A DNA stretch of 64,000 nt from Labia minor. Its lineage: Eukaryota; Arthropoda; Insecta; Dermaptera; Spongiphoridae. The DNA lies in NCBI GenBank assembly GCA_963082975.1, contig OY720344.1, positions 8,667,580 to 8,731,579 on the forward strand, written 5' to 3'. A program made the position numbers and the translations under genes. The notes beneath the pieces were generated by a model that was not told the DNA's origin, did no database searches, and saw only the letters and a program-made list of their open reading frames with translations. Within the stretch, counting starts at the first letter, position 1. Each line of letters begins with the position of its first letter. Below, one piece after another: positions 1-64,000 of this stretch.

Positions 1-295
1 TTATAAAACGGGTAGCTTCAGGAATTTGGATGAAACTTTGCCAGTGGATTCCTTTATTAATTCCAAAGAAACTTTCCTTATACAATCAATATTTCTCGGT
101 CTCTTCTAGTTTACAAGATAAAAATAATTAAAATTTGCATATAAGGTACCATGTTTTATTCATTTGGCCAGCAGAGTACTTCACTAATTTTTGTGTTTTT
201 TTAGTTCTTTTTGGATATATGAAAATTAAAAATTTTTTCTATTTCCAAACCGAACTGAAAAAAAACCACAAAAAATGAATATACATTTAATTATA
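1..295. repeat. Foldback family FB1, half copy
   Basis: The stretch resembles one arm and the centre of a foldback repeat seen again at 5838-6306 and 10341-10912. Shared parts are the 'gaatttggatgaaactttgcc' arm, the 'tctcggtctcttctagttta' block and an A+T-rich centre flanked by 'ttggatat' and 'ccaaaccgaac'. The window edge removes the rest. No coding capacity is seen. It is probably a non-autonomous DNA element, class unknown. Confidence 0.6.
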
Positions 296-566
296 AAAAA
301 ATCATGAAAAATTTCAATATGTCAGTACTTAAATGCATTTACAATTTTTACATTAGAATGGAATAAATCGGTATACACTAATTTTCTAATTAATATTTAA
401 TTTCTCAAAAATATAAATTATTTTTAGTAAATTAAACTATTGAACTACAATAGAGATGAATGAAACATGAGAGCAAATTAAAAGATTTATTAATCTAATT
501 TAAAAATATAATTATATCTGTCTAGGTTTGATAAAAATGGACAATGATGAATTTGTTTGGTTGCAG

Positions 567-3500
567 AATGCACTCAGTTGGAGGACCCTCGACTCGCTTG
601 GCGTGCGATCCAGGAGGCGATGCTGCGGGATTATTTACAAACAGCACAGGACGTGCTCATGGTCAGTAACATTTTTATTTTAAATTTATCAATTTCATTC
701 AAAAAAAAAAAACGAATTCATAAAATAAAAATATTTTCTCATATATACGAGTATATATAAATCAAAAATGTTATTGAAAATAAAAGTAAGAATTTTATAT
801 TACAATCACACATCTGACCTTGTATAAAAATTACTTAAGACTACATATAGACTTTTTAATCATGAGTAAATACCTTGACATTCTTTAATATACAAATATA
901 TTAAAAATAAAATAAAATAAAAAACTACTATCTATGATAAAAGTCTACAAACAGGTGGTTACAATTTTTTTTTTTTTTTTTGATTATAAATTTGATTATC
1001 ATTATATTTTTCTTTAAAATCTTTAATAAAACATTTTACATTTCCATTAAAAATAATTAATTTGTATTATCGTTGTTAAATATCAAATGAAAGATTTGTG
1101 AGATTTACGTTTTTCTCTTTGAAAACTACATAGCATACTATATAGTTACTATATAAATACCTATGACCATAACATATATTATCATTTGATTACTATTATT
1201 CTCAAATCTAGAAATACAATCTTCTTAATCCATCCAACATTTCTCATAATAAGTAGTAAAGAAATGTTATAAAACCCGTTCTTATGTTTAAAAAAAATAA
1301 ATAATTATTCTCTGGGTGTGATATAAAATAATTGAAATCCTAAAAAAACTCTGACTTTTGTACGTCCTACGTAAGGACAACGCCTAACAATTCGGTTATA
1401 TTAATTATGTGACCTATGATCAGTAGAACGGGTCCTATCAACCTTTACCTTGATTTTCTTGATCGGAGGCGCTACTTTTTATCAAGTAGCTATTCCCCAA
1501 TGTTGATCCCGGAGGCTGGGTTGACTCCATCCCATAGACCCCACCTAGAGAAATTCTCTTGCCAGGCCCAGGACTTGAACCCGTGACCACGAGCATGTGA
1601 GGCAGCTTCGCTATTCGCTACTTCCCACCCTTAGGCGCCCTTTTAGAAACCCTATTTGGGTTCACTAATATAAAAAACAATTTTCTTATATTTTTTGAAA
1701 GATATTATAATATTGTATTCTAATATTTAAATTATTAAATCTTAAATTTAATTCAAATTCAACTCTTACTTATTACTAAAATATATATATATAAAAAAAT
1801 ATTTTTTAATCATTTGAAAAAGAGTTTTCTATTCTACCATTATTTATCCCTTTGCAATAGGATCAATAATTTTTATTGGATATTTGTCCAAAGATCTCCT
1901 TCAGTATAAATTTAAAAGATATTTTGTTTGATCTTTCCAAGAGATGTTACATGTATTTGTTAAAATTCTCCAACTATCTATCTATCTCTGTGACTTTATT
2001 TTATAACGTTTTTCTCAACTTCATTTCATGTCTGTCTGTCTGTCTGTCTGTCTGTTCGCTCTTAACCAACTTAATATTTATCCGTCAGATGGCGTAAATG
2101 AAATCGATTTTTCATCAACTTTAAATTCAATATTACTTATGTTATTCTATTTTTTTTGGTCTTGAAATTATTCAAATAAAAATAAATAATTTGTTCCTAA
2201 AAGGTTATTTGTAAATAATTGACAGACATTTATGAACATGCTTATTCAATTAAAACGACATCATTTAGTAAATCCTTTTAAAGTCATTGATCAGAAAACA
2301 ACAGGCAAGTAAATTCTAGATGTTTTAAATATTAATCATCCATTTAATGATGATTTTTATTTATAAAAAAATTATCTGAAACTAATCTTTTAAGAATTTT
2401 TATAAGATGAGATAAAATAATACAAGTCTATGTTCATTTTTCAAAAATACTATTTTTTTATGAAGGGATTATGAAGTGAAATAAATCTTTGATTTTTCAA
2501 ATTTTTTCCTTATACTTTTATTTTGTAAATCACTATAGAAATAATCATAGTTAGGTACATTTAATAAATTATTTGATAAAATCATACAGTTTAGAATATA
2601 ATCAATAGATTGTTTTACTTTTGAAAATTATCTCTAATTTAACAAAAAATTCAGAAATTCAATTTTAAAACTTTACGTTTTCATAAACATTTATTTGAAA
2701 TTACCTATGTTCTTTTCTTTTTTTTTATAGACTTTACCAAGTTAAAAAAATATTAAATTTCTATAATAAATATTTTTTTTCTGCTCCAATTTGTTTTGAT
2801 TATATTTAACTATCAAATTGAAAAAGTATCATATGCCTTTAAAGCTGACTCATTTATTCCTATCTATCTCATAGTATTATTAATATTTTTTTGTATGTTT
2901 ATTACATTTGGGTTTGTGATAAATAGAAGTGGCTTTTGTTCATTTTTATTTAAAATAACTACCAAATGTATCACTTGGTTGGAATCTATCAAATTTCCTC
3001 ATGAGATTGAAATATGATTCATATCATTTATGAAATTCTTTACATCACTACTAATTTAAGATTTTAATTGATGACTTAACATTGAATGAACATTTTACTT
3101 AATTTGGAATATTTTTTATTTTTAATATATATATATTAAAAATTATATTTTTTGAATTTATTTTAAAGCTTTTTTAATAAATAAGAATTAAATAATTTCT
3201 TCATATATATATATATATAGAATTTTTAAAATTAATATAATATAATTAATTAAATGGTAAATTTATGAATATTTTTATTTTTTTTTTAAATAAAATTATC
3301 ATTAAGTTTGTATAAGTAAGGTATTATTTTATGTCAATTAAAAATAAATAGGCCAATGAAGATACAGTGTTATTTTTTTCTTTAAATGTGCCACCTTAAT
3401 TTAATCTTGATAACTCATTTTAAATTAAAAAACAAAAATAATTATATACTGCTTTTTACTCTCTTTATATATTCTTAAATTTTTATTAATTATTATTAAT

Positions 3501-6500
3501 ATTTATTCCATGTTCTATTATTATTAATATCTATTTAATAAACAAAACAGATTGAAATATACTTATAAAAAAATAAAAAATGAGATCACACACTAATGAG
3601 ATTATACAACTTTCATAAATGTTAATATAAAGTAATCAATATTTCAAGCGCCCCTGGAATCTAGATAACCAACTTAACAGATGAGTATGCTTTAAATGAT
3701 CTTAACAGGCGTCCATCAATAGAAAATTATTACCATTGAAAGTATTTTTCAATTTTTTTCTTTACTTTCACTTATAAATATATAAAAAAAATAAAATTCT
3801 ATTACGCATATTTATTCATTGCTTAATTATTAAAAAAGTTTATTATTAAAGTTATTGACATTAAATTTTATCTCATTCCAATGATTAATTGAAATAACAA
3901 CAATTTCACCTTTCCACAATATTGTTTTTTTTTTTCTTTTATCATAACTTTTCATAATAGTAAAGTTTTTATTTTCGAAAAGTATAAAATATTCATTTTA
4001 ATCCAAGATTAAATTTATTCTATTATTATTTTATATTTATTTTTTGAGATTTAGATCATATTTTATTATATTAATTAATTAATTTATTTTGTTTTTCCTC
4101 TTTCCTCCTCAATAGTTTTTTTGTCCTCAGTCCTAATATTCTTTTGGATAATAATTATTGCTCTGAGTATTTTCTCATAATATAACCAGCAAGTTTTAAT
4201 TTGTATGATTAGTTGCATGATGGCTGCACATTGGTCGCATTCCATGCATACGATGCTTATCGGCCATCATTGCAACTTAAAATATATCTATGTATCTTTT
4301 CGTATATATATATATATATATATTAAAGAGAAGAGAGTTGTTGTTGTTGACTTGAAAATCGTGTGGAATTTGCATAAATATTCGCGAGAACGAATTCCTT
4401 CTTCACATTGATTTAATGAAATCGTGACTAACAAATGGCGTTTCCTGTTTTTTTTTTGTTTTGTTTTTTTTTTCAAATCATCTCCCAAGTTACGCCATCA
4501 GATTGTTTCCCCTATTTTGGCGGTTTTACCCTGATGTTGCACCCCCCCCCCCCCGCCAGTTTCGGAAATCCCAAAGTGGCCGGCTGGTAGGTGCGGCGGC
4601 GGCGGCGAATTCCTGAGCCGGTTCCGGGGAGAGGCTTCGCCCCTCCAGAGCCGAATTCCTCTGCGGCCATTCAGTCCCGAAGCGCTCGGCCCAAGCCTCC
4701 AGACGCATTCCATTGGCGGTCCTCCTCTTGGCCGTCCCGGGACATGTGCTTTAGCATCCCGCATGATGCCACCCGCAGCTGCTGAACTTTACCCCCATTT
4801 GGCATATCATACCAGTAGACAACAACCAATTTTGGAATGGAGATGGAACAATCTTCCTACACAGCCTCCTATCTGGACAACTCAGCCGTATATTATGCTA
4901 GAGGTCATCCATCTCTTCTTCCACTTAAGTACAATCAATCCACTCATGTTCCGACATTTCTTGCATTTATATATACGAATAAAATAAATCTCACACCTAC
5001 TTTTTACAATTATTTAAGATATATAAATAAATTTCAACAAAATAATAATAATAATAATAATATTAAATTATTAAAGCTTTGGTGGCTGTTTTTATTTATA
5101 AGGGAATTTTGTAAATAAAACCACATATTGATATTTGTTATTGTAAATTTATTCAAAAAATACAAAAAATATACACGTTTCGATTGCTACTTCTGCTACG
5201 ATTGCTACTTCTGCAATCGAAACGTTGTGTATATTTTTTGTATTTTTTGAATAAATTTACAATAACAAATATCAATATGTGGTTTTATTTACAAAATTCC
5301 CTTATAAATAATAATAATAATAATTAATATTTGAACAAAAATTCCTATTAATGAAAAAAAAGTTATCTACTTACTTAATCATTATCCCTTATTCGATAAT
5401 TATATAAAATTGTCATCCAGTCATGGATTTCGAAAATACTACCAGTGGGTTCTTTTTTAAATTCCAAATAAACTTTTCTTATGCAATTTTTACTGGTCGC
5501 TTTTAGTTTACAAGATAAAAATTATTAAAGTTATTTTGCTTTTACTAAGATTGGATGAAATTTAAAAAAAAAAAATTTCTTCAAAATAATGATATTAAAT
5601 TAGTTACTTTAAACTTTTAGATGAATTGTTATTGTTTTGTTTTGATAATGAAATTGTGTCAAATATCAACCTTGACTGATTTTCATATTCTATTCCTGAT
5701 CGTCAATTTATCAAACAACTATTGTTTTTCTTCTTTTGTCAAAACAAATATTTTATTAATCACTTTTTGAAGAGGTTCAATTCTTGTCTTTAATTAAAAT
5801 AATTTGAGAATAAATCATAACTAATCCAAAGAGTAATTGGTAAGGATACTTGTCACCTCTCGGATTTTGATGAAACTTCGCCATTTGATTCTTTGTGATT
5901 AATTCTAAAAAAAAAATTTCCTTAGGCAATATAGCGGGGAACCTTCTAGTTTTCAAGATAAAAATGATTAAAGTTTGGATATAAATCCATTGATATTCTA
6001 TTTAAGCTACCATGTTTTATCCATTATATATTAAATATTATAGAAAAATATTAAAAAATTAATTAATTAAATAATTTCCTTATATCCAAACCGAACCGAA
6101 AAAAAAACGAAATTTAGTGAATAAGTGAATAATTAGTGAATTAGTCAATAAAACATTACTTAATGACTTAATGACTGCAAAATATTCGAAAACTAAAAGT
6201 TCCCCGGTATATTTTATAAGGAAAAAGTTTCTTAGAATTAATCAAGGAATCAACTGGCAAAGTTTCATCAAAATCCGAGAGGTGATATGTATCCTTAACT
6301 ATTACCATCCAAAGAACTTCTAATCAACAAATTACCTATAAATGATCAATTAACAAATTTATTTATTTCATAATTTTCATTAAATCTTTCTTTATTTTAA
6401 TTTAAAATAATTTAATTATTACCCTCGAATATTGGTTCTTTCTATTATTTTTTTTACTATTTATTATTCATAAATTCCTATCAAATATTTACAATATTTG

Positions 6501-9500
6501 TTTTAAATTCTTTTTTTTTTCATTTTATTATTAAATCTTTCAGTCTCCCTTACTTTCTAAAAATAATATTTTATATGTATAATAGTTATTTAATTTTACA
6601 AACTACAACTTTAGTTTTAATTTCATTTCGATTCGTTTTTATTATTGATATAAAGAATTTGTTTGTCAACAAATTTGTATAAAAAATATATGAAAATACA
6701 AAATAATATTTAATTATTCAATATTTCATTTTATAATAAATATATAATATTTCCTAATATTTTATTTAGTTGGTTAAAGTATGTATTCTTCTTCATATTC
6801 ACATTTAAAATACATGAAGTGTCAAGAGTTTATTAAACCATTATTTATTTGTTTGTTTGTTTAATTATTTAATTTAAGAGATTATATACAAACCAGGTAT
6901 ATCTGTATCCTCCCCTTATTTGGGGTAGAGGATTTACAAAAAAAGAAAACAACAAAAAAAAAAACAAACAAACAAAAATTCAACGTTACAGGAATTATTA
7001 TTTTTTTTTAAACCCCATATTTCTAAATATTTTATTAAAGCATTATAATACATTACATTAAAAAGTCATTTGTTTTAGATTCAAAATTTTAAATTTTTAA
7101 ATTCTTTTATTATCAATGATTAAAATAAAATTTGATTTTTATGTTATTTCGTCCTTTCAAAATTAAAAAAACAAAATTAAAATATTTTTATGACGAACTT
7201 TTGTTACTATAATAATCAGCTCTTAAATATGTCTATATGTACCTACATTTATTAATTTATTTATTTATAGTAGAAGCGAATTTTTAAATATTTATTTGGG
7301 AAAATACAAGGATGATGTGTTAATGTAAATATTTTATAAAAAATCGAATTGGCCTTTCAAGGTCGAATCCTCTCAAAAAACCACTCCTCTTTGAACGCAT
7401 TCCTCCCTTTAAAGTGTAAATCATTAAGCATTCATGTGAAGTGTTAAATATTATCAACATTATTAAAAAAAAAGAAAGAGACAGATATAACTTAGAATAT
7501 TTTTATTCATACTGATTAAGGAAGAAATACTTTTTTTATTTTTATATGAAAATGAACATGACTAAAAATCAGTTTTTTTTTTTTGTTTTTTTTTTTCAAA
7601 GTTCATATTTAATGATGTGTGTATATTTGTTTATTTTTAGGCCAAGAAAGAGATGTACGATGTCAAACAACAGAGATTGGTCCTTGCCCAGGATGAATAC
7701 AATCACCTGCACAATGCGCTGGCCAACTTGACCACCTCAAGAACGAGTTGTAAGGATTCATTTTTCATTTTTACATTCATAAAGATAGGGAGGAGGAATA
7801 ATATATTTAATTTATACAAATTATAAACATTTAAATGTATTGTATAGAATTAATTATATCAATAATTCTTATTTCTTTATATATATAATGGCCTTTGGCT
7901 GTAGGAAACCTTGAAATACCATGCTGGTTTCAATAATCGCTTATCTAGTTAATATTCTTCTCTTAAGGTGTTAAACTCCTATTAATTTAGCACTTTTGAA
8001 ATGAAAATAGAATATATACGAGGCCTCTTCAAAAGAAAAGGTGAATTTTGAATTATTTTGAAAAGTATTTATTTATTCATCAATATCCATTCTTTCCCCT
8101 TCAAAGTAATTCCTTCAAAGGTATGTCCATTAGCTTGTTCTTCGATTATTTGGCAAACCGCTTTCGTTTCATTGGTTTCTTCAGCTTTGGAAATAGGAAA
8201 AAGTCGCAGGGAGCCAAATCTGGGGAATACGGTGGTTGAGGCATGATTCGGTGTTGTTTTTGGCCAAAAATACACCAACAAGCAATGACGTGTGAGCTGG
8301 TGCATTATCCATGATTTGTTTTTCCACAATTCCGCTCGTTTGAACCGTATTGCTTCACGCAAACGTTGTATAACTTTTTTAAGAAAAAAAAAATCGAAGA
8401 GCATACAAAACGTGACTAACTTTTTCAGTTGTCAAAAACAAACTACTAATCTAAATGGCTGATAATGTCAACTTCTGAGAAACATATGTGTACCAACATA
8501 AAAAAAAACACCCCTCGAAAATTCAAAATTCACCTTTTCTCTCGAACAGGCCTCTAGTGTATATATATATATATATATATATATATTTCTTTTCAAAGAA
8601 AAAGCTCACAAGTTTTTTAATTAATTTTTTAAAACTATAATTTATTAAAAATTTACGACCTATGAATTTAAATTAATAATAAAAAAAAAATGATTTTAGT
8701 ATTTTTTTACATTTTCACCTCTAATATTATAATTAACAATGTCATAAAAAATTTTTATTAATTTTGTTTATTCATTTATTAAATAAATAATAATACTAAT
8801 TACTAATGTGATTAGAATAAATTTGTTCTTTACAGAACATGAAACATTAAAACTTTTATGTTATTTTAGTGTGTAGCAGTGCAAGTAGTGGCGTCAGTAC
8901 TAAATATGACCCTGAACTCCTTAAATCCGATGTGGCTTTAGCCAGGCAACGGGTATCTCGTCTTCGGAGAGAATTAGAACAAATTCGAGCAGAAATGAAT
9001 TCCACTCAACGAGGGGTTCGAACATTAGCTGAGTAAGTTTCATTACTATTTACTTATATATATATATAATAATTCAAATCAATATCTATTAATATTTTCA
9101 AAGCAAATATTTAACTTTTAAATAATATTTTTTAACAATATATATATAATCTAAAATATTTATTCTATAGTTATTTTCAAAAATGAAAAAAATCGAAAAA
9201 ATAATAAATAAATTAATATAATTATTAATTTTAATTTATTTATTTATTTTTAGCCTTTATTATGGTTCATTTATACATATTTTTACAATATTTACTTTAT
9301 AATTTTTAAAATTGTTTATCCAGGCCCCTTAGGGCATAGACCTCTTCCAAATCAAATTACCTAATAATTAATAATTAATGAATTTAATTAAAATGAAATT
9401 AACGAAATATTAATAAATGATAATAATGACCATCTCTGATAAAAATTGATTTAAAGAGAAAAATAAATTAAAATTATATAAAATCTTCAAATGTAATCAA

Positions 9501-12500
9501 CCATTATGACAAATTAAAAAAGTCCTTTGTGAATAAATTTTTGTCATTTAATATTTCTTTATTTAAGAGATTATTTTTATTCATAGATTTATTTATTAAT
9601 TTATTTTTATGTATATCCTCTATATTTCCATATATCCATATACTTGTATAAATTGTCAATTTAAATTTTTTCAACTTTTGTTCAAGCATTAATATTGAAT
9701 TTTAGTGTTCCTGTTATAATTTTGTTATCGTGTTTTAAATTATCTGATCCTTTATTTTTATTTATTTTATTGTGTTTATTTATATATTTATTTTTATCAT
9801 ATTTTAATTGAAGTAGATTTTTTCTTTTATTTAGGTTTTTGACATTTAAAATTCCTGTATTTAATGGATATGTTTTATTCATAGATTTATTTATTAATTT
9901 ATTTTTATTTTAATTAATTCTCTTTTATTTTCTATAATAATTTTAATATAAAACATTAAAAAGACATATATTTATTATTTAATTAATTAATTATATTTTT
10001 TTTTTAATTTTTATTCCAGTGTTGAGCAGAAATTGGCTGGGGGCGGTGGGTGCTATAATATCACTCAGGCGCACGCGATAGTCGCTGAACTCGGCAATAT
10101 TCAACGATCGCTCTCTTCTGGGGAGCGAGAGAAGGCTGAACTGATGCAAAGTCTTGCTAAACTCAAGGACGACTTGACTAGGCTGCAACTCAATGGCGAC
10201 CCTATCAATACAGATTCACATGGTACGAATCTATTTCTTGTTTTATATTTAAAAAACAAACAAACAATCTTGAATAATTGATTTGTTTTTAAATTCTTTA
10301 GAGAATTAAAACAAAAAAAAATTATTTAAAATTAAAAAAAGGTAATTGTTCAGAGCAGTTGTTTTGTCATGGATTTTGATATTACTTTACCAATTTTTTG
10401 TTAATTAATTCTTTGTTAATTCCAAAGAAAATTTGCTTATGCAATATTTCTCGGTCTCTTCTAGTTTACGGGATAAAAATTATTAAAATTTGTATATAAA
10501 TCCATTGATATTCTATTAAGCTTCCATGTTTTTAATCATTTGGCCAGCAGAGGGCTCCACTAATTTTTAGTTAGAGGGAGTGGTTCAGTTTGAATTGGAT
10601 ATAGAAAAATTAAAAAATTAATTAATTAAAAAATTTTCCTATATCCAAACCGAAAAAAAGCGAAATTTGGTGAATAAGTGAATAATTAGTGAATTAGTCA
10701 ATAAAACATTACTACTTAATGACATCATATTTCGAGGTACATAATAAGCTAATCTGGCAACCTTAATAATTTTTATCCCGTAAACTAGAAGAGACCGAGA
10801 AATATTGCATAAGAAAAGTTTATTTGAAATTAAAAAAGGAACCCACTGGTAAAGTTTTATCCAAATCCATGACATGACAACTGTTCTGAACACTTACCAA
10901 GTTACCAAAAATACTTTCTTTTTTTTTAGTTAATATGATAAATTCTAATATGTTTCTTTTTTTTACTTAGGGAGTCTCTCAGGTGGTGATAAATTAAGCA
11001 CCGCTTCGCAGACAGACCTCAGTGGTGAATTAGCAGTTCCAATTGGTGCTCGACTTGCCGAAATGGCGAGAACTAGACTTCGTTATGATGAAGCACGAAA
11101 ACGAATTCAACATCTACAACATCGTTTAGCTGATTTAGAAGAACAGGTCATGCCTGGTCAGGTTAGTATCTTAATGATATTTTAATATATAATAAATTCT
11201 TCTTCTTCTATATAATTATATATATTCTAAAAGAAATCAATTATTTTATTTAAAATAATAATAAGATTTAATTAGTCATATATATTTGGTATTATTTTAT
11301 TTATTGATAGAATGTTTTGTTTTGTTTTTCAGGCTGAATCTGATCAGGATCGATTATTATTATTTCAAGAAAAAGAGCAATTGCTTCGAGAATTACGTAC
11401 TGCTCCAACACGACCCGGAAGCGCGGGCGCTGAAGAAATTAGACGTTTGGAAGCAGATTTAGCAGCTGCTCTTGAACATTCAACGAGAGCCATTGCATCT
11501 AGATTGCGATTACATGAACAAAAACAAGCACTTTTAGCTGAATTACGTGATGCATTACGATCAATGGCAAGTTTAGAGGGCCAACTTAAAACTTTATCAG
11601 CTTCAACGCTTAGTGTATCATCAAGTTCCAGTTTGGGTTCATTATCAACAACAAGCTCTAAGGTGCGTTGGATTTAATGTTGTTATTAATTTTTTTACTA
11701 TCTCAGTGATTGAATCACTGAAAGTACCGGAATTAATTTTTTAACAATGCAAATCACGCGCCAACACGTGACGTGGTGCCATCAACAAAGAGCCAAATGA
11801 TTTAATAAATATTATTTATTAATTTTAATTTAAATATAATATATGTTAATTAATCAAATTCAAATTGCGAGATAGTCGAGTGGAGATACTCCACCTTTTT
11901 TTTTTTTTTTTTTAAGAAAAGAGAAAAAATATCAATTTTTTTCAATTGTTTCTTTCTAGGGTTCTCTAAGTAGTGGATTAAGTTTTACTGATATTTACGG
12001 TTCTCCGGCCACTGGCCATGGCACAGTCCCTTCCCCTCCTCCTGCCGTTGATATGGCAGATCTGCATCGAAGGGTTCAAAGGCTACTTTCAACAGCACCA
12101 CCTCCCACTTATCAGGTAAACTATAAAATTTTTATTTATAGAAAAATTATATTATTTATTTTTTTTTTTTAATTATTTAATTTTCTTTAATTGATTAACT
12201 AAAAGAGAAAAATCTTCATTTCTAGGAGTCTAGGAATTTAAATGGCACAACAGTAACATCAAGTGCGCCTAGAGGAGTGGTTGTTAGTAGTAGTGATGAA
12301 AGTGTTGCTGGGGATTCGGGCGTTTTCGAAGCCTCTTCAGGTGCTGTTGGTGCAAGTGGATTGGGTGTGGGTAGTTCAAGTGGATGGCGATTCCGAGGAA
12401 CTGATGACGGATCCGTACTTCCTCATTCAGGTGTTGAAGTTGATGAAGTACCGGATGTTGCTCAAGTAAGGATATCATTGAAATATTCCACGAAAGAAAG

Positions 12501-15500
12501 CCTCTTGATTGTGGGAATTGAATGGGCAAGAAATTTCGCAGCTCTCTCGCCCCCAACTAATTCTACATTGTAAGTTTTTTTTCTTTTCTTTTATAATATT
12601 AAATGAATTCATTTTTAAAAAGATACTTTTAATTGAATTATTGATTTTCTAGACATATGAAAGCCTCTTTACTACCTGGACCTGATCCAATTTCTTTAAC
12701 GGAGGTCTCGACACAAAAACTTAGAGCCATTGACGTTACCACGGCAATAGATGCAGCTTACTTTGGCGAAATTTTTCCTTTTCCAGTTCTTTCATCCCGT
12801 TTAAATAGTAAAACATTACAACTTCATGCTTATTGTATGCCTCTCAATGAACCAGAAATTACTTTGGTAATTTATTTTTTTTCCACTTTTAAACACACCT
12901 TATTTATTTATTTATCTCTAATTTATTTTTTAATTCTAGGGATGTACACATATTAGCCTTGCTGATTTTTCTTCCGATTCTTCAAGTGCTAAATGGTATA
13001 ATCTCATTAGTATGCGTTCGAACCCATCTCTTTCAACAACTGTCTCCTCACTTACTTCCACCTCATCAAATACATTACCTATAACACAATCAACAACAAT
13101 AACAACAAATTCTGTTGTCGCATCTACTACTACACATTCAAATAATAACAACTCCAATGTTACAAATGTTGCGACAAAAGAAGAAAGCTCTGATGAAAGC
13201 ACTATCATTTCATCACAGACATCAACACTGACCAGGAATCAAGGTTATTATTATTTATTTATTTATTTTTATTATTATTTTAGATTTTTTTTAATTTAAA
13301 TATATTTTTCTTTATAGATAAATAATCAATCTCTACAGATTATAAAATACAAACATTATTTATAATTTGTTTTTTTTTAAATTTTAGGTCTTCAATCGAC
13401 TGTAAACGTTCGATTGGATGAGCTTGACAGTCAGGAAGAGGAAGAAGAAGAAGAAGAAGAGGAAGACGATGATGAGGATGAGGATGATGAAGATGAAGAG
13501 GAAGGAATTGTTGTTGAATTCCATCCAGAAGATCTTCTAGAAGATGTTCTTGAAAATGAAGTAAGTCTCTCTCAATATTCTTTATAGAAATGTATCGATT
13601 TAATTTTATGTATTGATTAATAGTATATTTAAAATTGTTCTTTTTTCTTCTTAAATATTAAGGTATCATGTGAAATGGCTGATAAAGAAACCAACACTGA
13701 ATGTGTCTTTATCCCAGAAAAAGGGGTAGCTGCTCAAAGGAGAAGACGCATAGCATGTGAAGAAGAAAGTTCGGATGCAGCTGCAGCAGCCTCTAGGGCA
13801 ATTGTTATCAAACGCTCACAGACATTCAGTCCAAGTGCACGAACTCAATATACCTGTCGAGTATGTCTTTTTTTTAAATTTCTAAATAAATTCTTTAACA
13901 ATTATTCATGAATAATTAAGACCCACATAATTTACAAAGATTGATTATTTTTAACAATAATCAACCTTCTTGAATTAGTAATATCTTACCTATCAATAAA
14001 TATGTTTTTTATTATTGTTATAACATTATTAAAAACTAACCGTTCCAGCATCATATGTTGCCGGCGGCATAAAACTCCTCTTAGAGGGACTGGCTGCTTC
14101 TAGCCACACGAGATTGATTAATAATAATAATTTATAGGAAATTTTGTTTCAAATATTTACAAAACAACACGATCTTTAAATATAAAATTAATAACTTTAT
14201 TCAAATCGTCATAATCATTTTTTTTATTTTTTTTCAATATTTAATAATAACAAAACAAAATTTTAAGTAACAAATTTTAATAATTTTGATAGGTTTCTTT
14301 TTATTTTTATTATGTTTAATACATTCTCTTTGTGATAAAAAAATAATATTAATATTATTATTTTTTTTTTTTAGTTAAATCGTAGTGAGAGTGACTCCTC
14401 AATGCCGTTATATCGACGCGGTGGTAGTATAGGTAGCGGCTCCGGTATAGGGAATTGTAATAGTGGCTATTCAGAAAATTGTACGACAAATGAAATTGGT
14501 CATAATGGACCATTCAAACGTAATTCAGTGGAAAGACGTTCTCTTCGCTGGCGAAGAAGCGGAAATGGATTGCTCTGCGATCCATCCAGTGCAAATAAAC
14601 ATCGACGTTCCTCGAGTGTTACAGCCTCTGTGCACACTACTCATTATAGGTATTTATACATTTATTTATTTTTACACATATATTTCAATTAATTTATTTA
14701 ATTTTATTAAATAATAAATAATAATTCAAGTAATATTAATCAAAATCTATTAACACGTTCCCGCCGGCTTATGCCGCCACATAAAATAAATAGACAAATT
14801 ATGGAGCCGGCGGGAACGTGTTAATCCATTTTCATTGTTAAATTATATAAGGATAAGGTCCTTGTCTTGTAAATGAATAGATTTAATAAATTTACATTTC
14901 AATATAAGAAAAAAATATTACAAACAAATACTAATATGTGTGCAAAAAAGGAAAATCAATGAAAATAAACAAATATATTAATTAATATTTATTTTTATTA
15001 GGCATGCTGGTGTTGCGCGAACTTCACTTGATCTTGAACTCGATCTCAAAGCCCAACAAACTCGATTGCAATCATTATCAGAAGAATTGTCAAAGTTAAG
15101 GGAATTGAAATTGCGATTAGAAGCTGCGAGAGCTGCCGGTGATCAAAATGTAGCCCAATGGTGTATGCAAGATAGAAGATTTCAAGCGTTATGTGCACAA
15201 GCCGAGAGTGCTGATACAGCTGCCGAAGAACGAAAAGTAGAGAAAATGCTCAAGAAAACCTCTAAAGAAATTTATAAACTAAGGAAAAGTAAAGCGGGGA
15301 AAGGAAAGCCAGATATCATTTCTTTCAAGTGAGTAAATTTATAAATTACAACTTTCTTTCTTATCTCATTTAACTATAAGTTGCAGGGATAAAAATTCAA
15401 TAAAAAATTATAAATATATATTCAAGTGATGAATGATCCATTTTTTAATTATTTAAATTTTAAATAATAATAATAAAATGACTAAATTCATTATTTAAAT

Positions 15501-16215
15501 ATATATTCACTATTATATACTTTTATTAATTATTAATTTATTCTTAAATTAGAGAAAAAATGGCTTTCTTCACTCGTCCCGGTGCTCCTCTTCCGATGTT
15601 ACCACTGGAAGATGAAGAACAAGAAGATATAGTTTCAACCAATTCTCAGAATCCTTCTATTCCTAGTGTAAAAGAAGAGCCTTGTGATTTGAAACTTAGA
15701 CTTGAATCAATAGGAACAATTACATCATCAAAAACAACATTAACAATTTCTCCTTCATCCTCTGACACCTTCCCACCGGTTTTAAAAACTCATGAACCAA
15801 CTCTAAATACAATTACATTAAATGAACCTGAAACGTCAACATCACAATTATCAACAACAACAACAACAACATCATCATCATTATCATCTACTTCTCTATC
15901 AACAAATCCTTCATCTTCTCTTGGAGAAGATAAAGATTCTTCAACTTCAGAAACATCAACATCCACATCTTCTACATCCCATCCAAGGTAACAATAATAA
16001 CAAAATACATATAACATAATTAAATTTTTTTTCTTTGTTTGAATCACAAATAAAATAAATAAAACTTTCATAAGTATTATTATAAAATACTGATACAAAT
16101 TTTTTTATAATTTATTTTAAATTTTTATTTTTATACAATACTTAACTAATGTAAAAATTAATTATTTTCTAGGTTTCATTATGTGGTAGATCGAGTACTT
16201 GGAGTTGAAGTATAA
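567..16215 (+). CDS. kibra: Kibra (WWC family) Hippo-pathway scaffold, 3' part of gene
   Basis: Sixteen coding exons: 567-661, 7641-7749, 8870-9032, 10020-10222, 10971-11161, 11333-11662, 11960-12115, 12226-12569, 12653-12866, 12940-13243, 13388-13560, 13663-13860, 14375-14649, 15002-15328, 15553-15987 and 16173-16215 (TAA). All have GT/AG borders and phases agree, giving about 1186 codons; the start and first WW domain lie upstream. The first exon ends the second WW region (CTQLEDPRLAW). Coiled coils follow (AKKEMYDVKQQR onward). A C2 domain spans about 12450-13010, after NESVAGDSGVFEAS-like text (DESVAGDSGVFEAS). A long acidic run is at 13435-13505, KRSQTF at about 13827 matches the aPKC-linked site, and TSLDLELDLKAQQ starts the C-terminal coiled coil. 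The protein ends GVEV, a possible PDZ ligand. Kibra joins Merlin and Expanded at the apical cortex to activate Hippo signalling. Introns carry SINE, mariner, foldback, H2 and piggyBac-like insertions. Confidence 0.95.
1342..1640 (-). mobile_element. tRNA-derived SINE
   Basis: Read on the minus strand, the segment starts near GGCGCCTAAGGGTGGGAAG and holds a perfect RNA polymerase III B box, GGTTCAAGTCC (forward 1571-1581), with an imperfect A box (TAGCGAATAGCG) at normal distance upstream. It ends in a short T-rich tail. A second copy lies at 59146-59440. Together with the tRNA-like head this supports a SINE about 300 bp long, sitting in the large kibra intron. Confidence 0.7.
1641..2205. repeat. 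Repeat unit with GTCT microsatellite, shared with 59.4-60.0 kb
   Basis: After the SINE, homology to 59441-60045 continues without a break for about 560 bp. It includes a GTCT run (about 2031-2055) and the flanking 'gttcgctcttaaccaactt'. A piece of the same unit lies inverted at 57590-57740. So the duplicated unit is larger than the SINE. The GTCT core recalls Helentron-derived elements, but I could not define ends. Confidence 0.6.
2206..4490. other. A+T-rich intron DNA of kibra
   Basis: Part of the 7-kb kibra intron. Only poly-A/T runs and TA microsatellites (for example near 3126-3135, 3205-3220 and 4300-4320) are seen. Open frames here are short and low in complexity; none resembles a protein. 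Base composition becomes more balanced from about 4200, just before the G+C-rich island. Confidence 0.6.
4495..4930 (+). promoter_or_regulatory. G+C-rich island, possible alternative first exon or promoter
   Basis: A sharp island of balanced to high G+C, starting with a 14-C run at about 4541 and GCGGCGGCGGCGGC near 4595, stands in otherwise A+T-rich intron. Two overlapping + frames stay open across it (from ATG 4763 and ATG 4837), and a donor-like CTTAA|GTACAA is at about 4925. I do not recognise either peptide. It may be an internal kibra promoter with an alternative first exon, a nested transcript, or an unidentified insertion. Confidence 0.4.
5094..5310. repeat. Foldback FB2, near-perfect palindrome
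   Basis: The left arm from 'ttataagggaattttgtaaa' is repeated inverted in the right arm ending 'ttcccttataaata'. The arms meet at 'gattgctacttctgcaatc', followed by GAAACG. Related copies are at 29924-30092, 44157-44292 and 48061-48312. The centre resembles stem II plus the GAAA box of a hammerhead ribozyme, as carried by Penelope-like element terminal repeats. That assignment is inference. Confidence 0.65.
5411..5540. repeat. FB1 fragment
   Basis: One arm only: 'catggatttcgaaaatactaccagtgggttc' through 'agtttacaagataaaaattattaaag' resembles the FB1 arm at 10341-10500. No partner arm is seen close by. Confidence 0.5.
5838..6306. repeat. Foldback FB1, complete copy
   Basis: The outer arms are inverted repeats: 'ggtaaggatacttgtcacct' at the left and its complement with small changes ending 'aactattacc' at the right. 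Internal blocks (CTCGGATTTTGATGAAAC) also pair. The centre is 'ccaaaccgaaccg' plus A+T-rich DNA. No ORF. It is a palindromic non-autonomous element in the kibra intron. Confidence 0.7.
6307..7640. other. A+T-rich remainder of kibra intron
   Basis: No gene or element could be supported. A 40-bp stretch near 6896 ('aggtatatctgtatcctccc') is less A+T-rich and may be a repeat scrap. The interval ends at the acceptor TTATTTTTAG before the kibra exon at 7641. Confidence 0.5.
8019..8556 (-). mobile_element. Mariner-like element M1-A, deleted
   Basis: The terminal inverted repeats are of the type 'cgaggcctcttcaaaagaaa' and, at the right, the complement of 'aggcctgttcgagagaaaag'. The minus strand codes a piece of mariner transposase: RLREAIRFKRAELWKNKSW, a degenerate PNHASTTVF-type region corresponding to the PYSPDLAP block, and RFGSLRLFP. 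The N-terminal half is missing. It lies in the second visible kibra intron. Sister copies are at 41844, 51917 and 55534. Confidence 0.8.
9033..10019. other. A+T-rich kibra intron
   Basis: Low-complexity DNA between the exons at 8870-9032 and 10020-10222. Minus-strand frames (9504-9882) are Asn/Lys/Ile-rich by composition only. A small less A+T-rich patch, 'caggccccttagggcataga' near 9322, may be a repeat remnant. Confidence 0.5.
10341..10912. repeat. Foldback FB1 in kibra intron
   Basis: The left arm begins 'ggtaattgttcagagcagtt' and the right arm ends with the complement of a like sequence ('gaacacttaccaagttacc'). Internal paired blocks are 'tctcggtctcttctagttta' against 'aaactagaagagaccgagaa'. 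It fills most of the intron before the exon at 10971. No coding capacity. Confidence 0.75.
11697..11894 (+). mobile_element. H2-1: Helentron-like (HINE) element in kibra intron
   Basis: It starts ACTATCTC after a T run and ends GCGAGATAGTCGAGTGGAGATACTCCA-C followed by a T run. The sub-terminal GCGAGATAG is the inverted form of the 5' CTATCTCGC, and TGGAG...CTCCA forms the end hairpin. Compared with the long copy at 58054-58591 the middle is deleted. The kibra exon at 11960 starts 65 bp downstream. This copy appears to be the source of the host DNA captured at 40016-40116. Confidence 0.75.
14041..14115. repeat. Possible degenerate piggyBac-like MITE remnant
   Basis: A short G+C-richer stretch ('ttgccggcggcataaaactc') recalls the terminal sequence of the TTAA-flanked element at 14754-14820 but has no clear second end. 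Weak call. Confidence 0.25.
14754..14820. mobile_element. 67-bp TTAA-flanked MITE, piggyBac-like
   Basis: The element reads CACGTTCCCGCCGGCT at the left and its exact complement AGCCGGCGGGAACGTG at the right, with a 35-bp spacer. It is flanked on both sides by TTAA (14750-14753 and 14821-14824), the piggyBac target site. It lies in the kibra intron between 14649 and 15002. Confidence 0.75.
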
Positions 16216-16928
16216 GATCGACACCCACCTCTATCGATTTATACCTCTATAAATTGTATATTTATATTTAATAAATTTAAGACCTAATCTTAAATAGTTG
16301 TGAGAAAATGGACAAAGTCATAATTCAGTCGATGGATGATCTTATACCGATGATAATAGACAGACGCTATAAGACGGTGCCATAAATAAAAAAATGCGTA
16401 TTTGCAGCTCATCATCAATGGATGTGTTCGTTGTTTATATATATATAAAAGAAATAGATATATTAAAAAAACTGTATTCGTTAATTTCTTATTGAAATAT
16501 ATATATTTATATTTCTATTATTACAATGTGCCTTGATTAATTCATATCGAATATTTTCGATATTTTTCTTTGTGAATCTTCCAAATTAATAATTTAAGTT
16601 TTGGATCTGAAAGTGAAATAGATCTGATGTAATATGCAAATTGATATAATTTATATATTTATATATAAACATAGATACATATGTACATATATTTATAAAA
16701 AAATTTTATTGCTTGGTTCAGTCCAGTCATTTAAACTAGAATGAAAATAAGAATTAAACAAAATAACGGAAAAATAGTGGCAAATTTCGTTATGCTCAAA
16801 TTAATTTGATAGCTACTCAAGAGACGGCCTTATTTATAATAAAAATAAAATATAATATTAACTTGTTATTATTATATGATATTATCATAGTAATACTATT
16901 AAAAAAACTATATTTATATATATACTAG

Positions 16929-16975
<47 letters not shown>

Positions 16976-18616
16976 TAAAATATGAAAAATATAAAAATAT
17001 TTTATAAAAGAAACTTTACACATTATAAATTATTGCAATTTTTATATTTTAAAAAATGTAATGTTACAAAAGAGATTTTAAATTATTATTATTATTATAA
17101 ATATATATCATCTTATATATTCATGTTGATTAAAAAATCTTAATAAAACAAAAAAATATTAAAATTAAATTATTATATAATATGAAAAGTGGGTATTAGT
17201 TTATTTATGATTTTAAATATATATAGTACTATATTTGATAAAAGAAATATCTTTAAAAAAATATTCAAAAAAGAAAAAAAAATATAAAAATGAGTTGCAA
17301 TAAAGCTTTAAAATTATGAATTCATATTATTTTATAATATTTTTTTAATCGATAACCTTGAGGAAAAAAATATTAATAGAATTAATTTTAAATTGAACTT
17401 TTGTAAATATGGGAGGGCGCCTTAAAGAAATATCAAATGTGTTAAATATTCTTTTTCTTAATTAATTTTTCCTCTTGCTTCTAGCAAAACCTGTAAATTC
17501 AAATATAAACAAATTATTAGTGACTTTATTAGTTGATTATGTTTTGTTTTTAAATTCTTAAAATGATTGTATTAAAACAAATTAATAATAATTTTTACTT
17601 TACCATCAATTTATAAAGAAATTAATTAATCACCTTCATTATAGTCTACGCCTATATAACTGTTTGGATCTATTTTTCTATTTTTATAAATATGAATAAA
17701 AATTATTTTATAAATGTATTAATTTATATTTTTTATTTCTATTTAATTATTAATTATTTTTACTTGTGAATATATAAACATGTAACAATATTGCACATTT
17801 AATATCTAAAATTGTACAAAATATAAGAAATTAGTTAAATTTTTTTTATATTTTTATTAATATAATTGTCTATATAATTGTTCTATAATTTTAAAAAATA
17901 ATTCTTTAAATTTTTTATTTTTCCAAAATTAAATTTAATTCATTTTTATTAAATTATTTACCGAGAAGTTAAAATAAATTAATTTTTAAACAATAACTTT
18001 ATAAAAGCAAAAGAAATTAATAATTGTGAATTTGTTACTTGTTTAATTCATAGTGTGAAATAAAAAAAATTTACATAAATAATTTATTAAAAATTAATCA
18101 ATTATATAAATTTTAAAATCGATGGAAAAAAATCATTTAATTTAGAAATAAAAACAATTTATATTTTTAGGGTATGATTAATTAAGTTTTTACTTTATAA
18201 GGCTTAAGATGTATAACATCTTATTACCTAACATAAACATTCTATCATTTTAGTAAAGTTATTATTTCTATTCTTTTTATATTTAAATATTTCTGCTACA
18301 CTCAATGAATTTAATTATTTTATTGAATTAATAATAATCTAATTCCTTAAAAATCTTGTTAAACTATTTCATTAATATTTTTATAAGAATTATTGAATAT
18401 ATTACTATTATTGTGCTGTTTAATTCATTTGTAAAGTTTTATTTTCAAGATCATCATTCATACATGTTCATATATATTTTTTTAAATTATTTTTTATTTT
18501 TGGGACGGTTTTGTAAGATTTATTCACTCATTTCATTTGTAAAAAAATTTCATTTATTTTTCATCAACAAATAACAAATTAAAATAAAAGCCATTAATAA
18601 AGGCCTTATATATATG

Positions 18617-18647
<31 letters not shown>

Positions 18648-19877
18648 TTATACATATATTGTACATATATTAAATAAAATTTTATTTGATGTCATAATGT
18701 ATTTTTTTTTTGCAAATATTAAAAGAAATTAATAAAACCAACTTGTTAATATATTTTTTAAGCGGTGGAAGAAAATTTAGGGATTTTTAATTCATAAAAT
18801 TTGAGCATTTCAATTTGGATAATGAAAATATAAATTATAAACATTATGAGCTGTATATATTTTTTAAGATATATAAAGATTTTAATCACAAAACTCCAAA
18901 TTGAAAACTAGATTTTACATCGTAAACTAAGCTCAAAATTTATGTATATATAAATATATAAATTTGTTATCTATTTGAGATAAAAACTATTGTAACATAT
19001 GTACAAATTTGTCATTTTTTTTTATATAGAAATAGCAAGGAACAATTGTGAATTTGCTTCCTGTTTTTTTTCTTAGGCACTTGTTTATTTTTTACGCGAA
19101 TTGATAAAGAAAAAAAACATTTTTGTAAAGTACCTATATGTCATAAATGTTATAATAGATACATTATTTATATATGGAATTTTCAATTATTTTATTTATT
19201 TATTAACAATCCTTATTAATTACACACATACATTTATCAAAATATCCTATTATATTTAATCAAATAATGACATGATTAAAATAATATTATTTTTGTAATT
19301 TTCTAAAAATTATTATGTATATAAAAAAACCATTAGAAAAAAAAATTAAGAACATTTTCTATAATCTCTTTAATATAATTATATATAAATTTTAAACTAA
19401 ATCTTTTAAACTCATGTTTCTGAAAAAGTTATATTTTATTTATTTATGATTCCGTATTTAGTTTATTTAATGAATTTTTAATGTTTATTTATGTTATAAT
19501 TTTTATTCATATTGAAAATTATAGAAACATAAAAATTTTATTGATACAAATAGTTTTCAATTAAATTAAATAAAATTGATTTTTTGTTCACAATGAATAA
19601 AGTGCTGTCCAAAATTATCCCATCTCTTATAATTTTGCTAATAAATACTATAAATTTGAAAGGCGCGTGAATTTCATATTAAATTAATCAAACTTAATAA
19701 AAAATAATAAATACTCCAATTAATTAATGACAATATCTTTATTTTTAATAATAATATTTTAATAAATATAAATAAAAAAAAATAAGGAAAACTTAAAATT
19801 TCTTATATTAAAATTTCTTATATTTCGTAAAAAAAGAAGAAAATTGAAAAATAAATCAATTTTCTCCTTTGAAAACC
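16216..19877. other. Kibra 3' UTR start and A+T-rich intergenic DNA
   Basis: The kibra 3' UTR must begin here. AATAAA-type signals appear by about 16269 and many follow, so the end cannot be fixed. The rest is A+T-rich with TA and GA microsatellites (16921-16974, 18606-18660). No protein-like frame or element end was found. Confidence 0.6.
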
Positions 19878-19885
19878 CTCTATAG

Positions 19886-22800
19886 CAGTGGTTCTTAAAC
19901 TGTGGTCCGCGGACCCCTGGGGGTCCGCGAAGCCTTTACTGGGGGTCCGCGGTCCTCGGAAAAAAATCATCGTAAAAATATATACATATATAAATATTTA
20001 AAGTTCATTGTTTAACTATATCCTCCTAGAGAATTACGGCTATAATTTAATACTATTAATAATACTATTTTATTTTATTAAATTGATAATTATGTCAATT
20101 AATTTTTTGTGAATAAATAAACATATATAAAAAACTATATATAAAATTTGAATTTTCATCCATTCATTCATTTAAAATCATTTTTCGATTGTTCCTTTAA
20201 AATAACCCCTCTTAGGGGCTCGGAAGGGGAGGCATATAAGGGAATTTTCTTTCACTTTGTTATTGGGGAAAACCAGGGGAGGGGACAGTCTTACCCGGAA
20301 AAACCCAAATTGTCAGCGTCCACTCTGGGGTTTTAAACAGTTTTAAAGCAAATGTTAATTATAAGTTCATTTCTCAACGAGTTGTATCTTTAAATTATTT
20401 TTATTAATGTTAATTATAAGTTCATTTCTCAACGAGTTGTATCTTTAAATTATTTTTATTAATTTAATTAATTATAATTAAATTATAGCTAATAATAGTT
20501 TATTATAGCTAATAATTTTTTTTAATTTTTAGTGTAATTTGCATGATCATTATTTTATAAAAACACTAAACACATTTTGCAATTTCCCAGAAAGGCTGTT
20601 TTTGAGAGTAAGTATAAGTTAGTTTTATGAATAAAAAATATTTATTTTAATAATATTTTAGAATCAAATTACGAAATTAATAATATTTTAGAATCAAATT
20701 ACGAAATTAATAATATTTTAGAATCAAATTACGAAATATATTTATTATATAAATTAATATTCATTTAAAATGATATTAAATCATTTATTTAAAATTATTT
20801 AAAACATTTATTAAAATGATTTAAAACATTCATTTAAAATGATATTAAAACATTCATTTAAAATCATATTAAAACATAGCTAGTAAATAATAATTCGTTA
20901 TATTTATATTATATTTATATTATATTTATATTATTGTAGTTCAATGTTAATAAATTACTCCATAAAATGGATCGTTGGCTACAAACTGGTTCAACACAGA
21001 AACGGAAAGAATCAGATGATGAGGCATCAACAGCAAACTCTACCAAGAAACGCAAAACTAGAAAATATTCGGATGATTATTTATCATTTGGATTTACTTA
21101 TATTTGCAACAATGATGTGGAAAGACCAGTCAGGAAAGTTTATCCAATGAAAGTATGAAACCTGCTAATCTCAGACGTCATTTACAAACAAAGCACAGCG
21201 AGCATGTTAGTAAGTCTATCGAATTTTTTAAAATGAAAAAAGAAGAACTTAATTCAAGTCAGAAATTGATGGTAAAGACGGGATCTGGTGGTATGAGTAA
21301 GAAAGCAGTAATGGCATCATATGAAGTAGCTCTACTTATTGCTAAAGCAGGAAAGCCGCATAATATAGCAGAGCAATTAATTCTTCCTGCTACAAAAGTA
21401 ATTACAAATATAATGTTAGGAACTAAAGCAGCAAACGATATAAATTTGATTTCATTATCAAATGATACGGTTAAGAATAGGATTGAAGACATGTCATGTA
21501 ATATAAAAGAAGAATTAATATCGAGAGTGCGCAAAAGTCACTATTACTCATTACAATTGGATGAAAGTACTGATGTCACTAATAATGCCAATTTGTTAGC
21601 TTTCATTAGATATGAGTTTGAAAATCAAATACAAGAAGATGTATTGTTTTGTGATTCACTACCTTCACGAACGACAGCTAATGACATATTTAACAGTTTG
21701 AATAATTTTATAACCGAAAATGAAATAGAGTGGCCAAAATGTGTTGGAATTTGCACTGATGGTGCTCGTGCAATGTCAGGTACAAGAACTGGATTGATTG
21801 CTCTTATTAAAAATGTTGCGCCTCAGGTTGTTTGGAATCATTGCTGCATTCACAGAGAATCATTAGCAGCCAAAAATATGTCACCAGATTTGAAAAGAAC
21901 ATTAGACGAAGTAGTTAAAATTGTCAATTTCATTAAGGCTCGTCCACTTAATTCCAGAGTTTTTAAAATTTTGTGTGAGGAAATGGGTAGTCAACATACA
22001 CATTTATTATTACATACAGATGTACGTTGGTTGTCCCGCGGGAAAGTACTCATTCGCCTTTTTGAGCTTCGAGATGAAATACGATTGTTTTTAATAGATG
22101 CGCATTTTGAACTGACCGAATGTTTCAATGATTTTATCTGGTTAGCTAAGGTGGCTTACTTGACTGATATTTTTACAAAATTGAACGAACTTAATTTGAG
22201 CCTGCAAGGTACTGTTGTAAATATATTTAAAGTTGAAGATAAAATAGAAGCAATGATTAAAAAAATCGACTTGTGGTCGAAACGCATCCAGAACGGTGTA
22301 TATGAGTCTTTTCCAACTCTCAATGATTTCATAGAAAGCTCCAGTGAAAAATTGCTTAATCAAACGCGTCAATTATTTGTTGAACATTTAATTACTTTGA
22401 AAAGCAACTTCAGGAAGTATTTTTCTACTCCTGATCCTTGCAATAACTGGATCAGAGATCCATTTAATATGGAAATTACAAATGCTAAACATTTATCTGC
22501 ACCTGAACAAGATATTCTCGTGGAATTATCATGTGATACAACTTATAAACTAAAATTTAACAAAACTGAATTGAGCAACTTTTGGTTACTTCTCAGGTCA
22601 GATTATCCTGCGCTTGCAAATAAAGCACTTCAACACTTGATTCCATTCTGCACAACATATTTATGCGAACAAGCTTTTTCGGTACTATTTTATATTAAGT
22701 CTAAATATAGAAACAAATTAAATGTAGAGCCGGATCTTAGATTAAAAGTTTCCAATATTAAGCCAGATATTGAGATTCTTGTTTCAAGAAAACAACTGCA

Positions 22801-23199
22801 TACATCTCATTAAATATGTAAGTTATATTTAATGAGATAGATGCAGTTATTTTTTAAAATATTTCTTATTTAATATTTTCTGAAAAAAATTATAAAATAT
22901 TTATATGAATTTAATGTAAGTACCCATTATAATTTGTGAGATTTGTTGCTATGACAATGTTTGTATTTTCTTTCTTCAATATTATAATTTCTAATAAAAT
23001 GTGTTCTACAATATGCAAAAAAATCGTTATTCACCAATCACTGTTAGAAATATTCATCATATATCCTTGTCCTTATGAGATCGTAAGCCAGAAATTAATT
23101 AATAAAATGATGAAAAGTACCTAAAGTTGTGATGGGGGTCCGTCAAAAAAATTTTTTTCAAGTGGGGGTCCGTGGAGTACATAAGTTTAAGAACCTATG
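19886..23199 (+). mobile_element. hAT transposon, Buster-type, almost whole
   Basis: The ends are CAGTGGTTCTTAAACTGTGG at the left and, complemented, CATAGGTTCTTAAACTTATG at the right; both continue into GGTCCGCGGACCCC-like DNA. The flanking 8-bp duplication CTCTATAG (19878-19885 and 23200-23207) is perfect and fits the nnnTAnnn preference of Buster elements. Inside are a 59-bp tandem repeat (about 20349-20462), a threefold repeat of 'taatattttagaatcaaatt' (20652-20735) and the transposase gene. The perfect duplication suggests a fairly young insertion. Confidence 0.92.
20967..22813 (+). CDS. hAT transposase (ZBED/Buster-like), BED finger damaged
   Basis: The likely start is ATG 20967 (MDRWLQTGSTQKRKESDDE). 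This frame ends at 21158. The main frame runs from 21155 (MKPANLRRHLQTKH) to TAA 22813, 552 aa. The two join across a small deletion near 21125-21135 that removes the CxxC half of the BED zinc finger; the HxxxxH half (HLQTKH) remains. The body has LDESTDVTNNANLLAFIRY with the first catalytic Asp, GICTDGARAMSG, CCIHRESLAAKNM, and a C-terminal hATC dimerisation region (LCEQAFSVLFYIKSKYRNKL). It would excise and reinsert the element by cut and paste. The body looks undamaged, so binding rather than catalysis is impaired. I infer it is not active as it stands. Confidence 0.88.
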
Positions 23200-23207
23200 C
23201 TCTATAG

Positions 23208-23500
23208 AAATGAAATGAAATAAAAAATAGAAAAAATCAAATTTTTCTTATAAAGTTGTCCTTATAGTGTCAACTACTGGTACATTCACCTTATAATTAA
23301 TTAATATATCTCTCATATTTATTTGAAATAAAAAACATTTTTCTCAGTTGAAAATACTCTATAAAATTGAAATTATTAAAGATATTCTAATAATAATAAT
23401 TAATTATTATTTAGAATCAAAAACTAAATTAATATATTATATTAATTAATTAGTATATTGATTAATATATCTCTCATTTATATTTGTTGAAATTTCCCTT
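23208..23500. other. A+T-rich spacer
   Basis: Low-complexity DNA between the hAT target duplication and the LINE remnant. Nothing supported. Confidence 0.5.
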
Positions 23501-25400
23501 AAAATTTGAGTCCATCTCCGCCCTAGAGCAGGCGGCAAACCCAAACCGGGCATTTCTCCGGGGCGGAAAATCTGAAGGGCAGCATTTCGGTTATGATAAA
23601 TTTTACCAATAATGGGGCGGCAATTAATTCTCTTGCTCGGACGTCGTAAATGCTAGAGTGGGCGGTGCCCCACCTGTTTATAACACTATCATCTTCATTG
23701 ATGTCCCTCAAAATACGCCTGACGAGCTGAAATCGATCCCGTAATCCACCATATCCCTCACGATCTTAATAAAATGCCTATTATAATGAAAGGCCAATCT
23801 TTCGGAAACCTGTCTGCACGTCTAAAAATTACAATTTTTTATTTATTTATTTTAACCTCGAGTTGATTTGAAAGTGCCATATACTCTGAAGAAATCAAGC
23901 CATCTATCTCTGTAACTGAATTAAAAATGAGCAGGTCGTCTGCGTAGAAAAGAGCAAGGATCTCCTTTATGGAGCCAAGAAAACAAGTGAAATCTACGAA
24001 AAATGTGAAAACAAGGGGCTTAAAGTATACTTCTGAAGAACTCTGCTATTTATTCCTATTGACGTAGATCTTGTCTCAATGAAAGTCCACTCTTTGCCAT
24101 AAAAATCCTTAAATATCCTGTATTAGCAAAGAATTTGGATCTAACAATAAGTAAATCAAATTTAAGTCGAAGTACAATACAATTTTTTGGCAAATTTCTG
24201 ACAATATTTGTATTATCTGATATCGAATTATTTATTAATTTATTCAATTTCTCATTATATTTATTTATATATTAATCATTTATTACCTTTATCTTTCTTC
24301 ATTATTTATGTTTTATAGTTTTCGATTTATAGGTTTTTCTTTTAAAATATAAATATTCTATTGAATTATATATATATATATATATATTCAATTTTTAAAT
24401 TAAATATATATTAATCATATTCCTATATCTTTTATACATAGTATTTACTTTATTTACTTTACACAAAGAATAAATACGATTTTTTGGGCAATTTCTGACA
24501 AAATATAAAATATATTTACGCTATGATATTAAATTATAATTTAATTTATTTAATTTTAAACTATATATAGTAAAAAATATATTTTTACATATTTTATAGA
24601 TTTCGATTTATTACCTTAGTCAAAGTAGAAATTCAATTTAGTGGCCATTTTCTGACAAAATTTGTTTTATTTACGGTCTGAATTTAAATTATATATTAAA
24701 TTATTTTATTTTGAATTATATTTTATATGTATTAATCATATTTAGATATCTTTTATAGTTTTCTATTTTATAGGCTTTAGTCAAAGTATAATTTCGATTT
24801 TTTTTTTTACTATTTCGGAAATAAATTATATTATTTTCGTTCTGATAAATAATTATATATTAATTTATATATTTAAATATATTTTATACAAGTTGTTTAT
24901 AATATGTGTACATAATTTGAAGGGGTTATATCTACATCCTCTCTTTTCAGAAGCCTGATTGGCATTCAGGGATAATATATTATGGTATCCGCCCAAATAA
25001 TCATCCAACTGAAAAGTAGTAATTCAGTTGATGAGAGTGATATGTTTCTATAATTACTTTGGAAATTAAGATCTCCTTTTTTGTATAAAGCAAACATCTG
25101 AACCATTGTGGTGGGGTGATTTCTTGATTAAAGACCTTATTAAACCATTTCAATAGAATATGATTTTCTTAAGCTGGTAAGTATTTAAAAAATCTATATG
25201 GAATCTCGTCTAAACGCAGAGATTTATTTTTTTTTTTTACAGTTTTTAAATTTAATTCCATCAAGTTTATTTTTACATCAAAAAATGTATGAAAAGTCCC
25301 TCTCAGAAAGTGTTTTTTCCATCTCGACATATCTATAGGGTCGGTCTCTCTTTTCACTGCCTCAAGTATCCCCAGAATTCCATAGGGTAATTCGCGTATG
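23500..25400 (-). mobile_element. Decayed non-LTR retrotransposon (LINE) reverse transcriptase, interrupted
   Basis: On the minus strand, 25400 to 24900 reads as the start of a LINE reverse transcriptase (SLRLDEIPYRFFKYL, then WFNKVFNQEITPPQWF, a KKGDL-like block and QSGF). 24040 to 23850 gives the active-site region IKEILALFYADDLLIFNSV with YADD. 23800 to 23500 looks like more downstream coding DNA. Many frame changes separate the blocks, and an A+T-rich array (24157-24890) splits them. The element is dead. The clade is not certain. Confidence 0.6.
24157..24890. repeat. Degenerate tandem array, about 155-300 bp period
   Basis: Four diverged units begin near 24157, 24463, 24618 and 24779. 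Each has a 'gtcaaagtanaattcgattt' start, then 'ttctgacaaaatttgt', a 'ctgatat' block and an A+T tail ending 'tttatagttttcnattta'. The array lies within the LINE remnant. Confidence 0.5.
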
Positions 25401-25524
25401 AAATTTTATTTATATTTTTCAAATAGTAATCATTTGTTTTTAAACTTTAAGATGCTTCTTAAGGTGTCATTTTTGGTTTAAATATCTCGTTAATAATATG
25501 TTATCGGATGGTATAGCTCTATAC

Positions 25525-25609
25525 CAGTGTGTCCCAACGTGGGGGGAGGCAATTTGATTGTAAACGGGGGCAATTCGAAAATGGACTCGATACGAGTTTA
25601 ATCCTTTTT
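25525..25609 (+). mobile_element. Solitary hAT-type left end
   Basis: CAGTGTGTCCCAACGTGGGG is a typical hAT terminal repeat. It is followed by about 60 bp and then cut by an H2 element at 25610. No right end is seen nearby. Confidence 0.5.
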
Positions 25610-25812
25610 ACTATCTCGCCAGAGAGATAGTATTGCGATCACGAAAATTTTCTATGTCGAGATTTTGATGTTTTTATACGTTTTGAAGGCCTCTGAGTCA
25701 TTTTCACTAAAAAAAATGTCTGGATTACGCAAAAACGATTTGAGCTAAAAAAATGAAATTTGGTACATGGGCATTAGTCAAAATTCGTAGTTTTCTATCA
25801 ACTGGATCTGGA
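25610..25812 (+). mobile_element. H2-2: Helentron-like element, 5' part
   Basis: It begins ACTATCTCGCCAGAGAGATA after a T run. It matches 58054-58260 through the 'gagattttgatgtttttata' and 'tgagctaaaa...gaaatttggtaca' blocks, then stops at about 25812. The 3' hairpin end is missing. Confidence 0.7.
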
Positions 25813-26461
25813 AATAAAAAACAATATAATATATAAAACATATATTGTTCATTCTTGGCTATTTTGAAATATTTGCATTACATGTATGACTTAGGACCGG
25901 CAATTAGAAATATATTTTCAGAAATTATTGATAATTTTTAAATTTAAAAATTCCTTTTCAAACTAAGTTGAAAAAACCATCTTTATGTTTTGAAATGTTT
26001 TCATAATATTCACCTTTTAATAAATAGTCAATAGATGAAATATTACATATACATATAATGTAATAAATTTATTTTTTATTTATTTCTATTTATTATGAAT
26101 ATATTAAGTTAATAATTTATTTAATTGATTGCATTTAATTTAAAATGTTCTTTATTCTCAAATAAAAGTAACTAAGAAATTTAATACATTTTTATATTTA
26201 TATATATTATTATATAATAATATATATATTATCTTGAAAATGAAAAAATAAAAAGTATAAATAAAAGTAAAAGAAGCAATTTAATGCATTTTTATATTTA
26301 TTTTTACCACGATAAATTAAGTTTAAAACTGAAATTGCAAACACCATTTACAACGGGTTCGACAATTCATTAATATTTTCTAAAACAAAGTAAGCAATAT
26401 TATTTATATTTAAATTTATATTTTGAAAAATAGTGCAATTTGAAAATTTGAGTGAAAACGA
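25813..26461. other. A+T-rich DNA
   Basis: No gene or clear element end in this stretch. Its right part may be the body of the Helitron ending at 26587. Confidence 0.4.
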
Positions 26462-26587
26462 AAATCCAAATGAAATAAAAAATATACTGATTGAATTAAA
26501 ATGAATTAAAACCTTTCGCATACAGACTTTTTCGACAAATTACTATGTGTAGCTTCGCAGAACGCCGGAGGCGCTATGAAAAACTAG
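26462..26587 (+). mobile_element. Helitron 3' end
   Basis: The block 'atatactgattgaattaaaa' to 'aaattactatgtgtagcttc' leads into the hairpin CGCCGGAGGCG (26563-26573) and the terminal CTAG (26584-26587), followed by T. This is the canonical Helitron 3' end. A diverged relative is at 32160-32261. The 5' end was not located. Confidence 0.55.
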
Positions 26588-26939
26588 TAATAATATAATA
26601 TAATATATAATAGTATCAATATATGAACATTAACCACACAAATGTTCATGTCACAAGATACGATAATCACATATGAACATGTTAAGCATTTTTTTAATTT
26701 TAATTTAGTAGTTTTACAATCCATATCGAATCAAAGTTGTCGTAGTTAGATTTGATAAGGATTTACTATTATGTCTTTGCTCATTCCAAAAAGAATAGTA
26801 CAATCTTTAATTTTTTTAATCGCTCTCATTGCTGATATATAATTTAATTCTAAGTGTGCTGTTAAAACTATTTCTAAAAGTTTCCAGAGACAAAACATTC
26901 CACTTATTTATATATATTTGTATTTTTGAAATATATTAT

Positions 26940-27405
26940 TAAACCGCTTGCGAATAATTTTTTTAAAATTCACACCATAGATAAGAAAGAAAAATCGATC
27001 TGTATAGTTGTGAGCCTCGAGAAAAATCATCTTTGTTAGTTTTTATGCATTTAAAATAGGAATTTTAATAATAATAAATACAAAATATTTTAAATAAAAT
27101 AAAATTAAAAATATTTATTTTAATAATATTTTGTAATGAAATTACGAAATATATATTATGTTATGTCTACAGGCCATACTTTTCTGTCTTTCAGTGAATT
27201 AATTCGCACGTTTAAGGGCTATATATTTTATGACTATTTTTTTTAAATTTATGTTATTTTAAATTATTTGAAATTGTTTCATATAAAATATTTTGTTGTT
27301 TATTTATTTTAAATAATAATCTTAATCTTAAATATTCATAGTTCATAAGAAATATTTTTTTAATGTACCGAGTCTCGGCTCGGTGAACCAGGTACTATAT
27401 ATTTA
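26940..27405. mobile_element. Putative Helentron-like family H4
   Basis: It shares an ordered set of blocks with 46920-47460: 'aattcacaccatagata', 'aaaatcatctttgttagttttt', 'aaaataaaattaaaaatattt', 'aaattatttgaaattgttt'. It ends with 'ctcggctcggtgaaccaggt'. Middle and 3' blocks are also shared with H1, so it is probably related, but clear sub-terminal repeats were not found. Confidence 0.4.
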
Positions 27406-27693
27406 ATACTTTACTTATGATTGAACTTAAATTGACTTCGATGTACTCATCATTTTCTTTTTCAAATCAATGTAATATGGTAAATGGTCTGACCCACTCC
27501 CTCTGCTTCCATAAATTTTGTCATTTTAATTCCCCTTGTGTTTTCAAAGCAATCTTGAGAGGATCTGTCATGAAAAAGATTCGCATGTGTAAATTTCTCA
27601 GAGTTTAATCGGTTGAGTTCTCCAATCGAGCGTTAAAATCTCCTATTGGCAATATTTTTTCTGAAATTTATTATTCCATCATATCATCTAAAA

Positions 27694-27988
27694 CAGGAAT
27701 GACGAACTTAGGCACATTTGAAAAATTTCATGACACGCATAAAGACAAAATTATTTTTTTTATAATTATAACTTTTTTCAATAGAAATGAATTAAAAATG
27801 AACAATTCACGTTAAAATAGACAATTTTTAGGAAAGATATATTTTTTCCCAAATAAATTCCAAATCTTTTAATAATCATTTTATTTTTTTAGTATAAAGT
27901 TTTATATTTAAAATTATAACACTTTTTTATATAGGATAATTATAAGTTTTTATAATTTTGTGGCACGGACATTGAAAAAGGTTTCCTG
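27694..27988. mobile_element. hAT-type MITE, 295 bp
   Basis: The ends CAGGAATGACGAACTTAGGCAC and (complement of right) CAGGAAACCTTTTTCAATGTCC with GTGCCAC are of hAT MITE type. Flanking 8-mers ATCTAAAA and ATGTAAAG match at six places, consistent with an old 8-bp duplication. No ORF. Confidence 0.5.
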
Positions 27989-28589
27989 ATGTAAAGGATT
28001 TAAACAAAAATCGTTTTCATATTTTTATGATAGATATATAACTCTCAAGATAAAATTAATGTATCTATAATAATTTCATTTGCTTTCTATTTTATTTCTA
28101 TGCAATTAAATTCCTTTATAGAGCTATAATTTATATATATATATACTTTCATACCACACTAAAAGACTTAATTAACAAGTAACACTATTTCTTCAAATAT
28201 AATCAAGCATTTTGGATTTGATTGATAATATATAAATTTAATAAAAATTATTTTAAATTTTGATACATACTTTGATATAAGTATATTACAGTAAAAAATA
28301 ATAAAAGATTAATTTCTTAGCTCTTAGCCTATCAATTCTATTGTAAAAATTTGTCAGTTTATGTTTAATGAACTTTTAATTATTACAAAAATTTGACTTG
28401 ATTTTTCATATAAATAAATAAAACTAAATGCGCCCAACCTTTTTCGTTGAATATGAATCCATAAACTTTGTCAGGTTTATAGAAAAATTATTTTATTCTT
28501 TTTAGTTCTTTGGAAAAACGTTATTTTATAAAATTTTTTTATATTTATATTATTTAGAAATTCTTTTCATTTTCAATTTATTTCTTTTT
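27989..28589. other. A+T-rich DNA
   Basis: Nothing supported between the hAT MITE and element H3. Confidence 0.5.
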
Positions 28590-28993
28590 ACTTTCCCGCA
28601 TACTTCGTATAAGGGAAGTATTGGAATCGTCAAAAATTTCGACTTCGAGATTTCGATAGATCTTGACGTTTTAGACCTCCCTGAGTCGGAAAATACCATT
28701 TTTCGAATTATGTCTGTGTGTGTATGTATGTATGTATGTATGTATGTAATGTCTGTGAGCAAATTTACTAAGAAACTAATCAAGTTAGGACTTCGAAATT
28801 TGCTACATCGATATTATTTACAGTTTGTAGATTTCTAGTTAGGTGTAGATTATAAATATATATAATATTGTTAAACCATTTTACTTTATAATTTAAATTA
28901 ATTAGTTTGTTTATTTTTATTGTTGTTAAAACATAATAATAATAACCTAATTACCTATTTATATGCGGGAAAGTCTAGGGGAGGACACTCCCG
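28590..28993 (+). mobile_element. H3: Helentron-like (HINE) element
   Basis: It starts ACTTTCCCGCATACTTCGTA after a T run. The core holds a GTAT microsatellite (about 28720-28748). Near the 3' end TATGCGGGAAAG is the inverted sub-terminal repeat, and GGGAGGACACTCCC forms the end hairpin, followed by G and a T run. The layout equals H1 and H2, although the sequence is mostly different. One copy in the window. Confidence 0.7.
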
Positions 28994-29254
28994 ATTTTTT
29001 TCAAAATATAAACAAATTGTTATTTTTTGATAGTTTTGATGTTTCAAATTTTTGATATGTTGATCATATAGTTGATATTTCATAAGACTACTTTTGTACG
29101 TTAATTAATATATTTTATATAGCATTATAATGATTTTGAATTTGATCTTTTTGTGTAAAATCTATATTTAGTGATTTATACTTAATATTTTTTATCGTTT
29201 CTATTTTGATGTTATCTCTCTTTTTAATATTATGCTTAAAGTTCGAATAATATA

Positions 29255-29440
29255 ATGTTAAAAATTGATGATTTTAATTCAAATATCCAAAATGGAAATT
29301 GTATAGATAAAATTAAAACAATAAAATGTTTCAAATGTAATTATATTGGTCATATATTGAGACCCTGTCCTAAAAATAAAAAATCTATCACTTCAAATTC
29401 AGTTAAACCTAATTACAATTTCAGAAAATCAAAATATTAA
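29255..29440 (+). pseudogene. Gag-like zinc-knuckle remnant (LTR-type fossil)
   Basis: A short frame carries one CCHC zinc knuckle (CFKCNYIGHILRPCP), as in the Gag of LTR retrotransposons. No other retroelement part or LTR was found near it. It is a broken, isolated fossil; age and family are uncertain. Confidence 0.4.
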
Positions 29441-29610
29441 ATTAGATATTGTATCTGATTTAAAATTGACTACTTTAAAAACTAAATAAGTGTGTTAATG
29501 AATATTTAAATTGAAGATAATAACGAGGAGATGATCGCTAGCATTGAATAGAAAGAAGAAATAAATAAAATAATGAATCCAAATAATAAGATTTATAATA
29601 ATATACTATA

Positions 29611-29850
29611 TCTTATATATAAAATTCTCGTGTCCCAAAACTTTGAAATGATACTCCTCCGAAACGGCTGGACCGATTCTTATGAAATTTTTTATGCATA
29701 TTCAGTAGGTCTCAGGGCATGTCAGACTTCTTTTATAAAACCGCTAATTGGTAAGCTGTGTCCAGGGGGTGCTAATTAATTAAAAATAATTTAGTTACCA
29801 TACTAGATCATAGAGGCGCTGGTGGCGAAAATTTGACATTTGCTCAGAAT
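29611..29850 (+). mobile_element. Helitron 5' end
   Basis: TCTTATATATAAAATTCTCG begins with the TC dinucleotide and the TATATATAAAA signature of insect Helitron 5' ends, preceded by A. Downstream 'ctccgaaacggctggaccga' and 'tcagtaggtctcagg' are typical Helitron text. The 3' end might be the hairpin at 32261, in which case several insertions lie between; this is unproven. Confidence 0.5.
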
Positions 29851-29923
29851 TTAAAAATTATTGTAATAATTCACTTTTTATTTTAAATTCTAATATTCAA
29901 ATATCAATTCAATTATATTAAAT

Positions 29924-30092
29924 TATTAAAGCTTTGGTGGTTGTTTTTATTTATAACGGAATTTTGTAAATTAAACCACATATTGATATTTGCTACTTCT
30001 ACAATCGAAACGTTGTGTATATTTTTGTATTTTTTGAATAAATTTACAATAACAAATATCAATATGTGGTTTAATTTACAAAATTCCGTTAT
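29924..30092. repeat. Foldback FB2 copy
   Basis: Inverted arms run from 'aacggaattttgtaaattaa' to 'ttaatttacaaaattccgtt', with 'ttctacaatcgaaacg' near the centre. Part of one arm is lost compared with 5094-5310. The outer 'ttaaagctttggtgg' is shared with other copies. Confidence 0.6.
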
Positions 30093-30529
30093 CAATTCAA
30101 TTAAATAATTTATTCTAAAAGTTCTCATTTTAATTTATTTAATAAAATATTTAGATCATATATAACTTAATTTTTATTTATTCTTTCTATATATTTGAAT
30201 ATTTCTTCTTTTCTATTTGAAAGTGAAATGTTAAAAAACAGAATATATTATTTTTAATGTTTTATGAATACAAAAATATTTTCAAAACGTAAATTAAAAT
30301 AACTAAATTATATTATTTTTGATTTTGTTTCAATTATTAATTACAAATATATTTTAAGTGCAAAAATGATTTCTTGGTTAATTAAAATATGGTTTTTAGA
30401 CAAATGATATAAACGAGATGTTTTAAATTTATGTCTTTTTTATATTGAGTATTTTTTTAAAATTAAAATTTGTTTTAAATCAAAATTATTGTATTCAATT
30501 ATATTTTTTATTAATAGGCTTCTTTTTTT
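30093..30529. other. A+T-rich DNA
   Basis: Nothing supported between FB2 and H1-1. Confidence 0.5.
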
Positions 30530-31120
30530 ACCGACCGAAGATAGTAAGGGAGGTATTGTTTTCACACCAAATTTCACATGTGGAGATTTTTACATATCTC
30601 CACGAATCATGCATTTTCTTAACAGAAAAAAGTATTTTTAGCATGATGTCTGTCCGTCCGTCCGTCCGTCTGTCCGTATAGATGTGTACAGCCTGAACAG
30701 CTGAACGGATTTTGATGAAATTTGGTATATTTACTTAATGCATCAGTGGGATGAATTGATCAACTTTTGGTACAAATCCAAAAACCGGAAGTGGTAGTTT
30801 TAGCGATCGACGATAAGAAGGGAAGGGTTATTTTCACACCAAATTTCACTTGAGGAGATTTTTTTATATATCTCCACGAATCATGCACTTTGTATTGGTT
30901 TTATCCTCGGAAAAATCATATTTATTAGTTTTTACTTGATTTAAAATTATATGACGTCACAGCCTGGTCTTGCATATATATTATAAATAAAATAAAATTA
31001 AAAATGTTTTTATTTATTATTTATGTATCCATATCTGTTTTTTATTACATTAATAGATATATTAAAATTATTTGAAATTGTTTCCGTCGGTCGGTTCGGA
31101 CCTGGCCACAGGTCAACTTA
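30530..31120 (+). mobile_element. H1-1: Helentron-like (HINE/DINE-1 type) element
   Basis: It begins ACCGACCGAAGATAGTAAGG after a T run. A GTCY microsatellite lies at about 30649-30678. Near the 3' end comes the inverted CCGTCGGTCGG, then the hairpin GACCTGGCCACAGGTC, ending AACTTA. A 5' sub-terminal repeat, GTCY core and 3' sub-terminal repeat followed by a hairpin are the marks of Helentron-derived elements. No ORF. Confidence 0.8.
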
Positions 31121-31659
31121 TTATTTTTAATTTTTAATAAATTCTCTTTTTTGATATGATATTAATAAAAAATAATATTAAATAATATATAAATTTAAAA
31201 ATTAGAATATTTGATTTTTTTTAAATTTTAACACATGTAATCAATCATATGCATAACGAATGGAAAATTTGGAAAATCAACTTGGTATTAAATTCAGAAA
31301 AAAATACTGATATATAGAATATAATAGACCATTCGAATATAATTTAAAACTATTTCTCTCTTTCTATTTTAAATTTAAAAAAACGGAGTGTTAAAAAATT
31401 AAGATGCCTGGATAGGTAAATGGGCTGGAAGAGGAGGTAATTTATAATTTTCTTCTAATTCAGATTGAAATTAATGGTGATAAGAAAAATATTTAGTAAC
31501 AAAATCTATATACAAAATGTAGAATTTGAATATGTAGAAAAATTAAAATATAATCACGAAGGATAATAATATTTGAGAAGAATTTAAATCGAGGTTGTAA
31601 TCGGGAAATGCCTGTTATCATGCAGTAAAATCAAAATTATTATCAAAAGGAATCAAAAT

Positions 31660-32060
31660 TAAAATATATAAACCAATTATTTTGCCTTTTGTATTATATG
31701 GGTGGGACTCAAGGTCTATGACCCTGGGAGATGAGAGTAGATTCAGAGTATTCTTTCCAGCATTTATTGTCCAAAGAAAGATGAGGTCACCGGGGAATGG
31801 CGGAGACTGCATAACGATTAATTGCATGACCTCTATGCATCTTCAGAAATAGTTAGGGTTATAAAAGGGAAAAAACTGCGATAGGCAGGGCACGTGGCTA
31901 GAATGGGAGAGGAAAAAGATATTGGATTGGAAACCGTCCGCTTGGAAGACCAAGGACGTGTAGGAAGGGACGTAAGAGAGATGGGGCAAGGGCTCAGGAC
32001 ACTTGGAGAAATGTGGTTGCTGCGGCCAAGAACTTTCGAGTTCCTTAGAGTCACAGAGAT
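31660..32060 (+). mobile_element. LINE 3' coding fragment
   Basis: Broken + frames recall the C-terminal tail of non-LTR endonuclease-reverse transcriptases: a VLYGxxS-like block near 31690, WRRLHNDxLHDLY-like text near 31800, GHVARMGEEKDI at 31888-31923, and a PLGRPRT-like block. Frames shift between blocks. It is an old fragment with no intact ORF. Confidence 0.55.
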
Positions 32061-32159
32061 AGATAGATATAACATATACAATAATAATATATATAATTAA
32101 TTTAGTGATTAAATTAAAATATATTTTAAATAAGAACACAAAAAGAAATGAATGTTTTA

Positions 32160-32261
32160 TGTAATATACTGATTGAAACAAAATGGATGAAAACCTTTTA
32201 CTACTCTTAACCAAATACTATGTACCACTCGAGGGGTACAGGGGGCGGAGCCCCCGTCTAG
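32160..32261 (+). mobile_element. Helitron 3' end (relative of 26587)
   Basis: 'atatactgattgaaacaaaa' to 'aaatactatgtaccactcga' matches 26462 onward. It leads into the hairpin GGGGGCGGAGCCCCC (32241-32255) and GTCTAG. The base after CTAG is G rather than T, so the exact border is less sure. Confidence 0.5.
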
Positions 32262-32279
32262 GTGTAGAGAGCGCCGAAG

Positions 32280-32905
32280 ATCTATCAGATTTATCAGGGA
32301 TATAATCACGTATTTTTGTGAGATTATTTTCTCGAAGTTTCGGCACCCATTTTGGAGGCATTTTCAAGAGATTGTTTAGGTGGGAATAATTTTTGGATTC
32401 TGGGTCTTAGTCTGTTAATATCGGGATTTTGGGTTGATAGGTTGCGTAGTTTTGTACTCACTGCGTTGCTGTGGAGCTCCGAAGAATCCTGGGCAATCCT
32501 GAGACTGGCACACGTCCGCACTGAACAACAACCCGAGGGTGAGTGGCACCTGACCCTTTTGATTCTACCTGAGCTAGTTACCTGCGCATGCGCAGTAGGC
32601 TTTTGTGTATTCTGGTGGGCGGAGCTTAACTTTATGGCGGGATTTATATTGATTCTGGATCTGAGGCGGGAATTCCAGCTGTTCAATCAACTTTATTAGT
32701 GGCAAGTTTTTTTAGGAGTTAGTGAATTTATGGTTGGAGATGAGGATGATTGGGTTGAGTTTTGACGGGAGGTTGGGAGTTTGATTTTAGAGCTATTCCC
32801 ACCTAAATAATCTCTTGAAAATGGCTCCAAAATGGGTGCCGAAACGTCGAGAAACAATCTCATAAAAATACGTGATTATATTCCTGATAAATCTGATAGT
32901 AATAA
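32280..32905. repeat. Foldback FB3 with hammerhead-like arms
   Basis: The left arm 'atcagatttatcagggatat' to 'gtttaggtgggaat' is repeated inverted at the right, about 110 bp per arm. The loop is about 390 bp, G+C-richer and open in one + frame (32352-32699) without recognisable protein. Each arm, read inward to outward, has CTTGAAAA, a short hairpin with AAAATGGGTGCC, then GAAAC, which resembles a decayed hammerhead core (CUGANGA, stem II, GAAA). Inverted terminal repeats with hammerheads occur in Penelope-like elements; this link is inference. Confidence 0.5.
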
Positions 32906-33504
32906 TAACAATAACATTCACGGAAATCTAAACCAATATATGTATATATATATAAAGATTTTTGTCTGCATACTATTGAGAATTTAAAATTTTTTGCAAC
33001 GTTTCATGACCTCTAGAATGCAAAAGTGATTTTAAAATTTTTCATGTCTATCTGTATGTCGTCCGAAAAATTGTGACGTTATAAACTCAAAATTGACTGA
33101 ACCGAATAGTAATATTACTAATCTACTAATTATAATATTCTTATTTACCTCTATTCAGTCGGGACAATTAGGTATTTTGCGCGAGTTTAAAATATTTAAA
33201 TTCTTTATTCTTTCTCTGAATTGATTTAAAGAGTGTAATTAGAAATATTGCATATATATATATATATATATATATCCATTTTTTAGTAGAAATCATTTTT
33301 GTGTAGAAAATATAGAAAAAAAATTTTTTTAAAACTTGAATTAAAATGACTAAAGTATATTATCTTTATTTTTATTTTTAGTTTAATTACTCAATTATTA
33401 ATTTCTACTATAATTTAAGTGAAAAATTTCCGACAATGAATATAAAATTAATACTTTTTAAACTACCACACCCTGTTTATATATATATACAATTAATACT
33501 CCCG

Positions 33505-34163
33505 GTTTCCGGATATACACCAAAAGTTGATGATTTCATGCTACTGATGCATTAAGTAACTATACTAAATTTTATCAAAATCCGTTGAGCCGTTCAAGTT
33601 GTACACATATCTATACGTACACACAACGGACAGAACGGCTACAGAAACAATTTCAAATAATTTTAATATATCTATTAATGTAATAAAAAATAGATACAGA
33701 TATAAAATAAATATTTTTAATTTTATTTTATTTATAATATATAAATAAGAGCTGGCTGAGATGACGCCATATAATTTTAAATTAAGAAAAAACTAATAAA
33801 GATGATTTTTCTCGAAAATAAAACCAATACAAAGTGCATAATTCGTGATGATATGTAAAAAATCTCATGTGAAATTTGGTGTGAAAATAATCCTTCCCTT
33901 CATATCTTCGATCACTAATACTATCACCTCCGGTTTCCGGATTTGCACCAAAAGTTTCATACTGATGCATTAAGTAAATATACCAAATTTCATCAAATTC
34001 CGTTGAGCCGTTCAAGCTGTACAAATCTATACAGACGGACAGACATCATGCTAAAAATACTTTTTTCTGTTAACAAAATGCATGATTCGTGGAAATATGT
34101 AAAAATCTCCACATTTGAAATTTGGTGTGAAAACAATACCTTCCCTTCCTATCGTTAGTGGGT
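33505..34163 (-). mobile_element. H1-2: broken Helentron-like copies
   Basis: Two H1 pieces in minus orientation: a short one at 33505-33640 and a longer one lacking the hairpin end at about 33640-34163, which ends near 'atcgttagtgggta'. Blocks 'aaaatctccacattt', 'atgcatgattcgtgg' and 'ccggtttccggatttgcacc' identify the family. Confidence 0.65.
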
Positions 34164-34469
34164 AAAAAAATAAATCTTTTAATAAATTATAATAGAATAA
34201 AATGATAGAAGAGCGCCGGGATGAGCAGTTTAAATACATTTAAAAATAGATGAAATTTTATCATTTATAAATTTATCTTTATTATTATTATTTTTAAACA
34301 TATATATTATATAGTATACTCGTGATTATTATATAACGACTCTAAAACATTTTGAAGTGAAACTTCTTTAGCGGCGTCCTGACATTTGGTTGAGAATGGA
34401 GAGTGAATTGAAAAATTGAGTTTTCGTAACGCAAGTGAGAAAAAAGATATAAGTATAACGAGTGAGAAT

Positions 34470-34563
34470 GAGAAAGAGGCTATCTGCATCTCCCTTTTGT
34501 GCGGTCTTTCGTTCTTGAGAAAGAGGCTATCTGCGTCTCCCTTTTGTGCGGTCTTTCGTTCTA
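34470..34563. repeat. 47-bp tandem duplication
   Basis: The unit 'gagaaagaggctatctgcat' ... 'gtgcggtctttcgttct' occurs twice head to tail (34470-34516 and 34517-34563) with about one difference. It stands just ahead of the endonuclease-like ORF in a less A+T-rich stretch. Confidence 0.8.
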
Positions 34564-35241
34564 ATCCCCACTCATGACGCGCAAGTCCATGACGCGCATG
34601 CGCACGAGTACGTTGACGAAAATTCTCAAGTCATATATACAGCGTGCACGCATACCGACGCATGTAATTGTGTGTGTGAACATGGTCGGCGATTCACACG
34701 CCAACACATACAGTTATGTGCGTCGATGACCATTCACGTTATTTATCCGAATCTCAACATTACTTTAACACTACTAAATCAATTTAAAATTATTATTGCA
34801 TTTAAAACTGCTTTTCTCTACTCCACAGATTTCACTATGCCGAAAAAAAATAACGACCAAAATTTAGACGATATTATTTATTTCATACACCGTTCACTAC
34901 TGGTTTATAGCCACACAGGTGCAAATGCACTTGAACGAGGCGAAGATAAAATCCCTCTAATTCTCGGGGGAGATTTTAATGTAAATTTTGGATCTGATGA
35001 TTCGTTGCCGTTGATCAACTTTCTTCGAGAAACATTTGGTCTGCTTATAAATAACGATCCCAAGGAATCAACAACAAAATCTGGAACTACAATAGATGCT
35101 GTTTTTACACGTTATATAGAAAATATCGAATCACGAACATATATATCTTATTTTAGTTATCACAAGCCATTAATATCAGTATTACCAATTGAAGCACCAA
35201 CCGACAATAGTACAGGCAATGTAGATATGATGATAGAGTAG
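34546..35241 (+). CDS. Endonuclease-like ORF, probable Helentron fragment
   Basis: A 231-aa frame. The first about 97 residues (Met, His, Cys and Thr mix) look like translated non-coding DNA, and a better start is Met98 at 34837 (MPKKNNDQNLDD). Residues about 135-215 hold IPLILGGDFNVNF, TTKSGTTIDAVFTRYI and TYISYFSYHKPLISVL. This is the C-terminal half of an endonuclease/exonuclease/phosphatase fold of the type found beside PIF1-like helicases in Helentron-class transposons. The catalytic N-terminal half and any Rep/helicase are absent. The H1 copies on both sides are in the opposite orientation, so it is not simply the coding part of either. It is probably a stranded piece of an autonomous relative. 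Protein function today is doubtful. Confidence 0.55.
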   Translation: MRSFVLIPTHDAQVHDAHAHEYVDENSQVIYTACTHTDACNCVCEHGRRFTRQHIQLCASMTIHVIYPNLNITLTLLNQFKIIIAFKTAFLYSTDFTMPKKNNDQNLDDIIYFIHRSLLVYSHTGANALERGEDKIPLILGGDFNVNFGSDDSLPLINFLRETFGLLINNDPKESTTKSGTTIDAVFTRYIENIESRTYISYFSYHKPLISVLPIEAPTDNSTGNVDMMIE

Positions 35242-35251
35242 ATAATAATAA

Positions 35252-35881
35252 TAAGTTGACCTGTGGCCAGGTCCGAACCGACCGACGGTTTGAAATAAAT
35301 TAATTTCCAGCTACAGAAACAATTTCAAATAATTTTCATATATCTATTAATGTAATAAAAAACAGATATGGATACATAAATAATAAATATAAACATTTTT
35401 AATTTTATTTTATTTATAATATATATGCAAGACCAGGCTGTGACGTCATGAATGGCTGGATGACGTCATATAATTTTAAATCAAGAAAAAACTAATAAAT
35501 ATGATTTTTCTCGAGGATAAAACCAATACAAAGTGCATGATTCGTGGTGATATATAAAAAAATCTCCTTTGGTGTGAAAATAACCCTTTCTTTCCTATCG
35601 TCGGTCGCTAATACTACCACTTCCGGTTTCCGGAATTGCACCAAAAGTTGATCAATTCATTCCACTGATGCATTAAGTAAATATACCAAATTTCATCAAA
35701 ATCGGTTGAGCCGTTCAGGCTGTACACATCTATACGGACGGACGGACAGACGGACGGACAGACATCATGCTAAAAATACTTTTTTCTGTTTAGAAAATGC
35801 ATGATTCGTGGAGATATGTAAAAATCTCCACATGTGAAATTTGGTGTGAAAACAATACCTCCCTTACTATCGTCGGTCGGT
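35252..35881 (-). mobile_element. H1-3: Helentron-like element, complete
   Basis: In minus orientation the element runs from the ACCGACCGACGATAG end at 35881 to the hairpin GACCTGTGGCCAGGTC at about 35258-35273. A GTCY/GGAC microsatellite lies at 35738-35762. Nearly identical to H1-5 (43519-44156), so both moved recently. Two 5' blocks of about 110 bp inside the element are copies of each other. Confidence 0.82.
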
Positions 35882-36190
35882 AATAATAAAGCGAATATTT
35901 GTTACGAAAATTTTATAATGTTATATGTCTTTCGAAATGATCCCTTTATTTTTCTCTATTTCTCTCTCACTCACACTCTCAACTAAAATTTCTCTTATTC
36001 TCTAGATTCTAAGAAGTTTCACTTCCGCCACGTGTACGATGCTGCACATTTTGCTTTTTTTTTTTTATATATATATAAATAATTTCCTACATATTACCTT
36101 CCATATATACGTACCTACAACTCCCCTCGAGCCCTACCTTGCTCAATACTAAATATTGCAAAAAATCCTTTTTCTTTGACAATTCCAATG
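35882..36190. other. Unassigned DNA between repeats
   Basis: A CT-rich patch ('ctctctcactcacactctca' near 35957) and a T run at 36055. No gene seen. Confidence 0.4.
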
Positions 36191-36603
36191 GGTAATTGTT
36201 TACAAAAACGGACGATTCAGGAATTTGGATAAAACTCAGTCCATTAACATTCAGTTTGACAGCCATATTAATAATTGTTTTATGCAATTGGTCTCAAGAA
36301 TTATTCATTTATTCACTAATTTTAGGGGTTTTTTTCGTTCAGTTTGGATATAGAAAAAATATTTAATTAATTAATTTTTTTAAAAATTAGTGAAGCCCTC
36401 TATTGACCAAATATAAAACATGGTAGCTAAATAGGATGTAAATGGATTTATATGCAAATTTTAATAATTTTTATCTCGTAACCTAGAAGAGATCGAAAAA
36501 AAATTTATGAGAAAAGAGTCTTTGGAATTAAACAAGGAATCCATAAGTAAAGTTTCATCCAAATCCCTGGTGATTTCTGTTTTGTAAATAATTATCTAAA
36601 TAA
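36190..36603. repeat. FB1 copy, left of H1-4
   Basis: FB1 blocks 'aggaatttggataaaactca', 'gttcagtttggatatagaaa' and 'aacctagaagagatcg' are present, ending 'ttgtaaataattatctaaat'. The same tail recurs at 37400-37430 after H1-4, so a part of FB1 is present twice around the inserted H1 element. Confidence 0.6.
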
Positions 36604-37202
36604 ATAAGTTGACCTGTGGTCAGGCGCAGAACTGACTGTCGGTTTGAAATAAATTAATTTCCAGCTACAGAAACAATTTCAAATAATTTAAATGTATCTA
36701 TTAATGCAATAAAAAACAGATATCGATATATCATAAATATATTTAATTTTATTTTATTTAGAATATATAAATAGGAGCTGGCTGTGAGACGTCATGAAGT
36801 GCTATAATATAATTTTAATTTAAGAAAAAACTAATGAAGATGATTTTTACCGAGTGCATGATTCGTGGTGATATGTAAAAAATCTCCTCATGTGAAATTT
36901 GGTGTGAAAATAACCCTTCCCTTCTCATCGTCTATCGCTAATACTACCACTTCCGGTTTCCGGATTTGCACCAAAAGTTGATCAATTCATCCCACTGATG
37001 CATTAAGTAAATATACCAAATTTCATCAAAATCTGTTGAGCCCTTCAAGCTGTACACATTGATACGGACGGACAGATGGACAGACATGATGCTAAAAATA
37101 CTTTTTCTTTTAAGAAAATGCATGATTCGTGGAAATATGTAAAAATCTCCACATTTAAAATTTGGTGTGAAAACAATACCTCCCTTACTATCGTCGGTCG
37201 GT
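36604..37202 (-). mobile_element. H1-4: Helentron-like element
   Basis: Hairpin end 'aagttgacctgtggtcaggc' at left and the GTCGGTCGGT end at 37202. It is more diverged than H1-3 and H1-5; the hairpin has changes. It is placed between two FB1 fragments. Confidence 0.75.
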
Positions 37203-37430
37203 AAAAAAACACAGAAAATTAGTGAAGCCCTCTATTGGCCAAATGAATAAAACATGATAGCTAAATAGAGTGTAAATGGATTTATATTAATAATTTTTAT
37301 CTCGTAACCTAGAAGAGATCGGGAAAAATTTTATGTGAAAAGAGTCTTTGGAATTAAACAAGGAATCCACAAGTAAAGTTTCATCCAAATCCCTGGAGAT
37401 TTCCGTTTTGTAAATAATTATCTAAATAAA
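37203..37430. repeat. FB1 fragment, right of H1-4
   Basis: It repeats 36390-36600 almost exactly ('attagtgaagccctctattg' to 'ttttgtaaataattatctaa'). It directly precedes the promoter-proximal DNA of the SDR gene. Confidence 0.6.
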
Positions 37431-37624
37431 AAATCGTAAAATTTAGTTATATAAGGTTCATATTAATTATATTTAATCAATATTAATATATAAGAACGTT
37501 CTTTCAAGTAATCTACATGCTATTTTTAGAGTTAAATTTAATGAAGCCTTATCAATACTTCCCCTTCATGATTAGTTTAACTGATTTAACATTTCTCTCT
37601 CTTTCTCTCTCTCCCTCTCTCTCC

Positions 37625-37659
<35 letters not shown>

Positions 37660-37705
37660 CATCTATAAGGATCTATTAGGATCATTTGTTTGTGAGCAAC
37701 AGATC
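37431..37705 (+). promoter_or_regulatory. Upstream region of SDR gene copy 1
   Basis: About 170 bp (37431-37600) is shared with 60090-60300 upstream of SDR copy 2, as expected for a duplicated 5' region. A CT/TA microsatellite (37590-37660) separates it from the ATG. 'tttgtgagcaa' just before the start is also shared. Individual promoter elements cannot be named. Confidence 0.5.
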
Positions 37706-40700
37706 ATGGAAATTGACGGATGCAGGGCGATGGTGACAGGCGGTGCCTCTGGTATTGGCCTTGAATATTGCAAACAACTCTTAATTAACGGGGCCAAGGT
37801 ATGCCTAAGTTTAACTTCCAATTTAAACTTATCAAAAAAAACAATTTTTATTTATTCGATTAAAATGAAATGTATTTTCTAAATTACATAACATTACTAT
37901 TAGATAAGCCTTTCTATTAATAATACAAATAGAAATGGATGGTAATTTATTTAAAATTTATTTTTGTTTTTCTTAGTTTCTACTTTTTTTTTTTTTTTTT
38001 TTTTTGTAAGTATTCTAATTATTTTTCGATTTGTATCTATCGGATATGAATAAATAACTTTTGTTAGTAAAAAAATATATCTATTTTTATGTTTATTTAC
38101 ATAGGATTTCCATTTAGTTATATCAATATCATCGATCGATTCGTTATATTTTTCCTTTAACGACAAATAACAACTGATTTCAAGCAATGATAAAAATTTT
38201 CAATCCGAATTCCTCATTTCTCAATACTCTTTTAGTGATAAATTTATTTTTTTTTCTTTTATTAATGATTCTTATAAACGTTTTCGGTATTAAATTAAAT
38301 TAATTAAATTAAGCGTTAGTTTATCTATTAATTATAAAAATAAACATAATAATATAAACAAACATACGAGGGTGTGATGAAAAGTTTCCGATCTGACCAA
38401 GAAAATCGATGTTTTTAAATTTTTTTTTTGCAATATTTTTCAACATAATCTCCATCAACACTGATACATTTCTCATAACGGTGTTCTAATTAATTTAATT
38501 AATTAATTAAATTTGATTTAATTTTATTTAAGTCTCATCAACAGTTATGAATCGACGCAAAAATTCGTTTGGATTACACCTACAGCGCCAAATTGTCGTT
38601 AGAAATGGTTTTTCGAAGCAATTTTTGGTCTAACGTTAGGAAATGCGGCACCCACGTTGCACACAGCTTTGCATATTCAAATGGTTTTGCAAAATATTTC
38701 GCACACGTTGGGCTGACATCGTACAGGTCTCAGCTATCTTGAATTTTGAAAAATAAAACAAAAATAAGCTGGAGTGTCTCCACTCGACTATCTCGCAATT
38801 TGAATAGGATTAAATAACATAATATATTATATTTAAATTAAATTTAATTAATTATAAATTATGAAAAATAAATATTAAACCACCGCATGTTTGGCTTTTT
38901 GTTGATGGCACCACGTCACGTGTTGGCGCGTGAGATTTGCAGTGTTAAAAAATTAATTCTGGTAATTTCACCGAATCAATCAAGCTGAAATTCTATATAT
39001 AGCAGTTTTATACAATTATTAATCATGTGAAAAATTATCAAACATATATCTTTATTTTTACGGTCACTTTGAGGAAAAAAAATCAAAACGTTGTACGTAA
39101 TGACCCTCTTCCGGTTGAGCTACATTTCTCAAAAGTTGATAGAAAACTACGAATTTTGAATTCTAGCTCAAACCGTTTTTGCGTAATCTTGTCTTCATAC
39201 ATACTCACACACACACACACACACACATTTTTCTCAACCTTAGTGAAAATGACTCAGGGGCCTTCAAAACGTATATAAACATCAAAATCTCAACATCGAA
39301 AAATTTCGTGAGATAATAAAAAATTTAAAAACATCGATTTTCTTGGTCAAGTCGGAAACTTTTCAGGCCACCCTCGTAAAAAGTTAAGAAACTTTTTGGA
39401 ATTTTATTGGATTAGACATTTACTATAGTCGTGAGATATTCAATTTTAAATTAGTAACTTAAAACTATGCAGGTGAGGTTGAGTGTGTTGATCTTTTATT
39501 ATTATATTTCTGATTTAAATTTTACAATTCGAGGCCACTTCGGATAAATCCTGTGTTCACTATTATATCATGATCCTTATCTTATCAGTTTGATATATAT
39601 TTTATACTCAATTCGATTATATACTGAAAAATCTGTAGTGTCTCCACTCGACTATCTCGCAAATTTGTATTTGATTAATTAACATATTATTATATTATAT
39701 TTAAATTAAATTTAATGAATTATAAATTAAAATTAAAAAATAATATTTAATAAATCAGTGCATGTTCGGCTCTTTGTTAATGGAACCACGTCACGTGTTG
39801 GCGCGTGAGATTTGCAGAGTTAAAAAATTAATTCTGGTACTTTCAGCGATTCAATCAAGCTGAAATTCTATATATAGCAGTTTTATATAATTTTTAATCA
39901 TGTGAAAAACTATCAAACATATATCATTATTTTTATTTTTACGGTCAGTTTAGGGAAAAAAAAACAAAAGATTTTAGGTAATGACCCTCTACCAAAAGAG
40001 TTACATTTCTCAAATGCCAGTGGCCGGAGAACCGTAAATATCAGTAAAACTTAATCCACTACTTAGAGAACCCTAGAAAGAAACAATTGAAAAAAATTGA
40101 TATTTTTTCTCTTTTCATAAAAAAAAGAAAAAAAAGCTGGAGTGTCTCCACTCTACTATCTCGCAATTTGAATTGGATTAATTAACATATATTATATTTA
40201 AATTAATTATAAATTAAAATTAATAAATAATATTTATTAAATCATCGCATGTAGTCAAGATTAGGCAAAAACGGTTTGAGCTAGAATCATGAAATTTGGG
40301 CATTATTAAAATTCGTAGTTATCTATCAACTTTTGAGAAATGTAGCTCTTTTAGAAGAGGGTCATTACCTACCATGTTTTTTTTTCCCTAAACTAACCGT
40401 AAAAATAATGATATATGTTTCATTGTTTTTCACATGATTAAATATTGTATAAAACTTCTATAAATAGAATTTCAGCTTGATTGAATCGCTGAGAGTACCG
40501 GAATTAATTTTTTAACACTGCAAATCTCATGCGCCAACACGTGACGTGGTTCCATCAACAAAGAGCCAAACATGCGCTGATTTATTAAATATTATTTTTA
40601 ATTTTAATTTATAATTTAATTAATTAAATTTAATTTAAATAGGGTAGAACCTCGATAACTCAAACCTCGGTAACTTAAAAACCTCTATAACTTCAAGAAA

Positions 40701-43700
40701 TAATATGTTCCCTTCCCATCAGAGCCAAAAACCTCAATAACTTAAATAAATAATCTCTGTATTGGTCCTCGGAAGCTGAAATCTTGAAGAAACAAGAATC
40801 AGGAAAAAGTCTTCAATGTAAAAGACGAAAAATTGCTGAATTCCCTAATTTAGAACAATGTTTAATTGGTTCAAACAATGTAGAAACAAAAACATCAGTG
40901 TTAGTGGAACTATACTGAAAGAAAAAGCTGAAGAGTTCGCTAATTCGCTGAAAATCAAAAATTTTAAAACCAGCAATGGCTGGCTAGAGAATTTTAAGAA
41001 ACGACATGCTTTAGCCTTTAAAAAAATGTTATTAACCAATCCGCCTATCCCTAACATAGACCCTTGATAACTTAAAACCTCTATAAATTAAAATATTTTG
41101 TGTTTCCCTTGGACTTCAACTTATCGAGGTTCTTCTGTATAATGTATGTTATTAAATCCAATTCAAATTTGCGAGATATTCGAGTGGAAACACTCCAGAT
41201 TTTTTTATATTTTTCTCAATGTAAATATGATAAAATTTAAATTATTAAACATACATCTGAACATAAAACTATAGGTATAATAATGGTTTGATTTCTGTTT
41301 TAGAAAGTTGCAATTTTGGATTTGAATAAAATCCAAGGGGAGGAATCTGAAAAGAGTCTTAATAATCAATATGGAACTGATAAAGTAACTTTTATATTGT
41401 GCGATATTTCTAAAAAACAAGATCACCAAGGTAATCTTCATTTTACTGATAGTTATTATAAATTAAAAGCAAAAGAATAAATAATAAAATAAATTAATAT
41501 ACATTAAAATAGAACGATTTATATATATATAATTTGTTCAGATTAGAAATTTTTGTATTATTTATTCCACATAAATATTAATTGGATTATAATGAATGAA
41601 TTTAATAATTATAATTTTTACATTTTAAAATCAAATCTGGAATAAAAATAGAATTGTTTTTATAGATGCATTTCAGAAAGCCATCACTCAAATGGGAGGT
41701 TTAGATCTTGTAATAAACAATGCTGGTATTATGGATGATCAACGATGGGAACTCTCCATAGAAATTAATGTGGTAAAAAATCTCGTCTTATCTTAATTAT
41801 TATCTTTTTCTTGGTTTATATATATTTTATAACAAATGATACATATGAGGTTGTTTCAAAAGAAAAGGTGAATTTTGAATTTTTGCGCGCATTTTGTACA
41901 TTCTAATCATGGATTCTGCATCACGATGGCCAAAAACAACACCGTAATATGCCTCAACCACCGTATTCACCAGATTTGGCTCCCTGCGACTTTTTCCTAT
42001 TCCTAAAACTGTAGAGACCAATGAAAGGAAAGCGTTAGGCCACAATTGATGAGATAATGTCAGATCGAACGAGCTGATGTCCATATCGGCAACCGCATTT
42101 CAGAAGTGCTTCGACGATTGGAAGAACCGCTGGCATAAATGCATCTGAGGGGAATTACTTTGAAGGGGACAAAATGGATATTGATGAATAAATAAATACT
42201 TTTCGAAATAATTCAAAATTAACCTTTTCTTTTGTATAAATCTCGTATGAACATTTTTTTATAATACTTTTAATTTAATTGATTTGTCAAAATATCAATA
42301 TGAAAGAAATACTAAAAAATTTATTTTCTTCCTTTTATAATAAATGAAAAGTATATTAGAATTGAAAAATATTTATCAATCAATTATTATGTTAAAAGAC
42401 TGCAGTTGCAAGAGGAACAATCTTAGCATTAGAAGCGATGGACAAAAATAAAGGAGGAAAAGGAGGAACGATTGTCAATATTGCTTCCATTGCTGGCCTC
42501 TCTCCGGTTGCCTGTTCACCGGTTTATTCTGGTACAAAACACGCAGTCATTGGGATGGTCCGATCATTTGGGGTAAATACTCTTTTTTTTAATTTTTAAA
42601 TTTCTAATTTTTATTTATATACATAAATTAAATAAGATCTTTTTTTTGATATCTTTTTTTTACTATCTGATAAATTATTTACGTAATTTCATTATATAAA
42701 TTATATAAATAATTCTAATCCATAGATAAAATTATGTAAGTTTTTGCATCTATAATAAATACATTGCTCTGATTTTAAAAATTGTTACATACCTGAAAAC
42801 TTTTTAAATTTTTATTTAATTTAAATTTTTTCTAACGTTTTCCTTTTAATTAATTTTATAAAATTATCAGATCATTTCATCCTTTCTTTTTTAAATGTAG
42901 ATTATAAATTTTATTAATATCTAATAAATAAATAAATAAATAAAAAACCAGATGTTTATTATTTTTAATGTTTTAAACTGATAAATATTTTTTAAATCAT
43001 TTAAGTTCAATTTTAATAGTTTTTATTTGAATTACCCATTTATTAATTTTATATTACATGTTTTAAATTATTTTCTAAATTTTTAAATTTGAAATATTAT
43101 AAATCCATATACTCGATAAAGAGTATTAATTAATAAAATAAAATCGAAAAATGAAATAAATATAACGCTTTGTTCTTATATTATTCAATTAGACAAGCCT
43201 TATAAATTTAGAGATAAACTAATAAATTTTTGAAATTAAAGTTTAATAAATTTTCTTTTGTGATTTTATATTATATTCATTGATGATACGATCATTTGGG
43301 AAAATACTCTTTTCATTCAAAGTTACCACCAGCCATTTTTCAGTAGATTTACCAATTTTTTATAACTTTTCTTCTCTCATTTAAGATAATTGTCCCATCT
43401 ATATAATATATTTGCGGATGTTAATATGAATTTCTCATTATTCCCCAAATGAAAGAAATAATTTTTTAATGTAATTGAAATATTGGAAATAATGGAAAGT
43501 CAAAAAATCTAATTTAAATAAGTTGACCTGTGGCCAGGTCCGAACCCGCCGACGGTTTGAAATAAATTAATTTCCAGCTACAGAAACAATTTCAAATAAT
43601 TTTCATATATCTATTAATGTAATAAAAAACAGATATGGATACATAAATAATAAATATAAACATTTTTAATTTTATTTTATTTATAATATATATGCAAGAC

Positions 43701-44918
43701 CAAGCTGTGACGTCATGAATGGCTGGATGACGTCATATAATTTTAAATCAAGAAAAAACTAATAAATATGATTTTTCTCGAGGATAAAACCAATACAAAG
43801 TGCATGATTCGTGGTGATATATAAAAAAATCTCCTTTGGTGTGAAAATAACCCTTTCCTTCCTATCGTCGATCGCTAATACTACCACTTCCGGTTTCCGG
43901 AATTGCACCAAAAGTTGATCAATTCATTCCACTGATGCATTAAGTAAATATACCAAATTTCATCAAAATCGGTTGAGCCGATCAGGCTGTACACATCTAT
44001 ACGGACGGACGGACAGACGGACAGACGGACGGACAGACATCATGCTAAAAATACTTTTTTCTGTTTAGAAAATGCATGATTCGTGGAGATATGTAAAAAT
44101 CTCCACATGTGAAATTTGGTGTGAAAACAATACCTCCCTTACTATCGTCGGTCGGTAAAAATATACACGACGTTTCGATTGCTCGGACAGTGCTGTTTTG
44201 AATAAATTTACAATAAAATATCAATATCTGGCTTTATTTACAAAATTCCCTTATGAATAAACATAACGACCAAAGCATTAACAATTTAATTATTCTAATT
44301 TAAATTGATTACTTAAAAATATTTTAAAATTAATTTTAACTTTTATTTTTTTCTTATTTTATATCTTTTTTATAATACATATTTAAAAAATAAGTTAATA
44401 AATATTTTTTAATAACACAATAATCAATAAATAAATTGATAAATAATTAATGTTTAAGCATCCGTTACATATGGACCGGTATGGCGTCCGAGTGATGGCT
44501 ATGTGCCCTGGAGTTACAGAAACACCATTAATCATGGAAGGACACACCAAACAACGCACTGACGAAGACAATGCGGTTTTTAAAATGATTCCTCAAATAT
44601 TGCCACCTCAACCGTGAGTATACAATTTTAAAGAATTAATTTTATTAATTTTTACAACGAGAGTATCTTATAACTTTTTCATAAAGTTCATTATTTTTAA
44701 ATTAATTAATCAAATCTTATGATTTTCTCAAAACTTAACACACATATAGAATAAGATGCTTTACACCTTTTATTTTTCTTTCTTACAGACCCAGTTTCGT
44801 TGCTGAAAATATGATAACTTTATTAAAAACTGGCTCAACTGGAGATATTTTTGTTTGTGAATTGAATCAACCTTTGTATAAAATAATAATTCCTGATTAT
44901 CAAACTTTTAAAGTTTAA
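37706..44918 (+). CDS. 15-hydroxyprostaglandin dehydrogenase-like SDR, copy 1
   Basis: Six coding exons: 37706-37798, 41304-41430, 41666-41772, 42399-42572, 44459-44613 and 44789-44918 (TAA), 261 aa, with GT/AG borders and consistent phase. It is a classical short-chain dehydrogenase: TGGASGIG (residues 11-18) binds the dinucleotide, D37 after the second strand favours NAD+, NNAG is at 91-94, and the catalytic set is S139, Y152 and K156 (YSGTK). MCPGVTETPLI follows. Human 15-PGDH has the same spacing minus one. In insects such enzymes oxidise hydroxylated lipids or alcohols; the substrate is unknown. The start ATG matches copy 2 at 63203. Intron 1 (3.5 kb) is filled by M2, H2, Tigger and a captured piece of kibra. 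An alternative last exon lies at 45780-45909. Confidence 0.9.
38367..39376 (-). mobile_element. Mariner-like element M2-A with nested H2
   Basis: Terminal repeats: 'cgagggtgtgatgaaaagtt' at left and the complement of 'ggccaccctcg' at right, with 'gaccaagaaaatcgatgttt' in both. TA target duplications at 38365-38366 and 39377-39378. The minus strand codes RRFITVDE and RVRNILQNHLN-type mariner transposase text in broken frames. H2-3 (38769-39318) is inserted in it; the sister copy at 49344-49727 shows the empty site. Confidence 0.8.
38769..39318 (-). mobile_element. H2-3: Helentron-like element nested in M2-A
   Basis: It begins CTGGAGTGTCTCCACTCGAC (3' hairpin, minus orientation), runs through 'gtcacgtgttggcgcgtgag' and a CA microsatellite (39208-39228), and ends near 'cgtgagataata'. 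About full length. Confidence 0.75.
39377..39642. other. Unassigned intron DNA
   Basis: Part of SDR intron 1 between M2-A and H2-4, not clearly repetitive within this window. Confidence 0.4.
39643..40013 (-). mobile_element. H2-4: Helentron-like element, 5' part replaced
   Basis: The 3' end CTGTAGTGTCTCCACTCGAC is followed by the usual H2 blocks to 'ttacatttctcaaa', where the family sequence stops. The next bases are kibra DNA (40016-40116). Confidence 0.75.
40016..40116 (-). other. Captured fragment of kibra (intron end plus 57 bp of exon)
   Basis: Complemented, these 101 bases equal 11916-12016 at every position. They include the polypyrimidine tract, the acceptor TTTCTTTCTAG and the first 57 bases of the kibra exon 11960-12115 (GSLSSGLSFTDIYG). 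It is followed on the plus strand by an A-rich run and then the 3' hairpin end of an H2 element, mirroring the order at kibra itself. It is not coding here. It is best explained by H2 rolling-circle replication that ran past its 3' end. Confidence 0.93.
40135..41198 (+). mobile_element. H2-5: inverted H2 pair with Tigger insert
   Basis: 40135-40258 is a minus-oriented H2 3' tail (CTGGAGTGTCTCCACTCTAC). From 40259 the family continues in plus orientation from an internal point to the 3' end 'gagtggaaacactccag' at 41198. A Tigger-like element (40642-41137) interrupts the plus part. So two H2 3' ends face outward. Confidence 0.7.
40642..41137 (+). mobile_element. Tigger/pogo-like element, deleted
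   Basis: Terminal repeats GGGTAGAACCTCGATAAC (left) and, complemented, CAGAAGAACCTCGATAAG (right) with TA on both sides. The + strand codes a CENP-B-type helix-turn-helix piece (CLIGWFKQCRNKNISVSGTI-like text in part of the frame 40858-41067, then GWLENFKKRHALAFK). The DDE domain is absent. Confidence 0.75.
41844..42249 (+). mobile_element. Mariner-like element M1-B, deleted
   Basis: Ends 'tatgaggttgtttcaaaaga' and the complement of 'ttttgtataaatctcgta'. Plus-strand text MPQPPYSPDLAPCDFFLF appears with one change from its relatives, and FQKCFDDWK...RWHKCI near the end, in broken frames. It sits in SDR intron 3. Confidence 0.8.
42573..43518. other. A+T-rich SDR intron 4
   Basis: Nothing supported before H1-5 except low-complexity runs. 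Confidence 0.5.
43519..44156 (-). mobile_element. H1-5: Helentron-like element, complete
   Basis: Hairpin GACCTGTGGCCAGGTC at about 43525-43540, GGAC microsatellite at 44002-44035, and the GTCGGTCGGT end at 44156. Very close to H1-3. It lies in SDR intron 4, directly followed by an FB2 fragment. Confidence 0.82.
44157..44292. repeat. FB2 fragment
   Basis: 'aaatatacacgacgtttcga' then 'gaataaatttacaataaaat' and 'ttatttacaaaattccctta' match one FB2 arm. The outer 'caaagcattaacaatttaat' matches the FB2 border in complement. Confidence 0.6.
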
Positions 44919-45559
44919 AATAAGATCATTTAACTTTCTATTCTAAAATGGATGAGAATAATTCTTTCATGGGTATTCTAACAGAAAAAATAACTAACTA
45001 CTTTTTATAAAATTTATAGTTTATTATTACAATTGTGTACACATACGATTATATTTAAAATTATCTAATTTATTTTATTTTATTTTTTTTATTTTTTCTG
45101 AAATGAACATTGATATGGGATAATAATATATTAATAATAAAATTTCATATAAATATTTTAAGAAAAATTTTAAATGGAATTCATATAGTTTTTAAAGATT
45201 TTATAAATAGTTTGTTAAATTAATTCTAAGTAAACTTTATCAAATGATAATAAAATCTATTAAAACAAATAATTAAACGATTTTATTTAGTTTCACATCG
45301 TGCCCTGTCGGCAAATATGATAAGATGAATTTGACACACTTTTCAATGTTTGAATGAGCTGAAATTTCGCATACATATGTAATTCCGATGACAATGCAGG
45401 TTCATCCCAGGTGATAGGTGATCTCGAAGGTATTATTAATTACTTAATAATATTATTATTATTATTAATATTATTAATATTATTACTATTAATTATTAAT
45501 AAATTAATTAATTTTTAACATTATAACCTGAAATCATAAACCTGGCGAAATTTCTGTCA
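44919..45559. other. 3' UTR of SDR copy 1 and spacer to alternative exon
   Basis: AATAAA-like signals occur, for example around 45251. The DNA from about 45300 ('tttcacatcgtgccctgtcg') is somewhat richer in G+C but not recognisable. Confidence 0.4.
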
Positions 45560-45770
45560 AATATAAAAAAAAACATTTTAAAAACACGCTTTTATTTAAA
45601 TGCACTAAAAAGAAGAAAATAATTTCTTCACACACACCACGATTTCCTTACAATTAATCATATCTAAAAAGTGATAGCATGGGCGCCAAATATGCAGGGA
45701 AAGGAAAAGAATACCAATGACATTTTATTGTATATGAACAAACCTTTCTTTTTTTTTCCTTCTCCACTTT
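45560..45770. repeat. Partial copy of the 46-kb palindrome, in the intron before the alternative exon
   Basis: 'ccttacaattaatcatatct' to 'tgtatatgaacaaacctttc' is repeated at 46239-46345. It lies immediately ahead of the polypyrimidine tract and acceptor of the exon at 45780. Confidence 0.7.
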
Positions 45771-45779
45771 ACTTTTTAG

Positions 45780-45909
45780 TGCATCTGCTGTTGCTAAAAA
45801 TATAATAGAATTATTTGAAAAAGGACAATCTGGCGATATTGTGATTAGTGAAGATTGTCAGCCATTTTATAAACTCAATATTCCCGATTATCATGAAATG
45901 AAATGTTAG
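45780..45909 (+). CDS. Alternative last exon of SDR copy 1
   Basis: After the acceptor ACTTTTTAG the exon reads, in the same phase as 44789-44918, (P)ASAVAKNIIELFEKGQSGD then IVISEDCQPFYKLNIPDYHE, ending TAG at 45909. Both exons are exactly 130 bp and align along their length (VAENMITLLKTGSTGDIFVC against VAKNIIELFEKGQSGDIVIS). Joining 44613 to 45780 gives a second 261-aa isoform differing only in the C-terminal 43 residues, which in SDRs shape the substrate pocket lid. Use of the exon is inferred; it could instead be a relic of another paralogue. Confidence 0.75.
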
Positions 45910-45959
45910 AGTAACATGTCAATTCAGATATAATTTGTATAATAAAATAAAAAAATATA

Positions 45960-46715
45960 AACAAAATCTATTTTTTTATATAATAAACATACTAGAAGTT
46001 TGAAGGGGCAGAAATCTACCTCAATTAGCAGATTCCTATTTTACTTAACTTCCAATAATTATTAATTCAAAATTTTTATCATTAATATGAAGATAAATGA
46101 TAATTAAGTCTCCTTCTTTAAATGAATATTTAATTTTTATATTAAATCTTAAAAATAAAAAATATATAAAAAACTTTTTAAAAATACGGTTTTATTTAAT
46201 ATAAGAGAATATAAGTGCTCTACACACACCATCATTTCCTTACAATTAATCATATCTGAAAAGTGATAGCATGGGCGCCAAACATGCAGGGAAAGGAAAA
46301 GAATACCAAGGACATTTTATTGTATATGAACAAACCTTTCTGTTTTTATCCTTTTCCACTATACTTGATAATTATGTCTATTTGAAGTAGAATTTGCGAT
46401 TTTCCCTGCATGTTTGGCGCCCACGCTTTCATTTTTTAAATATGACTAATTGTAAAGAAATTGAGTAGAAATTATTTTCTCCTTTTTAGTGCATTTACAT
46501 AAAAGCGTTATGTTTTTTTTATTTTTAAGATTTAATATAAAAACTAAATATTCATTTAAAGAATGAGATTTAATTATCATTTATCTTCATATCAATGATA
46601 AAAATTTTGAATTTATAATTATTGGAAGATAGGTAAAATCGACTTCTGCTAATTGAAGTAGATTTCTAACCTCTTCAACCTTCTAGTATGATTATTATAT
46701 AAAAAAAAAATATTA
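45960..46715. repeat. Large palindrome, about 755 bp
   Basis: The left arm 'taataaacatactagaagtt' to 'gcgccaaacatgcagggaaa' and the right arm 'ttccctgcatgtttggcgcc' to 'accttctagtatgattatta' are inverted copies with small differences, about 340 bp each, around a loop of about 70 bp. No ORF. It directly follows the alternative SDR exon and could form a long hairpin in read-through RNA. Confidence 0.75.
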
Positions 46716-46919
46716 TTTTTTTAAGTAAAGTTTATATCTAATAAGTATAAATTTTTAAATATTCTTGACCTACAAAATTATTTAGAAATAAATTTAACTT
46801 TTCCTATTAAATAAGAAATTTTAATTTATGAGAAAAAAATATCTATGAAATATATATCTCATACACACATTTAATTTAATTTTTGGATAAATAAGAATCT
46901 TATCTTATTATGAGAGTAA

Positions 46920-47408
46920 AAATTGTTTGTTTGTTTGTTTCTTTCTTTCTTTGTTCTCAAAAACTGCTCTAACGATTTTTTTGTAATTCACACCAGAGAT
47001 AGTATTTATAAAGAAAAATTGAGTTTTATTGATCACATCTCAGGAAAACTACATCTTTATTAGTTTTTTTTTTTCTAAATTTAAATGTATATATGTGACG
47101 TCACAGCCACCGCCTGTGAGATATATACATATCTATTCTTAAAATAAAATTAAAAATATTTATATTATATTCATATATTTGATTTTTTTTTATTTCATTA
47201 ATAGTTTTACATTTAAATTATTTGAAATTGTTTCACACAACGTTTTGAAGATTTATCTTTATATTCGATTCGATATATAGTAGGAGAATTAAATGACGTT
47301 ATCAATTTATTATACTCCGGTAAATATTATATAAATTATACTATACTAATAAGCTGTTCAGTATATTAGATAAAACATTTATTTGTTTTTGTGTTCTTAC
47401 ACAAAAAC

Positions 47409-47439
<31 letters not shown>

Positions 47440-47460
47440 GAGGCTCGGGGTCCCGGTACT
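46920..47460. mobile_element. Putative Helentron-like family H4, second copy
   Basis: 'gtttgtttgtttctttcttt', 'gtaattcacaccagagatag', 'ctacatctttattagttttt', 'gtgacgtcacagcc' and 'aaattatttgaaattgtttc' occur in the order seen at 26940-27405. It ends after a long A run with 'ccgaggctcggggtcccggt'. Ends are not well defined. Confidence 0.4.
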
Positions 47461-47528
47461 TAATATTTATTAGAGTAATTGAAAGAATGAGTTATATGTC
47501 TGCAAGAATACATAAAAATTTTATCTAA

Positions 47529-47661
47529 TACTGACGGACAGACATGATGTTAAAAATACTTTTTTCTGTTAATAAAATGCATGATTCGTGGAGATATGTA
47601 AAAATCTCCACATGTGAAATTTGGTATGAAAACAATACATACTTTCCTATCGTCGGTCGGT
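47529..47661 (-). mobile_element. H1-6: 5'-end fragment
   Basis: From 'tgacggacagacatgatgtt' to the GTCGGTCGGTA end; about 130 bp of H1 in minus orientation. Confidence 0.7.
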
Positions 47662-48060
47662 AAAATTATTATTTATATACCTACATATTATTTCTATTAT
47701 TTTTTTTTTAACTAAATATAAATCGTTTAAATATTGTTAATTTTTTTAAAATTTTTAAATTTCTTATACAATACTATAAATCTAAATTATTATATTCGAT
47801 AAAAGGTATTAATTACTAAAATCAATTATTTTTTTTTATTCTACTAATCTTTTCTATGATATAAAAAAATATTTTCTTAAAAATCATTAGAGTCCAAAAT
47901 CAATAAAAAAAAAAAATAAAATAATAACTATATAAAATATAATTATAAAATTAAAATCTCAGTAAAAAATATTTTTATTTTTTTTTTCAAATAATATTTT
48001 AATTATTAATTAAATTCATTTTTACATTAATTAAAATATCAAACAAATATAAATACTTAA
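47662..48060. other. A+T-rich DNA
   Basis: Low-complexity sequence with no supported feature. Confidence 0.5.
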
Positions 48061-48312
48061 ATTATTAAAGCTTTGGTGGCTGTTTTTATTTATAAGGGAA
48101 TTTCGTAAATAAAACCACATATTAATATTTTTTATTGTAAATTTATTCAAAAAAATAGAAAAAATTCCCAACGTTTCAATTGCTACTTCTGCAATCGTTA
48201 TCAAGTGATTGCAGAAGTAGCGTTTTGTATTTTTTGTATTTTTTTGAATAAATTTTGTAAATTTTTTAAATATTAATATGTGGTTTTATTTACAAAATTC
48301 CCTTATAAATAA
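48061..48312. repeat. Foldback FB2, complete copy
   Basis: Arms 'tataagggaatttcgtaaat' and 'tttacaaaattcccttataa' around a centre whose minus strand reads CTTGATAAC, ATTGC-AGAAGTA-GCAAT, GAAACG. This is the copy with the most hammerhead-like order (conserved box 1, stem II, GAAA box), although box 1 has two changes from CUGANGA. Confidence 0.65.
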
Positions 48313-48863
48313 AAATACTTGTTATTATGTACTTTCTCAAAATGATCGAAAAAGAAATTACAAAAATGTTATAATATTACATTATAAACTCACTTTTATT
48401 AAATGTCAATGATTAATTCATTTTCTTTTGAATAAAATAAAATTAAATTAGTATACTTGAATTAAAAGTACAATCAATAACCAATAATATATTATTTTCT
48501 CCGCACTGCATTCTAACTATCTAGCCGAGGTATCTGCTCGCTCCAAACTTACTCTAGAAACTCTTATTTCTTTTAGTGATATACTTTTATCTTTTGTGAA
48601 TGTATACTATAATTAAACACTATTTCCTATTTATAATTTACATAATTATTTAATATTTCGAACATAAACTCTTTTGGTGAGGGAGAATAGTGACTTCTTC
48701 CCAAGTCCTCCATCAGCAAGAAGAGCCAACAAGATTGACAATTTCTGATACAAATTAATAGGTAAACTTTCAATTTACTACAAAAATATCTCATGAGGAA
48801 ACAAACAAATTATAAATATCAAATCCATTTTTGTTTGTTACTCACAGCGATAAACAAAATTAG
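48313..48863. other. Unassigned DNA
   Basis: A less A+T-rich patch at 48500-48560 ('ctccgcactgcattctaact') has no recognisable coding sense. Confidence 0.4.
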
Positions 48864-49343
48864 CTGGAGTGTCTCCACTCGACTATCTCACAATTTGAAT
48901 TGGATTAAATAACATAATATATTATTTTTAAATTAAATTTAATTAATTATAAATTATAAATTAAAATAAAAAATAATATTTAATAAATCAGCGCATGTTT
49001 GGCTCTTTGTTGATGGAACCACGTCACGTGTTGGCGCGTGATTTGCAGTGTTAAAAAATTAATTCCGGTACTTTCAGCGATTCAATCAAGCTGAAATTCT
49101 ATATATAGAAGTTTTATACAATTTTTAATCATGTGAAAAATTATCAAACTTATATCTTTATTTTTACGGTCACTTTACAGGAAAAAAATCAAAACGTTGC
49201 AGGTAATGACCCTCTTCCGGTTGAGCTACATTTCTCAAAAGTTGATAGAGAATAATGCCCGTGTACCAAATTTCATGATTCTAGTTTACCGTTTTTCTGT
49301 AATCTTGTCTACATACATACACATATATACACACACACAGACA
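48864..49343 (-). mobile_element. H2-6: Helentron-like element, 5' end lost
   Basis: 3' end CTGGAGTGTCTCCACTCGAC, then all H2 blocks to the CA microsatellite (about 49330), where M2-B begins. Confidence 0.75.
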
Positions 49344-49727
49344 CACTGATACATTTCTCATAACGGTGTTCTAATTAATTTAATTAATTAATAAATTATT
49401 TATTTAATTAATTAAATTTTATTTAATTTAATTTAAGTCTCATCAACAGTTATGAATCGACGCAAAAATTCGTTTGGATTACGCCTACAGCGCCAAATTG
49501 TCGTTAGAAATGGTTTTTCGAAGCAATTTTTGGTCTAACGTTAGGAAATGCGGCACCCACGTTGCACACAGCTTTCCATATTCAAATGGTTTTGCAAAAT
49601 ATTTCGCACACGTTCAGCTGACATCGTACAGTTCTCAGCTATCTTGAATTTTGAAAAATAAAACAAAAAAAAAAATTTAAAAACATCGATTTTCTTGGTC
49701 AGGTCGAAAACTTTTCAGATATCCTCG
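49344..49727 (-). mobile_element. Mariner-like M2-B, 5'-truncated
   Basis: From 'ctgatacatttctcataacg' to the right end 'cttttcagatatcctcg' it matches 38450-39376 without the H2 insertion. It shows RRFITVDE and RVRNILQNHLN-like minus-strand text. Confidence 0.75.
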
Positions 49728-49739
49728 TATATACGTATG

Positions 49740-50128
49740 TGATAACTGAACACATAATAATAATAATAATATATTCATAATCAGAAACCCTAAAAGCTCT
49801 TATGTACCAAGTTTTGTTGCAATCAGACTATTTTTAACATTTTGGACGCCATGTTGGATCCGCCATTTTGGATTTAAGTTTGTGGGTTAAATCTAGAAAA
49901 TGTGCATGTTTTGCACATTGACAATTCTCTGTTGCATGCTCGCGTGTAGGAAACCCAAAAAAATTGTATATTTACACAAAAGATGGTATTGGTAATACAA
50001 AAAACATTGTTTATGCCAAAGCGCTACAATAAATATTTTCTAATATTTCCAATAAAAATAAATAAAAATAAAAAACAAAAAAAAAAAATCCAATAAAAAA
50101 TAAAATTTCAATTATATTCATTTAATAA

Positions 50129-50167
<39 letters not shown>

Positions 50168-50553
50168 TTCACGTATTAAACGGTATATTATTATTATTCG
50201 ATTTTTTGCACTTACTCAGCATGTAATGCTGGTAAATTTTCACCTATCCCCTTTTGGTCTTTTTTTGGGATTATTATTATTATTATTATTATTATTATTT
50301 GTAATAATTCCAATAAAAATAAAAAACAAAAAAAGTCCAATTAAAACTAAAATATCAATTATGCATTTAACTTATTTAATTACACTAAAATCTTCCTTGG
50401 TATGCCCATAACAATCCCTGAAAGTTTCATAGCAATCGGACGGGTAGTTTTTTAGTTTAGGCGAGACAGAGAGAGAGAGAGAGAGAGAGCAGAGAGCAGA
50501 GAGAGCAGAGAGAGAGAGAGAGACAGACAGACATTCCCTTTTATATATATAGA
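49740..50553 (-). mobile_element. Helitron-like element, minus orientation
   Basis: Complemented, 50553 starts TCTATATATATAAAAGGGAA, the TC-initiated 5' signature of insect Helitrons, followed by GTCT, CT and GA microsatellites (50469-50535) and 'caatcggacgggtag'. A second block, 'ttttggacgccatgttggat', lies near 49849. The 3' end was not found. ATT microsatellites are at 50130-50166 and 50270-50300. Confidence 0.45.
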
Positions 50554-51151
50554 TAGGATCAAATATTTTATCAAGTAATTTCGAATATATTTTTCATCTT
50601 GAAATGAGAATCAAGTTATTTTAATTAATTTGTACCATTTTAGGAAACAAATTTTTGATGGGTCATTTTTAGGTAACCCATTTAACAATTGTAATTAATA
50701 ACTAAAAAATTGTAAAATTTTTAATTTTATAATAATAAATTGTATAAATTTGTTAAAAGGTCGAGCGACAGTTCGGTGTTCCAGGTACTATTATATTATT
50801 TTAACAACTACTAATAAATATGTGCAGAACATGCACATTAATGTTCCTTAGATTTAATAATTAGACTTTTAAATAAAATATTTTTAATTAAGATAGTAAG
50901 TAGTAATAGATGTATAAAATAATTAATAGTAATAATATAAACCCAATTATGTACCATGAAGGTGATAATAGCTCTTTCTAATTAAAAAGTCTAATAAATT
51001 AATTTAAAAAAAATATATATGATTTTCCTAATATTTTCATCTTTATTCACCTTCCCCCCCTTCATGTTCTCATTTTGCATCAAGCTGCCTCCCTGAAAAA
51101 AAATCCATTTTATACAAAATATCATTTGCATTTATTTTTCTTTCTAATTAT
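50554..51151. other. A+T-rich DNA downstream of the receptor gene
   Basis: 'ggtcgagcgacagttcggtg' near 50760 resembles the H4 3' end. Polyadenylation of the minus-strand receptor gene should occur here; complements of AATAAA are present. No gene seen. Confidence 0.4.
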
Positions 51152-54100
51152 TTACTTATGTAAGTAATTCTCTAATGAGTTTGTGGTATTTTCCTTTAAT
51201 AATGAAGTCAAATTTGTAGTTGTATTTAATTCTCCACTTTTGGATGCCATTAGTTTATTTTGATAGATTATTTGAAATTGTAGCAATATAGTGATGTTTA
51301 TAAAAATAGTGCTTAACATCTAAAATGTTTGTTAATTTACTTTAATAAAAGTAAAAAAAAAACAGATGAACATCATTTATTCTTACTTTCATTAGTAGTG
51401 TGATATCAATTGAAAAATATTCGGATACTTTGAAATCAATCTTTCGATGAAGTATTTGCAAAAAAAATACTTTTAGCTGAAAAGAATAGGTTTTCGTAAT
51501 ATTTTAATTTTTTTAAAATAAAATTATTGAATAATTGAATGAAATTAATAAATATGATTCAATTAATGAAGGTGACGCTTTAGTTTAACCTACCAAAAGA
51601 TTTGATTAAAGATAATAATTGGTATATAATATTGTAAAAGAAAAAAATATCTGTTTTTGTTTAATGAAATTGTAAAACTGATCTTAGTAAAATATGCTGC
51701 TCCTATATAATAGTAAAAGGCAAATTAGTTGCTTGAACTTGATTGGTTCTCTAACAAATGGTCCACGATCCTCTCTTCCAAAATCCTTAAATATCAGTCA
51801 TCCAATCTTTGGTTCGTCAGTCAGTCAGCGCCCTCTTCAGAAGCGCGAGAGAAGCATCTCCCTTCCACTCGAGAGAACTACAATCTCCAAGCAACGAACT
51901 GTCCTTCTCAGGACATATACGAGGTTTGTTCCAAAGAAATGGAGAATTTTGAATAATTTCAAAAAGTATTTATTTATTCATCAATACCCATTTTGTCCCC
52001 TTTGAAGTAATAATGCACTTATGCCAGGGCTTCTTCCAATTGTCGAAGCATTTCTGAAATCAGCTTATTCTCCGATTTAGACTTTATCTCAATATTTGGG
52101 GCAAAACGCAATCCTTTCATTGGTCTCTTAGTTTTTGGAATAGGAAAAAGTCGCAGAGAGCCAAATCTAGTGAATACGGTGGTTGAGGCATGATTACGTA
52201 GTTGTTTTTGGCCATAAAATCACGAACAAGCAATGATGTGTGAATTTATCCTGATGCAGAATCCATGATTAGTTTTCTACAATTCCGATCGTTTGAGCCG
52301 TATTACTTCAAGCAAACGTTGCATAACTTCATTGTAGTAGCCCTTATTAACAGGACGACCTGATGGCAAGTACTCATGATACACCACGCCATTGCAATCG
52401 ACAAAAACAATGAGCACAACCTTCACATTTGATCGAACTTGGCGTGCTTACTTCGATCGGTCTTGGCTCTTCTTTTTTGAGACAAAGTAGACTCGCCTAA
52501 TGCCACAATCAACATTTTAAGTGCGTTGGAGCACTTTATTCCTTTTTTAACGCAAAATTTAATATAGATTCTTTGATCCATTTTTTTTAAGTCAAGTGAA
52601 GAAACTTTTTCAGTACTAATCTAAAATGGCTGATAATCTCAACATATGAGAAACATAACAAAAAACAATTTCGATAATCGAATGTAAACAGCCCGCGAAA
52701 ATTCAAAATTTGCCTTTTCTTTTGAAAAGATCTCGTATATATTTATTCATATCAACAAAACAGAATATCTTACAATATATATACATAAAGTAGATGGTAC
52801 AAATATGGGCTACCATTTATCTAACTCTTATATTAGTTATTTAAAATCAACTTGAAAGGAAATTCATTCCTCCACCATAGGATGGGACAAATTTACAAAG
52901 TATTTTATAATAAAATTTTATCTCAATTCATTTAATTTTGCATTAAATGAAGATTTTTAATTTTTTTATGAAATCAATATTCGAGAAATGATTATGTAAA
53001 TATGAGCTACTGTTATTATTATTACTATTATTTATATTTTATAAATGCATAAAGGAAAAGGAAAATTGAAAATAAATTAATTTATAAATTATGTGTTTTA
53101 CATGTTTAATTAAAAATCACAAATCTTTTCACTTGAAATTATTGGGTTGATGCAAAAATCGTACTGATTTCAAACCAACAATTCAGGTCGTTTCCGATTG
53201 ATTGGTCGTTTCCGATTGATTGCTCGTTTCAATTCATCCATTTGTGAATAATATTTTTCAGAATTTATTGTCTAATTTTCCGATATCAGTTCATAATAAA
53301 AATACGTCCATATAATCATACACAACATCACTTTTTTGGGATGCAAACCAGGCTTTGCTGTAATGAAACTTCATTTTTTACCGACCGACGATAGTAAGGG
53401 GGGTATTGTTTTCACACCAAATTTCACATGTGGATATTTTTACATATCTCCATGAATCATGCATTGTCTTAACAGCAAAAAGTATTTTTAGCATCATGTC
53501 TGTCCATCTGTCCGTCTAGAACGGTTCAACGGATTTTGATGAAATTTGGTATATTTACTTAATGCATCAGTATGATGAATTGATCAACTTTTGGTTTAAA
53601 TCCGGAAACCGGAAGTGGTAGTATTAGCGATCGACGATAGGAAGGGAAGGGTTATTTTCACACCAAATTTCACATGAGGAGATTTTTTACATATCACCAC
53701 GAATCATGCACTTTGTATTGGTTTTATCCTCAAGAAAAATCATCTTCATTAGTTTTTTCTTAATTTAAAATTATATGACGTCACCCAGCTCTTCATGACG
53801 TCACAGCCAGCTCTTACTTATATATTATAAATAAAATAAAATTAAAAATATTTATGTTATATCCATAACTGTTTTTTATTGCATTTAATAGATACATTTA
53901 AATTATTTGAAATTGTTTCTGTAGCTGGAAATTAATTTATTTCAAACCGTCGGTCGGTTCTGCGCCTGGCCACAGGTTAACTTATTTAATTAAAAAATAA
54001 TTAAAATGATAAAATGCACATTAAAAAAATAACCGAATTAAATTAATTGGTATTTTATAATAATTCGGTAAAAATATTTGGGTAATTTCAAAATTTCTTA

Positions 54101-56841
54101 ATTTACTTGTATATAAATAACAACTATAACTTACAAATTAAAATTACAAATATAATAATCGAAATATTTATTATCTAGATATTAATTTAGGTATTAATAT
54201 AGTAAATATCAAATACCATTTTTTTCGCAGTTAAATCAGTCTCCTTAAGTGAATATTTATGAAGAATTGAAAGAGTCAATTTTGACTGGAATAAAACATT
54301 AATAAACACAAATTAAGAGTAAAAAAATTATTACAATCTTATCATTACTAATGTTTAATTTAGTTTTAATTTATTTTTTTACTAATCACATTCAAAATAT
54401 TTAGATATGTATAGTTTATTTTATTTAGAAATTAAATCCATTCATTAAAACAATTGACCTCTAATGAATTTTATAAAATTCAATTTCATAATTTAAAGTA
54501 AAGCCGAGGGATAAAACGCGGTTAGGGATATGGCGCGTCTTCTCAAAAACTAACTCTTTTGTTATAGGAAAGGGATTAGGGGACGATAGTAGACACTTAT
54601 GCGACCAGATGAAGAGTGTCTATCTTTGTTATGAGATAACCATCGTGTAAGGAGGATTTGTTTTGTCCGCAATCTTGAAGAATAACACATGCAAAATTTC
54701 ATAATACTTATTTCAAAGACTCATAATTTGTTTTCTTTTGAAATTTTTGTAAGTATTATGTAATCTACATTTTTGCTATTATTGTTTAATATTTGTAAAT
54801 ATTTATCTAAAATTGTGTTGAAGGCGTGATAAGAAACATTATGTGTGCGAGGGATATGGCGCGAGTTTTAACTTTGTTTAACAGTGAAAAGTAGAACCTC
54901 CCCAAAGAATTTAGTAAGAAGAGGGAATTAATCATAGTCACAACTTATATTTTGGAAAATAATAAAATAAGAATATAATAAAATTTTGAGATAAAAATAA
55001 CTTTAAAATAACTAAAAATATATTATAATTACATAAGAATAAATAGTAAAAAAAAATATCTTTTTAATTCCAGTTAGTATCAATCAATTAATATTTTACC
55101 TGATTAATTGAGGATTGTGTTGTGAAACAGATTAATAAAATTATGATAATATAAGTTGATAACCATATAAGAAAATCGATTATGAAAAAAACTCCTTTAG
55201 GTTCATATAAATTTAAATAGATAATAGTAAAAAGAGCAGTGCCAAGCGATATTAATACAGCAGCAAGGATGGTCAATATAATGAATCCAAAAACTTTGTT
55301 CAATTCATTAATTAATTCAGAGATGGAGGCATGCATTTTTGCCCATTTTTTAATCATATGTATTTTTGCAGAAGATGTCAATAGTGAAACATTTGCTAAA
55401 CAACAAATAACATTATGAACAATAACATTCTAACAAAATTTAATTAATATGTACCAATAACATATTTTCATTGATTAGTAAATTTAAAACTTTTATTGAA
55501 ATTAACAATAATTCAAAATTATTATTTTGTACATACAAGGTTTGTTCAAAAGAAAATGTGAATTTTGAATTATTTCGTATTTATTTGTTCATCAATATCC
55601 ATTTTGTCCCTTCAAAGTAATTCCCCTCAGATATAATGCACTTATGCCAGCGCTTCTTCCAATCGTCGAAACACTTCGGAAATGCGCTTTTCGGAATGAC
55701 CTGCAGCTCCTTCTGCGATTCTGACTTTTCATCAATTCTGGCCTAACCCTTTCCTTTCATTGTTCTCTACAGTTTTGGGAATAGGAAAAAGTCGCAGGGA
55801 GCCAAATCTGGTGAATACGGTTACGGTTGATGCATGATTAGGGTGTTGTTTTTGGCTATTCATGGTAATTGGTAATTCATAATCCATGATTTGTTCTTTC
55901 ACAATTCCGCTCGTTTGATTCATACAAACGTTGCATAACTTCCTTGTAGTATTTCTTATTTTTTTTAAGTAAAAAATCGAAGAACACACAAAACGTGACT
56001 AAATTTTTCAGTTGTCAAAAACAACCACTAATCTAAAATGGCTGATAATGTCAACATATGAGAAACATGTGTATCGACACAAGAAAAAAAAATTTCGATA
56101 ATCGAATGTACACAGCCTGAGGAAATTCAAAATTCACCTTTTCTTGAAACAAACCTCGTAGGATAAGTAATATTAGTTTTAATAGTCTAAAGTCTAAATA
56201 GATTTTACATAATATGAAATTAAATTATTTTTACCTTTTATAATTGCTTCACTAATGTTTTTATTTAAATATTTGAATTGAAAATTGATGAAAACAACGA
56301 ATAGTATATAAAGTGATGTACAATGTAGAATTATCACATTATATTGAACAACTGGATATAGATAAAGTTTAGAACCCTTTAAAGGTTTTATAAAATTGAA
56401 TACTATAAGCTGATAATAGAGAAAGAGAAGATTATAAAAGACATTAAAACATATTAATAGAAAGGAGATAGATGATAGTTTTTCGAAATGTTCTTTCCAA
56501 AATGGGGACGTATCGCCGCCGGTTTGATTCATTAAATGAAAAAGGTTCATGAATGATTTGGCATGAATAATTTGCCAGGTATAAAAAACAAAAAAGCCAA
56601 ACGAATTGGAATGATTACTAATTTTAATTGTAATACCATAAACGCTGTGTATAAAAACATCCGAATTAGGAAAGGAAAATTTGCATGTGCATATAAAAAT
56701 ATTATTGGCAATACAATAAATAAGTGCTGGAAAAGAAATAGAGAAAGTACGATTGAAATATGGTCCAGTATAGAATATTGGGGATAATCCAAAAAAATTA
56801 TGAATTATAAAAAACATTTGAATTGATTTCATGAAATCCAT
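51152..56841 (-). CDS. Gustatory receptor, five exons, 409 aa
   Basis: Minus-strand exons: 56841-56235, 55395-55100, 54285-54217, 51476-51387 and 51319-51152 (TAA). All have GT/AG borders and phases fit (1, 0, 0, 0); the sum is 410 codons, the usual length for insect gustatory receptors. Exon 1 starts MDFMKSIQMFF and covers the first four membrane segments. Exon 2 has KWAKMHASISELINELNKVF and FGFIILTILAAVLISLG, the conserved loop and TM5. Exon 4 reads VFFLQILHRKIDFKVSEYFS IDITLLMK in two blocks, the family's pre-TM7 signature (FSLQLLHRKV-type). Exon 5 gives TM7 (TIFINITILLQFQ); the usual TYxxxxxQ has become a TI variant. It is a 7-TM ligand-gated channel of sensory neurons; the ligand is unknown. 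Mariner M1-D lies in intron 1, and H1-7, M3 and M1-C in intron 3. Confidence 0.85.
51694..51912. other. Unassigned G+C-richer segment in receptor intron
   Basis: A compact patch ('cagcgccctcttcagaagcg', 'ctcgagagaactacaatctc') contrasts with its surroundings and abuts mariner M1-C. It may be a repeat remnant. No match within the window. Confidence 0.3.
51917..52739 (-). mobile_element. Mariner-like element M1-C, longest M1 copy
   Basis: Ends 'acgaggtttgttccaaagaa' and the complement of 'tgccttttcttttgaaaaga'. The minus strand reads broken mariner transposase including RFGSLRLFPIPK, KRPMKGLRFAPNIEI and a Lys/Arg-rich middle. It is about 820 bp against about 1.3 kb for a whole mariner, so it is deleted. 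It lies in receptor intron 3. Confidence 0.8.
52740..53140. other. A+T-rich receptor intron
   Basis: No supported feature. Confidence 0.5.
53141..53374 (-). mobile_element. Mariner fragment M3 (different subfamily)
   Basis: 'attgggttgatgcaaaaatc' is a mariner terminal repeat. The minus strand further on reads KPGLHPKK-, YYELLP- and NSEKYxxQxDE-like transposase text with breaks. It is cut at the right by H1-7. Confidence 0.65.
53380..53983 (+). mobile_element. H1-7: Helentron-like element, complete
   Basis: Starts ACCGACCGACGATAGTAAGG after a T run; 3' part CCGTCGGTCGG, then the decayed hairpin 'gcctggccacaggt' and AACTTA. The GTCY core is short here ('gtctgtccatctgtccgtc'). Confidence 0.8.
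54490..55080. other. Receptor intron 2 with unassigned patches
   Basis: Two copies of 'gagggatatggcgcg'-type text (54525 and 54849) suggest a small repeat. No coding sense was found on either strand. These patches lie between receptor exons 2 and 3. Confidence 0.35.
55534..56160 (-). mobile_element. Mariner-like element M1-D in receptor intron 1
   Basis: Ends 'caaggtttgttcaaaagaaa' and the complement of 'ttcttgaaacaaacctcg', with TA on each side. The minus strand has FTRFGSLRLFPIPKT. Internal deletions; dead. Confidence 0.8.
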
Positions 56842-57058
56842 ATTCTTTTTGTGAACGGTAATCGTTTGTCTTCGATTAAGGCATTAAATCAAAAGCATTT
56901 CCTATTCTTTTAACTCATTTATCATTTATTAAATTGAATTATACATAAATAATGAAAAGAATGTTATTGAAATAAATAATCTAAATATGATTAACTAGAA
57001 AAAAAGAAATTGTATTTTTTCATTTGTATTATATTAGCTATATATAAAATATAAATTA

Positions 57059-57222
57059 CGAGACTGGGGTGAAAAGTTACCGGCCTGGCCAAGAAAAACG
57101 ATGTTTTTAAATATTTTTTTTTTTTGCTTATTTTTCAACATTCAAGTTAGCTGAGACCTGTACGATGTCAGCTGAACGTGTGCGAAATATTTTGCACAAC
57201 CATTTGAATATGGAAAGCTGGG
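57059..57222 (+). mobile_element. Mariner M2 fragment
   Basis: 'ggggtgaaaagttaccggcc' with 'gccaagaaaaacgatgtttt' is the M2 end, followed directly by plus-strand RVRNILHNHLNMES. An internal deletion joins end and coding part. Confidence 0.65.
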
Positions 57223-57278
57223 TGCATAATAAAAATAAAGGTTTTATTTTATTCCTTTGTTCAATTTTTTCTCTCCGG

Positions 57279-57320
57279 GACATATATAAAACAATACCTC
57301 CCTTACTATCGTCGGTCGGT
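57279..57320 (-). mobile_element. H1-8: terminal scrap
   Basis: 'aaaacaatacctcccttact' plus 'atcgtcggtcggta', the outermost bases of H1. Confidence 0.6.
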
Positions 57321-57589
57321 AAAAAAGGGTCTTTTGAGGGGACCCTCTTCATTGACGTTACAACCGACTAATAAGAATTCATCATTAATTTCAATGCTAT
57401 AAAATATTCTTAATTACTTTCAAAATGAAAATCTATCCTGAAATCAATATTTATGCTTCAGAATCTGAGGAAAAAAATTAATCGGAGCAATACAAAAGGA
57501 GTTAATTACTAAAAGTAATTAATCGCTAATTATATTAAAATTAATTAATTATAATTCAATTATATTTCATCTATACCTTCTAGGGATCG
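57321..57589. other. Unassigned DNA
   Basis: No supported feature. Confidence 0.4.
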
Positions 57590-57915
57590 ATTGAAATATC
57601 TATAAAAATTTTCAAAAGTCTATCTCAATATTAAGATGATGAAAAATCGATTTCAATTTGTCAAAAGAGCGAACAGACAGACAGACAGACAGAGAGACGC
57701 CAAGTTGAGAAAAACGTTATAAAAATGTTTTTCTTTTCTTTATACAATAATAAATAAATATGTATATAGAGTGTGAGAGAGAGAGATAAAATTAATTTAT
57801 TACAAATTCTAATTTTAATAAATATGACTTTGATATTTAGTATCTATTGTCTGAATTATAAAAATATTTTAATAAATACGACTTTGATATTTAGTATCTA
57901 TTGTCTGAATTTTCT
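57590..57915. repeat. Inverted piece of the GTCT repeat, then a short tandem duplication
   Basis: 57590-57740 ('gaaaaatcgatttcaatttg', AGAC run, 'gttgagaaaaacgttataaa') is the complement of part of 1980-2120. A unit of about 60 bp, 'gactttgatatttagtatct' with its flanks, occurs twice (about 57817-57857 and 57878-57915). Confidence 0.6.
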
Positions 57916-58053
57916 TTTGATAAATGAATATAACTTATTTAAAAATTAGAAAATAATTCTTATCTTATTATATTAATTTATTAAAATATTTTTGAATTAT
58001 TAGGTCAATAAATAAAAAAAGAAATTAATTAAAATTTCCAGCAAAGAGTTTTT

Positions 58054-58591
58054 ACTATTTCGTCAGAGTATTGCGATCACCAAAACTTTAGATGTCAAGA
58101 TTTTGATGTTTATATACGTTTTGAAGGCCCCTGAGTCATTTTCACTAAGGTTGAGAAAAATGTGTGTGTGTGTGTATGTATGAAGACAAGATTACGCAAA
58201 AACGGTTTGAGCTAGAATAATGAAATTTGGTACACTGGCATTATTCAAAATTCGTAGTTTTCTATCAACTTTTGAGAAATGTATCTCAACCGGAAGAGGG
58301 TCATTACCTACAACGTTTTAATTTTTTTTCCCCTCTAAAGTGACCGTAAAAATAAAGATATATGTTTGATAATTTTTCACATATTTAAAAATTGTATAAA
58401 ACTGCTATATATAGAATTTCAGCTTGATTGAATCGCTGAAATTACTGGAATTAATTTTTTTAATTTTTTAATTGACTGCCAATCATGCGCCAGCAAGTAA
58501 CGTGGTGTCATCAACAAAGGGCCTAAACGCGCTATATAAAGTTTGATTATCCAATTCAAATTTGCGAGATAGTCGAGTGGAGACATTCCAG
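58054..58591 (+). mobile_element. H2-7: Helentron-like element, full length
   Basis: 5' end ACTATTTCGTCAGAGTATTG, GT microsatellite at 58162-58180, 3' sub-terminal GCGAGATAG and end hairpin TGGAGACATTCCA-G. T runs lie on both flanks. At 538 bp it is the most complete H2 and serves as the family reference here. Confidence 0.78.
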
Positions 58592-59145
58592 ATTTTTTTT
58601 CATAAGGTACTCAACCAGTGTCATGTTCAGATAAAATTGAGATTAGGCGAAAACAACAGATGCTTAATTTTTTAATAATAATATTAAAATTTTACGTTTT
58701 ATACAAAGTTCTACTCGTAGTGTATTAACGTGATACATTTAATTATTAAATATTCATTGTCCTTGATATTAACTTTAAATTCCACTTCTTTTCATTTTTA
58801 TCATCCATTTTGGCATGCTATTATTTATCACCTTCCTATCTTAAAACGATTTCAACCATTCCATTCTTAAACACCTCGGTTATGGCCTTTTCAATCAACT
58901 TTTCCATATTAATATATTTTAAATATATATCATATAAAATTATTACATAATTATTATATAATGTCTTCACTCCCACAAGTGCTTTATTTTCTACCCCAAC
59001 TAAACTAACGTAATACTAGTACTTTTATTCATTATCTGTACATTAATAAAATTATTATTTTAATAAATTAACATATTGAATTTGAACTGTTCTTTTGTCC
59101 TGTTATTTTATTAATATACTTTGCCTTAAAATTATAATTCATAAC
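58592..59145. other. A+T-rich DNA
   Basis: No supported feature. Confidence 0.5.
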
Positions 59146-60045
59146 CTCTGACTTTTGTACGTCCTACGCAAGGATAACGCCTATCAAGTCGGTTATATTA
59201 AAGAAGAGGTGTCCTATGATCAGTAGAACGGGTCCTATCAACCTTTACCTTGATTTTCTTGATCGGAGGCGCTATCAAATAGCTTTCACAATTTTTATCC
59301 CGGAGGTGGGTTGACTTCATCCCATAGACCCCAGCTAGAGAAATTCTCTTGCCTGGCCCGGGACTTGAACCCGGGACCACGAGAATATAAGGCAGCTTCG
59401 CTATTCGCTACTTTCCACCCTTAGGCGCCGTTTTAGAAACCCTATTTGGGTTCACTAATATAAAAAACAATTTTCTTATATTTTTTGAAAGATATTATTA
59501 TAATATTGTATTCTGATATTTAAATAATTAAATCTTAAATTCAATTTAATCATTTGAAAAAGTTTTCTATTCTACCATTATTTATCCCTTTGCAATAGGA
59601 TCAATAATTTTTATTGGATATTTGTCCAAAGATCTCCTTCAGTATAAATTTAAAAGATATTTTGTTTGATCTTTCCAAGAGATGTTACATGTATTTGTTA
59701 CAATTCTCTAACTATCTATCAATCTCTGTGACTTAACGGAACTGGAAAATTCTACAGCTACTATTCTCCCTCTCTAATAATTTTTATTCAATATATTGTA
59801 TATATATTATGAGCATATTATAATTAGTTATAAAATCTTTATTTTATAACGTTTTTCTCAACTTCATTTCCTGTCTGTCTGTCTGTTCGCTCTTAACCAA
59901 CTTATCCGTCAGATGGCGTAAATGAAATCGATTTTTCATCAAATTTAAATTTAATATTAGAATATTACTTATGTTATTCTATTTTTTTTTTATTTTGGTC
60001 TTGAAATTATTCAAATAAAAATAAATCATTTGTTCTTAAAAGGTT
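59146..60045 (-). repeat. Second copy of the SINE plus GTCT repeat unit
   Basis: 59146-59440 is the tRNA-derived SINE (B box at 59361-59371, better preserved, with CCCGGGTTCAAGTCC on the minus strand). 59441-60045 matches 1641-2205. An insertion of about 105 bp at 59735-59840 ('acggaactggaaaattctac') is absent from the first copy. Confidence 0.7.
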
Positions 60046-60049
60046 GTTT

Positions 60050-60300
60050 ATTATTATTTATTATTTTCATAGTACAACTAAAATAAATAAAAAAATAGTA
60101 AAATTTGGTTATATAAAGTTCAAATTTATTATATTTAATCCATATTAATATATAATCGAATGTTCTTTGAAACAATAATATACATGCTATTATTAAAATC
60201 TTTTCAGAGTTAATTTTATGTGATGGCCTGATGGTTTATCAATATTCCCTCTCCATGATTAGTTTAATAAATGGATCAATACATACATTAATTTATCTAT
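60050..60300 (+). promoter_or_regulatory. Duplicated upstream region of the SDR gene
   Basis: 'ttggttatataaagttcaaa', 'tatacatgctattattaaaa' and 'tccatgattagtttaataaa' follow the order of 37440-37590. It is now parted from SDR copy 2 by LINE and other insertions (60342-63107). Confidence 0.6.
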
Positions 60301-60341
60301 CTCTCTATCTATCTATCTATATATATATATATATATATATA

Positions 60342-61881
60342 CAATCACCGAAGCTTTTGAGAAACGCCATTTCTGTTCTGTGGTGTTTTTGGATATAAGC
60401 CAAGCCTTTGATAAGGTATGGCACACAGGGTTATTATACAAATTAAAAAATCTTCTACTTACAAACTACTATCTACTGTTGAAATCCTACCTACAGGATA
60501 GACACTTTATAGTAAGATATTCTGATGAAATAACCTCCCTACACCCTATTCATGCTGGAGTTCCTCAGAGTAGTGTCTTGGGTCCACTCCTTTACCTAAT
60601 TTTCACCAATGACCTACCGACCTCTTCCAATGCTACTATAGCTACGTTTGCAGATGATTCAGCCGTACTTACCACCAATAAAGATGCACAATTGGCGACA
60701 GATGAACTCCAAACAATCCTAAATGAGATTCAAAACTGGCTAACAAGATGGCGAATCAAAGTCAACGAAAACAAGTCAACACATGTGACTTTTTCCATCA
60801 AGAAAGGTTCTTATAATTTTATTACAATGAACAACAAAGTAATCCCGCAATCTAACGAAGCTAAATACCTGGGAATGCACCTCGACCACAAATTAACATG
60901 AAAGAAACATTTAACAACCAAAAGGAAACAACTGGGGCTTCGATTACATAAGATGAATTGGTTCATCGGAGTTAACACTCGGTAACAAACTCTTATTATA
61001 TAAGGCCATACTGATGCCTATCTGAACGTATGGGATTCAGCTATGGAGCTCCGCTGCTAAGTCAAACTTAGAAATACTTGAACGTTTCCAAAACAAAATC
61101 CTTCGGATAATAGTGGATGCTCCATGGTTTGTAACCAACACAAACATTGCTCGAGACCTAAGGGTTCCCCTCGTAAAAGCTGTGATAAAAAAGTATTACA
61201 AGAAGTATACTACAAGGCTGGATAACCCAAATTATATGCAGGGCCACCCTAACCGAGCTCTGAATTTTTAAAATTTATAGTATTATGATGGGCATTTATG
61301 GCCGATACAGGGGCGCCGATAAAGTGATTGCCTAGGGCGCTCTGGACCTTTAATCCGCCACTGCAGTCCACATCATCGTATTTCTTTGAACGTGTATCAT
61401 AACATATTAAATGTTTATATTTCTTTAAAACACAGAAATAAATATTATATTATTTGCAATCATTTCATTTATAAACATTTATTCATTTTCATACTATTTC
61501 TCCAGATTGCATTATTACAGATACACAACAACCTTTCTTCAAATAATTCGTCAAGCATACACACAACTTCACAAGAATTATATAGATTTTCAGAATTCAT
61601 AATTAATAATACTTATGTTTCTTGATTTAATGAATCCTTTTATGTTTTAGTTTATTTTATAATAAATTGACAATTTCTACTTCAGACACTTTTGTAACCC
61701 ATCTCGCTCCTACTAACCATTCTGTGTAATTTCTTATGAAAAGGGGCGCATAATTTTAGAAGCCCACGGGCGCCGAAATTCTTAAGACGACCCTGATGAT
61801 ATGGTTAAAGGACTGTTAAAACTTCCCCAACAAAAAAGACTTAAGAAACACTTTCCTTGTGACCCACTCACTAGATTCTAA
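60342..61881 (+). mobile_element. 5'-truncated LINE, jockey-clade type
   Basis: Plus-strand reverse transcriptase: VVFLDISQAFDKVWHTGLLY, HAGVPQSSVLGPLLY, the active-site motif FADDS, then KYLGMHLDHKLT. A TGA at 60899 stands where W is expected. A later frame continues with LERFQNKILRIIVDAPWFV to NPNYM, and after a nested MITE (61243-61795) with GLLKLPQQKRLKKHF to the stop at 61881. A tail of AAATT repeats follows. The 5' half (ORF1, endonuclease) is missing. It inserted in a TA/TCTA microsatellite ahead of SDR copy 2. Confidence 0.85.
61243..61795. mobile_element. hAT-type MITE nested in the LINE
   Basis: Ends CAGGGCCACCCTAACCGAGC and, complemented, CAGGGTCGTCTTAAGAATTT. Flanking 8-mers ATTATATG and ATGATATG differ at one place and mark an 8-bp duplication. 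The LINE frame resumes on the far side. About 553 bp with no transposase. Confidence 0.7.
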
Positions 61882-61899
61882 AATTAAAATTAAAATTAA

Positions 61900-62220
61900 A
61901 ACATCTGGGAATGCGGAAACTTGCATTGGCAAAACGAACTTAAGTTCGGATAAATTTAAGTTATAAATAAGTCAAGATTAAATATAAATATTATTGAATA
62001 AAATTATTTATTTTAAATTTGTAGTATAAATTAAATTACAAAAAATGTTTATATTTAAAAATGTATTTTATTATTTTAAAAAACAATGTCGATAGATAAA
62101 ATTTTAAAATTATTAGAATTTAATGATATTTATATAATTTATAATAAATTTCAATTTATTTACATATTTAATTGAATATTTACAAAAAAGAAAACTGGTT
62201 ATAATAATAAATGTATAGTT
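61900..62220. other. A+T-rich DNA
   Basis: No supported feature except the LINE tail at its start. Confidence 0.5.
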
Positions 62221-62226
62221 AAGTAA

Positions 62227-62466
62227 CTAAAAGTTGAGTAAAAATGTCTTCTTTTGGGCGACTTTAGCAATAGTATCGGGAAGTTCTATGAGGCCGGTCT
62301 CAAACCATTCTTTTACCAAATTTCTTAAATTTTGATTTGGAGCGATATGATTTTGACTCGGATTAATTTCTGAGCATTTGAGAGCCATGTTAATTATTGC
62401 GTGTATTCCACAATCGTCGAAAGTTAATATAAATTTTAAAATTTTTAACTTTGGACGCCATTCTGA
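62227..62466 (-). pseudogene. Orphan coding fragment, unidentified
   Basis: The minus strand has an 80-codon open frame ending at 62227 whose composition is protein-like: FDDCGIHAIINMALKCSEIN, PSQNHIAPNQNLRNLVKEWF, ETGLIELPDTIAKVAQKKTF. There is no good ATG at its start, and it begins after a stop, so it is probably an exon or a scrap. The DCGIHA string recalls the nucleophile region of some cysteine proteases, but I would not assign a family. It could be the last exon of a minus-strand gene lying upstream or a transposon remnant. Confidence 0.4.
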
Positions 62467-62715
62467 CTATGTTCCTGAAGTGATATCAAAAAATAAAAAA
62501 CACTTTACATTAATACTTTTCGATACACTATTCGAATCTGAAATCAGAATTTAAAATTTCGCATTTTTAAATATCTATAAATTTCAACTTTGGACGCCAT
62601 TTTGACCATGTTCCCGAGGGGGTATCAAAAAATGAAAGGCACTTTACATTACTACTTTTCGATGCTCTTTCCGAATCTGAAGTCAGAATTTCAAAATTTT
62701 GAGTTTGATGTCGGA
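62440..62715. repeat. Tandem duplication of about 142 bp
   Basis: 'actttggacgccattctgac' to 'gaaatcagaatttaaaattt' is repeated from 62585 ('actttggacgccattttgac' to 'gaagtcagaatttcaaaatt') with scattered differences. The first unit overlaps the upstream border of the orphan frame. Confidence 0.7.
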
Positions 62716-62937
62716 CAGAACGACAGACTGAACGATTTTATGAACTCACTTAAGTTCGTTGAATATTAATGTAAATATATGATTGTTACAAACTTGGAAA
62801 GGAACTATTGAGTTTTATTTCCTACATGTTATTAGGTACATATTATATAATTATATACAAATAATTTACTTATTGTTATAATTATTATGAGAGATTGTAA
62901 ATTAATTGAATAATAAAATATATATATATACACAAAT

Positions 62938-63107
62938 AGGCTTTAAAAAGGCAACCTCCCAGCAGAAAGAGAAGAGGGAGACCAAGAGTCAGCTGGAGAG
63001 GGGGAATTAATAACGCGCTCTTTAGGCCAAGAAGTATAGAGGAGGAAGAATATTTGAAACACAATCAGTGGCGTTTGGGAGTCGAAAGACGAGCAACGTT
63101 CTAAACC
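62938..63107 (+). mobile_element. LINE C-terminal fragment
   Basis: One + frame reads GFKKATSQQKEKRGRPRVSW, RGGINNAL and QWRLGVERRATF, then a stop: the C-terminal end of a non-LTR reverse transcriptase polyprotein. It lies just ahead of SDR copy 2. Confidence 0.65.
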
Positions 63108-63202
63108 CGACATTATATATAATATATATTTATAAAGTTCTAGCTCTATCTAATCAGAAAGATTTTCTTGTGAGCAAATTCTACACAACAAAATCACTCA
63201 CA

Positions 63203-63763
63203 ATGGAAATGAAAGGATGCAGGGCGATGGTGACAGGCGGTGCCTCTGGTATTGGCCTTGAATTTTCCAAACAACTCTTAATTAACGGGGCCAAGGTATG
63301 CCTAATTTTAATTTCCAATTTAAACTTTTCAAATAAATAGACAATTTCTATTTTAACGATTAAAATGAAATATATTTTCTAAATTAGACTGAGTAGAGTG
63401 ATAATGTTTGAACAAGGTATTGGGGGAATCGAAAATGAAAAAATTTAAAAAGAATCTTCAGAGGATGTTGCATGTTTATTTTTAAGATAAATAGAAAAAG
63501 AATATTTACTTAATGAAAATAACGTTACAATTATTGATCTCAAATCTCAAAAATATCTTAAATCTTTCTTTAATAATAATTTTTATTTATTATTAATATT
63601 ATTTTAAATTTAAGATGATAATTAATTCTGTTTTAGAAAGTCGCAATTTTGGATTTGAATAAAATCCAAGGGGAGGAATCTGAAAAGAGTCTTAATAATC
63701 AATATGGAGCTGATAAAGTAATTTTTATATTTTGTGATATTTCTAAAAAACAAGATCACGAAG
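63203..63763 (+). CDS. 15-PGDH-like SDR, copy 2 (5' part, cut by window end)
   Basis: Coding exons 63203-63295 (MEMKGCRAMVTGGASGIGLE) and 63637-63763 (KVAILDLNKIQGEESEKSLN); the third exon should begin just past 64000. It is a near twin of copy 1: exon 2 differs by few bases, and even intron 2 (63840-64000 against 41495-41660) is almost identical. TGGASGIG and the Asp after the second strand are kept, so NAD+ binding is expected. Intron 1 is only 341 bp against 3.5 kb in copy 1. An upstream in-frame ATG (63068) belongs to LINE debris; the start at 63203 is chosen by homology to 37706. Tandem duplication, recent by the intron identity. Confidence 0.88.
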
Positions 63764-64000
63764 GTATTCATTATTTTAATGATAGTTATTAATAGTTAAA
63801 TTAAAAAAATAAATAAATAGTAAAATAAATTAATATATTAATACATTAAAATAGAACGATTTATATATATAATTTGTTCAGATTAGAAATTTTTGTATTA
63901 TTTATTCCACATAAATATTAATTGGATTATAATGAATGAATTTAATAATTATAATTTTTTACATTTTAAAATCAAATCTGGAATAAAAATAGAATTGTTT

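Follow-up and report, generated by a model that had tools for sequence, protein, structure and literature searches.

We found that the first intron of a short-chain dehydrogenase gene in the window (the whole stretch of 64,000 nucleotides that was analysed) holds a 101-bp fragment of kibra, splice acceptor included, beside copies of a well-supported Helentron family that is called H2 here. The capture was confirmed as real, and the captured copy was found once. Its origin is best explained, tentatively and with not quite an even chance of being right, by repair copying primed through H2 homology, that is, ectopic synthesis-dependent repair by the 'filler DNA' route. The captured piece and its source agreed at 101 of 101 bases, as the preliminary description had claimed, and the exact match extended by 0 and 0 bases beyond the two borders; such identity is far beyond chance. 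The source comprises the last 44 bases of the intron (11916-11959), including its polypyrimidine tract and acceptor AG, and the first 57 bases (11960-12016) of the exon at 11960-12115. It had also been claimed that the piece is immediately preceded, in donor and recipient alike, by an H2 3' hairpin and a T-run, and this was confirmed. The search of the whole assembly that had been proposed (604,477,936 bases in 71 contigs; counts may be lower bounds) gave two candidates, both of which were scored: one in kibra and one in the dehydrogenase intron. The pieces, their order, their identities and their joints are observed, and the kibra piece was found only in its gene and here.

The naming of kibra as the source was borne out by these two places and by the two exons flanking the donor site, which matched Pfam PF25802 (WWC1 helical hairpin) with an E value of 1.9e-27. 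When a rough join of the window's exons was used as the query, named insect kibra proteins were retrieved; in the leading rows of the matches listed, identity reached 74% at most and 42-43% of the query was covered. A comparison with PDB gave no significant match (best E 0.17). The recipient is an adh_short gene, which presumably resembles 15-hydroxyprostaglandin dehydrogenase, and the description of the site as the first intron of an unrelated gene, with the piece in antisense, was right. The intron of a paralogue (63296-63636) is 341 bp long. The positions of the features are collected in the table below. The H2 3' end that completes arm 1 lies about 105 bp upstream of the acceptor of dehydrogenase exon 2, much like H2-1, which stands about 65 bp upstream of the acceptor in kibra. 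One family of imperfect palindromes, each about 220 bp long, was present at 5089-5316 and 48046-48317 with about 90% and 80% self-complementarity, the former between kibra exons.

Table. Features of the donor site in kibra and of the recipient intron, in window coordinates.
Feature	Position	Strand	Remarks
H2-1, short H2 copy in kibra intron	11697..11895	+	inserted in T-run; 5' ACTATCTC, 3' GCGAGATAGT, hairpin GTGGAGATACTCCAC
Source of captured piece	11916..12016	+	end of kibra intron and exon start
Intron 1 of short-chain dehydrogenase gene	37799..41303	+	holds the capture
H2-38, complete H2 copy	38765..39317	-	nested in another repeat
H2-39, H2 body with 3' end	39627..40015	-	5'-truncated at TTTT run touching the kibra piece
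Captured kibra piece	40016..40116	-	101/101 identical to source
T-run T8-C-T8-AT	40117..40135	-	between H2 hairpin and kibra piece
5'-truncated H2 3' tail	40136..40252	-	adjoins captured piece; meets H2 arm at 4-bp ACAT microhomology
Inverted H2 arm (arm 1)	40245..40640	+	faces H2-39
Element splitting arm 1	40641..41137		inverted ends AGAACCTCGATAA...
3' end of arm 1	41138..41198	+	

The earlier label 'Helentron-like' was supported and strengthened by the sub-terminal repeats, the 3' hairpin and the T|T insertion of H2. The assembly also has a RepHel gene that is followed by an H2 3' end. H2 is a non-autonomous Helentron (HINE). Seven H2 3' ends were found in the window and none in 100 shuffles. 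By reading, the stem TGGAG/CTCCA was unbroken in four of the seven and had one changed pair in the other three, and two of these ends were folded as a hairpin; the hairpin sequence was present with at most three substitutions in all 29 fetched loci. The 3' repeat GCGAGATAGT is the exact complement of ACTATCTCGC, and the two form the sub-terminal inverted repeats of H2. A match to TTTACTATCTCGCCAG with up to three mismatches was located 323-760 bp upstream of the 3' end in 21 of the 29 fetched copies, whereas the control strand had one in 1 of 29; within the same tolerance, the 5' end in those 21 copies reads TTT|ACTATCTCGCCAG. Simple repeats, mostly TG, were seen in 20 of the 29.

The insertion site was read from H2-38. 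The repeat in which it is nested is uninterrupted at 49653-49688 and, inverted, at 57099-57136, and comparison with an empty copy showed T11 replaced by T6, the element and T5, at one filled site, with the second empty copy in agreement. Therefore, H2 inserts between T and T without target site duplication. The part of PMC4067079 consulted ascribes these features to Helentrons and HINEs, and the HINE/DINE-1 elements described there resemble H2 in the sub-terminal inverted repeats, in a 5' inner inverted repeat, in the TG microsatellite, in the 3' hairpin and in T|T insertion without target duplication; the likeness is one of features and not of sequences compared with the published families. 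A search of viral contigs for H2 gave 0 exact matches.

When the recipient locus was read on the minus strand, the order was inverted arm 1, ACAT, an H2 tail that begins inside the element, the hairpin, the T-run (for which kibra has T18-AA), the 101 kibra bases and H2-39. The joint of the kibra piece with H2-39 has at most one base of homology, and upstream of the block there was no transposon 5' end at this locus. Arm 1 and H2-39 form an inverted repeat that is 88.5% alike over 322 columns and have seven minor states in common, whereas other pairs among the five copies compared that share any have one or two. The RNA of 39690-40645 folded with a minimum free energy of -446.6 kcal/mol, whereas 20 shuffled sequences averaged -158.6 kcal/mol. 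We had considered H2-40 and the tail at 41171 as two copies, but rejected this because they are one copy, split by another element.

By the preferred route of repair copying, the two H2 copies that lie head to head in the dehydrogenase intron would have formed a long inverted repeat of the break-prone kind. A break would have been repaired with an H2 tail, the 3' end and T-run of which would have paired with H2-1 in the kibra intron. Synthesis may then have run about 100 bases beyond the repeat into kibra, over the acceptor and 57 bp of exon, and stopped near the hairpin GGCCACTGGCC, after which the new end would have been joined to the body of H2-39 with at most 1 bp of homology. We infer that a break occurred, that H2 homology primed the synthesis and that the steps came in this order; together they would explain the kibra piece by one event. 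The strong fold of the intron RNA, the similarity and common minor states of the inverted arms, the lack of a 5' Helentron end upstream and the ACAT microhomology at the left joint all favour this route. Still, the left joint could be a later deletion, and the block is collinear with kibra (H2 end, T-run of 17 versus 18, exon), as is expected of a single uninterrupted copy. For the insect Helitron Hel1, the consulted part of PMC6544945 proposes filler-DNA capture, which also favours repair copying, and the consulted part of PMC7407515 reviews ectopic repair between repeats. As in that account of Hel1, a host piece lies inside the element, the joints have short homology and a repair origin is proposed; unlike in it, the donor piece here is flanked by the same element, so that long homology could prime, and two H2 copies are inverted around the captured piece.

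The origin of the tail was examined against H2-1 and other copies. H2-1 keeps its 5' ACTATCTC and 3' GAGATAGT repeats without most of the body. The idea that it belongs to an amplified short subfamily was rejected, since its 5' end (TTACTATCTCAGTGATTGAATC, at most one mismatch) was found at one place in the assembly. The preliminary description had held the tail to be nearest to the kibra copy. This stood within the window, where H2-1 scored 163 bits and the other copies 146, 136, 132, 88 and 75, but it failed genome-wide, where each of 29 fetched loci scored 181-199 bits against the tail. These 29 were the best of 39 others listed and were picked for high score, from a genome listing in which 40 of 1278 first-look candidates were scored, and their scores mean only that many copies outscore H2-1. 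When ranked by substitutions, H2-1 was the 12th of 33 rows, 11 being nearer to the tail. Both rankings favour repair copying.

In the 34-row alignment there was no column in which the tail and H2-1 share a letter against the majority. Three substitutions mark H2-1: column 148 is T, column 155 is C, and column 116 is A, which H2-39 has as well. H2-1 also bears a 7-bp deletion. Neither the substitutions nor the deletion are present in the tail, and its own A at column 138 is common to 4 of the 32 other copies, which again favours repair copying. On the other side, columns 67-76 (10 bp) are absent from both the tail and H2-1, and this common gap could be shared descent. All ten columns are absent in one of the 32 other copies (L017) and five to eight of them in eight more, and H2-1 also lacks eleven further columns beside them. 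The shared gap decides nothing, because a common deletion followed by one more in H2-1, or one deletion in each, costs two events either way. A tree of the tails neither supported nor rejected a clade of the tail and H2-1 (p-AU 0.51), and this lack of rejection counts against repair copying. The tree itself was set aside, as 0 of its 30 inner branches were well supported.

The element part and the gene part of the block were also compared for divergence. Between the tail and H2-1 there are 4 differences in 91 aligned bases (4 in 98 or 4 in 109 in other alignments) as well as indels, or 4-6%; the tail with the T-run differs at 6 of 109 aligned bases, while the kibra piece differs at 0 of 101, a pattern that favours repair copying. 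The one-sided Fisher test gave p = 0.049 for the tail against the kibra piece (0.057 and 0.071 in the other alignments), 0.018 with the T-run and 0.0023 when indels were counted. With the exon sites halved to allow for constraint on kibra, the values were 0.096, 0.047 and 0.010. The sequences lean towards a difference in age between the element part and the gene part, by a weak contrast with few changes behind it, and T-runs mutate fast. The earlier conclusion that full identity means a recent capture was overstated, because 0 differences in 101 bases allow up to 2.9% divergence (95% upper bound) and the tail with its T-run had changed.

The preliminary description had instead proposed rolling-circle read-through from H2-1 over about 120 bp of kibra, with the product joined to another H2 body. 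Put as a 3' transduction, this would mean that H2-1, transposing or soon after its insertion, did not stop at its hairpin, took about 120 bp of kibra along and entered a T-run of H2-39, with a later deletion of the 5' part and later changes in H2-1. Read-through from H2-1 was not shown: the tail and H2-1 have no derived substitution in common, no 5' end was found and the left joint has microhomology; we regard it as possible but doubtful. In its favour, the piece starts exactly at an H2 3' end and T-run, with the captured host DNA immediately downstream of the 3' end of the donor element; a TTTT run marks the recipient joint, and ten columns retained by most copies are missing from both the tail and H2-1. 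The assembly also contains a RepHel gene with an H2 3' end. In the consulted part of PMC4778049, about 11.7% of events with intact Helraiser include capture of flanking DNA, and in that of PMC4038834, insect Lep1 Helitrons bear acquired 3' sequence. Read-through predicts a complete donor copy with its 5' end, but the tail is truncated at 40252 with the ACAT joint; a later deletion could explain this. For a donor-derived tail the evidence points both ways, with the missing marks of H2-1 against it. Read-through would also require a second event and an uneven rate of change.

The border of the kibra piece was considered as a possible stop. The hairpin GGCCACTGGCC ends at this border and is the only perfect stem with four GC pairs in 697 bp, which suits read-through, but the test is loose, since 3.6-6.2% of positions pass it and 8-14% do so when G+C is matched. 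We rejected this hairpin as a proven terminator, because the strict criterion (1% of the 697 positions) was defined post hoc and looser ones gave 3.6-13.6%. It is mildly unusual and fits the stop of either process. In new ends from 3'-deleted Helraiser vectors, a palindrome in the last 30 bp was present in 0 of 5 cases in the consulted part of PMC4778049, which speaks against a hairpin stop in read-through. The Helraiser end bypass described there is like the present case in that host DNA downstream of a 3' hairpin recurs joined to the same element type, and differs in that here the captured DNA is not accompanied by an element 5' end, the tail is not donor-specific and one captured copy was found. 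The Lep1 elements, as far as the consulted part of PMC4038834 goes, likewise come from insects and have gained sequence at their 3' end, but they are multi-copy and A|T-inserting with CTRR ends, whereas the present piece was found once and H2 inserts T|T.

We consider it unlikely that the entire block of about 233 bp, including the tail, came from an older kibra allele by multi-step template switching at a stalled fork (MMBIR/FoSTeS), with the H2 homology incidental; the 4-bp microhomology joint, the near-blunt joint and the inverted repeat at the site would suit it, but the uneven divergence is a difficulty as it is for read-through, and a donor edge that falls by chance inside an H2 copy is improbable. 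An assembly or library chimera is still less probable, for although inverted repeats are hard to assemble, the tail and T-run carry several base differences from kibra, the block sits between joints with other H2 copies, and the contig of 126 Mb suggests long reads.

The captured piece is a single antisense intron fragment and probably has no function. As judged from its sequence, the RNA of the dehydrogenase intron would form a hairpin of about 300 bp with a loop that has 101 nt perfectly antisense to kibra pre-mRNA (57 nt to the mRNA), and it is highly improbable that it acts in trans on kibra; if it did, a Helentron-built structure would be acting on this gene. Helitron-like elements are known to capture host DNA, and it is still argued if they do so by read-through or by break repair. 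Here the donor, the recipient and many related copies (1278 first-look candidates) are present in one assembly, and, since the element and gene parts may differ in age, this may be one case datable on both sides. A literature search returned no title on this locus, which is no proof of its being unpublished.

A candidate autonomous partner of H2 was seen at one of nine fetched RepHel loci, on contig C1 at about 47.86-47.87 Mb on the minus strand, as an open frame of 2181 codons in which Pfam recognised PIF1 and Helitron_like_N. No Pfam endonuclease family was found in this frame at E 0.001, and the signs of an endonuclease are a GDFN motif and an identity of 36.8% (E 8e-12) to an endonuclease remnant in the window. 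An H2 3' end stands 1.25 kb behind the frame and matches H2-38 at 41 of 41 bases and H2-48 at 44 of 45; the 5' end of this candidate was not found at the locus. In three other RepHel loci, H2-like ends stand at least 3.7 kb beyond the first frame, and we regarded them as separate copies.

The remnant in the window, at 34837-35238, matched Pfam PF14529 with an E value of 0.0088, under the cut-off of that family, and its named relatives include a spider 'ATP-dependent DNA helicase' and hypothetical proteins of the braconid Microctonus, which point to a decayed Helentron gene. A different repeat, about 600 bp long, begins directly after the remnant in one of six copies (30522-31087, 33638-34206, 35250-35888, 36587-37208, 43517-44163 and 53374-54002), which are 82-98% alike pairwise. 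In the whole assembly there were 104 matches to Helitron_like_N. Seven of them, on contigs C1, C2, C5, C9 and C10, had an equal score of 195.7 bits; the only one fetched (C9:43365333) was without an H2 end. Six of the seven lie in frames of 1651-1652 codons and one in a frame of 1537, and their equal scores suggest a recently active second Helitron lineage.
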